This document shows, one piece after another, positions 1 through 64,000 of a stretch of DNA of 64,000 bases. The DNA comes from Reichenbachiella agarivorans (GTDB taxonomy: Bacteria > Bacteroidota > Bacteroidia > Cytophagales > Cyclobacteriaceae). The stretch's first letter is position 1; the number at the start of each line of letters is the position of its first letter. Where the stretch lies: contig NZ_CP106679.1 of the NCBI RefSeq assembly GCF_025502585.1, positions 3,751,501 through 3,815,500 of the forward strand, written 5' to 3'. Both the position numbers and the translations under genes were made by a program. Under the pieces are notes generated by a model that saw only the letters and a list, made by a program, of their open reading frames with translations, made no database searches and had not been told where the DNA came from.

Positions 1-3000
1 TACTTTTGACTCACAGCCGTCCATACTCGTAGCTGTCAACAATATTTCCATCTGTGTCAGTGCACTCACCACACGAGTCAATGTCATGTTATTACCCGCA
101 GACACGCCGTTGAGTTGCCATGATCGTGTCGCTGCATGGGTACTTTCGTCCGAAATCCATATCATCTCGCTGGACGAAAGATCTATGGTGTCTGGTAGGT
201 ATCTAAATCTAGCCATGATCGGATCCACTGTCACCTCAACTGGTATTTTCACGCTTTCATTTTCGGTAGCCGTAGAGCTGACGTAGTAGGTCTGAGATTC
301 GTATAGAGCAGGCGTCTCCCATTCGCTTCCTTCAAAAAATGGCTGGGTTGCATGAGTACTGTTGTAAAAGCGCAAATCACCTGAACTCGCAGATGATATC
401 ACAACTGTTTCACCAGAACATACCCGATAGGTTTGAAACACAGGCGCTGCTCCTCGTTGTTTGACTTGAAAAAACAACTCTCCCAAGGCCTCACAGCCCA
501 ATTCCGTCACGATGGCTAGTTTCACTGTGTAGTCTCCTTCATTACCAAATGTCACAATCGGATTTTTAGCCTTGGAATAAAAACCATTGGAAAAATCCCA
601 CGACCATTTCGTGGCAGTCAAACTCTCATCTATGAACTGTACCTTGTTGGCTGGATTATCTCCCAAGTAATACACCGTAGGGTCTGCCCTCATCACTACC
701 TCGGGATTGAATATTTGTAAAAACATGGCGTACAAATCAGAAAAATATCCGTCTACATATTCCCTATAATACAAAACCGTATTACTATCAAAACCAACCA
801 AACTCAAATCAGAGCCCGATTCAATCAAGTTGGATTCTGATTTGTCATCATAGATGTAAAAGTCAACTGAATTCTCCAATGGAACCGCTGCATTCTCACA
901 GGCAAACTGTGACCAATTCAATGCGGGGTTTTCTAGAAAATCTTGGTACTTCGCACGAGCTTTCTCCAAGTTCGAAATCAACTCTGCTGAAGAATAGCCA
1001 AAAAGCGTCACAAAGGTCACCTTTTCTGATGCATGAGCGGCCAAAGTCGACAAATCGGCCGTTAGCATCATGGCTACATCATTACCCTCTGCCCCACCCG
1101 CGCTCAACTTGTCGGTAGTCATCAGACTCCATTTGGTCGCATCAGATACAGAACTAGCCAAATCAAGGAGATTTCCATTTGCATCAAACAAATCAATGGC
1201 ATGAAATATAAGGTCTTGTTCTGTCAACAGTGCCACGCCCACCATCAATTGACCTGCAGTTTGGGTATGAGTGTAACCCATCTCATTTGTAGCATCCCAT
1301 GTCACCCAATTCTGAACACTTTGCAACACATTCAGATTCGCATAATACCCCATCTTCAGAATCGCAAGGTCAGTATCAGTGACATTGGTCACTCTGTACT
1401 CTTGGATCAGAAAATCATTATTATCATCATCATCCCAAAGCATGAATTCTTGCTCAACGAGCAAGCCTTGCACTACCAATGCAGCACTATCCGTAAAAAT
1501 ACCTCTGGCATATTCATCTACATCCTCGCGGTTGTACAATCGGGTATTCGTACTCGCCAAAAAATCCTGATCCCGCTCTCCTGTAAACAGATTGTTGATT
1601 ATGTTGTCAGAAACTCTATCTGCCTGCGTACCTATGGCAATACCTATCGAGCTTGCGATTTTCGCATTTTTATATTTTAAACCAAACCTATCAGCCGATG
1701 ACTGATCTTCTTCATAACACAGGTTAGCTTTAGAAGAAATGGTTTGTTGGATTGTCCCGTTGCTGATGCTGTGAAAATCTTGGGCTGTGGTCATATGAAA
1801 GTATTGAAAATCATCATACCCTTCATTGTCATGATAACTCATTCGAAAACTTATTCGGGTATCAGCGGGCACATCTTTTTTGATCACCACTTTGACATTG
1901 ATGTTGCGAAGCGTATCAAAGGCATACATATTACCTAATACCAGTTCACTGTTGATTGGATGTGCCAACTCGGACTCACAAGTGATCGTGACTTTGGTCC
2001 CTTTGAGGTCTCGTAGGATATTGACGAAATTCAGGGAAACGTTGACAGTATCACCACCAAAAACCTCTCCATCAAAACTCGTTGTAATCTCTGTATCAAA
2101 ACTTCTCATAGCAGCTACATTCTTTTCCGAGACTGCTCTAAATACATTCAAACGACCCTTACCTAGCATGCCATAGTAATTGCTATTGTTTCCTTTGTCA
2201 TATACATCATCAGCCGTCATTCTGATCTGTTCTATGATTTGGATGGCGTTGTATTTTGGGAACACACTCTTCACCAAAGCAGCTGTGGCCGCAACTAATG
2301 GAGAAGAAAAAGAAGATCCTTCTGTAATTGTGTAGTTGTTATTGATATTGGTGGTAAAAACGTCCTTACCTGGAGCCATGATATCTACATAATAGCTCCA
2401 ACTGGCCTTGGTTGCTTTTTCATCATTATTGTTGCTCTTGGCCACTGATAGTACATGGTCATAACTAGCTGGATAAAAGTCCAATTCAGCATCAGTATTT
2501 CCTGCTGCGGCTACCAAAACTGCATCTTTCTCTAACACCACATAATTGATAATTGACTGGGCAATAGACGAGTACGAGCCATCAGAACCCCAAGACAAAT
2601 TGATCACATCACAACCTCTGTCTGCAGCATAAATGATAGATTCGTACGAATTATTAAAAATCCCATCAGAGGATTTAGCCAGTTTGACGGGCAAAAATTT
2701 GCTTCGATATGCCAAGCCAGCAATCCCCTTACCATTGTTGGTGGCAGCTGCTGCCATCCCAGCTACATTTGATCCATGAGAATACTGCTCCGATGGTCGA
2801 TATGTCGGATCATTGTCACCATCTGCTACATCCCATCCATAGTAATCATCAATGTACCCATTACCATCATCATCTACCCCATTGATTGGATCATCCAAAT
2901 TCAAATAAATCTTGGAAACCAAATCTTCATGATCCATGTCAAAACCTGTATCACTCACTCCAATCACAATCGTCGAATCGCCTCGTGTCACGTCCCAAGC

Positions 3001-3435
3001 ATCATATGCCTGAATCACAGCCAAATAATCTTGTTTGGCAATTTGTTCATCATTGGGGACAACCAAAATTTGAAATTCTGGTTCACGTTCTACGACTTGT
3101 ACATTGTCATAACCTTGCAATTCTTGAATCAACTGATCGGCTTGTGATTCCTCTACAGACAATCGATAAATTCCCTTTAGGTATTTGCTCTTAGGCTGTT
3201 GTAAGCTCCGAGACTGGGGATTTGGCTGACCTGTTGACTCCATCGATTCCACCTTGGAGACGGCCTGATGAGTTCTGACGGATTCAATGGTTATATTATT
3301 TGAGACAGTTCTGCCGGTGCTTGATTGGGGCACATCTTTCATCATCAGGTACAAGGTCGACTCCTGCCCCTGTGCAACAGTCACTTGTAACCCAATCCAC
3401 AGCAATATTATGCTTATATATTTTAGTTTTTTCAA
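1..3435 (-). CDS. Secreted subtilisin-like (S8) serine protease with PKD/Ig-like domains, C-terminus beyond window
   Basis: The minus-strand frame is open from a TTG at 3435 to the window edge, at least 1145 residues, so the gene is truncated here. The first 25 residues (KKLKYISIILLWIGLQ, then VAQ) look like a signal peptide. The S8 triad is visible: Asp162 in GVSDTGFDMD, His220 in HGSNVAGMAA and Ser375 in GSSFSSPLVAA; the usual GTS before the nucleophile is GSS here. Downstream, around 420-640 in window coordinates, lie a PKD-type domain (WSWDFSNGFYSKAKNP) and an Ig-like domain (CSGETVVISSASSGDLRFYN). This architecture suits an exported protease, possibly a type IX secretion substrate, but any C-terminal sorting domain is outside the window. 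The TTG start is chosen because an in-frame stop lies 21 bases upstream and no ATG intervenes. Confidence 0.9.
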   Translation of the reverse strand, partial: MKKLKYISIILLWIGLQVTVAQGQESTLYLMMKDVPQSSTGRTVSNNITIESVRTHQAVSKVESMESTGQPNPQSRSLQQPKSKYLKGIYRLSVEESQADQLIQELQGYDNVQVVEREPEFQILVVPNDEQIAKQDYLAVIQAYDAWDVTRGDSTIVIGVSDTGFDMDHEDLVSKIYLNLDDPINGVDDDGNGYIDDYYGWDVADGDNDPTYRPSEQYSHGSNVAGMAAAATNNGKGIAGLAYRSKFLPVKLAKSSDGIFNNSYESIIYAADRGCDVINLSWGSDGSYSSIAQSIINYVVLEKDAVLVAAAGNTDAELDFYPASYDHVLSVAKSNNNDEKATKASWSYYVDIMAPGKDVFTTNINNNYTITEGSSFSSPLVAATAALVKSVFPKYNAIQIIEQIRMTADDVYDKGNNSNYYGMLGKGRLNVFRAVSEKNVAAMRSFDTEITTSFDGEVFGGDTVNVSLNFVNILRDLKGTKVTITCESELAHPINSELVLGNMYAFDTLRNINVKVVIKKDVPADTRISFRMSYHDNEGYDDFQYFHMTTAQDFHSISNGTIQQTISSKANLCYEEDQSSADRFGLKYKNAKIASSIGIAIGTQADRVSDNIINNLFTGERDQDFLASTNTRLYNREDVDEYARGIFTDSAALVVQGLLVEQEFMLWDDDDNNDFLIQEYRVTNVTDTDLAILKMGYYANLNVLQSVQNWVTWDATNEMGYTHTQTAGQLMVGVALLTEQDLIFHAIDLFDANGNLLDLASSVSDATKWSLMTTDKLSAGGAEGNDVAMMLTADLSTLAAHASEKVTFVTLFGYSSAELISNLEKARAKYQDFLENPALNWSQFACENAAVPLENSVDFYIYDDKSESNLIESGSDLSLVGFDSNTVLYYREYVDGYFSDLYAMFLQIFNPEVVMRADPTVYYLGDNPANKVQFIDESLTATKWSWDFSNGFYSKAKNPIVTFGNEGDYTVKLAIVTELGCEALGELFFQVKQRGAAPVFQTYRVCSGETVVISSASSGDLRFYNSTHATQPFFEGSEWETPALYESQTYYVSSTATENESVKIPVEVTVDPIMARFRYLPDTIDLSSSEMIWISDESTHAATRSWQLNGVSAGNNMTLTRVVSALTQMEILLTATSMDGCESKV

Positions 3436-3584
3436 TCGAAAACAGAACTCAAATCAGAACTCAAAATTACAGATTAAATACCAAGCAACTAGCTGAGGTT
3501 TGGCAGATAAAACTGATGAATGATAAATGACAAATGAATCCATAAGTAATTGACCGAATGATCTGACAATATGTCGTGTTTTTC

Positions 3585-3592
3585 TATCTTTG
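3585..3592 (+). promoter_or_regulatory. Putative -7 element TATCTTTG upstream of miaB
   Basis: TATCTTTG matches the Bacteroidota -7 consensus TAnnTTTG and lies about 50 bases before the miaB start. No clear TTG -33 element is present at the expected distance, so the call rests on the -7 box alone. Confidence 0.45.
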
Positions 3593-3641
3593 CGGTTCGA
3601 GTAAAATAAAGAATTACCCAAAGAGCTAATAAGACGAAAGA

Positions 3642-5099
3642 ATGAAAGGACTGATCAGTGATTTAGACATTCTAAGTGGAGAGGAACAGAAGCAAGAAGA
3701 AGTTCACATTACCAAAGAAGAGGGAAATACAGGCAAGAAAAAGCTATATATAGAAAGCTATGGTTGCCAAATGAATTTTTCGGATAGCGAAATCGTATCC
3801 TCTATTATGAAAGAGCAAGGCTACACCACTACTTCTTCCTTTGAAGAAGCAGACGTGACCTTCCTCAACACCTGCTCCATCCGCGAAAAAGCTGAAATCA
3901 CCGTCAGGAATCGTCTGGCACACATCAAGGGATCTAAGAAAAAAAATCCAAACATGGTGGTAGGTGTGCTCGGCTGTATGGCTGAGCGTCTCAAATCAAA
4001 ATTACTCGAAGAGGAAAGAATCGTAGATTTGGTCGTAGGACCAGATGCCTACAGAGATCTGCCCAACTTACTCCAAGAAGTCGACTCTGGACAAAAAGCA
4101 GTCAACACCTTCCTATCCAGAGAAGAAACCTATGCTGACATCAGCCCTGTCAGACTCAACTCCAATGGTGTGACGGCCTTCATCTCGATCATGAGAGGTT
4201 GTGACAACATGTGCTCATTTTGTGTGGTGCCTTTTACCCGAGGGAGAGAAAGAAGCCGCGACCCACATTCGATCATAGCTGAGGCGCAAGATTTGTTTGA
4301 CAAAGGATACCGTGAAGTAACCCTGCTCGGCCAAAATGTAGATTCTTACAAATGGTCTGAAGAGCAAAACAACAAAGCCAAATTGGAGAAATCTGACATC
4401 CAAGAAATCACCAACTTTGCACATCTATTAGAGAAAGTTGCTCTGGTCAACCCACTACTGAGAGTGCGATTCTCTACTTCACATCCCAAGGACATCACCG
4501 ACGAGGTATTGTACACTATGAAAAAGTACGACAATATCTGTAAATATATCCACCTGCCTGTGCAAAGTGGAAATTCCAGAATCCTTGAAATGATGAACAG
4601 AACCTATGATAGAGCTTGGTACATCAATAGAGTCGATAAAATCAAAGAAATTCTAGGGGAAGACTGTGGCTTATCGAGTGACATGATCGCAGGATTCTGT
4701 ACAGAAACAGAAGAAGAACACCAGGACACGCTGTCTTTGATGAGATATGTCAAGTACGACTTGTCCTACATGTTCTACTACTCAGAAAGACCTGGCACAC
4801 TAGCGGAAAAGAAATACGAAGATGACATCCCTATGGAGGTCAAAAAACGCAGACTCACCGAAATCATTGATCTACAAAACCAAACTTCAGCTGAGAGCAA
4901 CCAACGAGACATAGGCAAAGAGTTTGAAGTATTGATAGAAGGAGTCTCCAAAAAATCTTCAGACCAACTGTTTGGAAGAACAAGTACTAATAAAGTGGTG
5001 GTATTTGACAAAGCCAACCACCAAAAAGGTGATTACGTACATGTCAAAATCACAGGGTGTACAACAGGTACATTGTTTGGGAGTTTAATCGAAAACTAA
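3642..5099 (+). CDS. miaB: tRNA-2-methylthio-N6-dimethylallyladenosine synthase MiaB
   Basis: A 485-residue radical-SAM methylthiotransferase that adds the 2-methylthio group to i6A37 of tRNAs reading UNN codons. The N-terminal UPF0004 domain carries the auxiliary-cluster cysteines C42 (SYGCQMN), C78 (LNTCSIRE) and C112 (LGCMAER). The radical-SAM CxxxCxxC is C187, C191 and C194 in [12 protein letters not shown]-terminal TRAM domain (about 420-483) ends in [12 protein letters not shown]. The length is slightly above the family norm because of a charged N-terminal extension of about 30 residues. It heads a cluster running to groEL, and the next gene starts 9 bases after its stop, suggesting cotranscription. 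Confidence 0.97.
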
Positions 5100-5108
5100 A
5101 TCGAAGTT

Positions 5109-5873
5109 TTGAAAGAATCTGATATCCAATCCATCAAAAGGCGTTTCGGGATCATTGGCAACTCGCCACTTCTCAATCAAGCCATCAATGTCGCAGCTCA
5201 AGTTGCGCCTACTGACATGAGCGTATTGATTACAGGCGAAAGTGGCAGTGGCAAGGAATCATTTTCTAAAATCATACACTCACTGAGCAAGCGCAAACAT
5301 GGGCAATTCATTGCCATCAACTGCGGTGCTATTCCAGAAGGAACGATTGATTCAGAACTATTTGGACACGAAAAGGGCTCTTTTACCGGAGCGCATGAGG
5401 CACGCAAAGGGTATTTCGAAGTGACAGACGGTGGCACCATCTTCCTCGATGAAATCGGAGAAATGCCGTTGAGTACACAGGCTCGTCTATTAAGGGTACT
5501 CGAAAATGGAGAATTCATCAAAGTGGGATCATCCAAAGTCCTCAAAACCAACGTACGTGTGATTGCCGCTACCAACGTCAATCTCCTCGGCGCAGTACAA
5601 AACAAAAAATTCAGAGAAGACCTATATTATAGATTGAACACTGTGCCAATCTATGTACCACCATTGCGAGAAAGAGGATCAGACATCGAGTTACTATTCA
5701 GGAAATTTGCTTTCGACTTTGGCGAGCAATACCATGTCGAACCTATCAAGCTAACAGAAGATGCCAAATCCTTGGTCAACAAATTCAGATTCCCAGGCAA
5801 CATCAGACAACTCAAAAACATCGTAGAGCAAATTTTCAGTATTGGAAATGGAACGCCTATTAGATGCTGCTAA
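5109..5873 (+). CDS. Sigma-54-type enhancer-binding regulator, AAA+ part (frame broken at its end)
   Basis: 254 residues from a TTG start, matching the central AAA+ domain of sigma-54 activators: Walker A GESGSGKE (43-50), GSFTGA loop (90-95, usually GAFTGA), Walker B IFLDEIGE (111-118) and the arginine-containing REDLYYRL. There is no receiver domain, as in the Bacteroidota proteins found next to miaB. The reading frame ends abnormally in IFSIGNGTPIRCC just after the conserved LKNIVEQI. Removing one T from the TTTT run at 5833-5836 gives EQISVLEMERLLDAAKLATYLP, joining directly to the following frame. The natural product is therefore probably one chain covering 5109-6393. Its targets cannot be read from this sequence. 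Confidence 0.85.
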   Translation: MKESDIQSIKRRFGIIGNSPLLNQAINVAAQVAPTDMSVLITGESGSGKESFSKIIHSLSKRKHGQFIAINCGAIPEGTIDSELFGHEKGSFTGAHEARKGYFEVTDGGTIFLDEIGEMPLSTQARLLRVLENGEFIKVGSSKVLKTNVRVIAATNVNLLGAVQNKKFREDLYYRLNTVPIYVPPLRERGSDIELLFRKFAFDFGEQYHVEPIKLTEDAKSLVNKFRFPGNIRQLKNIVEQIFSIGNGTPIRCC

Positions 5874-6393
5874 ACTGGCAACCTATCTACCGATGGATAA
5901 TTCTTACTTGCCCGCTACCATAGATAAAAAAGACAGCAGCAGCAAAGATGGTGGCTTTTCAGAACGAGATATTCTGTACAAAATCCTCTTCGATATGAAG
6001 AATGATGTCACAGAGTTGAAGAAATTGATTCTAGAAATGCTCAACAGCGATAGTAGCAACACAGAGATTTTGAAAGAACACAAGAACCTATTTCAAAACC
6101 TAGAAATTGTAGAGGAGCAGTTTGAAGAAACCGTAAAACCGAGTAGAGTCGAAGAGCCCATTTTAATCTCTGCCAACAATAACAACCACTCATCCTATGA
6201 GCTGGACAAAATCGAAGATATTACTCATGAGACAGAAGAAGACGATTCTTTGTCTATAGAAAAAAAGGAAAAAGAATTGATCATCCGTGCGCTAAGAAAA
6301 AACAAAAACAAAAGAAAGTATGCAGCACTCGATCTTGGCATTTCTGAACGTACCCTGTACCGTAAAATCAAACAATATGAACTGGAAGAGTAG
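5842..6393 (+). CDS. C-terminal part of the same sigma-54-type regulator, with Fis-like HTH
   Basis: This frame continues the AAA+ protein upstream after a one-base shift. It begins with LEMERLLDAAKLATYLP, which completes the conserved C-terminal helix of the AAA+ lid, passes through a variable acidic linker, and ends in a Fis-type helix-turn-helix (KELIIRALRKNKNKRKYAALDLGISERTLYRKIKQYELEE; residues about 143-182). If translated alone it would need the TTG at 5842 and would make a DNA-binding domain without an ATPase. I regard it as the second half of a frameshifted gene, by sequencing error or true mutation. It overlaps lptE by 17 bases. Confidence 0.75.
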   Translation: MEMERLLDAAKLATYLPMDNSYLPATIDKKDSSSKDGGFSERDILYKILFDMKNDVTELKKLILEMLNSDSSNTEILKEHKNLFQNLEIVEEQFEETVKPSRVEEPILISANNNNHSSYELDKIEDITHETEEDDSLSIEKKEKELIIRALRKNKNKRKYAALDLGISERTLYRKIKQYELEE

Positions 6394-6904
6394 TTTACTT
6401 ATCATCTTACTCGCATGCTGCATGAGTACCTCATGTGGTGTATATTCATTTACCGGAGCGTCCATCTCAGCAGATGTCAAGACGATTTCGATTCCTACAT
6501 TCTACAACAATGCTCCTCTAGGACCATCCAACATGAGCATAACCTTTACAGAACAGATTCGAGATTATTTTATTCAGAACACCAACCTAAGATTAGTCGA
6601 CAGTGACGGGGATCTACAGTTGGAAGGTGCGGTCACCAACTATACACTCTCTCCTGTGGCCGTGACCGCAGCACAAGAAGAAAACAGCATTGACCTTACC
6701 AGTTTGACCAGATTGACCATTTATGTCAATGCTTCCTACGTCAACATCAAAGACGACACCTATGATTTTGACAAAACATTTTCCTTCTTTATTGATTTTG
6801 ATCAGGACAGAGAAAACCTATCTTCCAATGAAGAACAATTTGTCGAAGAAATCTTCGATCAAATCATCTTGGATATATTTAACAGCTCTGTGGCTAATTG
6901 GTAA
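6377..6904 (+). CDS. lptE: LPS-assembly lipoprotein LptE
   Basis: About 175 residues from the ATG at 6377. A signal peptide (MNWKSSLLIILLACCM) is followed by a lipobox-like STSCG, with the lipidated Cys at residue 19. The mature part begins GVYSFTGASISADVKTISIPTFYN, typical of the Bacteroidota LptE family. In the LPS export machine LptE plugs the LptD barrel in the outer membrane. An upstream in-frame ATG at 6320 would put extra residues before the signal peptide and is rejected. The start overlaps the regulator's end, so translation is probably coupled. The position between the sigma-54 activator and the TPR/SecG genes is conserved in the phylum. Confidence 0.85.
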   Translation: MNWKSSLLIILLACCMSTSCGVYSFTGASISADVKTISIPTFYNNAPLGPSNMSITFTEQIRDYFIQNTNLRLVDSDGDLQLEGAVTNYTLSPVAVTAAQEENSIDLTSLTRLTIYVNASYVNIKDDTYDFDKTFSFFIDFDQDRENLSSNEEQFVEEIFDQIILDIFNSSVANW

Positions 6905-6945
6905 ATTTTATTAACTTTAGCGTTTAGCATAAACCAAACATACAC

Positions 6946-8922
6946 TTGAATAAGCAGAAGTTTATTGATCTAGTAGGAGTAACAGAAAAGATTTCTGAAG
7001 CAGATGTAAAAGCACTCGAAACGCTAGTTCGTCAATATCCCTATTTTCAGAATGGACATGCTATCCTAGCCAAGGCGAGCAGAACACTCAAATTGCCTTC
7101 ATACAAGGCTAAAATGAACACTGCTGCAGTTTATGCTACGGACAGATTGGTGTTCAAAGACTTTATCACTGCTACTCCATCACCTGCTACAAAAACCGCT
7201 CAAACGAACCCCACTCCTATACAAAAAACTGTGGCTCCACAGCCATCTGTTACTCCCAGAGGAGAAATGGACAAATTGATTGAGGAAATCTATGCCAACC
7301 TAGAAAACTGGAAATCCAGCAGAGAACAATACCTCGAATACGAAAAAGAACACCCTGAAGAAATCGTTATCCTCCCTGTTCCTAAAGCAGATGATGCCTT
7401 TGAAAAGCTAAAAAAACAAGTAGCAGATGAGGTCAATGCAGAAGAATCCAAACCTGAACCTGCTCCCCTGCCAGAAAATAAAGCCGTCGAAAGTGCTGCT
7501 CCAAAGGAAACAAAAACTGAAAGCGTCGAAGAAGAAAAAGTAGTCTCTTCTATCACTGAAACCGAAATAACATCGGAGATAGAAGTGGAAATACAAGAAG
7601 TTGAAACTATAGAAACTACAGTAACCACACCTGAAGACGAAATAGCTGAAATTCCAATAGAAGAAAAAGTAATTACGCCTAAGTCCTCCAAAAAATCAGA
7701 GGGACCAGAAATAGAGTCCTTGGATGATCATTTGGAAGCACTAGAGGCTCAGATTGATGAAATCACTCCAATCCTACAGGCCAAAAGGGAAGAAGAAATC
7801 AATGCAGACGAGGATTCACATGTAGAGCCTGTCAAAAAAGAGACTACTACCTCTGAAGTAAAACCTCAAAAGATCATTGAAAAACCTGCAGATGACAAGT
7901 CTGACACACCTGTCGTAGATGAATCTGTTATTGAGTTGGATCCAGAAACCGTTTACAGTTTCAACAGTCCGATACCAGAACCTCAAGAATTGCCAGAAAG
8001 CTTACAGCAAAAAAGAGATTACAAAAAGGAGAAAGAAGCTCAAAAAGCAGAAGAGGATAAAATGATTTCCTCTGAAGAACTCAGTAAAATCGTTGACAAG
8101 GTCAGTGAAGAGGTGGAAATGGAGGACAGAGAAGGTCATCCAGAAGATGTATCAGACGAAATGTCCGAAATCATCGAATCCAAACTTCAATCGCTGCAAA
8201 AACCCAAAGATTCTAAACCTGAGGAAGCCAAAGAAGAACCTGTAGCAAAAGTAGAAAGCACAAATGTGCTGGATCAAACTCCAGATCATACTGAATCACC
8301 CACTGCAGAAGACTTGCCCAAAAAGAAGCCTACAGCAGTCGCTGAAAAAGGCGAGATACCCGTTTTTGATACTGACGATGAAGACATCGAAATCAGACAG
8401 GATACTGAAGTATCTGCTAAAGATTCTGAACACGAACTAGGTGAAATAGATGAAGAAAGAAAGTCTCTAAAACTAGTCCCTGGAGCGTCCAAAGGAGATA
8501 AAAAATTCAGGCTTTCCGTCCTAAAAAGACCTCACAAGTTTACCAAGCCTAAAAAAGAAACCAAAGAAACAGATACTCCTACCGCTGCAAAAGCAAAGAA
8601 AGAAGTCACGGAGGAAAAAGTCGATAAGGCAAAGGTTGACAAAAAAACAGCTGCTAAAACTACCAAAGAGAAAGCAGTCAAAAAGACTGTATCTAAAGCT
8701 AAAAGCATCTCAAAAAAGGAAAGTGCCACTGACACAAAAAAGGAGGACACACCGTCGGAAACAGCTAAAGAAAATGAACAGGAATCAAGCCCGAGCAAGA
8801 AGCTAAAATCCACTCCTAAATTCAGGATGTCAGCCTCTATCAAAACGTCTAAAAAACTGAATACAGACAAGACGAAGAACGAGGATCAGGATGATGACAT
8901 AAAAAAAAAACACCTGAATTAA
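6946..8922 (+). CDS. Large acidic/lysine-rich TPR-associated protein of the lptE-secG locus (frame broken near its end)
   Basis: 658 residues from a TTG start. The N-terminus (about 1-75: FIDLVGVTEKISEADVKALE, then LVRQYPYFQNGHAILAKASR) resembles a conserved Bacteroidota domain. The remainder is a long low-complexity stretch rich in Glu, Lys, Ser and Thr with many KKE/KTTKE segments, probably disordered. The frame ends just after an A10 run at 8901-8910. One more A there would read KKKTPELSKTKPPKEIQNSLIDSF and join the TPR-like tail encoded at 8958-9215, which is the expected C-terminus of this family. The biochemical role is unknown; the genomic link to LptE and SecG hints at envelope biogenesis. 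Confidence 0.75.
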   Translation: MNKQKFIDLVGVTEKISEADVKALETLVRQYPYFQNGHAILAKASRTLKLPSYKAKMNTAAVYATDRLVFKDFITATPSPATKTAQTNPTPIQKTVAPQPSVTPRGEMDKLIEEIYANLENWKSSREQYLEYEKEHPEEIVILPVPKADDAFEKLKKQVADEVNAEESKPEPAPLPENKAVESAAPKETKTESVEEEKVVSSITETEITSEIEVEIQEVETIETTVTTPEDEIAEIPIEEKVITPKSSKKSEGPEIESLDDHLEALEAQIDEITPILQAKREEEINADEDSHVEPVKKETTTSEVKPQKIIEKPADDKSDTPVVDESVIELDPETVYSFNSPIPEPQELPESLQQKRDYKKEKEAQKAEEDKMISSEELSKIVDKVSEEVEMEDREGHPEDVSDEMSEIIESKLQSLQKPKDSKPEEAKEEPVAKVESTNVLDQTPDHTESPTAEDLPKKKPTAVAEKGEIPVFDTDDEDIEIRQDTEVSAKDSEHELGEIDEERKSLKLVPGASKGDKKFRLSVLKRPHKFTKPKKETKETDTPTAAKAKKEVTEEKVDKAKVDKKTAAKTTKEKAVKKTVSKAKSISKKESATDTKKEDTPSETAKENEQESSPSKKLKSTPKFRMSASIKTSKKLNTDKTKNEDQDDDIKKKHLN

Positions 8923-8957
8923 GTAAAACCAAACCTCCTAAAGAGATACAAAACTCT

Positions 8958-9215
8958 TTGATAGATTCTTTCTTAGAAACGAATCCAAGCATAGAAGTAT
9001 CTAAGGATCAAAAGAATATTCCTGCCATTGTTCAGGATTTATCAGAGACCAGTACCATGTTCCCTGACAATCTGGTCACGGAAAACCTTGCCACAATCTT
9101 GACAGATCAAGGCAAAATAGAAAGAGCCATAGAGATCTATGAAAAATTAATTTTGAAAAATCCTAAGAAAAAGGCTTACTTTGCGTCTCAAATTGAAAAA
9201 CTAAAGAAATTATAA
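8958..9215 (+). CDS. C-terminal TPR tail of the preceding protein (separate frame)
   Basis: 85 residues from a TTG at 8958. The sequence NLVTENLATILTDQGKIERA, then IEIYEKLILKNPKKKAYFAS, is a tetratricopeptide-like unit and the usual C-terminus of the protein encoded upstream. It lies in the +1 frame relative to 6946-8922, and the two are separated by the homopolymer A10. Its stop overlaps the secG ATG by one base (TAATG), implying coupled translation. It could be a second fragment of a frameshifted gene or be reached by slippage at the A run. Confidence 0.65.
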   Translation: MIDSFLETNPSIEVSKDQKNIPAIVQDLSETSTMFPDNLVTENLATILTDQGKIERAIEIYEKLILKNPKKKAYFASQIEKLKKL

Positions 9216-9586
9216 TGTTTGCAACTATCATTACATTAATTGTCATCGTGGCAATCGTATTAATCTTGGTAATACTTGCACAAAATTCAAAAGGCGGTGG
9301 ACTCTCTAGTCAATTTGGCGGAGCTGGCACTTCACAATTGATGGGTGTAAAGAAAACAGGTGACCTATTAGAGAAAATGACATGGACTTTGGCTATCGTA
9401 TTGATCGCCCTGACTATGTCTACTAAATTCATGATTGGGGGTGCTAATACTGGAAGTGAGTTTTCTAGTCCAAACATCGAAAGTGCGCAAGACAAATCAG
9501 TAGCTCCTGCCTTGGATATGGATGCTTCAGAAGCTCCAGCAGAAGAATTGCCTGTACTTGAAGAAAGTACTGAAGACGCAGAATAA
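9215..9586 (+). CDS. secG: Preprotein translocase subunit SecG
   Basis: 123 residues. It has two transmembrane helices (about 2-22 and 57-77) around the conserved loop AQNSKGGGLSSQFGG, followed by GVKKTGDLLEKMTW, and then an acidic C-terminal tail common in Bacteroidota SecG. It is the accessory subunit of SecYEG and assists SecA-driven export across the inner membrane. The start overlaps the upstream stop by one base, and a strong terminator follows, so secG closes the miaB-to-secG transcription unit. Confidence 0.93.
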   Translation: MFATIITLIVIVAIVLILVILAQNSKGGGLSSQFGGAGTSQLMGVKKTGDLLEKMTWTLAIVLIALTMSTKFMIGGANTGSEFSSPNIESAQDKSVAPALDMDASEAPAEELPVLEESTEDAE

Positions 9587-9608
9587 CATTATCAAAAGCA
9601 TATATTTA

Positions 9609-9641
9609 AAAGTCCTGACAGTTTTGTCAGGACTTTTTTTT
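9609..9641 (+). terminator. Intrinsic terminator after secG
   Basis: A 12-bp perfect stem AAAGTCCTGACA / TGTCAGGACTTT with a GTTT loop runs directly into a T tract. Confidence 0.9.
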
Positions 9642-9678
9642 GCCCATACAGCAAGGATGTCAGTGTCCAAACGCAGCA

Positions 9679-9710
9679 TTGCCAAGCCTGTCACTCCTCT
9701 CCTAACTTTG
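9679..9710 (+). promoter_or_regulatory. Putative groES-groEL promoter
   Basis: TTG at 9679-9681 and TAACTTTG at 9703-9710 are separated by 21 bases, close to the Bacteroidota TTG / TAnnTTTG arrangement. The -7 box lies about 90 bases before groES. No CIRCE inverted repeat (TTAGCACTC type) is visible. Confidence 0.5.
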
Positions 9711-9802
9711 TCGGTCTTTTTGTCAGAAATCACGAACTGGCACAAGAAGTGATAAGGGAGATGTAGATTTATAACTTCAAAAAATCATAAACTAAAAGTA
9801 AA

Positions 9803-10081
9803 ATGTCAAAAGTAAACTTTAAACCAAACGAAGACCGAATCTTGGTTGAACCAGCTGCAGCAGAAGAAAAGACTGCTTCAGGAATCTTCATTCCAGACAC
9901 TGCCAAAGAAAAACCTCAGGAAGGTGTAGTAGTCGCTGTTGGTGAAGGAACAAGCGAAAAGCCTGTGACTGTAAAAGTAGGCGATAAAGTACTTTATGGT
10001 AAATACTCTGGAACTGAGATCTCCCTACAAGGTGGTGAATACCTCATCATGAGAAACTCAGATGTTTTCGGAACACTTTAA
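9803..10081 (+). CDS. groES: Co-chaperonin GroES
   Basis: 92 residues, the usual length. It begins with NFKPNEDRILVEPAAAEEKT and contains the mobile loop TASGIFIPDTAKEKP and the GDKVLYGKYSGTEI segment. The heptameric cap closes GroEL for protein folding in the cytoplasm. groEL follows after 37 bases, so the two form the expected heat-shock operon, downstream of the secG terminator and with its own candidate promoter. Confidence 0.98.
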   Translation: MSKVNFKPNEDRILVEPAAAEEKTASGIFIPDTAKEKPQEGVVVAVGEGTSEKPVTVKVGDKVLYGKYSGTEISLQGGEYLIMRNSDVFGTL

Positions 10082-10106
10082 TTCAAATTTTAACCTAGAA
10101 TTTTAA

Positions 10107-11750
<1,644 letters not shown>

Positions 11751-11802
11751 TATCATAAGCCTTTTCGTCCGACAGGTTAGTACGGACATCTTATTATATA
11801 TC

Positions 11803-11836
11803 AAAGTCCGATTGTGTTTCAATCGGACTTTTTTTT
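11803..11836 (+). terminator. Intrinsic terminator after groEL
   Basis: A perfect 12-bp stem AAAGTCCGATTG / CAATCGGACTTT with a TGTTT loop is followed by a T tract, 52 bases after the groEL stop. Confidence 0.9.
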
Positions 11837-12235
11837 GTATCCAGCCTCACACATTTCCAACTCAGTGACACCATTTTATATAGGAAAATCAACTTTATCT
11901 TTATTCTATCTCAAGTACAACCCCTCCTATTTATACACACTCTTCTAGGTATAAAAACGTAGAAATAAGTGATGAAAAATTTCAATACCCATAGATCCGA
12001 TCAAAATCTAAAAAACAAGCCAATTATCGCTTGGAGGGAAAAAACCACATTAATTCTCATCTGTATCAAGTAGTACAGAAATAATCTAAGCCTACAGTAC
12101 AACTCCAATCTACATCCCGCTCACAAATCCTGAATGGACTTTTAAGCCTTTTTACCTAGAGAAAATTACACTTTAAATCGGATTGCTCAGGCATGCAAAC
12201 TCAGGCAACTTTGGAAAACAAAAACCAATGAACTG
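11837..12235. other. Non-coding stretch before the porin gene
   Basis: About 400 bases without a credible gene. Near the end is a short direct repeat CTCAGGCA (around 12186-12208) followed by CAACTTTG, one mismatch from TAnnTTTG, which might be the porin promoter. I see no RNA gene or repeat family here. Confidence 0.4.
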
Positions 12236-13519
12236 ATGAACATGTTGAAAAAACTCATCCACCTACTACTGCTATGGGTAGCATGTGCTACCCAATCCTT
12301 CGCCCAGCAGAATTTCAAACTGCAAGCTGAGTACCGACTCAACCCACTTTACTCTCATGGATACAGAGTGCCAGTCATTGGAGATAAAAAAGACGAAGGA
12401 TACGTCAGTCAGCGTACACGCATCATCATGAACTATGAAAAAGAGGGTGACATGAGTTCGGAAATCATCCTTCAAGACCTCAGAGCTTGGGGAACCTACA
12501 ACAACAATGGTCAAGCAGGCAATCTCAGCATATTCAGGGCTTGGGTGGAAAAACAAATCGTAGATGGTTTGTCCATCAAGGTCGGTAGACAAGGGTTTAT
12601 CTACGGAGACGAATTCATCTTGGGTGGTCTCAATTGGGGTGGCAACATGGCACACGATGCTGCGCTATTCAAATACGAAAAAAGTGGATTCAAAGCACAT
12701 CTAGCCGCTGCATACAATTCCACAGGATTTACTTTTCAACCAGAAGTGTATTCGTTCAAAAACCACAAAAACATGCAATTTCTATGGTTGCAAAAAGATA
12801 CCGATCGCCTATCAATAGCAACCGTTTTCCTCAACAGAGGATTGGAAAAACCCGATGGTAGCCTAGACATCAGGTATGACCACACCACAGGTGTCAATGC
12901 TTCTTTTAAAATAACAGACAAACTAAACCTAAAGGGAATCTACTACTACCAGTTCGGCAAAGATACCGTAGGTACAGGCAGACAAGTCAATGCTTTCCTT
13001 TACTCTGCACAGGCCAAATTCACTCCTAACAAGAACATTACCTTCACGCTCGGTACAGATGTCGTATCTGGAGAATCTACAGCTGATGCTGCCAATCCAG
13101 ATTACAATCAACGAAATAATTTTGACATCCTTTTTGGATTGAGGCATGGCAATTTCGGCTACCTAGACTACTTCTACACCAGACTATGGCCAGTATCAGG
13201 ATTGGAAGATTACTACCTCAAAACCAACGTAAAAACCGGACAAAAATCAAACATGGACATACATGTACATGGATTCTTTAGTCAAAACAAGGTGTACAAT
13301 GAGACTTTCAGCAAGTCACTAGACGACTACTATGGAACTGAGCTAGACCTCAGATGGCACTACAAGCAAAGTGACAATACCAAAATCACTTTGGGCTACA
13401 GTCACATGTGGGTAACTGACACTTACATGAGCTATTATGATGGCGCCAGCTCAGAGGGATCTTCGACCTTTTATGCAGTCATCACTGTAAAACCAACATT
13501 TTTGAATCATTCATTTTAA
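12236..13519 (+). CDS. Outer-membrane porin of the alginate-export type
   Basis: 427 residues. A signal peptide (MNMLKKLIHLLLLWVACATQ, cleavage after SFAQ) is followed by a sequence rich in alternating aromatic/polar strands, consistent with a beta barrel. Segments such as LKAEYR-like QAEYRLNP, RTRIIMNYEKEGDM, IVDGLSIKVGRQGFIYGDEF and GGLNWGGNMAHDA resemble the alginate-export / OprD-like porin families. The substrate cannot be inferred. A chemoreceptor gene starts 26 bases after the stop, so the two may be cotranscribed. An alternative ATG at 12242 would only shorten the N-terminus. Confidence 0.75.
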   Translation: MNMLKKLIHLLLLWVACATQSFAQQNFKLQAEYRLNPLYSHGYRVPVIGDKKDEGYVSQRTRIIMNYEKEGDMSSEIILQDLRAWGTYNNNGQAGNLSIFRAWVEKQIVDGLSIKVGRQGFIYGDEFILGGLNWGGNMAHDAALFKYEKSGFKAHLAAAYNSTGFTFQPEVYSFKNHKNMQFLWLQKDTDRLSIATVFLNRGLEKPDGSLDIRYDHTTGVNASFKITDKLNLKGIYYYQFGKDTVGTGRQVNAFLYSAQAKFTPNKNITFTLGTDVVSGESTADAANPDYNQRNNFDILFGLRHGNFGYLDYFYTRLWPVSGLEDYYLKTNVKTGQKSNMDIHVHGFFSQNKVYNETFSKSLDDYYGTELDLRWHYKQSDNTKITLGYSHMWVTDTYMSYYDGASSEGSSTFYAVITVKPTFLNHSF

Positions 13520-13545
13520 CTGACTCTTTCTAAAACAATAACAAG

Positions 13546-15078
13546 ATGAACCTATTGACAAACCTCAAAGTATCGACCAGAGTATTATCGGTATTTGCGA
13601 TCATTATCGCTCTTTATATCTCCAACATCTTTTACAACACTTACAGTCTTTCTTTGATCAGAGGAAACATTGAAGCGATCTACGAAGATTGGTTGGTCAG
13701 CATCAATTATCTGCTGCAAGCTGACAGAGATGGCTATCAAGCCCGTCTTGAGTTCAGTGAAATTCTAGTCAACTTTAGTGAAGAAAATGCTACATCCTAT
13801 AAGCTGGATGACAAATTTTCAGAAGTAGATGAAAACATCCAACAGTTGAACGAGCGTTTTCAAAAATTCAAATCAACCTATATCAATGCTACTGACAAGA
13901 AAGACCTTCCTCAGTTCCAAGCATTCGAATACCAGTACGAGCAGCTCGTCAATCACACAGTTCAAATCAGAAGCAGTTTAAAAGCTGGCAACATAGAAAA
14001 GGCCAAGTACATCTATTTCGAAGATTTCGTCAAAGCCTTTGATACCATGAGATTGGCCATTGACGAATTGACCGAGATTAGCGAAAATGAAGCTGCACAG
14101 CATTTTGCGCAAAGTATCGCTAGGTCAGAACAGATTCGCCAAATCGCCTTCTTATTTTTTGGAGTCCTGCTGATATTCATGATTCTATCTAGCATCGCTC
14201 TGACGCGAAGCATTGTCAAACAACTGGGGTGTGAACCAACCGAGGCAGCTGACATTGCCAAAAATCTATCTGAAGGAAACCTAAACATCAAGTTTGACGA
14301 CAGAAATGAAGGTCTCTATGCAGATTTAAAATTGATGGTCAATCAATTGAAAAAAATCATCACCGAAGTGGTATCGTCAGCCAAGAATCTTTCATCCGCA
14401 AGTGAGCAGTTGACCAACATCTCCATTGGTCTATCCCAAGGAGCCAATGAGCAAGCTGCATCTGCTGAAGAGATCAATTCATCTATGGATATGATGACAG
14501 AGTCTACGATCAAAAATAGTGACAATGCCAGAGAAACTGAGCGAATAGCGGATACAGCCTCTGCCAGTGTAAACAATGCCTCACAAGCCGTAGGAGAAAC
14601 TGTCAAGAGCATGACCTCTATCGCCGAAAAAATCACCATCATAGGTGAGATCGCTAGACAAACCAACATCCTTGCACTCAACGCAGCTGTAGAAGCAGCA
14701 AGAGCAGGTGAACAAGGAAAGGGCTTTGCAGTAGTAGCAGCAGAGGTTAGAAAACTAGCCGAACACTCGCAAAAAGCCGCTGCGGACATTGATGACTTAT
14801 CAAGAAACAGCGTGTCTGTAGCACAGAAATCAGGCACTCTCCTACATGATTTGGTACCAGAAATCAATAAAACTGCTAGTCTGGTCAAGCAAATAGCCGA
14901 GAGTTCGCTCGAACAAAACGAGTCTTCCAAGCAAATCAACAGTGCCATCCAGCAACTCAACGACATCATTCAAAGCAACTCTGCTAGTTCGGAAGAGATG
15001 GCCAGTGGCTCAGAGGAGTTGTCCAACCAAGCAGAAACACTCAAAGAATTGGTATCATTCTTCAGAGTTGATGGATAA
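13546..15078 (+). CDS. Methyl-accepting chemotaxis protein
   Basis: 510 residues. TM1 is at about 12-33 and TM2 at about 197-218, enclosing a helical sensor domain of the four-helix-bundle type. A HAMP linker follows (about 220-270), and then a signalling domain with the hairpin tip [39 protein letters not shown], as seen in MCPs that contact CheA/CheW. No CheW-binding pentapeptide tail is present. MCPs are uncommon in non-flagellated Bacteroidota. The gene directly follows a porin gene and is closed by a terminator, so the ligand might be the porin's substrate or another periplasmic signal; this is inference. Confidence 0.93.
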
Positions 15079-15124
15079 GGAAATTTAAGAAGAGTAGTCT
15101 TTCATTTATTGTTTTAGTTATGTA

Positions 15125-15157
15125 GTCCATGTCCTCGCCGGAGGATGTGGACTTTTT
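15125..15157 (+). terminator. Intrinsic terminator after the chemoreceptor gene
   Basis: A 12-bp stem GTCCATGTCCTC / GAGGATGTGGAC (two G-U wobbles) with a GCCG loop is followed by TTTTT. Confidence 0.85.
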
Positions 15158-15201
15158 CTTAGTGGGACTACCCAAAAATATCAAACGAATCACCAAAACA
15201 G

Positions 15202-15233
15202 TTTGCTTGTTCATGGGCTAATCAGCATCTTTG
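15202..15233 (+). promoter_or_regulatory. Putative promoter of the DUF3127 gene
   Basis: TTTG (15202-15205) and CATCTTTG (15226-15233) are spaced by 20 bases. This matches the Bacteroidota -33/-7 layout with one mismatch in the -7 box, about 30 bases before the start codon. Confidence 0.45.
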
Positions 15234-15264
15234 CCACCCTATTTTTCAATTCAAAACATTATCC

Positions 15265-15666
15265 ATGGATATCAAAGCAAAACTCATAGAAAAACAAGAA
15301 ACAGCTCAAATCTCCGCTTCGTTCCGAAAGAGAGAATTTGTAGTAGAATACGCCGAAAATCCTCAATACCCAGAGTTCATCAAGTTTGAATTGATTCAGG
15401 ACAAATGTGAACAAATCGATGGATTCAACATTGGACAGGAAATCAATGTAGCATTCAACCTCAAAGGTAGAAAATGGACCAACCCACAAGGACAGGTTGT
15501 GTATTTCAATTCGCTACAGGCATGGAGAGTTTCGGCTGCCAATGACATTGCTTCTGCTCCGTCCAATGGACAACCAGCAGGAAATGGAGCTGCAGCAGAG
15601 AGTCTAGCAGAACCAGAGTGGCTCAACAGCAGCAGCGATGCTGATGCGGACGACCTTCCTTTCTAA
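15265..15666 (+). CDS. DUF3127 protein with OB-like fold and SSB-like C-terminal tip
   Basis: 133 residues. The first 90 (MDIKAKLIEKQETAQISASF, then RKREFVVEYAENPQYPEFIK, FELIQDKCEQI) match DUF3127, a Bacteroidota family resembling single-stranded-DNA-binding OB folds. A Gly/Ala/Ser-rich linker follows and the chain ends in DADADDLPF. That acidic tip with terminal Pro-Phe matches the peptide by which bacterial SSB proteins recruit RecQ, PriA, RecO and other partners. It is therefore probably a small nucleic-acid-binding accessory of replication or repair. It stands alone between a promoter and a terminator. Function is inferred, not demonstrated. Confidence 0.8.
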   Translation: MDIKAKLIEKQETAQISASFRKREFVVEYAENPQYPEFIKFELIQDKCEQIDGFNIGQEINVAFNLKGRKWTNPQGQVVYFNSLQAWRVSAANDIASAPSNGQPAGNGAAAESLAEPEWLNSSSDADADDLPF

Positions 15667-15677
15667 TTTCACCACGC

Positions 15678-15717
15678 ATTGCCTGCTTTATGAATGGATC
15701 TAGCAGGCAATCCTTTT
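15678..15717 (+). terminator. Hairpin terminator after the DUF3127 gene
   Basis: A 10-bp stem ATTGCCTGCT / AGCAGGCAAT with a 14-base loop is followed by CCTTTTC. The T run is short, so efficiency is uncertain. The rest of the gap to 16010 is AT-rich and holds nothing else I can name. Confidence 0.6.
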
Positions 15718-16010
15718 CAATCTAAACATTGCGTCTAGAGCTCTACGGATTTCAAGTCTCACTCAATACTGATTCCTGAGTAATAAGTAAGAGAAATCAA
15801 CAAATCAGGCAACGAAATCAATCAATTGCTCAACAAAAATTTCGTCAACACAATTTAAATTAAAGCACTGATTTTCTATTCATTAGCCAATAAGTGCTCT
15901 AATCAGCTTCAAACAGTCATAAATATTTGGGCTTTGTCGTTTGCAGTATATTATGATTTTCTCATTATCTTCAGAACCAATGAATAGTAAGGATGGTTTT
16001 GAAAATCGTC

Positions 16011-16018
16011 TATCTTTG
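16011..16018 (+). promoter_or_regulatory. Putative -7 element TATCTTTG before the TPR gene
   Basis: A perfect TAnnTTTG box lies only 18 bases before the ATG at 16037, implying a short leader. No well-placed -33 TTG is visible. Confidence 0.45.
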
Positions 16019-16036
16019 TAGCTTAATAAAAAGTAA

Positions 16037-17431
16037 ATGGAGGAGAATTTCAAAAAACGCAATGATGACAAAGACCTGGTAAAAAGGTATGAGTCACACA
16101 AGGAGAAGAAGGAGGCGTTTTACTTTTCTACTGACGAGTACGAACAAATCGTCCATCACTACCTAGAACAGTCCAAATACCGAAAGGCACTCAAGGCTGT
16201 TAATTTTGCTATAGACCAGCATCCCTACGCGGTGGAGTTCATGATACTCAAGGCTCAAACTTACTCTAGTTTGGAAGAATTCGGGATTGCTGTACGACTA
16301 CTTGATGACGCGTCCAATCTCAACCCAGGAGACGGAGACATCTACCTCATCAAAGGCAACATACAGATCATGCAAGGACAACATGAAGATGCCTTGGAGA
16401 GTTTTCACAAGGCATTGGAGTTCAATCAGGAGAAGGACGAAATCTACTTTTCCATGGGCTTGGCTTACCAAAACATATCCGATTTCAAAGGAGCCATCAA
16501 ATACTTCAAACTCTCACTAGAAGACAACCTCAACAATGAATCTGCACTCTATGAATTGGCATATTGTCTCGATATGTTGGGTGAATTGGAGACCAGTGTC
16601 AACTATTACAAAGAGTTTATAGACAAGGACCCTTATTCGGAATACGCTTGGTACAATTTGGGCATCATATACAACAAACTCGAAAAGTACGAAGATTCTA
16701 TATTGGCCTATGAGTATTGTATCGCCATAGATGAGAAATATAGCTCTGCCCACTACAACATGGGTAACTCATACATGATGCTCAAGAAAAACGAACAGGC
16801 TTTGGATTCATTCAAGACCACACTAGAGCTAGAAGGTCCCACGCCAGAAATTTATTTCAGCATAGGGTCTGTCTATGAGAACATTGAGCAGTACGACATG
16901 GCCATCCGCTATTTCCGCAAGGCCACCAAACTGGATCAATTCTATGACGAAGCTTGGTACTGCACGGGGATTTGCCTTGGACATCAAGACAAGTGGTACG
17001 AAGCAGTTCATTTCTTCAACAAGGCACTTAAACTCAGTGTAGAAAACCCAGATTACTGGGTGGCACTTGCCAAAGCAGAATACAAAGTTGGCAACACTAT
17101 ATCGAGCATAGATGCTTATGATGAAGCGAGCCAGCTCAGCCCCAACAATCCAGATATATGGAAAGATTGGTCCAAAATCTATTTTGAACAAGGAGACATG
17201 GATCAAGCCATAGGCATCATCACGGATGGAATCAATGAATTGCCTGAAGAAGCTTCTCTCTATTACTTATGTGTGGTGTATTACATCGAAAGTGGCAAAT
17301 ACAAAACAGCATTCACCTTTTTGGAGAAAGGGTTACATCTTGACTATGAAGGACATACCTTGCTGTATGATTATTTCCCAAATTTGGAGACACAAAAGAC
17401 ACTTTACAAAATTATCCAACAGTACAAGTAG
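16037..17431 (+). CDS. Tetratricopeptide repeat protein
   Basis: 464 residues composed almost entirely of TPR units (about ten 34-residue repeats from residue 40 on). Examples are DIYLIKGNIQIMQGQHEDAL, AWYNLGIIYNKLEKYEDSIL and EIYFSIGSVYENIEQYDMAI. There is no signal peptide or membrane segment, so it is probably a cytoplasmic scaffold. The homologous position just before comA-DUF368-aroE is common in Bacteroidota. It has its own -7 box, and comA starts 113 bases downstream. The partner and process are unknown. Confidence 0.9.
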   Translation: MEENFKKRNDDKDLVKRYESHKEKKEAFYFSTDEYEQIVHHYLEQSKYRKALKAVNFAIDQHPYAVEFMILKAQTYSSLEEFGIAVRLLDDASNLNPGDGDIYLIKGNIQIMQGQHEDALESFHKALEFNQEKDEIYFSMGLAYQNISDFKGAIKYFKLSLEDNLNNESALYELAYCLDMLGELETSVNYYKEFIDKDPYSEYAWYNLGIIYNKLEKYEDSILAYEYCIAIDEKYSSAHYNMGNSYMMLKKNEQALDSFKTTLELEGPTPEIYFSIGSVYENIEQYDMAIRYFRKATKLDQFYDEAWYCTGICLGHQDKWYEAVHFFNKALKLSVENPDYWVALAKAEYKVGNTISSIDAYDEASQLSPNNPDIWKDWSKIYFEQGDMDQAIGIITDGINELPEEASLYYLCVVYYIESGKYKTAFTFLEKGLHLDYEGHTLLYDYFPNLETQKTLYKIIQQYK

Positions 17432-17544
17432 CTGATTTCTATCTTAGAAAATCATTATCTAATTCGTTTTGCTTCTAATTGATAAATCAATTTATTTGCA
17501 GGTCGGAACAGACATGTTAATACCAGAATTTTGAATCATTTTGA

Positions 17545-18315
17545 ATGAATTATAACATCAATAATATCCCTACTAGAACAACCAAACCAAGAGAACAAGG
17601 TTTTACCATGGTCATGGACAAAGGTCTGAGCACACGTCAGGCTGAAGACATGATCGAAACTTGCGGTGATTGTATAGATATTGTCAAATTGGGATGGGCG
17701 ACCTCTTATGTCACCGCCAATTTGGATAAAAAACTAGATGTGTACCGCAATGCAGGCATCCCTGTGTATCTCGGAGGGACGCTATTTGAAGCTTTCATAA
17801 TCAGAAATCAGTTTGACGAGTACCGTAGAGTCTTGGACAAATACAACCTGAGCCATGCTGAGGTATCTGATGGCTCGATCACGATGGATCACGAAAAGAA
17901 GTGCGAATACATCAGAATTCTGAAGGAGCAAGTAACTGTACTCTCTGAAGTAGGGTCTAAAGACGCAGCTGAGATCATCCCTCCATACAAGTGGATCGAA
18001 TTGATGCAAAAAGAACTGGATGCTGGAGCATGGAAGGTCATCGGTGAAGCCAGAGAAGGAGGAAATGTAGGACTTTTCAGATCTACAGGTGAAGTAAGAT
18101 CAGGCCTAGTGCAAGAAATCTTGACACAAATCCCAATGGAAAAAGTACTATGGGAAGCGCCACAAAAAGAGCAACAAGTCTACTTCATCAAACTACTAGG
18201 TGCCAACGTCAACCTAGGTAACATCGCACCAAACGAAGTGATTCCTTTGGAAACGATAAGATTGGGCCTAAGAGGCGATACTTTTGACTTTTTCTTAAAT
18301 GGTGGTGGTCAATAA
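17545..18315 (+). CDS. comA: Phosphosulfolactate synthase (ComA family)
   Basis: 256 residues with the (2R)-phospho-3-sulfolactate synthase fold: GFTMVMDKGLSTRQAEDMIE, DIVKLGWATSYV, VYLGGTLFEAF, EVSDGSITM, and EAREGGNVGLF near the catalytic barrel end. The archaeal enzyme adds sulfite to phosphoenolpyruvate in coenzyme M synthesis. Bacteroidota lack coenzyme M; a role in sulfonate or sulfonolipid precursor supply has been considered for such homologues, but this is inference here. DUF368 begins 16 bases later and aroE overlaps that gene, forming a tight three-gene unit. Confidence 0.85.
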   Translation: MNYNINNIPTRTTKPREQGFTMVMDKGLSTRQAEDMIETCGDCIDIVKLGWATSYVTANLDKKLDVYRNAGIPVYLGGTLFEAFIIRNQFDEYRRVLDKYNLSHAEVSDGSITMDHEKKCEYIRILKEQVTVLSEVGSKDAAEIIPPYKWIELMQKELDAGAWKVIGEAREGGNVGLFRSTGEVRSGLVQEILTQIPMEKVLWEAPQKEQQVYFIKLLGANVNLGNIAPNEVIPLETIRLGLRGDTFDFFLNGGGQ

Positions 18316-18331
18316 ACTACCTTAGCCAAAT

Positions 18332-19285
18332 ATGAAATCTTTCAAAGACTATTTACTTCTCTTTCTAAAAGGAATCGGAATGGGTAGCGCAGATGTTGTC
18401 CCAGGCGTTTCTGGTGGCACTATCGCGTTGATCACTGGTGTGTATGGGCAATTGCTGGACTCTATCAACTCATTTGATTTGACAGCCTTGCAATTGCTCA
18501 GAAAAATGAAATTCAAAAAACTCTGGCAACATATCAATGGAAGCTTTTTGCTACCCTTGTTGGGTGGGATAATTGTGAGTATCGTCACACTAGCAAAAGT
18601 CATTTCGCATCTGTTGGCCTCCAACCCTATCGAAATATGGTCTTTCTTCTTTGGTTTGATCATTATTTCATCTATTTCCGTCCTCAAGGAAATCAAAGAA
18701 TGGAATTACAAGGTGGTCGGCTCTTGCGTATTAGGTATTGTCATAGCCTATGTGATTACTACCATCACACCCGCCACGACACCTAACCAATTGTGGTTTG
18801 TTTTCATCAGTGGAGCAATTGCTATTTGTGCGATGATATTGCCAGGTATTTCTGGGAGTTTCATTTTGTTAATTTTGGGCAAATATGCCTACATCGTCAA
18901 ATCCCTCAATGAACTCAACATAGCTGTTGTATTGGTTTTTGTAACAGGTTGCATCACTGGATTACTATCGTTCTCCAGGGCTATTTCTTGGTCTCTAAAG
19001 AAATTTCACAACTATGCAATCGCACTCCTCGCAGGTTTTATGCTCGGATCTCTCAATAAAATATGGCCTTGGAAAAAGGCCATACGATTCGATTGGGTGG
19101 ATGGAAAACAAATTCCCACCTTCGAAAAAAACATCCTCCCAACGGAGTATTTTACAGAGACAGGACAGCAGCCTTTGATCATCCATGCTATCCTATTCAT
19201 GGCTCTGGGATTCTTGCTAGTCATCATCATCGAAAAATTGGCCTTGCTTATAAAGGAGCCTACCGATAAAAATACAGCATCATGA
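18332..19285 (+). CDS. DUF368 (PopT-type) undecaprenyl-phosphate translocase
   Basis: 317 residues with about eight hydrophobic helices and the DUF368 signature GMGSADVVPGVSGGTIALIT near residues 16-35, repeated as MILPGISGSFILLILGKY near 170-187. The family has been implicated in recycling C55 undecaprenyl phosphate across the inner membrane for envelope polymer synthesis. It is sandwiched between comA (16 bases) and aroE (ATGA overlap), an arrangement repeated in many Bacteroidota. The link to the two metabolic neighbours is not obvious. Confidence 0.87.
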   Translation: MKSFKDYLLLFLKGIGMGSADVVPGVSGGTIALITGVYGQLLDSINSFDLTALQLLRKMKFKKLWQHINGSFLLPLLGGIIVSIVTLAKVISHLLASNPIEIWSFFFGLIIISSISVLKEIKEWNYKVVGSCVLGIVIAYVITTITPATTPNQLWFVFISGAIAICAMILPGISGSFILLILGKYAYIVKSLNELNIAVVLVFVTGCITGLLSFSRAISWSLKKFHNYAIALLAGFMLGSLNKIWPWKKAIRFDWVDGKQIPTFEKNILPTEYFTETGQQPLIIHAILFMALGFLLVIIIEKLALLIKEPTDKNTAS

Positions 19286-20031
19286 GACTATTTGGTCTAA
19301 TTGGAAAAACACTCAAACATTCCTTTTCCAAAAATTACTTCACAGAAAAATACCTCAACGAAAATATTAAAGACTGTCAATATGAGCTATTTGAGTTGAA
19401 AGACATTGCTGAGTTTCCTTCTCTCATCGAGCGACACAAAGCTACTCTGGCGGGTCTTAACGTAACCATACCTTACAAATTGGAGGTAATGCAATTCCTG
19501 GATGAAATAGATGATCATGCCAAGTCGATCCAAGCAGTCAATACAATCAAAATTTCTAAAAGCGGTAAACTCAAAGGATATAACACAGATTACTATGGAT
19601 TCAAATCCTCCCTGATGGATTGGGATTTGAATCAAAACACTCAGGCCTTGATATTGGGTACTGGAGGAGCCTCCAAAGCCATCGAAAAAGCTTTGGAAGA
19701 TCTATCCATCCCCTACCAAATGGTATCTCGCACAGCTACCGAAAAGTGTCTGAGTTACGATCAACTATTGGCTCAACCTGAAATCATCAGCGAGCATCCG
19801 TTGATCATCAACACCACCCCCCTAGGCACCTACCCAAACAACGACGGAAAAGCAAATTTGCCATACAATGAACTAACACCACATCACAAGCTTTTTGATT
19901 TGGTTTACAATCCAGAAATCACTGCCTTCATGCAAGAAGGACTCAACCGTGGAGCCAAAGTAAAAAACGGCTACAGCATGCTCGTAGGCCAGGCAGAAAA
20001 ATCATGGGAGATTTGGGAAAATGAGTATTGA
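19282..20031 (+). CDS. aroE: Shikimate dehydrogenase
   Basis: 249 residues, NADP-dependent reduction of 3-dehydroshikimate in the chorismate pathway. Visible features are the substrate-binding GKTLKHSFSKNYF, the catalytic Lys in LNVTIPYKLEVM, the AVNTI strand, the dinucleotide-binding ILGTGGASKAI, INTTPLGTYP and the C-terminal NGYSMLVGQAEKSWEIW. It overlaps DUF368 by 4 bases (ATGA), indicating translational coupling. Confidence 0.95.
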   Translation: MRLFGLIGKTLKHSFSKNYFTEKYLNENIKDCQYELFELKDIAEFPSLIERHKATLAGLNVTIPYKLEVMQFLDEIDDHAKSIQAVNTIKISKSGKLKGYNTDYYGFKSSLMDWDLNQNTQALILGTGGASKAIEKALEDLSIPYQMVSRTATEKCLSYDQLLAQPEIISEHPLIINTTPLGTYPNNDGKANLPYNELTPHHKLFDLVYNPEITAFMQEGLNRGAKVKNGYSMLVGQAEKSWEIWENEY

Positions 20032-20323
20032 ATAAAAAACATATCCTGATATCTACTATACTCGATCTGGAATATCAGGGAAAATGAATTGAGTCCGATA
20101 TAGTTAATATCCACTTTTATCTCAATTGGATTTTAGTCAATTGCTTCTAACAGATTTCGATCAATGAGACAACATATGACTCGAAACCAATATATTTAGT
20201 AACATAAGCATAGATTTCTCAATTTGATCAATCTATAAGCATATTCCTTTTCAATCTCAAGAAATCCCACAGACCTTAATCATTTTATACTAGTTGTCGT
20301 ATGACATCACTATAATTGCAATT

Positions 20324-22351
20324 ATGGATTTCAACATCACATCTGAATACGAGCCTACTGGAGACCAACCCACAGCCATTGCCCAACTCAAAGAAGGACT
20401 GGACAAGGGAGAAGCTTCGCAGGTACTACTCGGCGTAACTGGGTCTGGTAAGACATTCACCATCGCCAACGTCATCGCCAAAACCAACCGTCCTACCTTG
20501 GTTTTGAGCCACAATAAGACTCTGGCTGCTCAATTGTACAGTGAACTCAAGCAGTTCTTTCCCGACAATGCAGTAGAATATTTTATCAGTTACTACGACT
20601 ACTACCAACCAGAGGCATTTCTACCCACGACAGGGCTCTATATCGAAAAGGATTTGAGTATCAACGAGGAAATCGAAAAACTAAGACTCGCCGCTACTTC
20701 CGCACTGCTGACAGGACGCAGAGATGTGATTGTGGTCGCTTCTGTCTCATGCATCTATGGTATAGGCAACCCAGAAGAGTTCGGAAAGAACGTCATCACA
20801 CTAGAAGTCGGTCAACAACTCTCCCGCAACCAGCTGCTCTTTGCCTTTGTGGACATCCTTTACAGTCGTACAGAAGCTGAGTTCAAACGAGGCAATTTCA
20901 GGGTCAAGGGTGATACGGTTGATATATTCATTGCCTATGGTGATTTTGCCTACAGAATCATCTTTTGGGGAGATGAAATCGAAACGATACAGAGAATAGA
21001 CCCTATTTCAGGACATAAGTTGTCAGACGAAAAAATCATTTCCATCTTCCCTGCCAACCTCTTTGTGACTGGCAAAGACCTACTCCATCAGGCCATCAAT
21101 GAGATCCAAGACGACATGGTGCAGCAAGTCGCATACTTCAAAGAAGAAGGACGTCATCTAGAGGCCAAACGACTCCAAGAAAGGACAGAGTTTGACATGG
21201 AAATGATGAGAGAACTTGGGTATTGCTCAGGAGTAGAAAACTACTCTCGGTACTTTGACAGACGAGAAAAGGGCGCACGCCCCTTCTGCTTGCTGGATTA
21301 CTTCCCTGACGACTTCCTGATGGTCATCGATGAGAGTCATGTAACCCTGCCTCAGATCAGAGCCATGTGGGGAGGAGATCGTGCCCGAAAAATCAATCTG
21401 GTGGATTATGGATTCAGGCTGCCATCAGCCATGGACAACAGACCACTGACTTTCGATGAGTTTGAAAGTTTGGTCGGACAAACCATCTACGTCAGTGCAA
21501 CACCGAGTGACTATGAATTAAGAAAATCAGAAGGGGTAGTTGTCGAGCAAGTCATTCGTCCGACAGGTTTGTTAGATCCAGTGATAGAGGTTCGCCCTAG
21601 CGCCAATCAAATAGATGACCTCATGGAAGAAATTGACGAGCGAATCAAGAAGGATGAAAGAATACTGATCACCACCCTCACCAAACGGATGGCTGAGGAA
21701 CTTACCAAATACCTACACAATCTCAACATCAAGACTAGGTACATCCATTCCGAAGTAGACACTATGGAAAGAGTCGAAATCTTGCGTGACCTTAGATTGG
21801 GTGTGTTTGATGTGTTGGTAGGAGTCAACCTACTGAGAGAAGGACTTGATTTACCAGAGGTCTCTCTGGTAGCAATCATCGATGCTGACAAAGAAGGATT
21901 TTTGAGGAATGTCAAATCACTAGTGCAAACTATCGGTCGTGCCGCAAGAAACGAAAATGGCATGGTCATCATGTATGCTGACAAAATCACGGGTTCTATG
22001 CAAATCGCCATTGACGAAACCAACCGCAGAAGAGGTATACAAATCGCCTACAATGAGCAACATGGCATCACCCCAAAAACCATCAGAAGATCCAAAGAAG
22101 CCATCATAGGACAAAGTTCGATCACTGACTCTAAAAAGGACACTAAACGCAAATACTACGCAGAAAATAATGCACCAGATGTAGCTGCAGACCCAGTAGT
22201 AGCCTATATGGATGTAAAAGGCTTGGACAAAATGATAGACAGAACCAAGAAGTTGATGGAAAAAGCCGCCAAGGACTTAGACTTTATGGAAGCAGCCAGA
22301 TTAAGAGATGAAATGCAAGACTTGCAAAAACTCAAAGAAGCAAAAAAATAG
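20324..22351 (+). CDS. uvrB: UvrABC excinuclease subunit UvrB
   Basis: About 675 residues from the ATG at 20324 (an in-frame ATG at 20294 would add a 10-residue tail not seen in the family). Helicase-like nucleotide-excision-repair protein with Walker A LLGVTGSGKTFT, the beta-hairpin SYYDYYQPEAFLP, SCIYGIG, DEXX-box VIDESHVT, motif VI QTIGRAARN, and a C-terminal UVR motif (LMEKAAKDLDFMEAARLRDE) that contacts UvrC. The 290-base AT-rich gap upstream has no obvious LexA-type operator that I can recognise. It converges with the LysE gene. Confidence 0.97.
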   Translation: MDFNITSEYEPTGDQPTAIAQLKEGLDKGEASQVLLGVTGSGKTFTIANVIAKTNRPTLVLSHNKTLAAQLYSELKQFFPDNAVEYFISYYDYYQPEAFLPTTGLYIEKDLSINEEIEKLRLAATSALLTGRRDVIVVASVSCIYGIGNPEEFGKNVITLEVGQQLSRNQLLFAFVDILYSRTEAEFKRGNFRVKGDTVDIFIAYGDFAYRIIFWGDEIETIQRIDPISGHKLSDEKIISIFPANLFVTGKDLLHQAINEIQDDMVQQVAYFKEEGRHLEAKRLQERTEFDMEMMRELGYCSGVENYSRYFDRREKGARPFCLLDYFPDDFLMVIDESHVTLPQIRAMWGGDRARKINLVDYGFRLPSAMDNRPLTFDEFESLVGQTIYVSATPSDYELRKSEGVVVEQVIRPTGLLDPVIEVRPSANQIDDLMEEIDERIKKDERILITTLTKRMAEELTKYLHNLNIKTRYIHSEVDTMERVEILRDLRLGVFDVLVGVNLLREGLDLPEVSLVAIIDADKEGFLRNVKSLVQTIGRAARNENGMVIMYADKITGSMQIAIDETNRRRGIQIAYNEQHGITPKTIRRSKEAIIGQSSITDSKKDTKRKYYAENNAPDVAADPVVAYMDVKGLDKMIDRTKKLMEKAAKDLDFMEAARLRDEMQDLQKLKEAKK

Positions 22352-22379
22352 TGTCATTATTTTTAAACCTTCTTTTGGC

Positions 22380-23003
22380 TCAAAAAGAAATGTATTGACC
22401 AAAAATCAAATTCAGTCCCAATACGATCAAAACAACCCCAATTACCTTTCTCAGCACTTTTTGTACTCTGACATTGAGGTACTTTTTCAGTTTGCCCGCA
22501 TAGTAGGCTTTCAATACATCCGTCACCCAGACAATATTGAGTATGCCCAAAAAGTAAAACAACTCAGAACGTGGGTCGCCATAGGTAGTAATGGCATAAT
22601 TGGACATGGCTGCCCAAAAACCCCACACGATGGGATTGATCGCTCCCAACATAAACCCTTGACCAAAGAGTCCTGCACTAGCCAAGCCATTTCGTCTGAC
22701 TGAGGTTTCTATCTTCACCTCTTCTGAGGGTTTGTCCTTCAACAAGAATATCATGCCAAAAACACTAAGTAAAATCCCCCCAGCCAAAGCAAGATAGGGA
22801 TTAGGTTCATCGCCCGTCACCTTGCTCATCCCAAACCAGGTAATGAACAGGATGCCAGTATCAGCGACAGCCACACCCATTATAAAGAACAGGGTTCGCT
22901 GAAATCCGTGATTCAGAGAGTTTTGTAAGAGTGTAAGAAAGACTGGACCTGTTGACACCACGAGGATCAAGCCAGTCGAAATTCCAATGAGATATGGTGG
23001 CAA
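22380..23003 (-). CDS. LysE/RhtB family amino-acid exporter
   Basis: 207 residues with about six hydrophobic helices. The N-terminal GISTGLILVVSTGPVFLTLLQNSL matches the LysE family (the usual motif is a GPxxxxxxxxxxxxG loop), followed by GFQRTLFFIMGVAVADTG and FMLGAINPIVWGFW. Such proteins export amino acids or related metabolites. Its start lies 21 bases after the end of the GH3-like gene, so the two are probably cotranscribed. The substrate is unknown. Confidence 0.85.
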   Translation of the reverse strand: MPPYLIGISTGLILVVSTGPVFLTLLQNSLNHGFQRTLFFIMGVAVADTGILFITWFGMSKVTGDEPNPYLALAGGILLSVFGMIFLLKDKPSEEVKIETSVRRNGLASAGLFGQGFMLGAINPIVWGFWAAMSNYAITTYGDPRSELFYFLGILNIVWVTDVLKAYYAGKLKKYLNVRVQKVLRKVIGVVLIVLGLNLIFGQYISF

Positions 23004-23024
23004 TGTATTGCTGTTTGGTTTGGG

Positions 23025-24572
23025 CTAAAATAGACTCTTTTCAATCAATGCCCTCCACGAATCCAACCTTTCTGCTTTCAGTACTCTTGGAAATTTACTC
23101 TGCCCCCCTTCTTTGCCATGCATACGCATCCACTGGTAAAATACAGCCGTCGGAACCGCATTGACAAACACCTCTTTCAATGCAGCGCTGCGCTCGACCT
23201 TGTAGTCGTCGTTGAGTTCCTTAAGATAGCCATCCAAGACGGTTTTCAGTTGCTGCTCGTCAATAGATGAATCCGTACCGACATACCATCTGTGTGCGAA
23301 CAATCCTTCATAAGGTTCTCCTGTCACGGTGAATTCTTTGATATCAATATTGAGTGCTTGTGCTGTCATCTCCATGGCACGGTTCATATTGTCCATAGAC
23401 AAGTGCTCGCCACAGAGGCTCAAGAAATGCTTGGTTCTACCTGTGATGATGATCTCTACCTCATCTACATCTGTGAACTGAATCACATCACCTATCAAAT
23501 AACGCCAGGTTCCTGCATTGGTAGAGAGTAGCAATGCGTAATCCCTTCCTTTCTCTACCTGATCAATTTTCAAGGTTGTTGCTCCTTCGATGATCTGACC
23601 ATCCTGATCAAAATTCTCGGAATTGAAAGGGACAAATTCGTAGAAGATTCCATTGTTAAGCACCAATTTCATCGACTCAGAGTCTAAGTTGTCTTGAAAG
23701 GCAATGAAGCCCTCTGAAGCCAAGTAAGTCTCCAAATACATCAAGGGTTTTCCCAAGAGCTTTTCAAATCCCTTCTTGTATGGTTTGAACGACACTCCGC
23801 CATGCACAAAAATCTTAAGGTTGGGCCAGATATCATGGATATTATTCACCTTGTAACGCGCGATGATGCGCTCAATCAGGATTTGAATCCAAGCAGGTAC
23901 ACCTACCACTACTCCAATATCCCAACTTTCTGCCTTTTCCACCATTTCACTGAGCTTGTGATCCCAATCAGGTGCTGCAGAGATCTTCTTGCCTGGCTTG
24001 TAAAAATGCTGGAACCAAAACGGAACCTGAGAGGTTGTAATACCGCTCAAATCTCCCTCAAAATACCTGCCGTTGAATTTCAAATCTGTACTCCCTCCTA
24101 CCATCAGGATTCCTTTTTCGAAGAACTCCGGCTCCAAGTCATACTTGGAGATTGAAAGTAATTGACGCACACTGGTCTTACGGATCGATTTGATCATGTC
24201 GTCAGTCACTGGTATGTATTTGGACGAAGCGGATGAAGTACCAGAACTCAAGGCATAATATTTCACCTTGCCTGGCCAAGTGATATCTTTGATCCCTTCG
24301 CGAGACTTGGCCCACCACTCCTCATTGATGTGCTCGTAGGAATAGATCGGTACGTTGCTCTTGTAGTATTGATAAAACAGATGGTCGTCCTGATTTTTAA
24401 AACCATTCAAAATAGCTTTGAAATAATGAAAACGACCAAAATAAGTATCCTTAGCTGCGATCAGCAGCTTTCGCAATTCGTTTTTTTGTAGATCAAGTGG
24501 TGAGGTATAGTCTTGCTCCAAAGTCTCGCGGAGCTTCATTCCCCTCTTCAATAGTTTTCCTAAAAATGCCAT
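23025..24572 (-). CDS. GH3-like acyl-adenylate-forming enzyme
   Basis: 515 residues matching the GH3 auxin-responsive family, which in plants conjugates acids to amino acids via adenylates; the bacterial substrates are unknown. Visible are the ATP-binding YYALSSGTSSASSKYIPVTD, the second motif YLETYLASEGFIAFQD, the YRYLIGDVIQFTDV segment and the C-terminal subdomain with EITGRTKHFLSLCGEHLS-like sequence (IIITGRTKHFLSLCGEHLS). It lies upstream of and on the same strand as a LysE exporter, which might export its product. Confidence 0.87.
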   Translation of the reverse strand: MAFLGKLLKRGMKLRETLEQDYTSPLDLQKNELRKLLIAAKDTYFGRFHYFKAILNGFKNQDDHLFYQYYKSNVPIYSYEHINEEWWAKSREGIKDITWPGKVKYYALSSGTSSASSKYIPVTDDMIKSIRKTSVRQLLSISKYDLEPEFFEKGILMVGGSTDLKFNGRYFEGDLSGITTSQVPFWFQHFYKPGKKISAAPDWDHKLSEMVEKAESWDIGVVVGVPAWIQILIERIIARYKVNNIHDIWPNLKIFVHGGVSFKPYKKGFEKLLGKPLMYLETYLASEGFIAFQDNLDSESMKLVLNNGIFYEFVPFNSENFDQDGQIIEGATTLKIDQVEKGRDYALLLSTNAGTWRYLIGDVIQFTDVDEVEIIITGRTKHFLSLCGEHLSMDNMNRAMEMTAQALNIDIKEFTVTGEPYEGLFAHRWYVGTDSSIDEQQLKTVLDGYLKELNDDYKVERSAALKEVFVNAVPTAVFYQWMRMHGKEGGQSKFPRVLKAERLDSWRALIEKSLF

Positions 24573-24974
24573 GGCTAAGAAAAGAAATCATGCTTAAACC
24601 TGAATCATTCAACTCAGGAATTGAAAGTTAAAAGCAAAACAGTCAAAAGTATTCGTGTATTGAACTATTTGCCAACAACCATTTTACATTAACTCCCTAA
24701 GATGCCCATGCATCGTTGGGTAAAAATTGGTTTCGCGAAATTAAAACGATTGATCCCAATTGCACTTCTCAAGTTAATGGTTATTTTGTTAATTCACTGT
24801 TAAGTAATAGTTTCTAAACAGCACCAACCAAGCGCAGACACCTCTCACCGTGACACATAACATTGATAACTAGTAACCTGAGTTCAATTTGAATATCCCT
24901 TCAAGGGATTTCTAAAGGATTCTCTACCCTTTTATCAAAGGTCATTTATTGTGAGCATCGAACAGGTTAGTAAG
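24573..24974. other. Intergenic region between GH3-like and MtfA-like genes
   Basis: About 400 bases without a gene. It holds one copy (24875-24947) of the dispersed repeat that recurs at 43312-43437. The remainder is AT-rich and I see no further feature; a promoter for the GH3-like gene should lie in its left part. Confidence 0.5.
24875..24947. repeat. Dispersed intergenic repeat, short copy
   Basis: Begins AACCTGA, contains TTTGAATATCCCTTCAAGGG and ends TTTTATCAAAGGTCATTT. Both ends recur in the same order at 43312-43437 with about 50 extra bases in between. The CCCTTCAAGGG core is a palindrome with an odd centre. It looks like a mobile or recombinogenic non-coding element. Confidence 0.7.
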
Positions 24975-25844
24975 CTAAATGCTCTGAGGGTGATAGATCA
25001 TTTGAAGCATTTTGAATAAATCAGGATGCTTCTTTTCTAAAATCTCGGGGCGCTTGTGATAGTACTCAGAGATCACCGCAAAAAATTCGGCATCTGAAGT
25101 TGCGCCATACGGATCCACGTCCGAATGATTCTCTTTGATCCGAGTAATCTCTCTATGCACCAATTTAGTCCAGGGATTGACCATTTCTTTGGGTAGAAAC
25201 AATTCAGGAATACCATCTACTTCACCATCTGACTTATCCAGCAGATGTGCAAATTCATGAAAACCAACATGATGCTTGTTGCTATTGTTTTCGAATCCCA
25301 AGTACAGTGCTGGCTTGGAGAGCAACATTACATGTGCCATGTTACCTCCACTACCTACCATACCTAAGATGTGATGATCAGAACCTACCTCGTAGTTCTC
25401 ATCAAAATGGCTGGAGTAAACCAATACCTCTTGCAGCTGTCCATATTGCCACTGAGGCAAATCCCAAAATGGAACGATGGAACTCGATGCTACCAGCAAA
25501 CGGCATTCATCATCCATGGCGAAATCCACTCCTGACACCCTGATGGCAGAGAAAAATTGAACAATGCGCTTTTCGAATTCTTGTCTCCCAGACTCATCCA
25601 ATTCTACATAGAACTTCACTTTGTCCATCAGGACATTTCGCCATATAGGATCAAAAGCGACAAGCATTGTCCTATTTTTGGCAATCAAATTGTACCCAAG
25701 TCCTACCAACACCATGGCCACCACTGTCAGCCACAGTGTATCTATCGTACCACGCCAAACACCTATCACCACAATCAAACTAACAAAAATAGCGATCCCC
25801 AGAAAAAGCTTGGTTGGAAAAGAATTATTCATAGTATGTATCAT
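24975..25844 (-). CDS. MtfA-family zinc-dependent peptidase
   Basis: 289 residues. Two hydrophobic helices at the N-terminus (about 10-52) are followed by a soluble domain with the metalloprotease motif HEFAHLLDKSDG (HExxH) and a downstream glutamate in DAEFFAVISEYYHKRPEIL, the arrangement of MtfA/DUF980. E. coli MtfA regulates the glucose PTS through Mlc, but that pathway need not exist here. The membrane-anchored form is common in Bacteroidota. An ATG 12 bases downstream (25832) is an equally good start. Confidence 0.85.
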   Translation of the reverse strand: MIHTMNNSFPTKLFLGIAIFVSLIVVIGVWRGTIDTLWLTVVAMVLVGLGYNLIAKNRTMLVAFDPIWRNVLMDKVKFYVELDESGRQEFEKRIVQFFSAIRVSGVDFAMDDECRLLVASSSIVPFWDLPQWQYGQLQEVLVYSSHFDENYEVGSDHHILGMVGSGGNMAHVMLLSKPALYLGFENNSNKHHVGFHEFAHLLDKSDGEVDGIPELFLPKEMVNPWTKLVHREITRIKENHSDVDPYGATSDAEFFAVISEYYHKRPEILEKKHPDLFKMLQMIYHPQSI

Positions 25845-26019
25845 TCGGTGTTTTCGCAGCTAAAATAAAGGAAGATTTGAAGTTACTAGCTGAGTGATGG
25901 GTTTTCAATCTCAATGGTATGCCAAACAGTCCCATTCCTTATCCAAGGATATTTTGATTTTTGGATTAGCTTTACGCTCATAGATAAAGCCAAAACACAA
26001 CACCTTAGCTTCAAAGACG

Positions 26020-26037
26020 CTTACTTTGCAAAGTAAG
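26020..26037. promoter_or_regulatory. 18-bp perfect palindrome before the CLC gene
   Basis: CTTACTTTGCAAAGTAAG is perfectly self-complementary and ends 29 bases before the chosen ATG of the CLC gene. It could be an operator or overlap a -7 element (TTACTTTG is one mismatch from TAnnTTTG). Confidence 0.5.
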
Positions 26038-26066
26038 TCCCTTTGGGCATCTTCAATTTCGGCAAC

Positions 26067-27368
26067 ATGAACCGCAAGAATTTTAAAGATTTCCTACTCT
26101 CATTTGAACAAATTCCAGCCCTCCTCTATTTGTTGAAGTGGTTGTTGGTTTGCACCTTGATTGGAAGTCTCGTTGGTAGTATTTCGGCCTTTTTCCTATA
26201 CAGTTTGGACTGGGCGACCAATTGGAGGGAATCTAACCTATGGATCATAGCCTTACTGCCTTTGGGTGGGTTCATTATTGGTTTGAGTTATCATTTGTAT
26301 GGCAACAGTGTCGTCAAAGGCAACAACCTCCTGCTCGAAGAGTCCCATTCTCCTAGCAAAATGATTCCATTCAGAATGGTGCCACTGGTACTTTTTGGTA
26401 CAATACTTACACATTTGTTCGGAGGCTCAGCGGGACGTGAAGGGACAGCAGTCCAAATGGGTGGTGCAATTGCTGACCGATTTACCAAAATTCTTGGTTT
26501 TTCAGATGGTGACCGAAAAATCTTGCTCATAGCAGGAATCAGCGCTGGATTTGCCTCTGTATTTGGCACTCCTTTGGCTGGTGGTATTTTTGCTCTCGAA
26601 GTATTGGTATTAGGGAGGATTCGCTTGGACGCCATCATTCCGAGTTTTATTGCAGCAGTATTAGCTAATTACTTTTGTGAATTGTGGGGCAGTACTCATA
26701 CGCACTATGTCATCACAACGCTAGCAGAAATGAACCCCACTAACCTGCTATGGGCGCTGTTGGCAGGCATCATTTTTGGATTGGTTGCCAGGTCATTTTC
26801 CAAACTGACGCATTTTTGGGGGCAGTTCTTTGGCAAGTACATTTCATATCCTCCCCTGCGACCTGTCATCGGAGGAGTAATCATTGCATTGGCTGTTTAC
26901 CTCATGGGAACCACCAAATACATCGGACTGGGCATCCCAACTATTGTAGATGCCTTTGACATTCAGCTCAACTCTTACGATTTCTTACTCAAAGTCCTAT
27001 TTACCTCCTTTACTTTGGGTGCAGGATTCAAAGGAGGAGAAGTCACTCCTTTATTCTTCATCGGTGCGACCTTGGGCAATGTATTGATATGGTTTATCCC
27101 TCTGCCCATGGGTCTGTTGGCAGGCATGGGTTTTGTCGCGGTTTTTGCTGGTGCCACCAACACCCCGATAGCTTGTACCATGATGGGAATCGAACTCTTT
27201 GGGATCGAATCTGGGGTTTTTATAGCGATAGCGTGTAGTACTGCCTATTTATTTTCTGGACATTCTGGTGTGTACTCCTCTCAAATCATCGGAAGTCCAA
27301 AGAACAAGCGACTCATTGAAGAGAAGGGTTTGCATCTGTCGGATATCAAGGACAAGCGAAAGCAATGA
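26067..27368 (+). CDS. CLC-family anion/proton antiporter, possibly fluoride type
   Basis: About 433 residues and about ten membrane helices. The gating glutamate motif is GSAGREGTAVQMGGAIAD (GREGT rather than GREGP). The usual first selectivity motif GSGIP is replaced by GNNLLLEE, and the third region reads KGGEVTPLFFIGATLGN. This combination is what I associate with CLC-F fluoride exporters, but fluoride specificity is inference. The start is put at the ATG 26067 because the upstream TTG 26043 would add a tail without support. It stands alone; it converges with the oxidoreductase gene. Confidence 0.85.
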   Translation: MNRKNFKDFLLSFEQIPALLYLLKWLLVCTLIGSLVGSISAFFLYSLDWATNWRESNLWIIALLPLGGFIIGLSYHLYGNSVVKGNNLLLEESHSPSKMIPFRMVPLVLFGTILTHLFGGSAGREGTAVQMGGAIADRFTKILGFSDGDRKILLIAGISAGFASVFGTPLAGGIFALEVLVLGRIRLDAIIPSFIAAVLANYFCELWGSTHTHYVITTLAEMNPTNLLWALLAGIIFGLVARSFSKLTHFWGQFFGKYISYPPLRPVIGGVIIALAVYLMGTTKYIGLGIPTIVDAFDIQLNSYDFLLKVLFTSFTLGAGFKGGEVTPLFFIGATLGNVLIWFIPLPMGLLAGMGFVAVFAGATNTPIACTMMGIELFGIESGVFIAIACSTAYLFSGHSGVYSSQIIGSPKNKRLIEEKGLHLSDIKDKRKQ

Positions 27369-27408
27369 ACACGAAGCGCAAAATGCTTTTATAAAATCAC
27401 CTGTAACA

Positions 27409-28836
27409 CTACCTGATCTTGAGAGACTTCAATACACTCTGTGCTGCATGATAACCACACATCCCATGTACGCCTCCACCTGGAGGTGAGGATGCCGAAC
27501 AAATGTAGATATCAGGATTGGGCGTACTATACGGGTCGATTCGTGCAACAGGTCTTGTAAACAATTGGAAAATGTCTGCTGCACCACCTGTGATCGCTCC
27601 ACCCAAATAGTTAGGATTGTATTGGTAAAAATCCTGTGTCGTCATGGTTCTTTTTGCCAAAATTGTATCCTTAAAGCCTGGCGCAAACCTCTCTATTTGG
27701 CTTTCAATTGCTTGAGTCATGTCCTTGTTTGAGCCATTGGGCACATGACAATAAGCCCAACCCGTATGCTTCCCCTCAGGCGCTCGACTTGTATCAAACT
27801 GACTCTGTTGACTGAGCATCACGAAAGGTCTTTGACATTCCCTTCCTTCCCAAGCATCCTTTTCACTGGCAGCTACTTCAGCAAAAGTACCTCCAACGTG
27901 CACTGTAGAGGCATCCAGGCAGCGAGGATCCTTCCATGGAATCGGAGCATCCAGCGCATAATCAATCTTGAATACACCAGGACCAAATTGGTATTTATTC
28001 AATCGGGCTTGGTACGACGGTGGCAACTGATCCTTGGCAATATGAGCCAATTGGATAGGGTCGGTATCAAACATGTATTTCTTAGCATCTGGCAATTGTT
28101 TGTAATCTGTGATCTTGGTCGATGGTTTCAATTCCCCTCCCAAACTCTTGAAATAAGCAGCCAAAGCATTGGCAATGTTTTGTGATCCGCCTTTGGGTAT
28201 CGCCCAATTCTCAACATGACCCGTTACCAAAAACATCAAACCGATGGCGGTGGTAAAAAATTTATCAAATGGCAATACACTATGTGCTGCACAACCAGCG
28301 AAAAGTGCTTTGGCTCTTTCTCCTTCAAAAGCATGTTTGGAATAAAAAGTAGCGGGTTGTAGGGCTTTCAAGCCGAACTGCATCAACAACAAGGGATTGC
28401 TTGGAATCCCAAGTGGTTTCAGGCTATCTGAGAGTAAATCCTCCGCTTGATCCACAAATGGCGTTACAATTTTTTGATACTTTTCAGCATCAATTCCTAA
28501 GTTATGAGCTGTCTCTGAGATGGATTTTGATAAGAGTACTGCTTCTTGATTGTCTAGAGGGTGAGCGGCAGAAGCTTTAGGAATAATCCATTCCAAACCG
28601 AATTCTTCTAACGGTAGCGTTTTGAAATAGGGAGACAAATACCCCATCGGATGTACTGCCGAGCAGACATCGTGATAGTAGCCTGGCAAAGTCAGTTCTG
28701 AGGTTCTTGTACCACCTCCAACTGTTTCTGCCCCCTCTATGATCAATACTTGCAAGCCTTTGGCTGCCAAGACAATACCAGCACTCAATCCATTGGGGCC
28801 AGAGCCGACGATTACTACGTCATATTGTTTACCCAT
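27409..28836 (-). CDS. FAD-dependent phytoene-dehydrogenase-like oxidoreductase
   Basis: 475 residues. An N-terminal dinucleotide-binding fold (VVIVGSGPNGLSAGIVLAAK, then LIIEGAETVGGGTRTSEL) and the C-terminal FAD-binding ICSASSPPGGGVHGMCGYHA place it in the CrtI/NAD(P)-FAD amine-oxidase-like superfamily, in the subgroup annotated as phytoene dehydrogenase-related. No other carotenoid gene is nearby, so the true substrate is open. It is flanked by a converging CLC gene and, upstream, the terminator of the collagen-like lipoprotein gene. Confidence 0.85.
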   Translation of the reverse strand: MGKQYDVVIVGSGPNGLSAGIVLAAKGLQVLIIEGAETVGGGTRTSELTLPGYYHDVCSAVHPMGYLSPYFKTLPLEEFGLEWIIPKASAAHPLDNQEAVLLSKSISETAHNLGIDAEKYQKIVTPFVDQAEDLLSDSLKPLGIPSNPLLLMQFGLKALQPATFYSKHAFEGERAKALFAGCAAHSVLPFDKFFTTAIGLMFLVTGHVENWAIPKGGSQNIANALAAYFKSLGGELKPSTKITDYKQLPDAKKYMFDTDPIQLAHIAKDQLPPSYQARLNKYQFGPGVFKIDYALDAPIPWKDPRCLDASTVHVGGTFAEVAASEKDAWEGRECQRPFVMLSQQSQFDTSRAPEGKHTGWAYCHVPNGSNKDMTQAIESQIERFAPGFKDTILAKRTMTTQDFYQYNPNYLGGAITGGAADIFQLFTRPVARIDPYSTPNPDIYICSASSPPGGGVHGMCGYHAAQSVLKSLKIR

Positions 28837-28967
28837 TGTGTAGTCGAGATGTTATGTACAGTTTAGAAACAAGAATTTGAATCTCGTTCAAATCTTCCTT
28901 CAAGTCTAAATCAAAAATATGAAAACAGCTTCCTTAGTACTTTTTTTCTGTCATTAGTTATGACAAC

Positions 28968-28998
28968 AAAAAAAGCCATGAGTGAATTCATGGCTTTT
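28968..28998 (-). terminator. Terminator of the collagen-like lipoprotein gene
   Basis: Read on the minus strand, the stem AAAAGCCATGA / TCATGGCTTTT (11 bp, six-base loop) is followed by a run of seven T. It lies 42 bases after the gene's stop. Confidence 0.88.
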
Positions 28999-29039
28999 AT
29001 CAAAAATGATCAAATTTCTTTTAATTTTTAATAGAGGTA

Positions 29040-29786
29040 TTAGCACTCACCGCATTCTTCATAATAGTCTGTGCCGATATTCTCAAAGACAATAGCATTT
29101 ACTTCTCCTGATATTTTCAAGGGGTACCCAGTACTATTGTCGTCTGCTAAAACTTCAAATGAGAATTTAAATTTCACATTCCCTGTCGATTCATCATAAC
29201 TATAATCAGTAATTGACGCCCCTGATAGACTTCCCAACTTATCGGTATAGAAACTATTATCAATGTATAATGAGAACACTTTAAAGTCACTTGTCAAAAC
29301 ACTCTTTTTGATTCCTATTGAGAAAAATTCGAAAGGTGAATTTACATTATTGACCACATCGAGACTAATCGCGGTAATAGACTCTTGATAGATATCATCT
29401 GGCGAACTGAGAAAACGCAATATATCAAAACTCAATTCTTCATTATCACCTTTGGTTATAATATTACCACCACTTAATCCCCCTATATAGCTGTCAGAAA
29501 AAACATCTGTAGCTGTGTACTTAAAATCAGAAGTATCCTTAAAAAGCACACCATCAGGTCGTGTACCATCCAGGTAGACTTTGATGCTGCCATACTTGGT
29601 TAATTCATCAAATCCCACACCATTTTGGCCGTCTTGTCCATCGACACCATCGACACCATCAACTCCATCTTGCCCATCGACACCCGCTTCACCAGCAGGT
29701 CCAGGCTCGCCTTCTTCAGAAATACAGCTTCCTAGAGTCAAAGAGCAGCATGCGGCAATTAGAAATAAGTATATTATTTTTTTCAT
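29040..29786 (-). CDS. Lipoprotein with short collagen-like repeat
   Basis: 248 residues. Signal peptide MKKIIYLFLIAACCSLTLGS with lipobox LGSC (Cys21). Residues 26-58 are eleven Gly-X-Y triplets (GEPGPAGEAGVDGQDGVDG and so on), the pattern of bacterial collagen-like stalks. The rest is a beta-rich domain of unknown family (TKYGSIKVYLDGTRPDG, YTATDVFSDSYIGGLSGGN). It is expected at the outer membrane. The function is unknown; in other bacteria such repeats act as stalks or spacers. It is monocistronic with its own terminator. Confidence 0.75.
   Translation of the reverse strand: MKKIIYLFLIAACCSLTLGSCISEEGEPGPAGEAGVDGQDGVDGVDGVDGQDGQNGVGFDELTKYGSIKVYLDGTRPDGVLFKDTSDFKYTATDVFSDSYIGGLSGGNIITKGDNEELSFDILRFLSSPDDIYQESITAISLDVVNNVNSPFEFFSIGIKKSVLTSDFKVFSLYIDNSFYTDKLGSLSGASITDYSYDESTGNVKFKFSFEVLADDNSTGYPLKISGEVNAIVFENIGTDYYEECGEC
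29613..29711 (-). repeat. Gly-X-Y coding repeat
   Basis: Nine-base units encoding G-V/Q-D triplets are repeated in tandem (for example ccatcgaca/ccatcaact on the plus strand) within the collagen-like lipoprotein. They could vary in copy number by slippage. Confidence 0.75.
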
Positions 29787-29974
29787 AGTTTAGTTAAGTA
29801 GTAGATTATGAATATTTTACACTTGCAATAATATGTATAAATCCACATGTCCCCTATTTCTTTGATCAAAAAAATGAAAGCATTTTCATAATACTCAATC
29901 AGAAAATGCAGAGTTACTCGATCTTGTTATTCTATAATTGTTCGATTTAGGAATCAATCACCGAAACAAAATCA

Positions 29975-30754
29975 TTAAACATTGACCGATACTTGATTGT
30001 GAACTATTATATCTGCTATGGCATCCCATAGTTTTACCCGCAGTCCTAATGCTTGTTTAGCAATATCAAGTGTCTCTCTCCACTTAGATTCATCCTTACC
30101 ACACAATTCAGTAATCATCTGCAATGACAATGGACCATGCTCATCTCCATCCAATTCTATATGCCTGTCCAAATAATAAATCAATTTATTATTTATCCCA
30201 GCATCCGCCTGATTCAATATCTCTTTGAACATATCAGGAATCACATCTTCTCGCCCAAAAGTAAAAGCTGAAGCTATCAAATACTCCTTCTCACTCGCAA
30301 TTACTTCAAAGGTAAAAGCGACAAAATCCTTCACTCTAGTATCTAACTCGATATGAGCCAAGGCCTCATAAACACCCCTTCCAGAAAGTATATGTTCCAT
30401 AAATCGGTCAATCTGCGATCTATCTGCCTGAATCTGGTCCATGGCGTCTAGATACATTTCAAAATGACTCCTTGGTTCTCCTAATTCATTGACATCACTT
30501 TCTTCTCCATGAACAATCTCATTGATAAATCGAGCAATCACGGGATTATTTACGGGAACCCAAGGTACATTGACACATGTCAATTTGATCTGTAAAGCCT
30601 TAAGTAGCGACATAAAATCCCATACAGCAAAAACGTGATTTTGCATAAACAACTGTATATCTTCCACACTAGATAGTTGTTTGTAAAGCCTGTGATTTTT
30701 GAGAATATTTCTAAGTTCTTGAAGTTGATTTTCAATATGATCTATTGGTGTCAT
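29975..30754 (-). CDS. DUF3050 protein (heme-oxygenase-like fold)
   Basis: 260 residues from the ATG at 30754 ([20 protein letters not shown]). The first 50 codons of the longer open frame are hydrophobic and unlike the family. DUF3050 proteins are all-helical and related to heme-oxygenase-like di-iron or coenzyme-PQQ-type enzymes. The conserved segments [20 protein letters not shown] and [18 protein letters not shown] supply the His/Glu positions typical of that fold. A metal-dependent oxidase role is plausible but unproven. No functional partner is adjacent. Confidence 0.82.
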
Positions 30755-31073
30755 CGAAATTAAATTAAAAATAATAATGATAGAATGAGTGGTAATTAAG
30801 TGCCATGCATTTCGTATGGCAAAAATAACTAGCTTGAAAACATAAAGCACACTGCCAGTCAAGACAATCTTACAGTTTGCTAAAAATAAGCGCTGTAAAA
30901 TCAATTATTACTATCTCAACGGCTGCCAAGCCAAATTACATGTTGTGACGAGTGTATTTCAACTGACTATCTTATATCACAAAATAATGGGCTGTGATTA
31001 AATACAATAGTTTTAACATACTTGTGTAGCTGCTCTTGTTACCAAGTATAGGTTAATAGAATCATTAAGAAAG
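30755..31073. other. Intergenic region upstream of DUF3050
   Basis: About 320 AT-rich bases. They contain the hydrophobic extension of the DUF3050 frame, which I do not believe is translated. I see no repeat or RNA in it; the DUF3050 promoter presumably lies here. Confidence 0.4.
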
Positions 31074-31096
31074 ACCTGACAGAGATACAGTCAGGT
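31066..31096 (-). terminator. Putative terminator after the anti-sigma gene
   Basis: On the minus strand ACCTGAC / GTCAGGT forms a 7-bp stem with a nine-base loop, followed by CTTTCTT. It lies 29 bases after the anti-sigma stop. Confidence 0.55.
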
Positions 31097-31124
31097 TCAA
31101 AACTTCATTACAACCTTCTCTCTG

Positions 31125-31895
31125 CTATGATGTGGAGGCAAAAACTTGCATGGTAGATAATGTCGGGCTTTCTGCTCCACCTGTCACTTCGATTGTCACA
31201 GCAAATGCATCGGCTTGGGCTATATTTTTCATGATTTGAAAATCACCCTCTTTGGCATCAAAAACACCCGCATCAATCGGCTGCCCATCCTTCAGTGCCC
31301 AAAGCTGGTATTGCTTACCCTTTGGCAATGCTGCCAAACTCGCAGAATTGAGATAGATTCCCTGTGTGTTCGGATTCCAAAACAACACGGTCTGTGCATC
31401 CTTGGCATTGTCAGTTCCTTGTAGAATAATCCGTTTGTAATCTGGGCTGTTCGTCACACTGAGTTCCACTTTGGCAACTTCCAGCTCTTGACTTACAAAC
31501 TGAAACCCATCCGCTATTTCTTGATTGCGTATATTCAACTGTGCCAACTCTTGCTGAGTAGATTTCCATTCGCTCCGATAGTACACACCTGCTATGGCGG
31601 ACAAAATAGCGATCGTCACACTGGCAGCTACTAGATAGTTCAGTGTTGTTTTGGAGGAAGTCAGACTGGATCGCTTGGCTACCTGCTCCATGATCATGGC
31701 TTTGATCTTGGCAGGAGGCGTGACCGCTCTATCAAATGCGAGCAACTCCACAATTCGCTGAATCTGAAAATACTCTCTGCGTACATCATCATCCGATTTG
31801 ATAAATACATCAATCTCCTCAATCTGCTGAGCATCCAATTCTCCTGTCACATAGGCAGCCAAGTAGCCTTCGGTTAATATCTCTTGCTTATTCAA
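31125..31895 (-). CDS. RskA-type anti-sigma factor
   Basis: 256 residues. A cytoplasmic N-terminal region (EGYLAAYVTGELDAQQIEEID) is followed by a single transmembrane helix (YLVAASVTIAILSAIAGVYY, about 85-105) and a periplasmic RskA-like domain. That domain contains WNPNTQGIYLNSASLAALPK, QYQLWALKDGQPIDAGVFD and a C-terminal AFAVTIEVTGGAESPT. No zinc-binding HxxxCxxC is visible. Such proteins hold the cognate ECF sigma at the membrane until regulated proteolysis. The start overlaps the sigma gene by 8 bases. Confidence 0.9.
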   Translation of the reverse strand: MNKQEILTEGYLAAYVTGELDAQQIEEIDVFIKSDDDVRREYFQIQRIVELLAFDRAVTPPAKIKAMIMEQVAKRSSLTSSKTTLNYLVAASVTIAILSAIAGVYYRSEWKSTQQELAQLNIRNQEIADGFQFVSQELEVAKVELSVTNSPDYKRIILQGTDNAKDAQTVLFWNPNTQGIYLNSASLAALPKGKQYQLWALKDGQPIDAGVFDAKEGDFQIMKNIAQADAFAVTIEVTGGAESPTLSTMQVFASTS

Positions 31896-32430
31896 AATCC
31901 TTCTTCAGTTTTTCCTTGATACTTAGTAAACAGTTTCTCAATCGTGTCTTAACCGTTCCTAGCGGCATCTCTTCAGATTCGCTGATCTCGGCATGAGAGT
32001 AACCCATAAAAAAATTGAGCTGGATGAGTTTCTTGCACATCTCTCCTATTTCATTGAGTACTCCAGACAACCCGATGTAATCCTCTTGATTACTCTGGGT
32101 TTCAAACATATCTACGAAAGTGGAGATGTCATCAGATTTATCTTGGACCTTAAAATCCGCCGAACGTCTCACATCGATAGCTCTGTTGCGTGCAATACGA
32201 AACATCCATGTAAACAAAGTACCTTTGGATCGGTCAAACTTATCAATTTGATCCCAAATCTTGAGAAACACATCATGCAGCGTTTCTTCCGCCATTTCTT
32301 GATGTTTGATTGTCTTGTATATCACCCCATACAACGCAGATGAATAATGATCATACAGATAATCGAGTGCCGTTGGATCCTTGTCCTTCAGTCGTTTTAC
32401 GATCAATGAATTGATATCAGTAGTTGTCAA
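31888..32430 (-). CDS. ECF RNA polymerase sigma factor (SigK-like)
   Basis: 180 residues. Region 2 reads ALDYLYDHYSSALYGVIYKT, FLKIWDQIDKFDRSKGTLFT, then WMFRIARNRAIDVRRS. Region 4 reads LIQLNFFMGYSHAEISESEE, MPLGTVKTRLRNCLLSIKEK. The pairing with an RskA-type anti-sigma factor suggests the SigK/ECF19-like group. It overlaps that gene by 8 bases, so they are translated together. The regulon is not deducible from the window. Confidence 0.93.
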   Translation of the reverse strand: MTTTDINSLIVKRLKDKDPTALDYLYDHYSSALYGVIYKTIKHQEMAEETLHDVFLKIWDQIDKFDRSKGTLFTWMFRIARNRAIDVRRSADFKVQDKSDDISTFVDMFETQSNQEDYIGLSGVLNEIGEMCKKLIQLNFFMGYSHAEISESEEMPLGTVKTRLRNCLLSIKEKLKKDFE

Positions 32431-32503
32431 GGGAGTTGGGAGTATAAAGTTTGAAAGATTGTTTGCTGCTCAAATTGAAAATCAAAGGTTAGTACTCTCT
32501 AAG

Positions 32504-33523
32504 TTATTTAGCTTTTGGCATTCCTCCTAATTTTGATAAGTTCAAAATCTGATCCATCACCCATGAAGTATGCGCTCCAGATAGACCAGTAGACGGATGT
32601 GCTTTTCCTCCGAACAATTCATCGCGCATTCGCTCTACATGATGCAGTTGTACGCTCGATGGATGTGGTACATTCAAAATTTCATCTCCTTGTTTATGTC
32701 TGCAAACCAGGGGTTGATCATCGAAAATAGAAAATTCTATCTTTCCCAAACTCCCATAAATTTCTACTCGATCCTCTTGACTAGCACAACCAAAATTCCA
32801 ACTACCCGATCCAGTCACACCTCCGACATGTAGCCATGAAGCGGTGAAAGCATCCATGGCACCATACAACCCTTGTTGATTCAGACTCATTCCTGCTACC
32901 TGCTTGATCTCTCCCAGCAAATGGACAAACAAATCCAGGCCATGACTCGCTAGATCATCAAAATACCCTCCTGGGGCTACCAAAGGATCCGTTCTCCAAT
33001 TGGGTGATTTAGACAAATCTACCTCTGAGGGTTCTTTGCTATAGTGCCAGCGAATGTGTCTGACCTCTCCTATCTTGCCTTCATCAATCCAAGTTTTCAC
33101 TTGCGTAAATCTTGGCAAAGTGCGACGATAATATGCCACAAATAGCGGCAGTTTTTTCTCTTCAAAAACCTTTACAATATTCTGACATTCCTGATGATTG
33201 GGTGCCATGGGCTTTTCGATGCAGCAGGGTTTGCCAGCAGCAGCGACTTTGAGCGCATAGTATTTGTGAGTATCTGGTGGCGTAGCGATGTAAACAGCAT
33301 CTATCTCTGGATCGTTGATCAGTTGGTCTGCATCGTTAGAGTATTTGGGAACGCCATGTCTCTGAGCATAGTCCTTTGCCTTCTCCAAGTCTCTCCTCAT
33401 CACCGCGCTCAACTCGAATCCAGCTACTTGCTGATAGGCTGGACCACTCTTTACTTCTGTCACATCACCACATCCGATGATTCCCCATTTGATGATTTTA
33501 TCCACTTTTGCCTTTTCTATCAT
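32504..33523 (-). CDS. Gfo/Idh/MocA family NAD(P)-dependent oxidoreductase
   Basis: About 340 residues from ATG 33523 (MIEKAKVDKIIKWGIIGCGD). The longer frame from 33577 adds 18 residues with no family support. The Rossmann motif IKWGIIGCGDV is followed by DAVYIATPPDTHKYYALKVA and the EKP motif CIEKPMAPNHQEC characteristic of the family. The C-terminal half contains PGGYFDDLASHGLDLFVHLL. Members oxidise or reduce sugars and inositols; the substrate is unknown. It is on the same strand as the flavodoxin-fold reductase, 83 bases downstream of that gene. Confidence 0.88.
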   Translation of the reverse strand: MIEKAKVDKIIKWGIIGCGDVTEVKSGPAYQQVAGFELSAVMRRDLEKAKDYAQRHGVPKYSNDADQLINDPEIDAVYIATPPDTHKYYALKVAAAGKPCCIEKPMAPNHQECQNIVKVFEEKKLPLFVAYYRRTLPRFTQVKTWIDEGKIGEVRHIRWHYSKEPSEVDLSKSPNWRTDPLVAPGGYFDDLASHGLDLFVHLLGEIKQVAGMSLNQQGLYGAMDAFTASWLHVGGVTGSGSWNFGCASQEDRVEIYGSLGKIEFSIFDDQPLVCRHKQGDEILNVPHPSSVQLHHVERMRDELFGGKAHPSTGLSGAHTSWVMDQILNLSKLGGMPKAK

Positions 33524-33605
33524 TTGCTTTGCCCACTTGAGTCCTTGATTGAGAACAAACTTACGTAGTGAGACCAAAGAATCATAAAATGATCTGTGTT
33601 AATTC

Positions 33606-34187
33606 TCAGCTCATATCCTTCACTGTAATTCTAGCAACTTCCTTGAGCCATTTGCTTCTGTTTTTATCACTTGCCGTATTCATCGGACCAAAAAATGTAG
33701 TCTTCACAGGCTTAATACCACAAAACTCCAAAGTACCCTTTTTGAGCTGATTGGTAGCGGGACGCTTCATCACAAAACGATAGTACCAATACGGAGAATC
33801 TCCTGTGGCTATAATTCTGCCTGTCTTTCCTTTTAATAATTTTGTCTGGAATACAGCCCCTTTTTCAAACTTAAATGTCACATGAGGCAGGAAGGTTCTG
33901 TCAATGAACCCTTTCATAATGGCGGGATAGCCGTACCACCAAACTGGATGCACCCACACAATATGATCACACCAGAGAATCAACTCAGTGGCTTCTACCA
34001 AGTCCTTTTCCATTTCTTGTCTCTCCTTGTAACCCTCCCTGAGACTCAAATCAAAATCTAGCTCCGCTATGTGGATGGTCTTCACGATGGCATCTGCATC
34101 CTCAGCACTCGACTGGTAAACATCAGTAATTGTTCTACTAAAACTATTGGTGATGGGATTGCCATTGATGATCAATACTTTCTTCAT
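33606..34187 (-). CDS. NAD(P)H-dependent flavoprotein reductase (quinone-reductase-like)
   Basis: 193 residues with a flavodoxin-like fold: VLIINGNPITNSFSRTITDV at the N-terminus, the WVHPVWWYGYPAIMKGFIDR stretch and the TGDSPYWYYRF loop, as in KefF/MdaB/NQO-type enzymes. These transfer two electrons from NAD(P)H to quinones. It is transcribed divergently from a TetR regulator across two matching palindromic operators, so it is probably induced by quinones or electrophiles that the regulator senses. Confidence 0.88.
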   Translation of the reverse strand: MKKVLIINGNPITNSFSRTITDVYQSSAEDADAIVKTIHIAELDFDLSLREGYKERQEMEKDLVEATELILWCDHIVWVHPVWWYGYPAIMKGFIDRTFLPHVTFKFEKGAVFQTKLLKGKTGRIIATGDSPYWYYRFVMKRPATNQLKKGTLEFCGIKPVKTTFFGPMNTASDKNRSKWLKEVARITVKDMS

Positions 34188-34206
34188 TTTTATACAGCTT
34201 TATATT

Positions 34207-34259
34207 TTAGGTCGAGTGACCTAACGCAATTATAGGTCGAACGACCTATAATTGCGTTA
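34207..34259. promoter_or_regulatory. Double palindromic operator between the reductase and TetR genes
   Basis: Two copies of TAGGTCGANYGACCTA lie 25 bases apart: TAGGTCGAGTGACCTA at 34208-34223 and TAGGTCGAACGACCTA at 34233-34248. The second sits within a larger inverted repeat of 18-bp perfect arms (34222-34239 and 34242-34259, spacer AA). TATAATTG, one mismatch from the -7 consensus, is present on both strands inside the large palindrome. It is most likely the binding site of the adjacent TetR protein, controlling both directions. Confidence 0.85.
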
Positions 34260-34281
34260 TCTATAGAAAACTATTTTTCAA

Positions 34282-34842
34282 ATGAGTGCTAGAGAACAAA
34301 AACAGCAACAGATCATACAGGTAACTCACCAGATATTGGTACGAGATGGGATGGGAAAACTGTCTATGAGAAGAGTGGCGGGAGACGCAAACATGAGCCT
34401 GAGTAATCTTCAGTATTACTACAAAGATCTGGACACTCTCTTAATCGCAGTGATCATAGATTACTTCGCATGGTATACCAATGAGGTAGCAGAGAATCTT
34501 ACCAAAACACTTGAAAATCAATCTAACTTTGAATCCTTCTTGAGAGCAATCCTCAATGATCATCTCGTACCAGGAGGTAAAACTGAGCGTTGTAGCATGT
34601 TTAGAGAGATTTGGTCGCTTGCCACACGAAACCCTACCATAGAAAGTACTGTTAAGGAACATTACAAATCTTACGTCCAACAGACTGTACAGTTGATCTC
34701 ACAATTTACTCCCAAACCTGATGCCACCGCTGCTATTTTACTACCCTATGTCGAGGGCTATAGCATCATGGGAGACAGTCTCACATTGAACAAAAGTGAA
34801 GTAATTGATCTTTTGGTGAAGTTTGTGATCAATCTAAAATAG
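34282..34842 (+). CDS. TetR/AcrR family transcriptional regulator
   Basis: 186 residues. The N-terminal helix-turn-helix is typical: KQQQIIQVTHQILVRDGMGK, then LSMRRVAGDANMSLSNLQYY, YKDLDTLL. The C-terminal ligand-binding part is helical. Divergent from a flavodoxin-fold reductase, with its own ATG 22 bases from the edge of a strong palindromic operator, so it should be autoregulated. The inducer is unknown. Confidence 0.92.
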   Translation: MSAREQKQQQIIQVTHQILVRDGMGKLSMRRVAGDANMSLSNLQYYYKDLDTLLIAVIIDYFAWYTNEVAENLTKTLENQSNFESFLRAILNDHLVPGGKTERCSMFREIWSLATRNPTIESTVKEHYKSYVQQTVQLISQFTPKPDATAAILLPYVEGYSIMGDSLTLNKSEVIDLLVKFVINLK

Positions 34843-34953
34843 CAGAATTATTTTAGACAAATCATTACAACCCAATTTCCCCTTTTAGAACACCTAATTG
34901 ATTCTTCTAATAATCAATTGGTATTCTTTTCTATCGTTCTGAACAGATTCTTA

Positions 34954-35406
34954 TTAATTCAGCTTCTTTTCAAAACAGATACTATTGTCGACACCTACAT
35001 ACTGACCATAATTTGGTATTACAGCGTAGTTGCATTTCTGGTAGAGAGCAATCGCCTCTGGTTGTGCTTTTCCTGTTTCTAAAACACACTTTTGATATCC
35101 CAATTCACGCGCCCAATCCTCCAAAGCTGTCAAGATCTGAATAGCAATACGCTTGCCTCTATGAGATGGCAAGACATACATTCGTTTCACTTCCATCACC
35201 TTGGGATCATACTCCTTGATCGCACCACAGCCCACAGACTGATCATCAATCTTTGCCACTATGGCATGTTTGATCTGATCGATATGGTTGTATTGGTGAT
35301 AAAAATCGTGATCATCTCCATCTCGTATGGCCAAATCAGCATCCAGCTGATTGACCAACGCAATGAAATCAGCATTATTAGAATCTGTTCGGATCAATTG
35401 AATCAT
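34954..35406 (-). CDS. GNAT family N-acetyltransferase
   Basis: 150 residues. The acetyl-CoA-binding region MEVKRMYVLPSHRGKRIAIQ (motif A, R/Q-x-x-G-x-G/A variant RGKRIA) and the LGYQKCVLETGKAQPEAIAL, YQKCNY segments are typical of small-molecule acetyltransferases. The acceptor is unknown. Its start is 46 bases from the end of the acyltransferase-3 gene on the same strand. Confidence 0.9.
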   Translation of the reverse strand: MIQLIRTDSNNADFIALVNQLDADLAIRDGDDHDFYHQYNHIDQIKHAIVAKIDDQSVGCGAIKEYDPKVMEVKRMYVLPSHRGKRIAIQILTALEDWARELGYQKCVLETGKAQPEAIALYQKCNYAVIPNYGQYVGVDNSICFEKKLN

Positions 35407-35451
35407 CGATAAATAAGTTTAGAACTCAATGCATCAAGTTTAAAACAATCA

Positions 35452-36558
35452 CTATTTCAATCCAAATAAGGGACGAATCAATTTCCATCTTCTGACACAC
35501 AATTCGTAGATCAGCCAACTCAACCCAAACGTCCCCACAATCAACAGACTGGCTTTGGGGAAGAAGCCCCATTTCAGATTGATGAGGTAAGATGCAATCA
35601 CAATCATGACACTCTGATGCAAGATGTAAAATGGATACACTGCTTCATTGGCATAGTTCAGAACCCTGCTCTGTTGATTGAGATAAGTTGCTGCATAGCC
35701 GAATAAGGCCAAAATCCATGACCAGAGATTGAATACCTTGATTCCCGCTTCTGTAAAATGCCTGAGCGTAGAATCTTCAAAAGACACAACCAATGCGATC
35801 CATGAAGCAAAGGCAATCACTCCACAGATCAGATAGCTTTTGCGATGATGCTGCACCATTGACCAAAATTCTTCTTTCACCGTCATCAACAGATACCCAA
35901 ACAAAAAGAATAGCAAGCTGTTCGTGAGGTTGAACCAATCATTGACCAAATTATGATGGATGGGATAGAAAGGTTCCATGAATGCCTCCAACAAATACAA
36001 AGGAACGATGAATACGAACAATCCAGCAGGCTTTTGGATCAGCCTTTTGATCCATAATATAAATGAGTTGTTAGGATGATTTCTTAGGTAGATAAACACT
36101 GGCACCAGCACCAAAGAATAAACCAGCAAATAAGGCAAAAACCAGAGATGATGCCAACTCAGATTCCCTACAGGATAAATCCCATTGAATGCCAAAAATG
36201 GCCAATAGTCGAAATAACCACCTGCAAAGTCTCCCTCCACCAATCGCTCAATATAAACCTGCGGTGGCACGATCACCAGCATCCCAAATACCAAAGGCAA
36301 AAAGAGTCGTTTGATTCGCTCCCAACAGAACTGCCCAGCCGAACGCTTAGACAGAGCAAAGTAGGTACCCATCCCAGAAATCACAAATAATATAGGTAAT
36401 CGCCACTGATTCAAAAACAACATCGGATACATCACCCAATCATAGACCACATTGTTTTTGATGTGAAAGCCCCAGGGTACAAAAAGCATCCCTACATGAT
36501 AAAAAATAAGCAATCCAAATACGATCACTCTCAACCAATCCAAATCATATCTACGCAT
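35452..36558 (-). CDS. Acyltransferase family 3 (OpgC/OafA-like) membrane protein
   Basis: 368 residues with about ten membrane helices. The N-terminal RRYDLDWLRVIVFGLLIFYH carries the conserved R-x-x-x-LDxLR pattern and catalytic-like His of the family; FVISGMGTYFALSKRS and LSWHHLWFLPYLLVYSLVLV follow. Members O-acylate sugars or polysaccharides using acyl donors from the cytoplasm. The target is unknown. It lies 98 bases downstream of a LytTR regulator gene. Confidence 0.88.
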   Translation of the reverse strand: MRRYDLDWLRVIVFGLLIFYHVGMLFVPWGFHIKNNVVYDWVMYPMLFLNQWRLPILFVISGMGTYFALSKRSAGQFCWERIKRLFLPLVFGMLVIVPPQVYIERLVEGDFAGGYFDYWPFLAFNGIYPVGNLSWHHLWFLPYLLVYSLVLVPVFIYLRNHPNNSFILWIKRLIQKPAGLFVFIVPLYLLEAFMEPFYPIHHNLVNDWFNLTNSLLFFLFGYLLMTVKEEFWSMVQHHRKSYLICGVIAFASWIALVVSFEDSTLRHFTEAGIKVFNLWSWILALFGYAATYLNQQSRVLNYANEAVYPFYILHQSVMIVIASYLINLKWGFFPKASLLIVGTFGLSWLIYELCVRRWKLIRPLFGLK

Positions 36559-36656
36559 AGCCTTGCAGTTTTTTTCTCAAACATAGATTGGGATTGTATT
36601 CCAAATCAAATCTTTGGGACGAGTGTCAAGGATATGGGATAAACTGCAAGGTTGCG

Positions 36657-37529
36657 CTACAAAGATGCCATTTGAGATTCAAAATCAGCAATAAGTGTAC
36701 GTGAGACTGGTACCATCTCCTCGGTGTGTTTGAGTTGTAGTTGATAACCTTGAGCATTGCCGCGGATAGACTTGATTTGCTGTAGATTGACCAAATAAGA
36801 TCTGTGAGTCCGTGCGATAAATGGGTAAATCTGCAATTGCTCCATCAAGTCTTTGATGGCAATCCGTTTGAGTTCTTTGTGGATATTTTGATCTCGAAAA
36901 CTGTAGATCTCAACATAATTTCGTTCTGCTCTAGCATACACAAGCTCATCAACTGACATGGTGAATTCATCTGCTCTCACTTGTGTTTGGATGAAAACGC
37001 TATTCTGCTTTACAACTATCGATTCTTCCCTCTCAACAGGCAACTGCTCTGCCTTCAATTGATGCTGACGATTGAGTCGGTTGTAATTCAATGGAATGAG
37101 AATCAAAGTAAACAGACTCCCTACCAAAAAAGTATTTCGCACTTCCTCTATCAAATAGTGCCAAGACCAATTGTTAGGATTGTCATAAATCAAGTCCCGA
37201 ATCAGAAACTGCACCACTCCTACCATAAAAAACAAGAGGCACAAAAAGAGTATTTCTTTCCCCACCGTCCATCGATCTTCCAAATCAGAAATCAATAATG
37301 ACAATACATACCAAACCAACAAAATCACTATTGGAGTGATAGAATGAATGACAGAAATCCAAAAGAAATCCATTTTGTGCTCTGGTACATACACATCAAA
37401 GGGTTCAAAAAAAAAATAATTGAACCCAAGGGTCATCATAAATATCGACCCTAGTACTACAAAAAATGGCAACCCAGCAAAATAATAGGGATATGGTTGG
37501 GATAGGAAAGAAATATCTATTCGTTTCAC
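36657..37529 (-). CDS. Membrane-anchored LytTR-type transcriptional regulator
   Basis: 290 residues. Four predicted membrane helices (about 18-145) are followed by a coiled linker and a C-terminal LytTR DNA-binding domain (about 190-288). That domain has RADEFTMSVDELVYARAERN, YVEIYSF, LMEQLQIYPFIARTHRSYLV and NLQQIKSIRGNAQGYQL. This one-component architecture is common in Bacteroidota and couples an unknown membrane signal to transcription. It is 27 bases downstream of DUF4202 on the same strand, so it may be driven from the promoter region shared with nirB. Confidence 0.9.
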   Translation of the reverse strand: MKRIDISFLSQPYPYYFAGLPFFVVLGSIFMMTLGFNYFFFEPFDVYVPEHKMDFFWISVIHSITPIVILLVWYVLSLLISDLEDRWTVGKEILFLCLLFFMVGVVQFLIRDLIYDNPNNWSWHYLIEEVRNTFLVGSLFTLILIPLNYNRLNRQHQLKAEQLPVEREESIVVKQNSVFIQTQVRADEFTMSVDELVYARAERNYVEIYSFRDQNIHKELKRIAIKDLMEQLQIYPFIARTHRSYLVNLQQIKSIRGNAQGYQLQLKHTEEMVPVSRTLIADFESQMASL

Positions 37530-37556
37530 AAATTAAATCTTCAAACAGTATTTTGT

Positions 37557-38138
37557 TTAAGCCAGAGCCTTTTGTATCAACGCCAAATCCTCCGGCAAAT
37601 AATCCAACTTCAATGCCATCTGGTGTCCCTTGTCCGTCATCTTTCCCCAAGTCTTTTGTACAATGTCTATGATCTTGTCTTCCTCGTGCTTAGTCCCAAA
37701 ATCATGAAAGTAGTATTTAAGAAAGACCAGACATACCACATCTTCCAATTCCTTGGATTCTGCATCTGTCTTGAGTTTGTTCTTATTGACCAATTCTACC
37801 ACTTTGTCAATCGAAGTTTTTTCAAACCCTTCCTTCTCCATCAGCTCAGACAGCAATTGTCCATGATACATCTTGAGCATCGTGCGCCATTTGAGGTAGC
37901 CTTTGCGATCCATAGGATAGTCTGATCGTGGGATATGCCATCTCCTGATGTGTTGTCCTCGTGCAGCAATCTGTAACTCTATCGATGCTTGTTCATTGTA
38001 CAGCTCCAACATCTCGGTCATACGTAGACCATAGACCCATTCTTTGGGTACATTTTTTCCATCAACCAGTTCTAGGTTCGGATCCTGATTGTTGATCTCA
38101 TCGATCGCAAAAAGTACATTTTCAAGTGTTTTGTCCAT
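37557..38138 (-). CDS. DUF4202 protein, divergent from nirBD
   Basis: 193 residues matching DUF4202. Conserved features are AARGQHIRRWHIPRSDYPMD, GYLKWRTMLKMYHGQLL and YYFHDF, with several His/Asp positions reminiscent of HD-type metal sites. It has no membrane segment. DUF4202 genes are often found beside nitrite or nitrate reductase genes, and here the gene is head to head with nirB and separated by the TACGTA-box region. This suggests a role in nitrogen assimilation, of unknown mechanism. A metal-dependent phosphohydrolase activity is only a guess. Confidence 0.85.
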   Translation of the reverse strand: MDKTLENVLFAIDEINNQDPNLELVDGKNVPKEWVYGLRMTEMLELYNEQASIELQIAARGQHIRRWHIPRSDYPMDRKGYLKWRTMLKMYHGQLLSELMEKEGFEKTSIDKVVELVNKNKLKTDAESKELEDVVCLVFLKYYFHDFGTKHEEDKIIDIVQKTWGKMTDKGHQMALKLDYLPEDLALIQKALA

Positions 38139-38162
38139 ATATCATATTTTATACTGAGTCAT

Positions 38163-38183
38163 TGACAGAATAATTACCTGTCA
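38163..38183. promoter_or_regulatory. Inverted repeat TGACAG-N9-CTGTCA
   Basis: A 6-bp inverted repeat lies in the DUF4202 side of the divergent region. It could be an operator for DUF4202; no known regulator consensus fits exactly. Confidence 0.4.
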
Positions 38184-38209
38184 TATATCAGATTATTCTC
38201 CAATAAAAT

Positions 38210-38290
38210 TACGTAGTTAGTATAGCTTTTTAAACATAATGTACGTAGTTTTGTTCATGAATAGGTATTTAATACGTAGTTTTACGTAAC
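38210..38290 (+). promoter_or_regulatory. Array of four TACGTAGTT-type boxes upstream of nirB
   Basis: TACGTAGTT occurs at 38210-38218, 38242-38250 and 38273-38281, and TACGTAAC at 38283-38290. Spacings of 32, 31 and 10 bases are near whole helical turns, so all boxes face the same side of the DNA. The same box occurs upstream of the nitrate reductase gene at 43706 and 43729. A candidate -7 element TAGTTTTG (38246-38253) starts 36 bases after the first box. This looks like an activator array; the NarL-type response regulator encoded at 42618 is the nearest candidate. Confidence 0.75.
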
Positions 38291-38302
38291 TTGATAAAAA
38301 TC

Positions 38303-40795
38303 ATGGAGAAAATAATCGTAATAGGTAATGGCATGGTAGGTTATAAGTTTTGTGAGAAACTTAGAGCCAAAGCTGGTAAAAACCAATTTGAAATCACAGT
38401 ATTCGGCGAAGAACCTCACCCTGCATACGACAGAGTTCATTTGAGTGAGTACTTCACCAATCCTTCGGTCGCCAGTTTAGAAATGGCTCCTAGGTCTTGG
38501 TACGAAGAAAATGACATCAATTTGATCTCAGGAGAAATGATTATTGCAATTGATCGAGCCAACAAGACGATCACTTCGCACAAAGGCACTACCCTCTCTT
38601 ACGACAAATTGATTTTAGCAACAGGCTCTAGTGCTTTTGTTCCACCTATCAAAGGTGTCGAAAAACAAGGTGTGTTCGTTTACCGAACGATCGAAGATCT
38701 AGACGCGATCATAGAGTACAGTAAAAAGACCAAAAAAGCAGCTGTGTTGGGCGGCGGACTTTTGGGACTAGAAGCTGCCAAAGCCATGATTGATCTCAAA
38801 CAAGAAACGCATGTAGTAGAATTTGCACCTCGTCTAATGCCGAGACAGTTGGACAATGCAGGTTCGGATGCCCTCCTATCCAAAATGGAAGAGTTGGGTA
38901 TCAGACTACACCTTAATAAAAACACAAGAAACATATCTGGAGATGGAAAAATCACCGCAATGGAGTTTGCCGATGATTCTATACTAGATGTAGAAATGCT
39001 CGTGATCTCTGCTGGTATCAAGCCGAGAGATGAGTTGGCTACTGCATGTGGCCTGGCTGTAGGACAAAGAGGAGGTATCGTAGTGAATGATCTGTTACAA
39101 ACAGACGACACGGATATTTATGCTATCGGTGAGTGTGCCCTTCACAAAAACTTCATTTATGGCTTGGTTGCTCCAGGTTATGAAATGGCGGACGTAGTTG
39201 TCAATCAATTGATAGGCAGCAATGACAAAACATTCAAAAGCTACGACATGTCAACCAAACTCAAATTGATTGGAGTTGACGTAGCAAGTTTTGGCAATGC
39301 ACTTTGTGAAAACGAAACACACAAACCGATAGTATTCGAAGACAACTACAAGGGGATTTACAAAAGAATCAACATCTCTGAGGATGGCAAAAGATTGCTG
39401 GGTGGTATCCTAGTAGGTGAAGCAGAGGCATACAACATGCTCCTTCAAATCACCCTCAATGGCATGGCACTCCCTCCCAACCCTGAGGATCTCATCCTAG
39501 GCAGTCGTGGAGGTGAAGAGACCAAGATGGAACTCCCAGACAGTGCACAGATTTGCTCTTGTGAAAACGTAACCAAAGGAGACATCTGTCAAGCAATAGT
39601 TGACAATGGATTCGAAGATGTCGCACAAGTAAAAGCTTGCACCAAAGCAGGAACTGGCTGTGGTGCTTGTAATCCGATCGTAAAGGACATCTTCAATGAA
39701 CAATTGGCGAAAATGGGTAAAGTAGTCAAAAATGTCATCTGTGAACATTTTGACTACTCTAGACAAGAGCTTTTAGATATCATTAAAATCAAAAAAGTAA
39801 AGGATTTTGATCAATTGCTTGACGAGCATGGCAAGGGTGATGGCTGTGAAACTTGTCGTCCATTGGCCGCTTCTTTGCTTGCCAGCACTTGGAACGAAAT
39901 GATCTTGGAGAAAGGAAAAGATGCCATCCAAGACACCAACGACAAGTACCTCGCCAACATACAAAAAGGTGGTTCGTACTCGGTCGTGCCTAGAATACCA
40001 GGAGGCGAAATCACACCAGACAAGCTGATCGTCATTGGAGAAGTAGCCAAGGAATATGATTTGTACACCAAAATCACTGGGGGACAAAGAATAGATCTAT
40101 TCGGTGCACAAATCCATCAGTTGCCAGACATCTGGGAAAAATTAATCAATGCGGGTTTTGAAAGTGGGCATGCCTATGGCAAATCTCTACGTACCGTCAA
40201 AAGCTGCGTAGGATCAACATGGTGTCGCTATGGATTGCATGACTCAGTATCATTCTCTATCGAGGTAGAAGAGCGATACAGAGGTTTACGTTCACCACAC
40301 AAACTAAAAAGTGCTGTATCAGGATGTAGAAGAGAGTGTGCAGAGGCGCAAAGCAAAGATTTTGGCATCATCGCTACCGAGATCGGCTGGAACCTCTACG
40401 TATGTGGCAATGGCGGATCCAATCCACAGCATGCCGTATTATTAGCAGGAGATGTTGACTCTGCTACCTGTCTAAAGTACATTGATAGATTCCTGATGTT
40501 CTACATCAAAACTGCCGAACCACTCAACAGAACAGCGACATGGCTCAATAAACTAGATGGAGGGATAGACTACCTCATCGACGTAGTGGTCAACGACTCA
40601 TTGGGCATAGCGGCAGACTTAGAAAGAGAAATGCAGTTCATGGTAGACACCTACAAGTGTGAGTGGAAAGAAGTCGTCAACAATCCTGAGTTGAGAAAGA
40701 AATTCACCCACTTTGTGAATACCGAGATTCCAGATCCGACGATGAAGTTCGAAGACATGAGAGGGCAGAAAAAACCAGTAGAATGGGGCGCATAA
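38303..40795 (+). CDS. nirB: Assimilatory nitrite reductase [NAD(P)H], large subunit
   Basis: About 830 residues from ATG 38303 (MEKIIVIGNGMVGYKFCEKL); a TTG 12 bases upstream is the alternative. Order: FAD/NAD(P) pyridine-nucleotide reductase domain; BFD-type [2Fe-2S] domain with CSCENVTKGD and CTKAGTGCGACNP; a second cysteine pair GDGCETCRP; then the siroheme/[4Fe-4S] catalytic half with SCVGSTWCRYGLHDS and SGCRRECAEAQSKDFGIIAT. It reduces nitrite to ammonium in the cytoplasm. nirD follows, forming the nirBD operon divergent from DUF4202. Confidence 0.96.
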   Translation: MEKIIVIGNGMVGYKFCEKLRAKAGKNQFEITVFGEEPHPAYDRVHLSEYFTNPSVASLEMAPRSWYEENDINLISGEMIIAIDRANKTITSHKGTTLSYDKLILATGSSAFVPPIKGVEKQGVFVYRTIEDLDAIIEYSKKTKKAAVLGGGLLGLEAAKAMIDLKQETHVVEFAPRLMPRQLDNAGSDALLSKMEELGIRLHLNKNTRNISGDGKITAMEFADDSILDVEMLVISAGIKPRDELATACGLAVGQRGGIVVNDLLQTDDTDIYAIGECALHKNFIYGLVAPGYEMADVVVNQLIGSNDKTFKSYDMSTKLKLIGVDVASFGNALCENETHKPIVFEDNYKGIYKRINISEDGKRLLGGILVGEAEAYNMLLQITLNGMALPPNPEDLILGSRGGEETKMELPDSAQICSCENVTKGDICQAIVDNGFEDVAQVKACTKAGTGCGACNPIVKDIFNEQLAKMGKVVKNVICEHFDYSRQELLDIIKIKKVKDFDQLLDEHGKGDGCETCRPLAASLLASTWNEMILEKGKDAIQDTNDKYLANIQKGGSYSVVPRIPGGEITPDKLIVIGEVAKEYDLYTKITGGQRIDLFGAQIHQLPDIWEKLINAGFESGHAYGKSLRTVKSCVGSTWCRYGLHDSVSFSIEVEERYRGLRSPHKLKSAVSGCRRECAEAQSKDFGIIATEIGWNLYVCGNGGSNPQHAVLLAGDVDSATCLKYIDRFLMFYIKTAEPLNRTATWLNKLDGGIDYLIDVVVNDSLGIAADLEREMQFMVDTYKCEWKEVVNNPELRKKFTHFVNTEIPDPTMKFEDMRGQKKPVEWGA

Positions 40796-40812
40796 CAATA
40801 AATACTGTAGAA

Positions 40813-41190
40813 ATGACACAAGAAATAGCAGAATACAAAACAGTCAAAGCAGAAGACGTAACTACTTGGTACAAGGCAGCTTCTATGGAAGCATTTCCAG
40901 ACAATGGCGGTGCTGCCATAGAATACAAAGGGTTACAGATTGCCATTTTCAACTTCTCTAGAAGAAAGGAATGGTACGCCAGTCAAAACCTTTGTCCTCA
41001 CAAAAAACAAATGATTTTATCCAGAGGTATGCTGGGATCCGAAGGTGAAGAACCCAAGGTTGCTTGCCCATTCCACAAAAAGACATTTTCACTCAAAACA
41101 GGCAATAACCTCAATGGAGATGAATGTGACTTGGCTACATATCCTGTGAAAATACAGGACGGGTATGTTTACGTAGGTTTTTCTCACTAA
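40813..41190 (+). CDS. nirD: Nitrite reductase small subunit NirD
   Basis: About 125 residues from the ATG 40813 (MTQEIAEYKTVKAEDVTTWY). The earlier in-frame ATG 40783 would overlap nirB by 13 bases. It has the NirD Rieske-like fold, but the pattern is CPHKKQM ... CPFHKKTFSLKTG: two Cys and one or more His are kept, so a Rieske-like site cannot be excluded. It supports NirB activity. A TACGTAGGT sequence near its end is within coding and probably chance. Confidence 0.92.
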   Translation: MTQEIAEYKTVKAEDVTTWYKAASMEAFPDNGGAAIEYKGLQIAIFNFSRRKEWYASQNLCPHKKQMILSRGMLGSEGEEPKVACPFHKKTFSLKTGNNLNGDECDLATYPVKIQDGYVYVGFSH

Positions 41191-41233
41191 GCTGCGTATT
41201 TTCACCTAATATTGCACCATATATAATTTTGAA

Positions 41234-42610
41234 TTGAGAAGTACAAAAACATTACGAGGACTGGGCTATTCTGGTATAGCTTCACTGATCGCTATAGTTG
41301 CTACTATATTGATCGGACAGTATTACCTGCTCTCTGGCCTATCTGAGAACCAATCAATCGGACAAAAAATCGTCTTTCTGTCTGTTCTGTTGATTCTCAT
41401 CATTGCCATAGTCTTCGCTACGATGTATCCACAGTTCAGAAAGATTTACTTGTCATACACCGAGCTCATTCGATCGGAGGACAATGCCAAAACAATGGCA
41501 TCTCAGGTATCCAAACTCTATGATGAACTAGGTAAATCTTACCAAGACTTAGAGGCCGTCAATCACATACCAGAGGAAATGAGCATCCTGATGAAAGCGG
41601 ATATGAATGGGCGTATTTCACATCTGTCAGAAAAAGTCAAGGAAATACTCTTCATAGACAAGGAAAGCTTTCATAGCAATTTTTTTGATTGGCTCAAAGA
41701 GGAATCATACCGTGAGGATTTCATTGTGCAACTCAAGGACATGATTACTCAACAACAGTCTTGGAATGGAGAAATCAAAGTAGCCAATTCAGAAGGAGAT
41801 TTTGTCTGGTTGGACTTGGTTATTCAGCCAGTCCCTACCTCTGTACTAAAAAATGAATATGCACTTTTGATCATCGGACGAGACATCAGCGACATCAATG
41901 AAGCACGTCAGCGATCAAGAGAAATCAACCACGAACTGGTTGACAAACGAGTCAAAGAGCAGCAATACCGATCCGTACTGATTCTAGAAGGGCAAGAGGA
42001 AGAACGGAAACGTATTGCGCAAGAAATACATGACGGAATCGGTCAAATGCTGACGGGACTAAAACTAAGTCTCGAAGGAATCATCCCTTCGAGTTCACCA
42101 CATATGAGGCAGCGTCTGAGTGACTCCAAACATTTGATGAAAAGCATCATCAAAGAAGTACGCAGGGTATCATTCAACCTCGCTCCTAGCAGTCTGGTTG
42201 ATTATGGAATTGTCCCTGCCCTGAAGAAAATCGGCCAAGAGACAACAGCACTGACAGAAACCATAGTCACCTTTGAAAACAAAACGGGTTTCATCAACAG
42301 ACTAGACAGCAACATAGAAACCAACCTGTACAGAATTGTGCAAGAAGCCGTCAACAATGGTATCAAGTACGCCAAAGCAAAACAAATCAACATCACACTG
42401 AGCCACACGATCAACCAGCTACAGATCCAAGTAAAAGACAACGGAAAGGGGTTTGACATCAAAAAACTAGAAAAGGTAGGTCACTTTGGGGCATCAGGTC
42501 ACGGAATATTCAACATGAAAGAAAGAGCTGCGTATGTCAATGCAGCATTTGAAATAGAGACAAACATCGGACAAGGTACAACAGTGACGATTAAACTACC
42601 TTTAACGTAA
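41234..42610 (+). CDS. NarX/NreB-type sensor histidine kinase with PAS domain
   Basis: 458 residues from a TTG start; an in-frame stop 25 bases upstream leaves no ATG. Two transmembrane helices (about 15-37 and 45-65) are separated by a short loop, so there is no large periplasmic sensor. A PAS domain follows (about 110-230), then a HisKA_3 dimerisation motif with the phospho-acceptor in RIAQEIHDGIGQMLTGLKL, and an HATPase domain with DNGKGFD and GHGIFNMKERA. It is 43 bases after nirD and 8 bases before its response regulator, suggesting it senses a nitrogen or redox signal for these genes. Confidence 0.9.
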   Translation: MRSTKTLRGLGYSGIASLIAIVATILIGQYYLLSGLSENQSIGQKIVFLSVLLILIIAIVFATMYPQFRKIYLSYTELIRSEDNAKTMASQVSKLYDELGKSYQDLEAVNHIPEEMSILMKADMNGRISHLSEKVKEILFIDKESFHSNFFDWLKEESYREDFIVQLKDMITQQQSWNGEIKVANSEGDFVWLDLVIQPVPTSVLKNEYALLIIGRDISDINEARQRSREINHELVDKRVKEQQYRSVLILEGQEEERKRIAQEIHDGIGQMLTGLKLSLEGIIPSSSPHMRQRLSDSKHLMKSIIKEVRRVSFNLAPSSLVDYGIVPALKKIGQETTALTETIVTFENKTGFINRLDSNIETNLYRIVQEAVNNGIKYAKAKQINITLSHTINQLQIQVKDNGKGFDIKKLEKVGHFGASGHGIFNMKERAAYVNAAFEIETNIGQGTTVTIKLPLT

Positions 42611-42617
42611 CCCAACT

Positions 42618-43292
42618 ATGAGTAAAATTAAAGTAATATTAGCAGACGACCACATTATCGTAAGAAACGGAATCAAAATCCTGCTCGAAAGTAACGGTGA
42701 TGTAGAAGTGATAGCAGAAGCTTCCAATGGAGAGGAAGCCTTGGAGAAAGTAAAACTATTACGACCAGACATCCTCATATCTGATATCCGCATGCCTATC
42801 ATGAACGGCATTGAGGCCACTTCTAAAATCAAAGAATTCTCTCCCAATACTAAAGCATTGATATTATCCATGCACGATGACGAAGAATATATCATCAAAT
42901 CCATAGAAAGTGGAGCCTCAGGTTACCTACTGAAAGACACCACCAAAGAGGAGTTTTCAAAAGCACTACACGCCATCATGGATGGACAAAAATATTTCAG
43001 TGGAGACATCTCCAACATCTTGGTCAACTCCTATCTCAACATCAAAGACGGCAAACCTAGCTCTACTACCAATAGCAATGTCGGGGAAGTAGAATACCAC
43101 ATCACCAAAAGAGAAAAGCAAATCTTGCAACTAGTGTATGAAGGAAATAGCAACAAAGAGATCGCCGACAAATTGGGCAAGAGTGTTCGTACCATCGAAA
43201 CACATCGCTTCAACATCATGAAAAAACTCAATGTCTCCAACATCACCGAACTACTGAGAAAAATAGATGCTGAACCCTACATCACTCAATAG
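42618..43292 (+). CDS. NarL/FixJ-family response regulator
   Basis: 224 residues. A receiver domain has acidic residues in ILADDHIIVRNGIK, the phospho-acceptor Asp in DILISDIRMPIMNG and Lys in LLKDTTKEEF. The C-terminal LuxR-type helix-turn-helix is ITKREKQILQLVYEGNSNKE, IADKLGKSVRTIETHRFNIM. It is the partner of the histidine kinase 8 bases upstream. It is the best local candidate for binding the TACGTAGTT boxes upstream of nirB and the nitrate reductase gene. The operon ends at a terminator 207 bases later. Confidence 0.93.
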   Translation: MSKIKVILADDHIIVRNGIKILLESNGDVEVIAEASNGEEALEKVKLLRPDILISDIRMPIMNGIEATSKIKEFSPNTKALILSMHDDEEYIIKSIESGASGYLLKDTTKEEFSKALHAIMDGQKYFSGDISNILVNSYLNIKDGKPSSTTNSNVGEVEYHITKREKQILQLVYEGNSNKEIADKLGKSVRTIETHRFNIMKKLNVSNITELLRKIDAEPYITQ

Positions 43293-43311
43293 ATCACTCC
43301 AATAACCCAAT

Positions 43312-43437
43312 AACCTGATTCGATTTTGAATACCCCTTCAAGGGCCTTTTTGAAGGTTTGGTTAACCTTTCGTTTCGTCTATGATCTGGAAAGAAATCCC
43401 TTGAAGGGTTTTCCGGCATTTTTATCAAAGGTCATTT
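43312..43437. repeat. Dispersed intergenic repeat, long copy
   Basis: Shares both ends with 24875-24947: AACCTGATT, TTTTGAATACCCCTTCAAGGG-type core, and TTTTATCAAAGGTCATTT at the right. About 50 additional bases in the middle include an inverted second core, ATCCCTTGAAGGG (around 43397), so this copy can fold on itself. Confidence 0.7.
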
Positions 43438-43498
43438 CAATTTTGCTCTATAGTGGATCAGTCCTCTTTTAGAATCGAAATCAAGTTAATAGAAAATC

Positions 43499-43530
43499 AA
43501 AACCCATTGCTATGGTAGCAATGGGTTTTT
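43499..43530 (+). terminator. Intrinsic terminator after the response regulator gene
   Basis: A perfect 14-bp stem AAAACCCATTGCTA / TAGCAATGGGTTTT with a TGG loop ends in TTTTT. Confidence 0.88.
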
Positions 43531-43627
43531 AATTGAGATCACATCTAACAACGAGTCCCCCTTTCTCATGGTCTGCATGCCAATACTCAGCAGGAGGTTT
43601 GTGAGCCACAAACCACGGTAACAAAGA

Positions 43628-43662
43628 AAGCGTTGTCCTCGCTTCAAGCGAGGACAACGCTT
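43628..43662. repeat. 35-base perfect palindrome
   Basis: AAGCGTTGTCCTCGCTT - C - AAGCGAGGACAACGCTT: 17-bp perfect arms around one base. No T run follows, so it is not an obvious terminator; it resembles a REP-type hairpin. Confidence 0.7.
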
Positions 43663-43705
43663 CTCACCCGAATATATCATATTTTATGTCTTTTAGCATA
43701 AATAC

Positions 43706-43771
43706 TACGTAGTTTACAACATATTTTATACGTACCAATACTTATTTTAAAAATGATTTAATTTATATTTG
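43706..43771 (+). promoter_or_regulatory. Nitrate reductase promoter with two TACGTA boxes
   Basis: TACGTAGTT at 43706-43714 and TACGTACC at 43729-43736 precede a perfect -7 element TATATTTG (43764-43771). The near box starts 35 bases before the -7 element, nearly the same as the 36 bases at nirB. No TTG is present at the -33 position, consistent with an activator-dependent promoter. A further CACGTATAAG follows at 43772. Confidence 0.7.
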
Positions 43772-43836
43772 CACGTATAAGTTAGTGCCACTTTATGATT
43801 CTAACATTGATTTAGTAAACACTTATTCAGATTTAT

Positions 43837-46800
43837 ATGAGTTCTACTTTCAGCAACAAAAATACCATCAAAGCAAATACTACCTGTTCATACTGTGGTG
43901 TAGGATGTGGTATTGAGGTAAGTGTTGACAAGAAAGGCAAAATAGAACTCGAAGGTATCGAGGATCATCCCGTCAGCAGAGGTATGCTGTGTTCTAAAGG
44001 CAGAAACTTGAATTACGTAGTTCAAGATCAATCCGATAGACTCACCTACCCTCAGATGAGATGGTCCAAGAGCCATCCCTTGCAGCGCGTAGATTGGGAC
44101 ACAGCCATCGACCGAGCCGCAGCAGTATTCAAAACTTTCATCGAAAAACATGGGCCTGATTCGGTAGGATTCTACATATCTGGTCAGTGTCTTACAGAAG
44201 AATATTACCTTGTCAACAAGCTGACCAAGGGATTTATCGGCACCAACAACGTAGACACCAACTCCAGACTCTGTATGAGTTCTGCAGTCATGGGCTATGT
44301 CAAGACTTTGGGCGAAGACTCTGTTCCTATCGCTTATGAGGATATTGAAATTGCAGATACTTTCCTAATAGCTGGTGCCAATCCAGCCTGGTGTCATCCG
44401 ATCCTCTACCGCAGAATCGAGCAACACAAGGAAAAGAACCCAGATACAAAAATCATTGTCATCGATCCAAGAGTGACTGACTCATGCTCACACGCAGACC
44501 TGCACTTGCAATTGAGACCAGGCACAGACATTACTTTGCTCCAAGCAATTGGTCGAGTACTGATTGAAAATGGCAATATTGACTTGAATTTCATCCAAAA
44601 TCATGCAGATGGTTTTGAATCTTACAAAGAAGAAGTCTTCCAAACCAGCATCGCCGATGCAGCACAGATCTGTGCAATTCCTGAAACAGACATTCGCTTG
44701 GCAGCCCAATACATCGGCAATGCCAAGGCATTTTTGTCCATGTGGACGATGGGCTTGAACCAAAGCACACAGGGCGTCAACAACAATTTTGCCCTCATCA
44801 ACCTGAACCTGATCACGGGACAGATCGGCAAACCTGGAGCAGGACCATTCTCCCTCACAGGTCAGCCCAATGCCATGGGTGGTCGAGAGGTCGGTGGCAT
44901 GGCTACTCTCCTAGCCGCTCACCGCAACCAAGCCAACCCCGAACACAGAGACGAAGTAGCCAAGTTTTGGGGTGTGGATTCCATGCCTGACAAACCAGGT
45001 CTCACAGCTACACAGATGTTTGATGCACTGGATTCTGGAGAACTGAAAGCACTATGGATCATCTGTACCAATCCGTCTGTCAGTATGCCAGACGCCAACT
45101 TGGTAGATCGAGCACTAAAGAAAGCCAAATTCGTCATCGTCCAAGACATCTCCTACAAGTCCGACACTGTCAAATATGCCGACTTGGTACTCCCAGCGGC
45201 AGGGTGGTTGGAAAAAGAAGGTACGATGACCAACTCGGAGAGAAGAATCTCCTACCTACCCAAAGTTGTAGACGCACCTGGCGAAGCACTGCCAGACAAC
45301 GAAATTTTGATGCGCTTTGCGCGCAAGATGGGCTACCATGGTTTTGATTTTGAGACCATCCAAGACATCTATTTGGAGCATTGTCAATTGACCAAAGGCA
45401 CCAATATTGACATCTCGGGTCTCAACTATGATAGACTCAAAAAAGAAGGTAGTGTACAGTGGCCTGTTCCTTCCGAAGGTCACCCTGGCACCAAAAGACT
45501 TTTTGAAGACAAAGTCTTCTATACACCCAACAAGAAGGCACAAATCCTGACAACTGGCATCTCCAATCAAGGAGATATGATTTCAACAGACTTTCCATTG
45601 ATATTGACTACTGGACGAATCAGAGACCAGTGGCACACCATGACCCGAACAGGAAAGGTGAGCAAGCTCAACAAGCATATTGCCAAACCTTATCTAGAGA
45701 TACACCCAGCTGACGCCAAAAAGAGAGACATAGCAGATGGCTCACCCGTCATAGTCAAAAATGAACGTGGGGAAGTCAAAGTAACTGCTACCCTCACAGA
45801 CAAAATCAAGCAAGGAGTGGTATTCCTCCCGATGCACTGGGGCAAAATACTGGAAAGCAACTTTGGCAGAGCCAACAACCTGACCAACAAAGCATTTGAT
45901 CCGATCTCAAAACAACCCGGATTCAAATATTCGGCTGTTGAGGTGGAGAAATTCGTCAAACCCGCGCAGAAAATCGTGATTATAGGTGCAGGAGCAGCAG
46001 CATACCGCTTTCTCAACACCTACCGCACACTCAACGAGTTGGACGAAATTCATGTGTTCTCCAAGGAAGAATATCCCTTCTACAACAGGGTACTGCTCCC
46101 AGAATACGTCAACCAACATAAACGTTGGGAAGACCTGCTCAAGTTCAAGTACGGTGAGTTCGAGGATCTCAATGTCCATCTGCACAAGTCTTGTAGCATA
46201 GAAAAAATCAACCGGGAAGCAAAGACAGTCACAGATCAGTTTGGCAAGACGCACCCTTATGATATACTGATCTTGGCAACAGGCTCTAGGGCTTTCGTAC
46301 CGCCGAATATTCCGTTGGACAAACCAGGACTGTTCACCATGAGGGATCGATCTAGTGCTGATGCTTTGATCGAGTTCACGGGCAACAAAGGACACGTGGT
46401 GATCGTTGGCGGTGGACTGTTGGGATTGGAATTGGCCTCTGCGCTGCGTGAGATTGACGTACGGGTATCTATCATTCAGTTGTCCAACCGACTCATGGAG
46501 CGACAGCTAGACCCTATGGCCAGCACCCTACTCCGCCAACTGATGGAGGACATGGATGTTGCTGTCTACACCAACGATGAAGTACAAGCCCTCAGAACCT
46601 TCGAAAAAGAAAAAAGAGTCGAGGCAGACCTAAAAAGCGGCAAAACACTCCATTGCAATGCGGTCGTATTTGCCATAGGCACCCGACCCAACTCAGAGAT
46701 GGGAAGAGAAATCGGATTGGAGTGTGGACGAGGAATCTTGGTCAACGATTACCTACAGACCTCTGACCCTTCTATCTATGCGATCGGTGAGATAGCAGAG

Positions 46801-47379
46801 TTCAACAGGATGCTGAATGGTACTACTGCGGCTGCCGAGGACATGGCTGACATCTCAGCTAGACACGTAGCGGGCAACTTGACCGCACTGTATCAAGGCA
46901 CTGTCTCGATGAACATCCTCAAGTTCCCTGATTTGGATCTCTGCTCCATCGGGATGCCAGATCCACCACCGACCATGAAGGATTATGAAGAGATTCTATT
47001 CCTAGACAAGTCTCAGAAGTACTACAAGAAATGCATCATCCACAATGATAAGTTGATAGGTGCCATCCTGATGGGAGACAAATCCGAATTTGCGGAATTC
47101 AAAGAACTCATCGAAAACAATGTAGAACTGTCCGACAAGCGAAAAGAATTATTAAGATCAGGCGACAAAGGCGAACCGATGATTGGTCAACTAGTCTGCT
47201 CTTGTAATAATGTCGGGACGGGCAATCTGGAAAATGCCATTACCAGTGGGTGTAACAACCTGATCGATATATGTCAAGCCACAGGTGCAGGATTGGGCTG
47301 TGGCAGTTGCAAAGGTGAGATCCAACAGATGCTCAAAGCGCACCAAAATCAAACAAAACAAGAGGTTGTAGAAGCCTAA
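43837..47379 (+). CDS. Single-chain assimilatory nitrate reductase with fused NirB-like FAD and BFD-type [2Fe-2S] modules
   Basis: 1180 residues. The N-terminus has the [4Fe-4S] ligands C17, C20, C24 and C52 (CSYCGVGC ... GMLCSKG). The molybdopterin-binding domain (about 60-700) has SGQCLTEEYYLVNKLTKGFI, LIAGANPAWCHP, ICTNPSVSMPD and a C-terminal RIRDQWHTMTRTGKVSKLN. From about 712 a NirB-like FAD/NAD(P)H reductase begins (KIVIIGAGAAAYRFLNTYRT, ILATGSRAFVPP, VIVGGGLLGLELASAL). The end is a BFD [2Fe-2S] domain, CSCNNVGTGNL ... GLGCGSCKG. So one chain can pass electrons from NAD(P)H to Mo and reduce nitrate to nitrite, for nirBD to complete. Confidence 0.93.
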   Translation: MSSTFSNKNTIKANTTCSYCGVGCGIEVSVDKKGKIELEGIEDHPVSRGMLCSKGRNLNYVVQDQSDRLTYPQMRWSKSHPLQRVDWDTAIDRAAAVFKTFIEKHGPDSVGFYISGQCLTEEYYLVNKLTKGFIGTNNVDTNSRLCMSSAVMGYVKTLGEDSVPIAYEDIEIADTFLIAGANPAWCHPILYRRIEQHKEKNPDTKIIVIDPRVTDSCSHADLHLQLRPGTDITLLQAIGRVLIENGNIDLNFIQNHADGFESYKEEVFQTSIADAAQICAIPETDIRLAAQYIGNAKAFLSMWTMGLNQSTQGVNNNFALINLNLITGQIGKPGAGPFSLTGQPNAMGGREVGGMATLLAAHRNQANPEHRDEVAKFWGVDSMPDKPGLTATQMFDALDSGELKALWIICTNPSVSMPDANLVDRALKKAKFVIVQDISYKSDTVKYADLVLPAAGWLEKEGTMTNSERRISYLPKVVDAPGEALPDNEILMRFARKMGYHGFDFETIQDIYLEHCQLTKGTNIDISGLNYDRLKKEGSVQWPVPSEGHPGTKRLFEDKVFYTPNKKAQILTTGISNQGDMISTDFPLILTTGRIRDQWHTMTRTGKVSKLNKHIAKPYLEIHPADAKKRDIADGSPVIVKNERGEVKVTATLTDKIKQGVVFLPMHWGKILESNFGRANNLTNKAFDPISKQPGFKYSAVEVEKFVKPAQKIVIIGAGAAAYRFLNTYRTLNELDEIHVFSKEEYPFYNRVLLPEYVNQHKRWEDLLKFKYGEFEDLNVHLHKSCSIEKINREAKTVTDQFGKTHPYDILILATGSRAFVPPNIPLDKPGLFTMRDRSSADALIEFTGNKGHVVIVGGGLLGLELASALREIDVRVSIIQLSNRLMERQLDPMASTLLRQLMEDMDVAVYTNDEVQALRTFEKEKRVEADLKSGKTLHCNAVVFAIGTRPNSEMGREIGLECGRGILVNDYLQTSDPSIYAIGEIAEFNRMLNGTTAAAEDMADISARHVAGNLTALYQGTVSMNILKFPDLDLCSIGMPDPPPTMKDYEEILFLDKSQKYYKKCIIHNDKLIGAILMGDKSEFAEFKELIENNVELSDKRKELLRSGDKGEPMIGQLVCSCNNVGTGNLENAITSGCNNLIDICQATGAGLGCGSCKGEIQQMLKAHQNQTKQEVVEA

Positions 47380-47386
47380 ACCACTT

Positions 47387-47459
47387 TGTCATTCTCTGTC
47401 CGAAGCTATTCTGCCAATTTTGTGTCCTCAAAAAAGAATTAGCTTCGTTCAGAATGACA
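47387..47459. repeat. Long imperfect hairpin of REP type after the nitrate reductase gene
   Basis: Arms TGTCATTCTCTGTCCGAAGC plus TATTCT (47387-47412) and AAGAATTAGCTTCGTTCAG plus AATGACA (47434-47459) pair over about 26 bases with few mismatches, with a 21-base loop. The GTCATTCTG..CGAAG..GAATGAC pattern resembles a dispersed intergenic hairpin seen in many bacteria. It lies 7 bases after the nitrate reductase stop and may also attenuate transcription. Confidence 0.65.
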
Positions 47460-47474
47460 TTTGCAAATAGTATA

Positions 47475-47482
47475 TAGATTTG
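47475..47482 (+). promoter_or_regulatory. Putative -7 element TAGATTTG before the rubredoxin-fusion gene
   Basis: A perfect TAnnTTTG box 25 bases before the ATG, just after the hairpin. It would allow separate transcription of the last gene of the island. No -33 TTG is at the expected spacing. Confidence 0.35.
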
Positions 47483-47507
47483 AAACTTTAATGAATAAAG
47501 GTTGAGC

Positions 47508-48920
47508 ATGAAGAAAAAGGATTTGGTAAGGGTCTTTGTCAAGGGTGGAATCTTGTCGACAGGTGATTTTCTCAAAATCATCAAAACTGCGAATAAGTTA
47601 GGGAGTGACTATGTGCACTTTGGTTCCAGACAAGATATTTTGTTTCCAGTCGCAGAGAAGAACAAAAAGGCACTAGACGAAACCTTCACTCAAATCAATA
47701 CCGACTACCAAATCAACGACTTTACTCATCAAAACATCATCAGTTCCTACGTCGCTCTGGATGTGATGCCACACAGAGTATGGCTGGTTCCGCACGTTTT
47801 CCACCATATACTAGACAGCATCAAAACCAAATCCAAGTACCGTATCAACATCGTAGATCCTTTGCAAAGTATGGTACCGCTGTTTACAGGCAACATCAAT
47901 TTTATTGCTTCCAAACAAGACAATTACTGGTACTTGTATCTGCGATTCAAAAACACCAACAATCAACCTATAGCCTATTCAAAAATCATCTATGGCTATG
48001 AATTGCACAAAGTAATTTCCTTGATCAGTGAGATGAACGTAGATGAAGACAACATTCAAATCGAGGATGTATTCAAAGCCATAGACAAACTAGACCTAAC
48101 CAAGCAAAACCCACAAGAAGAACTTCACTACCCAAAAAGCAACTTCCCCTACTACGAAGGACTCAACAGAGAACCAGGAGGCAGTTATTGGCTAGGACTC
48201 TATTGGAGAAACAACAAGTTCAGTATCAAAATACTCATCGACATCTGTCAGCGCTGCATCGACACCAATGTCGGTAGAATCAGCCTCACTCCATGGAAAT
48301 CCTTTATCATCCAGGGGATTCAAGAAAAGCACTTGATTGGTTGGGACAAACTGATGGGAAAATCAGGCATGAACCTCAGACACTCCTCCCTAGAACTCAA
48401 CTGGCATTTGCCCGTCTTGCACAATGAATGCTTGGAACTCAAAAACTATCTGGTACGCGCACTCGATCAGCAAGACATCAGTACCTCTGGCTTGACTTTT
48501 ACAGTCAAGCCTAACGACGACATCTATTTATTCACTTCTGTGGTAATAGAATTTGACGAGCAAACTCAAGGTGAGAGACAGTACAACATCCTCTACAGCA
48601 CGGGGTTTAACCCCAATGCTGGCGAATACCATACCTATGTAGCTAATGCATCAAGAGAGATCCTGCCTGCCCTTCTCATCGAACTCAGTCACTTGTACTA
48701 CGAACAGCTGGAAGAAGTCCCTGTTGACAACTCTCCTTCAAGAAAAGAAGAAGTGTCCCAATCCGTCAAACACCAATGCAGCAGCTGCATGACTGTCTAT
48801 GACGAACAATATGGTGATCCTGCAGCAGACATTGCTCCCAATACGTCCTTTGAGCAATTGCCCGCTGATTATATCTGCCCCACATGCGGAGACGACAAGA
48901 GCCATTATAGTTTGATTTAG
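47508..48920 (+). CDS. Siroheme-reductase-like protein lacking the cluster cysteines, fused to rubredoxin
   Basis: About 470 residues from ATG 47508 (TTG 47502 is the alternative). The N-terminal part (VRVFVKGGILSTGDFLKIIK, then LGSDYVHFGSRQDILFPV) and the middle part (NVGRISLTPWKSFIIQGIQE) match the two ferredoxin-like halves of nitrite/sulfite reductases. The Cys motifs that hold their [4Fe-4S]-siroheme are absent; the only Cys before residue 420 are in DICQRC and HNEC. The C-terminal about 55 residues are a rubredoxin: CSSCMTVYDEQYGDPA ... LPADYICPTCGDDKSH. It probably serves as an electron carrier or assembly partner in nitrate assimilation; it directly follows the nitrate reductase. Confidence 0.85.
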   Translation: MKKKDLVRVFVKGGILSTGDFLKIIKTANKLGSDYVHFGSRQDILFPVAEKNKKALDETFTQINTDYQINDFTHQNIISSYVALDVMPHRVWLVPHVFHHILDSIKTKSKYRINIVDPLQSMVPLFTGNINFIASKQDNYWYLYLRFKNTNNQPIAYSKIIYGYELHKVISLISEMNVDEDNIQIEDVFKAIDKLDLTKQNPQEELHYPKSNFPYYEGLNREPGGSYWLGLYWRNNKFSIKILIDICQRCIDTNVGRISLTPWKSFIIQGIQEKHLIGWDKLMGKSGMNLRHSSLELNWHLPVLHNECLELKNYLVRALDQQDISTSGLTFTVKPNDDIYLFTSVVIEFDEQTQGERQYNILYSTGFNPNAGEYHTYVANASREILPALLIELSHLYYEQLEEVPVDNSPSRKEEVSQSVKHQCSSCMTVYDEQYGDPAADIAPNTSFEQLPADYICPTCGDDKSHYSLI

Positions 48921-49175
48921 ATTACATTCTAGATTCTTCTGCACACCACTGACATGTGAGTTGAAAACTTGGGGAGCACCTTACCCATAACTGAGTAGAT
49001 AATTCCACATAGTATACTATTGAGATGACTCCAAATATTCTGTTTTTAGAATTAAAATAGGCGCTAATAAAACAATTGAGACTAAAAACGCCACTAATGA
49101 TTCTCCTTTAATTGGTTGGAATGTATATTGATAGTGTTATGGATATAATTTTATACAACCTGAAAATCACAATCC

Positions 49176-51323
49176 ATGGCCAAGCAAAAAAAAGCCTCTT
49201 TAGAAGGCACATCCAGCAAAAAACAAGAGCAATTAGCTAAAGACAAGCAAGACAACATCAATCAACCTCTGACTACCAACCAAGGACTCAAAGTCAACGA
49301 CACCAACAACTCCCTCAAAAGTGGAGAAAGAGGTGCCACTTTGCTAGAAGATTTTTTGTTGCGCGAGAAGATCACTCATTTTGATCATGAGCGCATTCCT
49401 GAGCGCATTGTACACGCGAGAGGTAGTGCTGCTCATGGTGTATTTGAACTTTACGACCCGATTCCTGAGTATACCAAAGCGGGTATTTTCAACGACACCC
49501 AGCGGAAAACTCCTGTTTTTGTCCGTTTTTCCACTGTGGCAGGTTCTAAAGGATCCCCAGATCTTGCCAGAGACGTGCGTGGGTTTGCCGTCAAATTCTA
49601 CACAGAGGAAGGCACATGGGATTTGGTTGGTAATAACATGCCCGTATTTTTCATCCAAGACGCGATGAAATTTCCAGATCTCATTCACTCCGTGAAACCA
49701 GAACCAAACAATGAAATACCACAAGCTGCATCCGCACATGATACTTTCTATGATTTTGTCTCTCTCACAACAGAGACATTACACAATCATATTTGGGCAA
49801 TGAGCGATCGTGCCATACCGAGAAGCTTCAGAATGATGGAAGGTTTCGGGATACACACTTTTCGTATGATCAACAAGGAGGGCAAATCTCACTTTGTAAA
49901 GTTTCATTGGAAGCCAAAATTGGGTATTCACTCTGTCACGTGGGATGAAGCAGTAAAAATCAATGGTGCTGATGCCGATTTTCATCGAAGAGATCTTTGG
50001 GATGCCATCGAGGATGGTGAGTATCCAGAATGGGAATTGGGACTGCAACTCATTCCCGAAGAAGATGAGCACAAATATGATTTTGACCTCTTAGATCCTA
50101 CCAAATTAATCCCTGAGGAAATGGTTCCTGTCAAAATTGTAGGCAAAATGACCCTAAATAAAAACCCTGACAACTTTTTTGCAGAGACTGAGCAAGTTGC
50201 CTTCCTTCCAGGTCATATTGTACCAGGTTTGGATTTCACCAATGACCCTCTCCTACAAGGCAGACTTTTCTCCTATCGAGACACGCAGTTATCCCGATTG
50301 GGCACCCCAAATTTCGAACAAATTCCAATCAATAAACCTGTAGTCCCAACTCACAATAACCAGCGCGATGCGCACATGCAGACCCGTATTCCAGAAGGTC
50401 AAACGGCCTATTTCCCTAATACATTGGGAGGTGGATGTCCTCATATGAGTAAAATGTCTGAAGGTGGCTTTACGCACCACGAAGAGCGTATAGATGCCAA
50501 AAAAATCAGGACACGTAGCGAGAGTTTCAGTGATCATTTTTCTCAACCCGCTTTGTTTTACAGAAGTCTGGCAGATTGGGAACAAGCCCACGTCGCAGAC
50601 GCTTACACCTTCGAACTAGGCAAGTGTAAACACGACGCTATTAAAAGTAGGATGCTCTGGCTCATCAATCAGATTGATGAAAACTTAGCACAACAAGTAG
50701 CTGATGGACTGGGCATGACCGTCCCATCCAAAATCGATCAACCGATCAATCAGGCCATTGGGGCAGATGCGGATGTAGCAAAACATCAACCTGGTAAAAA
50801 GAAAATCTATCTTGATAAGTCACCAGCTCTCAGTCAGGCGCAGACAAAATTTGACAGCATCTCCACGAGAAAAATTGCCATTTTAGTTGCTGATGGTTTC
50901 AGCATGAAAGACTATGAAAAATTACAAAAACCTTTAAAAAACGAAGGAGCGAAACCTCTCTTAATTGCCCCTCATGGAGGCACCATCAAATGCGACCAAG
51001 ACATGGATCACAAAGTGGATGCTGCCATTGACACCACAGAGAGTGTCTTGTATGATGCAGTATACATTCCTGGGGGTGCCAAGTCTGTAGAAAAACTTAT
51101 TACTACATCGAAGTTTATTAAATTCATCAATGAGGCCTTTAAGCATTGTAAGACGATTGGTGCCGATCATGAAGGAGAGCAACTTCTAGATCAGACTTTT
51201 GTCAAAAACCATAAAAAGGATAAGGCTATATTGATTAATGAAAATGCTGAGGCTTTCAAAAGCGCTCTCGCCCATCACCGAAATTGGGAGAGAATGGAGA
51301 TCGCCAAAGAAGTGCCTGCATAA
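49176..51323 (+). CDS. katE: Large-subunit (HPII-type) catalase
   Basis: 715 residues, the size of the large catalase class. The catalytic His80 is in RIVHARGSAAHG, the Asn in WDLVGNNMPVFFIQDAMKFP, and the heme Tyr near residue 366 in RLFSYRDTQLSRLGTPNFEQ. The C-terminal about 150 residues (KIAILVADGFSMKDYEKLQK, AVYIPGGAKSVEKL) are the class I amidotransferase-like / DJ-1-fold domain seen in this class, without an obvious nucleophile Cys. It decomposes hydrogen peroxide in the cytoplasm. It is isolated: 255 bases of non-coding DNA precede it and a large palindrome follows. Confidence 0.96.
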   Translation: MAKQKKASLEGTSSKKQEQLAKDKQDNINQPLTTNQGLKVNDTNNSLKSGERGATLLEDFLLREKITHFDHERIPERIVHARGSAAHGVFELYDPIPEYTKAGIFNDTQRKTPVFVRFSTVAGSKGSPDLARDVRGFAVKFYTEEGTWDLVGNNMPVFFIQDAMKFPDLIHSVKPEPNNEIPQAASAHDTFYDFVSLTTETLHNHIWAMSDRAIPRSFRMMEGFGIHTFRMINKEGKSHFVKFHWKPKLGIHSVTWDEAVKINGADADFHRRDLWDAIEDGEYPEWELGLQLIPEEDEHKYDFDLLDPTKLIPEEMVPVKIVGKMTLNKNPDNFFAETEQVAFLPGHIVPGLDFTNDPLLQGRLFSYRDTQLSRLGTPNFEQIPINKPVVPTHNNQRDAHMQTRIPEGQTAYFPNTLGGGCPHMSKMSEGGFTHHEERIDAKKIRTRSESFSDHFSQPALFYRSLADWEQAHVADAYTFELGKCKHDAIKSRMLWLINQIDENLAQQVADGLGMTVPSKIDQPINQAIGADADVAKHQPGKKKIYLDKSPALSQAQTKFDSISTRKIAILVADGFSMKDYEKLQKPLKNEGAKPLLIAPHGGTIKCDQDMDHKVDAAIDTTESVLYDAVYIPGGAKSVEKLITTSKFIKFINEAFKHCKTIGADHEGEQLLDQTFVKNHKKDKAILINENAEAFKSALAHHRNWERMEIAKEVPA

Positions 51324-51972
51324 TTTTCTATGCTTAAGAAGTATCAGTAGTTAGGTCATTGACACTGTCTTTTGGCTAATAACATTCTATAAATAAGCAT
51401 CAGGAGAAAGTCTCTTTGTTGAAGCACGTGCTTCAACAAAGAGACTTTCTAGTTGCTATGTAGGTTACACCCGTACTACTCCAATGTGCTTTTTTCATAA
51501 TAAACATAAGCTTATTATGAAACTTGTAAAGACAACAAGAATCTCTACAATTAGATTTTAGTATCCAGTGACTATGGAACTACTCCGTTACACAGACACG
51601 AATAATCAGTGTTTAGAGCATAGCAACTAGGATATCACAAAACTACCATAACATCAGAAACCTATTCCTCTCACATTCCAATCACCAATTAACAGACTCG
51701 ACTTGGCAAAACACGGCTAAAGTCATCACTTTGTCCACTGCAGTAGGTCTACAAAGTAGCGAAAGACCCTTCTTTAGTCGATAAATACAGCTTAAAGGCA
51801 CTTTCACAAGAAATAGAAGTTTTTGACCTCACTCCCCTAAAAAACGAAAACGTGTAGGAAGCGACAGATCATATATCTAATTTTACTTCATAGACACAGA
51901 GCTACCGATATAGGCTCTAGATTCAAGAAAAAACAGCAAAACCCCGTTTAGGCGGAATGAAAATCCAAACAA
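51324..51972. other. 649-base intergenic region after catalase, with hairpins and possible decayed coding
   Basis: It holds a 46-bp perfect palindrome (51405-51450) and an 11-bp hairpin TTTCATAATAA / TTATTATGAAA (51493-51522). From about 51660 to 51860 there are short protein-like pieces in more than one frame, such as STWQNTAKVITLSTAVGLQS and SLKALSQEIEVFDLTPLKN, interrupted by stops. I cannot identify a parent gene; they may be a gene remnant or chance. Confidence 0.45.
51405..51450. terminator. 46-bp perfect palindrome downstream of catalase
   Basis: The arm AGAAAGTCTCTTTGTTGAAG plus CAC is followed immediately by its exact reverse complement, with no loop bases. It begins 82 bases after the catalase stop. 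There is no T run beyond the internal CTTTCT, so terminator function is only partly supported; it could be a REP-type element. Confidence 0.5.
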
Positions 51973-52683
51973 ATGAAAAACAAGAAAGCAATTATTACAG
52001 GTGGAGGCAGAGGTTTAGGTAAAGCTACAGCGATCGCATTTGCCAAAGAAGGAATAGATGTGGCCATCACTGGTAGAAATGAAGAGGTGATGAAAGAGAC
52101 CGTTGATGAGTTGAAAACACTTGGCGTCAAAGCTACTTATGCAGTGTTCGATGTGGGCAATTACGAAGAAGTCCAAAAAGGTATCAACACCCTCATCAGC
52201 GCACTTGGTTCTGTAGACATCTTGGTTAACAATGCTGGCATTGCAGCATTTGGATCATTCAACGACATGGAGGTCAGTCAATGGAGTCAAATCATCCAAA
52301 CCAACTTGATGGGTATGTACTATGTCACCAAAGAAGTTCTTCCATACATGATCAATCAGAATGAAGGAGACATCATCAACGTATCCTCTACTGCTGGACT
52401 GAATGGAAATGCCAGCACATCTGCCTATTCAGCATCCAAATTCGCTGTGATTGGGATGTCCGAATCGCTAATGAAAGAAGTACGAAAAAACAACATTAGA
52501 GTCTGCACCTTGACACCCAGCACTATCGCCTCTGACATGTCTATTGACCTAGGCATAGCGGATAGAGATTCAGCAGACCGGGTTTTACAACCAGAGGACT
52601 TCGCAGAACTGATTGTAGCAGGATTGAAACTCCCAAGAAGAGCCATGCTCAAAAATGCCGCCTTGTGGTCTACCAACCCTTGA
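51973..52683 (+). CDS. Short-chain dehydrogenase/reductase (3-ketoacyl-ACP reductase-like)
   Basis: 236 residues. The cofactor motif GGGRGLGKATAIAFAKEG is followed by DILVNNAGIAAFGSF and the catalytic Ser/Tyr/Lys in INVSSTAGLNGNASTSAYSA, SKFAV. It is closest in pattern to FabG-like or sepiapterin-reductase-like SDRs. The substrate is unknown. The C-terminus is short (KNAALWSTNP). It is transcribed in the same direction as a lipoprotein and a Crp/Fnr regulator, but gaps of 79 and 33 bases leave the operon open. Confidence 0.88.
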   Translation: MKNKKAIITGGGRGLGKATAIAFAKEGIDVAITGRNEEVMKETVDELKTLGVKATYAVFDVGNYEEVQKGINTLISALGSVDILVNNAGIAAFGSFNDMEVSQWSQIIQTNLMGMYYVTKEVLPYMINQNEGDIINVSSTAGLNGNASTSAYSASKFAVIGMSESLMKEVRKNNIRVCTLTPSTIASDMSIDLGIADRDSADRVLQPEDFAELIVAGLKLPRRAMLKNAALWSTNP

Positions 52684-52762
52684 TTTAATTCTATTAACAA
52701 ATTATTACTAACTAGTGGCTGTAACGAAACGGCCATATATTGAACACTCAAACTCCACAAAC

Positions 52763-53257
52763 ATGAAACAAATATTGATTCTAGCTACTAGTATTTGGAT
52801 GATCGCTTGCACATCCACCAATCAAACCAACACTCAACAAGAATCCACTGATGCCCCTAAAAAAATCGAAAGCTTTGACTGGCTATTGGGCAAATGGGAA
52901 AGGCTAAATGAAGCAGAAGGCCTGAAAACCTATGAAAACTGGGACAAAATCAGTACAACCGAATATACTGGTATTGGTTTTACCATGCAGAATGAAGACA
53001 CTCTCAAGCAGGAGAGAATGAAACTGATTCATAGATCAGGGAAGTGGGATTTGACGGTGAAGGTTCCCGAAGAAACTGAATCCGTCACCTTCGCCATGAC
53101 TAACTACACTGACAGTACTTTTGTTTTCGAAAATCAAGAAATTGATTTCCCCAACACCATCAAATATTGGAAAAACGGAAACAAAATCAATGCATTGGTC
53201 GCTAATACCGAAATGAAAATTTCGTTTGAATTCAAAAAACAAACTGCTATGCACTGA
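52763..53257 (+). CDS. DUF6265 lipoprotein
   Basis: About 164 residues from ATG 52763. Signal peptide MKQILILATSIWMIACTSTN with lipobox MIAC (Cys16). The mature part contains SFDWLLGKWERLNEAEGL and TYENWDKISTTEYTGIGF, typical of the DUF6265 lipocalin-like domain, predicted beta-rich. The ATG 48 bases further upstream would put residues before the signal peptide and is rejected. It is probably a small ligand-binding protein of the outer membrane; its ligand is unknown. Confidence 0.8.
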   Translation: MKQILILATSIWMIACTSTNQTNTQQESTDAPKKIESFDWLLGKWERLNEAEGLKTYENWDKISTTEYTGIGFTMQNEDTLKQERMKLIHRSGKWDLTVKVPEETESVTFAMTNYTDSTFVFENQEIDFPNTIKYWKNGNKINALVANTEMKISFEFKKQTAMH

Positions 53258-53290
53258 TAGTGCATAGCCTCCCTAACCATCAATAATTCC

Positions 53291-53872
53291 ATGACAGAAT
53301 CCCATTTTTTAACGCATGTTTTTCAGACCAAGGACTTTTCCAGCGAAGAGTTGGCAACCATCATTCCTCAGTTCAAACGAACTACATTTTCCAAAAACGA
53401 CTACTTGCTAAAAGGAGGTCAAATAGAGAATTACTATTGGTTTATCGAGAATGGTTTTGTGCGGTCATATGTCGTAGATACAGAAGGCAATGATATTACA
53501 ACCAACCTCTGTGCTTCTGGAGACATCGTGATCGACTGGACTTCTTTTTTCCTCAGGAGCCCAACTAGAGAACACATTCAAGCTCTGACTGATTGTGTCT
53601 GCTGGCAGTTGGACTTTGATACTTTTCAGCAACTGTTTCATAGTATACAGAGTTTTAGAGAGCAAGGTCGAACGACATTGGTCAACAGCTATTTCTCATT
53701 AAAAAAACAAAGCGTATCGATGATTGCTGATCAAGCCAAAGAACGATATGCTAAACTGATCAAAGAAAAACCTCATATTATTCAAAACATTTCACTCAAA
53801 CACATCGCTACCTATTTAGGGATTACTGATACTTCTCTGAGCCGAATTCGAAAAGAAATTTCAGACGAATAG
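53291..53872 (+). CDS. Crp/Fnr family transcriptional regulator
   Basis: 193 residues. A cyclic-nucleotide-binding-like beta roll has RTTFSKNDYLLKGGQIENYY, FIENGFVRSYVVDTEGNDIT, followed by a C-terminal helix-turn-helix (LKHIATYLGITDTSLSRIRK). No Fnr-type N-terminal cysteines, so it is not an oxygen sensor of the [4Fe-4S] kind. This short form is common in Bacteroidota and often regulates adjacent genes. The neighbour DUF1569 gene is a candidate. Confidence 0.88.
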   Translation: MTESHFLTHVFQTKDFSSEELATIIPQFKRTTFSKNDYLLKGGQIENYYWFIENGFVRSYVVDTEGNDITTNLCASGDIVIDWTSFFLRSPTREHIQALTDCVCWQLDFDTFQQLFHSIQSFREQGRTTLVNSYFSLKKQSVSMIADQAKERYAKLIKEKPHIIQNISLKHIATYLGITDTSLSRIRKEISDE

Positions 53873-53915
53873 CTTTTTCTTGTCCTATGGCAAGTTTTGT
53901 TTTCATAGGTACAGA

Positions 53916-53923
53916 TAGTTTTG
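53916..53923 (+). promoter_or_regulatory. Putative -7 element TAGTTTTG before the DUF1569 gene
   Basis: A perfect TAnnTTTG box lies 38 bases before the ATG; a TTG at 53897-53899 is 16 bases upstream, slightly short of the usual spacing. Confidence 0.4.
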
Positions 53924-53961
53924 AATCAAACATTGACTCACCAAATAAAACTTGCTAAAAC

Positions 53962-54405
53962 ATGAAAACAATCATTGACACCAACACAATAACAGAACTA
54001 ATCAGTAGAATAAATTTGCTGCAAACCAACAGCTCAGCCCAATGGGGAAAAATGGATGCCTACCAAATGCTGAAACATTGTACGCTAAGCGAAGAGATGT
54101 TTCATGGAAAGAATAGCTACAAACGCTTATTTATTGGCATGTTGTTTGGCTCTATGGCTCTAAAAGGGATATTAAAGAATGACGATCCAATAAAGAAAAA
54201 CCAGCCCACACATCCTGCAATGAAAATATCTGGGACAGGTGATTTTGAAAAAGAAAAAGCAAAATGGATCAAGCTAATACAAGGATATGAGTCCTACTCT
54301 AGCGACAATTTCATTCATCCTTTTTTCGGTAAAATGACCACTAAACAAATTGGACACTATGTGTATAAACATACTGACCATCATCTAAGACAGTTTGGTC
54401 ATTAG
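53962..54405 (+). CDS. DUF1569 (DinB-like) protein
   Basis: 147 residues. SSAQWGKMDAYQMLKHCTLS and HPFFGKMTTKQIGHYVYKHT, DHHLRQFGH carry the His pattern (HC near 45, H..K..DHHLRQF near the end) of the DinB/DUF1569 four-helix-bundle proteins that often bind a divalent metal. The reaction is unknown. The 268 bases after it hold nothing I can name. Confidence 0.82.
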   Translation: MKTIIDTNTITELISRINLLQTNSSAQWGKMDAYQMLKHCTLSEEMFHGKNSYKRLFIGMLFGSMALKGILKNDDPIKKNQPTHPAMKISGTGDFEKEKAKWIKLIQGYESYSSDNFIHPFFGKMTTKQIGHYVYKHTDHHLRQFGH

Positions 54406-54673
54406 ACATAATGTCCAAAACTAAACCATTTACCAAACTCTGTGGAATGCCATTGTTGGCCTTTGTTTTATCCATGACTCTTTCTACTGGAGTCAAAGGC
54501 ACTCATGTCTTCTGAGTTTTCAAGTACATCTGTTGCCATTGCACATAGCTTTATGAAGGATAGCACTTAGAAATCAATTGAGCAGACCATACTGCAGGTT
54601 TTTGAACCTACTGCTAATATGCAGAACAGAGTACTTAGACAGTATTCATAATCACACTTCCAAAACCTGTAGT

Positions 54674-55897
54674 CTAAACACCAAGTACTATGCCGACCGA
54701 TCCCTCCTCACTAGCAATGAGTTCAAAGACACGATCAGGATGCAGTCCCTTTTCATCCTGATGAGACACATATAGAATGGCTGTTTTGCTCTCCTGAGCG
54801 ATCTTGTTGACCAGTGCAGCCATCAGTTTGGTATTGTGATCATCTAGATCCGAGGCAGGTTCGTCCAATATCAACAAGGGCGGATGCTTGACCATGGCTC
54901 GAACAATCAGTACCAATCGTCTATAACCAATCGGCAAATCTATAAAAGGCTTGTCTCGTTGCTCCTTCAAACCTATCAAGTCCAACCATGCTTCGGTTCG
55001 TTTGAGTTGCAGCTCGGTAGGTCTATTGTAGAGTCCTATAGAGTCATAATAACCCGATATAATCATGTGCTCGATGCTCTGATTTCGCCAAAAGTCATAA
55101 GTCATCGTGGAAGTATAGTACCCTATGTTTTTTTTGATATCCCAGACCGATTCACCACTTCCTTTTTTGAATCCAAACAAGGTGATATCTTGACCATAAG
55201 CTTTGTGATTATCACCTGTAATCATAGTCAGCAAGGTGGTTTTTCCTGCACCATTAGGCCCTTTGAGCTGCCAAAACTCCCCAGGTTTGATCTCCCAATT
55301 GATGGCTTTCAAGATGCACCGATCCAGATAGGATACGGATACATTTTTCATCCGAATCAAATATTCGTCCTCATATAAAATCGGTTGAATAGGCTCAGGA
55401 ATTTTCCCCTTCAGGACAATCTCCTCTTCTATTTCTTTCTGCAGCACAACCAGTTCCTTGCCAGCGTACTGCAGTTGCGTGGTTCCTATGGCCAAGAAGT
55501 CTCTGGTTCTGCTGACAATATTGACAGTAGACACTTTGCCAGCGATAGCTTCTAGTGCCGCTACCAAATCTTCCCTTCCTTTCACATCCAGACTATCCGA
55601 GGGGTTGTCGAGGATGATCACTTCTGGCTGCTGACTCAATATATGCTGCAACAGTGCTTTCTTTCGCTCCCCACTAGACATAGATTTGAGTGTCTGTCCT
55701 CTTTGATTGGTGACCTCATATTTGTCATGTATGTCCTCTTCACGGATGTATTTTGCCAATACCACCGCAGAATAGAGCAAAATTCGTTTTCCAATAATTG
55801 CTGGAAGAATCTCACGCTGAGAGAGTAATTGATCGATTAACCTTTGCTTTCCTGCCCCATTGGGGACATAAATATTCCAATGCTGTGTATTCGTCAT
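54674..55897 (-). CDS. Double-ATPase ABC protein of the ModF type
   Basis: 407 residues with two ABC domains. The first is degenerate: Walker A is PNGAGKQRL, signature MSSGERKKAL, Walker B VIILDNPSDSLD. The second has a good Walker A (LKGPNGAGKTTLLTMITG), a divergent signature region (DLPIGYRRLVLIVRAMV) and a good Walker B (LLILDEPASDLDDHN). There is no membrane domain. This resembles ModF / PhrA-type proteins, whose transport or repair role is unclear. It is divergent from the MacB-like permease gene; they might work together, but the permease is of a class that usually partners MacB-type ATPases. Confidence 0.82.
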   Translation of the reverse strand: MTNTQHWNIYVPNGAGKQRLIDQLLSQREILPAIIGKRILLYSAVVLAKYIREEDIHDKYEVTNQRGQTLKSMSSGERKKALLQHILSQQPEVIILDNPSDSLDVKGREDLVAALEAIAGKVSTVNIVSRTRDFLAIGTTQLQYAGKELVVLQKEIEEEIVLKGKIPEPIQPILYEDEYLIRMKNVSVSYLDRCILKAINWEIKPGEFWQLKGPNGAGKTTLLTMITGDNHKAYGQDITLFGFKKGSGESVWDIKKNIGYYTSTMTYDFWRNQSIEHMIISGYYDSIGLYNRPTELQLKRTEAWLDLIGLKEQRDKPFIDLPIGYRRLVLIVRAMVKHPPLLILDEPASDLDDHNTKLMAALVNKIAQESKTAILYVSHQDEKGLHPDRVFELIASEEGSVGIVLGV

Positions 55898-56024
55898 TTA
55901 GTCGCTAAGTTATAGCTACTAAATTATTTTTCCTGAGGATGTGTAAGAAACACTCCACTTTGGCGTCAAACGGCTGTATTTAATAACAACATCGCAAGTA
56001 GTCATACTCCAAAAACTCATAATC

Positions 56025-58448
56025 ATGCTCAAGAACTACTACATCACAGCCATCCGAAACCTCATGAAGCACAAAAGCTACTTTTTGCTCAACATGAGTG
56101 GACTCGCAATAGGCATTGCAAGTTTCGTATTCATTGCACTCTTCATCTTCAATGAATTGAGCTATGACAAATTCCACAGTGACTATAAAAACATCTACCG
56201 CATACAGGTCAAAGGTCAGATGATGGATCAATCCATGGACATGGCTGTTTCTGCCTCCCCAATGGCAAAAGCATTGATCAACGACTACCCAGACGTAGCC
56301 CAAGTCACCAGAATCAAAGAAAGTGGTGCTTGGTTTATTGGCTATGGAGACAAAAAATTCAATGAGGATGGGGTTCTCTTTGCTGACTCTTCATTTTTCG
56401 ATGTATTCAGTTTCGAACTTTTGGCAGGAGACCCTAAAACAGCACTGATCAATCCCAGGTCAATGATTCTTACGCAGTCTTACGCCCAAAAATATTTTGG
56501 TGATGAGAACCCAATGGGAAAGAAAATCACCGTAGAGCAAGACAGCATATTCTACACCATCACAGGAGTATTGGCAGATATACCAGACAACTCCCACATA
56601 CAATTTGACATGCTGGGATCAATCAGTACCTATAAGTATTGGAACAACAACCAATGGGTCAGTCACAACTTTCATACCTACATGAAAATCAAAGAAAACA
56701 GTGACCCAGAAGCATTGGAAGTCAAAATGCAAGACATGGTACGTAAGTATGTTGGCCCTCAGATTGAGAAATTCCTAGGCACGACCATGGACGATTTTGA
56801 GCAAGCTGGCAATTCTTTCTCCTACTACCTCATGCCCATCGAGGACATACACCTGTACTCAGAAGCCGAAGGAGAGCTCGGCAACAACAGCAACATCTCT
56901 TATATTTACATTTACAGTTTGATTGCCTTCGTTTTGTTGTTTATCGCCATCATCAACTTTGTCAATCTAGCGACAGCACAGTCCTCATCCAGAGCCAAAG
57001 AAGTAGGCATCCGAAAAGTATCTGGCTCGACCCGAGAAGGTTTGATTTACCAATTCATCTTCGAGTCGGTTTTCATCTCCATCGTGGCGACTGGCCTAGC
57101 CTATATACTCGTTGTCTTTTTGACTCCTGCATTTACCGAGTTGATCGGTAAGACTCTCTCCATCGATATGTCATCCAATTACATAGCATGGTTGGGGATG
57201 TTTATTTTGGCTATTCTGATTGGCATATTGGCAGGATTCTATCCAGCCTTTGTTTTGGCAAGTTTCAAACCTGCCCAAGTGCTGGGTGGTACTTTCAAAA
57301 AGGGTGCTAAATCTGGCTGGCTTAGAAACCTACTGGTCATGGTACAATTTACTGCTTCTATTGTGATCATCATTGGGACTTTCGTCGTGTATCAACAAAC
57401 CGACTACATGATGAGCAAGAATTTAGGCTTTGACAAGGAGCAGATACTGGTCTTGAGACGTCCAGATGTCTTGCGTGACAACCTGGAGACATTCAAGACC
57501 CAATTGCTCCAAAACCCGAATATAAAAGCTGTGGCCAATTCTGTCTCTATCCCTGGCAAAACCAGGTACAGCAATAATGCTTTCATGACAGAGGAAAATC
57601 CAACCATGCCCAATGTACTCTATCAGAATTTTGTAAGTTTCGGATACGAAGAGTTGATGGAATTTGAACTCGTACAAGGTAGGTTTCACGCTAGGCAGTA
57701 CCCCTCAGACTCCAATGCAGTAATCATCAATGAAGCTGCAGTAAAAATGCTTGGATATGACGAGCCTATCGGCAAAAGGTTTGTGAGGCCAAGTAGCAAG
57801 GGTGAGACTCATTATTTAACAGTGATTGGTGTGATCAAGGACTATCACTTCGAAACCTTGCACAAACAAATTCAACCCACCATTTTGACATTGATGGAGG
57901 GCAATGCAGAAGGATACGCCACGATACGCCTCAGCAACACACAAAACATCAAAGAGACACTGGCCTTCATCGAGTCGACTTGGTACGACTACAGTTACAA
58001 CAAGCCTTTTCAGTATTTCTTTTTCAACGAAGACTATCAAAACCTGTATAAATCAGAATCAACCACAGGAAAGGTGTTTTTGGTATTTGCATTTTTATCG
58101 ATCTTCATTGCTTGTTTAGGCCTTATTGGCTTGATCACTTATACCCTGATGATCCGCAACAAAGAAATTGGTATCAGGAAAGTATTGGGGGCTAGTAACC
58201 GATCTTTGGTCACCTTGCTTTCGCACGAAATCGTCAAACTCATTGCGATAGCAACCTTAATCGCCTGGCCACTTGCCTATTTTGCTACTGACTATTGGTT
58301 GCAAAACTTTGCTAGCAGACTATCTGTAAGCCCATGGATTTACCTCGTTGCAACACTAATGGTTTTTCTGATTGGTATTTTAGCGATCAGCTTTCAAACC
58401 CTACGTGCCTCTACGAAAAACCCAGTTGATTCTTTGAGACAGGAATAG
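56025..58448 (+). CDS. FtsX/MacB-family ABC transporter permease
   Basis: 807 residues. It has an N-terminal helix (about 17-40) after MLKNYYITAIRNLMKHKSYF, a large periplasmic MacB_PCD domain, three helices near 290-420 (FVNLATAQSSSRAKEVGIRK), a further helix (about 430-455), a second periplasmic domain and three final helices (ITYTLMIRNKEIGIRKVLGA). The duplicated form is characteristic of Bacteroidota. It may export lipids, peptides or signal molecules or act mechanically; no ATPase of the matching type is adjacent. It is followed by a good terminator. Confidence 0.9.
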   Translation: MLKNYYITAIRNLMKHKSYFLLNMSGLAIGIASFVFIALFIFNELSYDKFHSDYKNIYRIQVKGQMMDQSMDMAVSASPMAKALINDYPDVAQVTRIKESGAWFIGYGDKKFNEDGVLFADSSFFDVFSFELLAGDPKTALINPRSMILTQSYAQKYFGDENPMGKKITVEQDSIFYTITGVLADIPDNSHIQFDMLGSISTYKYWNNNQWVSHNFHTYMKIKENSDPEALEVKMQDMVRKYVGPQIEKFLGTTMDDFEQAGNSFSYYLMPIEDIHLYSEAEGELGNNSNISYIYIYSLIAFVLLFIAIINFVNLATAQSSSRAKEVGIRKVSGSTREGLIYQFIFESVFISIVATGLAYILVVFLTPAFTELIGKTLSIDMSSNYIAWLGMFILAILIGILAGFYPAFVLASFKPAQVLGGTFKKGAKSGWLRNLLVMVQFTASIVIIIGTFVVYQQTDYMMSKNLGFDKEQILVLRRPDVLRDNLETFKTQLLQNPNIKAVANSVSIPGKTRYSNNAFMTEENPTMPNVLYQNFVSFGYEELMEFELVQGRFHARQYPSDSNAVIINEAAVKMLGYDEPIGKRFVRPSSKGETHYLTVIGVIKDYHFETLHKQIQPTILTLMEGNAEGYATIRLSNTQNIKETLAFIESTWYDYSYNKPFQYFFFNEDYQNLYKSESTTGKVFLVFAFLSIFIACLGLIGLITYTLMIRNKEIGIRKVLGASNRSLVTLLSHEIVKLIAIATLIAWPLAYFATDYWLQNFASRLSVSPWIYLVATLMVFLIGILAISFQTLRASTKNPVDSLRQE

Positions 58449-58478
58449 TCTCTTCCGCATACCCAAATTTCATCCATC

Positions 58479-58517
58479 AAATAGTCCTATGTCTTTAAAG
58501 GTATAGGACTATTTTTT
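58479..58517 (+). terminator. Intrinsic terminator after the permease gene
   Basis: A 12-bp stem AAATAGTCCTAT / ATAGGACTATTT with a 12-base loop is followed by TTTTTT, 31 bases after the stop. Confidence 0.82.
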
Positions 58518-58706
58518 ATAGTGACAAATTCTGAGCATAACTGTATGATCAATGCAAGTTACAGTGGTTTTCTAACATCGTTTTAATATGGATTTACTCC
58601 AAATTAGAATCACATTAGAGTTTCCATATTTCATTAGATGGTGTGGCTGTTTTTCAATCCATTACCTTAATTTTCCCTTGTATTAAGAAAACAAAATACC
58701 TTAGAC

Positions 58707-59276
58707 ATGAATTCACAGGAAGCATTAACAAGACTAAAAGAAGGAAACAAACGATTTGTTTCAGGAACGCCAAATATCTCTCTTCAAAACCAAGAAGCAA
58801 GAGAACCTTTGACCAAAGGACAAAGTCCTTATGCAATCATACTCTCATGTGCAGACAGTAGAGTGGCTCCAGAGTTGGCATTTGACGCAGGACTGGGTGA
58901 ATTGTTCGTTCTTAGGGTAGCAGGCAATGTAGCCAACACATCTACTATTGCCAGTATCGAATATGCGGTAGCCAATTTGGGGACTAAATTAATTATCTCT
59001 ATGGGTCATGAAAGTTGCGGAGCAGTAGGTGCTGCAGTAGCTGGTGGTGACAATGGTCCCAACCTTAACAAACTCGTGAGTTACATCCAGCCATCAGTCG
59101 ACAAACTTGGCAAGGACGCTCCTTTGGCGGACATCATTAAAGAAAACGCTAATCATTCGATCACTACGCTTATGAATCAATCTGAAATCATCAAAAATGC
59201 AGTAAAGAATGAAGGTTTGGAATTGGTATCAGGATACTACAGTCTAGCTACTGGTGAGGTGGAATTTGGTTTCTAA
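58707..59276 (+). CDS. Beta-class carbonic anhydrase
   Basis: 189 residues. The zinc ligands and catalytic dyad are in SCADSRVAPE (Cys48, Asp50, Arg52) and GHESCGAV (His101, Cys104), the complete beta-CA pattern. It interconverts CO2 and bicarbonate in the cytoplasm. The C-terminal half is helical. No transporter is adjacent. The gene ends at an 18-bp hairpin shared with the converging beta-barrel gene. Confidence 0.95.
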   Translation: MNSQEALTRLKEGNKRFVSGTPNISLQNQEAREPLTKGQSPYAIILSCADSRVAPELAFDAGLGELFVLRVAGNVANTSTIASIEYAVANLGTKLIISMGHESCGAVGAAVAGGDNGPNLNKLVSYIQPSVDKLGKDAPLADIIKENANHSITTLMNQSEIIKNAVKNEGLELVSGYYSLATGEVEFGF

Positions 59277-59292
59277 CCCTATACTCCAAAAC

Positions 59293-59330
59293 AAAAAGCC
59301 TCTTTCAGATTGATCTGAAAGAGGCTTTTT
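59293..59330. terminator. Bidirectional terminator between carbonic anhydrase and beta-barrel genes
   Basis: A perfect 18-bp stem AAAAAGCCTCTTTCAGAT / ATCTGAAAGAGGCTTTTT with a TG loop; the flanking A and T runs make it work in both directions. Confidence 0.9.
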
Positions 59331-59351
59331 GTTTTAACTAGATTGGTATTA

Positions 59352-59897
59352 CTATCTACCAAATACATATCTAGCCATCACACCTGCGCTGAATGGATCC
59401 AAAAAAGTATCTTCTACGATCCACAAGGTAGGTCTTACATCAACCCCTACTGCCAATGGGAAATCAAAATGATATTCCATCCCGAACTCACCACTCACAC
59501 CAAACAAGAATATGTTATCATAATAGTCATTGTAGTTGTTGTTATTATAATAATCATTTCTGTTGTAGTGGTGAAAACCACCTCTTCCACCTGCAAACAA
59601 AGATGGTCCTACACCTGCATACCAATGAAACCCATCTTCTCCACCTATGCTAAACGGCTTGTAAAAAAAGTCCCACAATACGTCTACTCCTACACCAAAA
59701 TTATTATCATACCCATTGTATCTATCTACTCCAAAGGATACATCGGCATGAATTCTACTCAGTTCTCCCATGGAAAACACGGCATCAAATGCCACATTAT
59801 TTCCCCCAAGATCTCCTACTCTACCGCCTATTTCTTGAGCTTGCGCACCTATAGCCGTTGCAATTATAAAAGCTATTGCTACTATTGATTTCTTCAT
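59352..59897 (-). CDS. Small outer-membrane beta-barrel-like protein
   Basis: 181 residues. Signal peptide MKKSIVAIAFIIATAIGAQA. The mature chain has alternating aromatic/glycine strands (FGVGVDVLWDFFYKPFSIGG, WYAGVGPSLFAGG, LAVGVDVRPTLWIVE) and ends in MARYVFGR, consistent with a barrel of eight or so strands. A loop near residues 108-128 is unusually rich in His, Asn and Tyr (HHYNRNDYYNNNNYNDYYDN). The function is unknown. It has a well-formed promoter and a shared terminator. Confidence 0.78.
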   Translation of the reverse strand: MKKSIVAIAFIIATAIGAQAQEIGGRVGDLGGNNVAFDAVFSMGELSRIHADVSFGVDRYNGYDNNFGVGVDVLWDFFYKPFSIGGEDGFHWYAGVGPSLFAGGRGGFHHYNRNDYYNNNNYNDYYDNIFLFGVSGEFGMEYHFDFPLAVGVDVRPTLWIVEDTFLDPFSAGVMARYVFGR

Positions 59898-59944
59898 CTG
59901 ATTGATTTTTAAATTTGTCTATTCAAAGATTTAATTGTCTTAAA

Positions 59945-59974
59945 CAAAGCTAGCAAAGGCAAATGATATATCAA
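59945..59974 (-). promoter_or_regulatory. Promoter of the beta-barrel gene
   Basis: On the minus strand TTG (59974-59972), 19 bases, then TAGCTTTG (59952-59945) is an exact fit to the Bacteroidota TTG-N19-TAnnTTTG layout, 47 bases before the start. Confidence 0.7.
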
Positions 59975-59996
59975 TGCCTTAATAATTAAATAGAGA

Positions 59997-61493
59997 TTAA
60001 GTATCCAAATTTGTCTCCTCTGCACCATGAGTCAACTTTTTGAGCTTTTTCAAAAACAAAATCACAAGTACGCCAATCAACACAGAAAAGAAGCCTATTC
60101 CTGCAAAAACTTCCATTTCACCCAATTGAGAAGCCGACTGCCCAAGCAACCCTGCGACCTTGTTGCCCAACCCAACAATCGCAAAATACAATCCCATCAT
60201 AATCGATCCGTACTTTGCTGGGGCTAGTTTCGTCACAAACGACAAAGAAACAGGTGAAGAACTCAATTCACCTATGGTATGAAGCAGATAAGCTCCTACG
60301 ATCCACCACATACTAGCCAAGCTACCATTTGCCACCTGCTGTGTAGCTCCTACCATCATCACAAAGCCAAGCCCCATGATGATATTGCCAATAGCCATCT
60401 TAAATACAGCAGACTCTTCTTTGCCTTTAGCACGGCGGACTCCCCAGAAGTACGCTACTGGCAACCCAAACAGGATGATGAATATAGGATTGAAAAACTG
60501 AAACTGTGCAGCGGTCATTTCAAACAAACCAAAGACACTCTTGTCTGTCTTTTGCTCTGTGTACAAATTCATCAAACCTCCCGCTTGTTCAAACGCGCCA
60601 AAAAATGCAATGACCAAAAGAAAGGAAATCAACAACACAGCAATCCTATCTTTTTCTTTGTCATCCAATTCATATTTGTAAATATTGATTCCGAAACCAA
60701 TGAAAATCGAAGCAATCATAATGAGTACGCCAAAAAGTATATTGGTATCGATCATAACGTAAGCTCCTACCAAAAACATCAGTATAGTGATTACCAATGA
60801 AACTGGATTCTTCTTGAGTCTTTCAAAATGCACAGATCCACTTGGGATTGTAGATATATCCTCTTTCACAAATTCTCCAATTCCTTGTAGGTATTTCCCT
60901 CCCAACATGAACTGAAGTTGACCTATGAGCATACCTAAACCTGCGAGACCAAAGCCCCAGTGCCAGCCATACACCTGACCAATGTACCCCACCAAAAGAG
61001 AAGACAAAGCAGAACCTACATTGATCCCCATGTAGAAAATCGTAAAACCCTTGTCTCTCCTAGGATCACCGTGGCGATACAATTGACCTACCATAGTAGA
61101 GATGTTTGCTTTCAACGCCCCAACGCCCAACACAATCAGTGTCAGCGCGAGATAAAATATATTTTCTCCTGGCAAAGCCATCACTCCATGGCCTAATACG
61201 AGCAGTGCTCCACCTACCATCACAGCCTTTTTCTGCCCTATGTATTTGTCAGCCAAAATACCGCCAGGAATACCCATCAAATAGACCATCATTGTATAGG
61301 TTCCATAGAGAGACAAGGCCTCCACCTGACTCCATCCAAAACCTCCAGTCGCTATGTCATCTACCAAATACAGCACCAGTAGCCCGCGCATTCCATAGTA
61401 GCTGAATCGCTCCCACATCTCTGTAAAAAATAACACTGCCAATCCTCGGGGATGACCAAAGATTTCTTTGCCTTTCATACCTTTCTCACTCAT
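59997..61493 (-). CDS. POT/PTR-family peptide:proton symporter
   Basis: About 498 residues from ATG 61493 (MSEKGMKGKEIFGHPRGLAV); the longer frame from 61547 adds a hydrophobic stretch foreign to the family. Twelve or more helices. The signature ExxERFxYYG is EMWERFSYYGMRGLLVLYLV. The second PTR motif is seen as FTIFYMGINVGSALSSLLVG. It imports di- and tripeptides with protons. It stands alone. Confidence 0.9.
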   Translation of the reverse strand: MSEKGMKGKEIFGHPRGLAVLFFTEMWERFSYYGMRGLLVLYLVDDIATGGFGWSQVEALSLYGTYTMMVYLMGIPGGILADKYIGQKKAVMVGGALLVLGHGVMALPGENIFYLALTLIVLGVGALKANISTMVGQLYRHGDPRRDKGFTIFYMGINVGSALSSLLVGYIGQVYGWHWGFGLAGLGMLIGQLQFMLGGKYLQGIGEFVKEDISTIPSGSVHFERLKKNPVSLVITILMFLVGAYVMIDTNILFGVLIMIASIFIGFGINIYKYELDDKEKDRIAVLLISFLLVIAFFGAFEQAGGLMNLYTEQKTDKSVFGLFEMTAAQFQFFNPIFIILFGLPVAYFWGVRRAKGKEESAVFKMAIGNIIMGLGFVMMVGATQQVANGSLASMWWIVGAYLLHTIGELSSSPVSLSFVTKLAPAKYGSIMMGLYFAIVGLGNKVAGLLGQSASQLGEMEVFAGIGFFSVLIGVLVILFLKKLKKLTHGAEETNLDT

Positions 61494-61585
61494 TTTATTT
61501 GGGTTAATTCTATCATTAAATATTGTTATCAAAAGCCAAAATAACAATAATTTAAATCAATCAAGCGAATGCATGATTTTAAGGG

Positions 61586-63016
61586 TTAGATATCTCTTTG
61601 AACGGTACGCGTAGACAAAGACTTTTTCTTGACAGACCCAAATTGACCATTGGGTAAAATAGCCTCTTCTAAGAAATAAAATGTAGCGGATTCAACTTGG
61701 TTTTCTGGATGCTCTTGGTTCCATTTGGACATCACCCAATCCAAATATTTGCTGCGATAGCTTATAAATCCAGTGCGTAAACTTTTGAAATATTTGCGCT
61801 GCCTATGATTGGGAAATTGGGCGGAAAACAATGCAGGTTTCTCCCAATTTATCTCTGCTCCGTTGCGCAATAAATCTACTACTTGACCATCTTGTAATTT
61901 ACCTTCGACCACCAACCAGCCATCATATTTTTTAGGTCCAGAGAACAAACTCCACTCTTGTTTCAATCTTGAATTTTTTATTACCGAGTCCAAATATCTA
62001 GGATGTCCAAACCATGGCTTGAAACCTGTGGCGCTATATATCATCAGAAAAACAAATAAGAAAGCAGAAAGCCATAGCCCCCTATTATTCCATTGATTAT
62101 AAATTTCATTTTTGTACTTATCTAATACAATACTCTTAGAAACCACATAAGAAATCCATCTCCAAAATATAGCAGGAATCAAAGGAATCCAGATGATCAT
62201 CCCCAAGAACGGAAAGGTTCCTAACTCCATAAAACAGAAAAGCCCCAAATGAAAACTCATGAAAGACAAAACCAAAACCGAACGAATCCATCCGTTCTTT
62301 CTTGGAATCAACAAGCCTAGCCAAAGGACACGCTCCAGAAACAAAGTGAGATAATTGAGCAACCACAAAATCCAAGGATAGTACAATAAATAGATTGCAC
62401 TGGACTTGGCATAAGTGTGCAAATTCAATGCATAATAAATCCCCAAACCATCAAAGTTCCAGGTACCATTGTTTTTAGAAAATCCAGAAATTGAATAGAG
62501 CAAAATCAATTGCAACAAGTACACCGCCACCCATGGCGAACTATAGGACGAAAACTTCTGACCTTCTGACTGTACCTTTCTGCTGTCTAAAGAAAAGTAA
62601 GAAGACAAAGGCAGGAATATCGAGATGAACAATACACAGGCCAACAAGAGATCACCAGCATTGTTAACAGCTGGGTTGCGGAGTTGCACTGATGCTGTCA
62701 ATACATAAGCTACCACCGTCGCTACTCTGGTATAAAAACCCAGCAACAGCAACAGTGCGGAGACGGCAGATAGACCAAACAAAAAGTACTGCCACTCGAC
62801 AGATCCATACCATGCATGGATAGACCAATTGATCCGAGAAATATAGCTTGATGACAACACGCCTAGATCGGAGTAAAACATCTCCACATCCGAAAACCGA
62901 ATCCCCAAATCAACACATAGAAATATCCCTAAGAAAATCCTGAACAGCGAGAGTGATCGCAAATCCAAGGTACAAATATCCAACAAAGCAGTTCTAACTA
63001 ACTGAGTCAAACGCAT
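61586..63016 (-). CDS. HTTM-domain membrane protein (vitamin-K gamma-carboxylase-like)
   Basis: 476 residues with about seven membrane helices. RSLSLFRIFLGIFLCVDLGI, RFSDVEMFYSDLGVLSS begins the HTTM domain; NNAGDLLLACVLFISIFLPL and MSFHLGLFCFMELGTFPFLG follow. The conserved pattern relates it to vitamin-K-dependent gamma-carboxylase, but bacterial substrates are unknown. The C-terminal about 140 residues are soluble (SGPKKYDGWLVVEGKLQDGQ). It is on the same strand as trpA, 115 bases further, probably independently transcribed. Confidence 0.8.
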   Translation of the reverse strand: MRLTQLVRTALLDICTLDLRSLSLFRIFLGIFLCVDLGIRFSDVEMFYSDLGVLSSSYISRINWSIHAWYGSVEWQYFLFGLSAVSALLLLLGFYTRVATVVAYVLTASVQLRNPAVNNAGDLLLACVLFISIFLPLSSYFSLDSRKVQSEGQKFSSYSSPWVAVYLLQLILLYSISGFSKNNGTWNFDGLGIYYALNLHTYAKSSAIYLLYYPWILWLLNYLTLFLERVLWLGLLIPRKNGWIRSVLVLSFMSFHLGLFCFMELGTFPFLGMIIWIPLIPAIFWRWISYVVSKSIVLDKYKNEIYNQWNNRGLWLSAFLFVFLMIYSATGFKPWFGHPRYLDSVIKNSRLKQEWSLFSGPKKYDGWLVVEGKLQDGQVVDLLRNGAEINWEKPALFSAQFPNHRQRKYFKSLRTGFISYRSKYLDWVMSKWNQEHPENQVESATFYFLEEAILPNGQFGSVKKKSLSTRTVQRDI

Positions 63017-63131
63017 GGTTCAGGGTAATTCTAAGAGTTTCAAATCAATCTAAACTTATTATAAAAACAAACATATCTAACTAACTGAATTACAATTATT
63101 ATAACCACAATTTTTAGACCAAACTAAAAAG

Positions 63132-63908
63132 CTATTTTTGGAATTGAAGCATGAAATCCGCTGTAGCTTGTACTGCGTCTTCTTGCTCCACAACGGCCTT
63201 AACAAATGCACTCCCTATGATACCTCCTTTTGAGAATTGAGTCACCTGATCAAAGGATTCCTTATCCTTAATACCAAAACCCGTAATCAAAGGGTTTTTC
63301 AAATCCATTGCCTTCAGGCGACTGGCAAATGCCTCAAAATCCTGACTAAAATTTTGGTTCACTCCTGTTGTGGCGGCAGACGAAACCATGTAAATAAAGC
63401 TATCGGTATGTTCGTCAATTAAGCGAATTCTAGCGTCCGTAGAGGATGGTGTAATCAAGATAATATTCCTCAAACCATAGCTCTCCACGACACCTTTGTA
63501 TTCACGGATATACTCCTCCACAGGGAGATCAGGTATGATCAATCCATCCACATCAATCCCTTTGCATTTTTGACAGAACCGCTCAAAACCATATTGGATA
63601 ATAGGGTTCAGTGAACTCATCATAATCAGTGGGATTGACACCGTCTTGCGAACATCCTTCAACTGATCAAAAAGCAACTGAACGGACATGCCATTTTCTA
63701 ATGCCACCGTGTTGCTATATTGGATCGTAGGACCGTCAGCGATTGGGTCAGAAAAGGGCACCCCTATCTCTATCATATCCGCTCCCGATTGCTCTAGCTG
63801 TTTCAGTACTTTCATGGTATCATCCAATTTTGGATAACCTGCAGTAAAGTAGATTGAGAGTATATTATCTTTAGAATCTAAAGTCGTGTTAATTCTATTC
63901 TTCATCAC
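63132..63908 (-). CDS. trpA: Tryptophan synthase alpha subunit
   Basis: 258 residues. YFTAGYPKLDDTMKVLKQLE, then GADMIEIGVPFSDPIADGPT carries the family motif with the catalytic Glu, and DVDGLIIPDLPVEE provides the catalytic Asp. It also has LITPSSTDARI, YMVSSAATTG and TGFGIKDKESF. It splits indole-3-glycerol phosphate to indole and glyceraldehyde 3-phosphate, the indole passing to TrpB. It follows trpB by 19 bases, as in a trp operon read leftward. Confidence 0.96.
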   Translation of the reverse strand: MMKNRINTTLDSKDNILSIYFTAGYPKLDDTMKVLKQLEQSGADMIEIGVPFSDPIADGPTIQYSNTVALENGMSVQLLFDQLKDVRKTVSIPLIMMSSLNPIIQYGFERFCQKCKGIDVDGLIIPDLPVEEYIREYKGVVESYGLRNIILITPSSTDARIRLIDEHTDSFIYMVSSAATTGVNQNFSQDFEAFASRLKAMDLKNPLITGFGIKDKESFDQVTQFSKGGIIGSAFVKAVVEQEDAVQATADFMLQFQK

Positions 63909-63927
63909 TTGTTTGGTTAATATGGTT

Positions 63928-64000
63928 TTACAAATAGGTCAGGTAAGTCTCCAAGTCCTTATCTCCTCTACCAGAGAGATTGACTACCACATGTTTATCC
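63928..64000 (-). CDS. trpB: Tryptophan synthase beta subunit, C-terminal end only
   Basis: The minus-strand frame at the window edge reads DKHVVVNLSGRGDKDLETYL, then TYL and stop. This is the conserved C-terminus of TrpB, the PLP enzyme joining indole and serine. The remainder is beyond the window. It is immediately upstream of trpA on the same strand. Confidence 0.93.
   Translation of the reverse strand, partial: DKHVVVNLSGRGDKDLETYLTYL

Follow-up and report, generated by a model that had tools for sequence, protein, structure and literature searches.

Results

Organization of the nirB locus

TACGTA boxes upstream of nirB and of the nitrate reductase gene of R. agarivorans are very probably the operators of the NarL/FixJ-type response regulator encoded at 42618..43292, the partner of the histidine kinase encoded at 41234..42610, and would place a nitrate/nitrite-assimilation regulon under its control. 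The proposal is drawn from sequence comparison, namely from the placement of the boxes, their co-occurrence with the kinase across genomes and a stretch of the recognition helix that varies with them. The window, i.e. the whole stretch of 64,000 nucleotides that was analyzed, corresponds to positions 3,751,501-3,815,500 of a genome of 4,474,154 bp, and, judged by NirB, Reichenbachiella agariperforans (92%) and R. versicolor (85%) are the closest named relatives.

On the plus strand, nirB (38303..40795, NADH-nitrite reductase large subunit, TIGR02374 above the cut-off) is followed by nirD (40783..41190, nitrite reductase small subunit, TIGR02378 above the cut-off), the histidine kinase gene (41234..42610) and the response regulator gene (42618..43292), whose product, the proposed box binder, carries Pfam Response_reg and GerE domains above the cut-off. 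The kinase has two transmembrane segments (assigned by eye) and PAS, HisKA_3 and HATPase domains; the periplasmic PilJ domain found in its orthologs is missing. Further downstream on the same strand, nasC (43837..47379) encodes a molybdoenzyme fused to a NirB-like reductase part, which was called an assimilatory nitrate reductase from its context, as the NasC model and, with slightly higher scores, formate dehydrogenase models matched below their cut-offs. The next gene (47502..48920, plus strand) encodes a nitrite/sulfite reductase half-domain protein with a C-terminal rubredoxin. Divergently from nirB, a DUF4202 gene (37557..38138, minus strand) shares the array region with it, and the DUF4202 protein may take part in nitrite assimilation. 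In several relatives a tetrapyrrole methylase takes the place of DUF4202 as divergent nirB neighbor, as seen from the gene in one case and from the N-terminal sequence in the rest. TACGTAGGT at 41170, where nirD ends, stands 64 bp ahead of the kinase gene, and the two-component genes may have an internal promoter there; in G130 an exact TACGTA-N4-TACGTA unit lies 57 bp before the kinase gene.

TACGTA boxes upstream of nirB and nasC

Four near-identical boxes had been described upstream of nirB. Three of them (38210..38215, 38242..38247 and 38273) match TACGTAGTT exactly, whereas the fourth at 38283 reads TACGTAACT and agrees in the hexamer only; the spacings of 32, 31 and 10 bp were given correctly. 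Boxes 3 and 4 together form the exact unit TACGTAGTTTTACGTA (38273..38288), one of three in the genome. Both boxes predicted before the nitrate reductase gene are present as well: the upstream one (43706..43711) is an exact TACGTAGTT, and the second at 43729 reads TACGTACCA, matches in the hexamer only and, with a TACTTA 10 bp further on (43739), forms the one-mismatch unit TACGTACCAATACTTA (43729..43744). The hexamer also occurs inside genes, as had been noted, with an exact TACGTAGTT at 44014 within the nitrate reductase ORF. A further copy at 33562, originally listed apart from those inside genes, is ambiguous in its placement, since the longest reading of an ORF on the minus strand (32504-33577) includes it, 10-15 bp from the first possible start codon.

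Within the window, TACGTA occurs 14 times (4.5 expected). None of 5000 shuffles matched the four copies of the 164-bp nirB intergenic region, and 13 of 5000 reached the two copies of the 544-bp intergenic region before nasC; across the genome the hexamer is found 327 times and its reversed form 989 times. The core motif is TACGTA, not TACGTAGTT, and its tightest form is the 16-bp pair TACGTA-N4-TACGTA. As a motif, TACGTAGTT was rejected for being too narrow, since relatives keep TACGTA alone; of its 26 copies in the genome, 16 belong neither to the window nor to the second nitrate cluster, and the longest-ORF rule places 10 of that group inside ORFs.

Position of the boxes relative to candidate promoters

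Candidate Bacteroidota -7 elements matching TAnnTTTG were assigned on the plus strand to nirB (TAGTTTTG, 38246..38253) and to the nitrate reductase gene (TATATTTG, 43764..43771). The predicted geometry, with a box 35-36 bp before such an element and no TTG at -33, was recovered at both promoters: the distance is 36 bp from 38210 to 38246 and 35 bp from 43729 to 43764, and within 38195-38310 and 43690-43840 there is no TTG upstream of either element. The element at 38246 overlaps box 2 of nirB, which leaves boxes 3 and 4 on its downstream side. In a set of 44 promoters, of which many are related, a TAnnTTTG followed a box at an offset of 33-36 bp ten times (about 0.8 expected), and offsets of 15 bp (3) and 55 bp (4) recurred in the same set. 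This suggests that the box is preferentially placed 33-36 bp upstream of TAnnTTTG, a preference to be read with the relatedness of the promoters and the other recurring offsets in mind. A single promoter rule for every target was not obtained, as TAnnTTTG was absent 15-60 bp downstream of the boxes at seven putative target gene types of this genome (the CRP/FNR, nrt, NarK, HPP, Amt, glutamine synthetase and MCP genes); the unit of the CRP/FNR gene, 29 bp ahead of the ATG, is followed by no TAnnTTTG.

Spacing of the boxes was analyzed with one genome per genus (18 genera), of which 16 have at least two boxes and yield 55 distances of 8-130 bp. Distances between neighboring boxes cluster near 10-11, 20-22, 31-33 and 42-43 bp, with patterns such as 32-31(-10) in Reichenbachiella, 42-31-10 in Flexithrix and 21-21 in Aureibaculum, a member of another order. 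At a period of 10.5 bp the vector strength is 0.43, a value reached in none of 2000 runs in which each box was jittered by up to 5 bp. With distances pooled per genus, the vector strength forms a broad peak of 0.45 at 10.25-10.5 bp and stays at 0.34-0.41 across 10.75-12 bp; much of the signal comes from the 10-bp unit and the spacing of 31-33 bp. In line with the original prediction that the boxes face the same side of the helix, the spacings in these 16 genera favor a period of about 10.5 bp.

Exact units and the genes they precede

Exact TACGTA-N4-TACGTA units occur three times in the 4.47-Mb genome, each before genes of the nitrate clusters, namely nirB, a CRP/FNR-family gene and an alginate-export-type porin gene with an NMT1-type ABC transporter downstream. 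For a distance of exactly 10 bp between boxes, about 0.024 occurrences are expected (327 squared divided by the genome length, calculated by hand). Five further units with one mismatch were found, before nasC, a small MCP/PilJ gene, an Amt gene and a glutamine synthetase gene, with one intragenic, and boxes also precede narK and lie between a LysR gene and a TM_HPP gene. The mismatch-tolerant count was dropped as evidence, since the reversed pattern is commoner once mismatches are allowed (8 units against 19 with up to one mismatch, 60 against 251 with two allowed); the argument is therefore one of placement, not of number. Beside the CRP/FNR gene, an MFS transporter gene is split into two ORFs in R. 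agariperforans (L265:11800-13297) and is a single ORF in the genome of the window.

Across genomes, 58 exact units (14 of the reversed pattern) were obtained in the 34 genomes with an ortholog of the kinase and 82 in 257 others, 11 of these in one genome; totals per class were summed by hand. The genes following 39 units of relatives were inspected, a set consisting of 36 of the 58 units of the 34 positive genomes and three from two named Reichenbachiella genomes, without the window's own unit and with one duplicate row removed; some of the loci had been chosen for containing nirB. Thirty of the 39 precede nitrate or nitrite genes (29 nirB, CRP/FNR, narK, porin, kinase or nasC genes and one formate/nitrite transporter gene), one precedes a globin gene and eight precede genes with no evident link to nitrate. 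Among the matches listed, nirB or CRP/FNR genes adjoin units in 5 of 10 loci of kinase-positive genomes compared with 0 of 20 in the others. In kinase-negative genomes, exact units were also seen next to genes of other NarL-type regulators or kinases (29-37% identity) at L060, L061, L064, L069 and L072, 5 of the 20 such loci among the matches listed, and other regulators may read them there.

One activator had been proposed for both operons, with the response regulator at 42618-43292 named as the protein to examine. A single regulator for the two is retained here, with a regulon that appears wider than two operons and with boxes that are less conserved at nasC, where they were found in 5 of 14 kinase-positive and 2 of 52 kinase-negative loci within the fetched regions. 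At narK the corresponding counts, again in fetched regions, are 5 of 8 and 4 of 49.

Co-occurrence of the boxes with the kinase

NirB (TIGR02374) was detected in 106 of the 291 genomes of the host order, and the nirB regions of 103 of them were analyzed together with the window's own (104 loci); G110 and G120 were left out as the N-terminus of nirB is missing, and G192 was kept with a family match starting from position 46. Full-length matches of at least 195 bits in whole-genome searches with the kinase of the window were counted as orthologs, a threshold chosen after the tables had been seen, which separates 34 positive from 70 negative genomes; at 180 bits, G133 (184 bits, with kinase and nirB on different contigs) becomes a box-negative exception within the order. 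TACGTA is present within 300 bp upstream of nirB in all 34 genomes with the ortholog but in only 2 of the 70 without it (Fisher 2e-25, relatedness ignored), and at least two copies are present in 31 of 34 compared with 0 of 70. The box is thus conserved upstream of orthologous nirB genes where the kinase is present, and neither of the two outcomes originally named as refuting the prediction was obtained. Of 24 palindromic hexamers of the same composition, TACGTA alone was enriched: 94 copies were counted in 33 positive loci and 2 in the 70 negative loci, while the 23 others reached at most 6 and 18 copies in these classes.

In family f16, in which both states are present, the box accompanies nirB in 10 of 10 genomes with the kinase and in 0 of 5 without it. 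The same division was seen in 14 nirB genomes of other orders (5 of 5 against 0 of 9), for which the kinase was sought in the fetched nirB regions only and L262 is positive at 180 bits. From 32 named nirB loci, 29 entered the first box survey and 25 the regulator survey; the seven outside the latter comprise four without a box and three without the nirB start, and L020, L021, L022 and L024 are the same genomes as members of the order and hence not independent. Single boxes occur without the kinase in L035, L037, L038 and L049, the first three of which have no linked regulator, and L031 has three boxes, no linked regulator and a kinase fragment at the contig end. In L022 and L024, both box-negative with NHRAN-helix regulators, TACTTA-N4-TACnnA-like pairs were noticed by eye upstream of nirB and may represent a diverged operator.

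The recognition helix of the linked regulator varies with the boxes

The regulator combines a receiver with a C-terminal GerE helix-turn-helix, both above the Pfam cut-offs, as in NarL/FixJ (LuxR-type) proteins, and NarL (1a04, E=1.3e-33) is its second-best PDB match. It scores below the cut-offs for NarL proper (PRK10651, 144 bits, cut-off 250) and for FixJ proper (PRK09390, 89 bits, cut-off 255). Linked regulators could be aligned at 25 loci with the kinase, including the window's own, and at 41 without it. The two classes differ in the stretch of the recognition helix covering residues 191-199 (RTIETHRFN, codons at 43188..43214, plus strand): R191, E194, H196, F198 and N199 are present in 25 of 25 regulators of kinase-positive genomes, whereas N195 and A198 are invariant in the 41 regulators of kinase-negative genomes, where E194 does not occur. 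Of these 41, 16 share R191 and H196 and 13 share N199, and R197 is present throughout both classes. G236, which is kinase-negative with a regulator match, has a single distant box.

Further loci, in which some named loci repeat genomes of the order, gave a similar picture. Ten regulators of the HRF type, seven of them from named loci and three from the 14 genomes of other orders, are each accompanied by at least three boxes (one of the ten has Ser at 199), and nine of the NHRA type by none, except for one box at -157 in L049. Residues 194, 195 and 198 align with K188, V189 and K192 of NarL, which we take to be base contacts of NarL; a printed source for the base-contacting residues of NarL was not found in the literature search. 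The window regulator thus has E194, T195 and F198 where NarL has K, V and K. These three residues, varying with the operator, offer a natural specificity pair for NarL/FixJ regulators.

The kinase has lost its sensor domain

The kinase resembles NarX and NarQ in its HisKA_3 and HATPase core and in its linkage to nitrate genes. A periplasmic NarX-like PilJ sensor is absent, as no PilJ match was obtained in the kinase of the window or in that of R. agariperforans, whereas ortholog kinases carry PilJ between two membrane helices (E=4e-11 in R. versicolor, E=3e-17 in Flexithrix). Judged from these domain matches, the kinase of the window has lost its periplasmic sensor domain, and so has that of R. 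agariperforans; the loci bearing on the loss are window 41234-42610, L006:13941-14837, L018:12961-14340 and L019:12924-14711. The best PDB match of the orthologs' PilJ domain is weak (6gcv, E=0.003; paper PMC6381276); it is entered as a chemotaxis transducer and is, we assume, the nitrate-sensor domain of McpN. The published N-box is exact in 18 of 25 nirB-linked kinase orthologs of at least 195 bits.

A separate protein of 298 aa with the order transmembrane segment, PilJ, transmembrane segment and coiled coil is encoded in the nitrate-transport operon (L006:13941-14837). Its counterpart in the nitrate-transport cluster of R. agariperforans has about 277 aa and is 64-65% identical to it, and the N-box of the separate protein has Ser where the published consensus has Ala. 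It is conceivable, though rather unlikely, that this protein acts in trans with the kinase as a split nitrate sensor, with feedback through the regulator-controlled operon. Against such a split sensor, G250 has the separate PilJ protein although its kinase keeps the sensor. PilJ-bearing homologs of 695 and 707 aa in R. versicolor (L263:1317-3404) and G268 (L264:1011-3134) adjoin a receiver protein and Amt/SpoIIE-like genes and have TACGTA boxes upstream, and the one of R. versicolor carries Hpt and HATPase domains; the separate PilJ protein may therefore serve another pathway. The two loci look like a second nitrate-signaling branch. Most kinase-negative nirB loci have a PilJ kinase of about 500 aa instead, which fits the PAS-less class in the available text of PMC8199190.

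Discussion

Proposed mechanism and alternative explanations

In the proposed mechanism, one dimer of the regulator would occupy each 16-bp TACGTA-N4-TACGTA unit, and additional dimers would load cooperatively on boxes that share its face of the DNA at distances of about 21, 31-32 or 42 bp. In its phosphorylated form, the regulator would control nirBD with the two-component genes, the nitrate reductase gene, the porin and nitrate-type ABC transporter genes, narK and the CRP/FNR gene and, less surely, the HPP, Amt and glutamine synthetase genes. At nasC, the unit, whose end is just upstream of the -7 element, would take the place of the missing -33 element, as expected for an activator. Binding, its dependence on phosphorylation, activation and nitrate as the signal are the parts of this scheme that we infer. 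Boxes 2-4 of nirB overlap the only TAnnTTTG there or lie beyond it, an arrangement with which repression or dual control fits as well as activation. That the regulator binds the boxes and mainly represses, or activates some promoters and represses others, is a possibility we hold to be somewhat unlikely. It gains from the position of the unit 29 bp before the ATG of the CRP/FNR gene and from E. coli NarL, which in the available text of PMC4549865 acts both ways according to site position, repressing frdA from near-start sites and activating narG from upstream sites. It is opposed by the nasC unit, 35 bp upstream of a -7 element without a TTG at -33, and by the excess of 33-36 bp offsets, which was obtained with related promoters and beside recurring offsets of 15 and 55 bp.

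Other proteins have to be weighed as readers of the boxes. The spacing of TACGTA-N4-TACGTA resembles that of a CRP site, the two hexamers could be the half-sites of the CRP/FNR-family regulator encoded at L006:5320-6027, the unit precedes the gene of this regulator both here and in relatives, and in L028 a CRP/FNR gene directly follows the response regulator gene. Single boxes 31-32 bp apart are nonetheless unsuited to a CRP-type dimer, and the recognition helix that differs between the genome classes is that of the response regulator. The presence of boxes also does not follow the CRP/FNR ortholog (at least 270 bits), which was found in 15 of the 104 nirB genomes, all box-positive, and is absent from 21 of the 36 box-positive genomes; the CRP/FNR protein was therefore rejected as the binder, a role we regard as quite improbable for it, and is better read as a target. 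Co-occurrence by itself is unable to separate linked genes, so that some other DNA-binding protein co-inherited with the kinase-regulator pair might read the boxes, and the exact units beside other NarL-type regulator genes in kinase-negative genomes point the same way. This, too, appears improbable, as it is the linked regulator whose own recognition-helix residues differ with the box, and as, in the 33 other kinase-positive genomes, the fetched nirB region contains the kinase in 25 cases and an alignable regulator in 24. A chance cluster in AT-rich intergenic DNA, for which the AT-rich composition of TACGTA and its abundance in the genome might speak, is ruled out for practical purposes by conservation in 18 genera, together with the shuffles, the control hexamers and the spacing bias. 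We thus favor the response regulator as the protein that reads the boxes.

Comparison with known systems

The best-scoring NCBIfam models for the kinase and the regulator are those of MctSR, both far below the cut-off (136 bits, cut-off 700, and 192 bits, cut-off 300, respectively). A closer relation is seen to the PAS class of nitrate-sensing histidine kinases of Bacteroidetes reviewed in PMC8199190 (available text), which orthologs of the window kinase match in their PilJ/NarX-like sensor, their PAS domain and their position beside nitrate genes; HAMP or GAF domains gave no Pfam match in these orthologs, and the kinase of the window differs from this class in having lost the sensor domain. 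The operator is not described in that text, in which TACGTA, promoter and nirB do not occur. Among the matches listed from the open-licence literature, no operator or regulon of nitrate assimilation in Bacteroidota was found, which, given this scope, is no proof of absence. The kinase class itself has already been published. The hexamer array makes the nirB promoters of the PAS-type nitrate two-component system recognizable from sequence alone, and the regulon it outlines is directly testable.

With NarXL and NarQP of E. coli, the system shares a NarL-type regulator, orthologous kinases with a PilJ (NarX-like) sensor and several sites per promoter. The 16-bp unit resembles the NarL 7-2-7 site TACCCCTAAAGGGGTA, in which inverted heptamers flank 2 bp (PMC4549865, available text), in its length and its TAC...GTA ends, while the inner bases of the heptamers differ. 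It departs from NarXL and NarQP further in that each half-site is palindromic, the kinase of the window has no sensor and the regulon is assimilatory.

With its RTxExHR sequence, the recognition helix of the window regulator is FixJ-like. FixK belongs to the CRP/FNR family, so that for both FixJ and, as proposed, the window regulator a CRP/FNR-type gene is a target. The inner bases of the 16-bp unit likewise resemble FixJ boxes: the SELEX class GTAMGTAG and the R. palustris fixK motif GTACGTAG cover or contain TACGTAG, and phased arrays of palindromic cores are not described for FixJ in the available text of the same sources (PMC4999443, PMC13327599). FixJ differs in answering oxygen through FixL, and it belongs to another pathway and another phylum.
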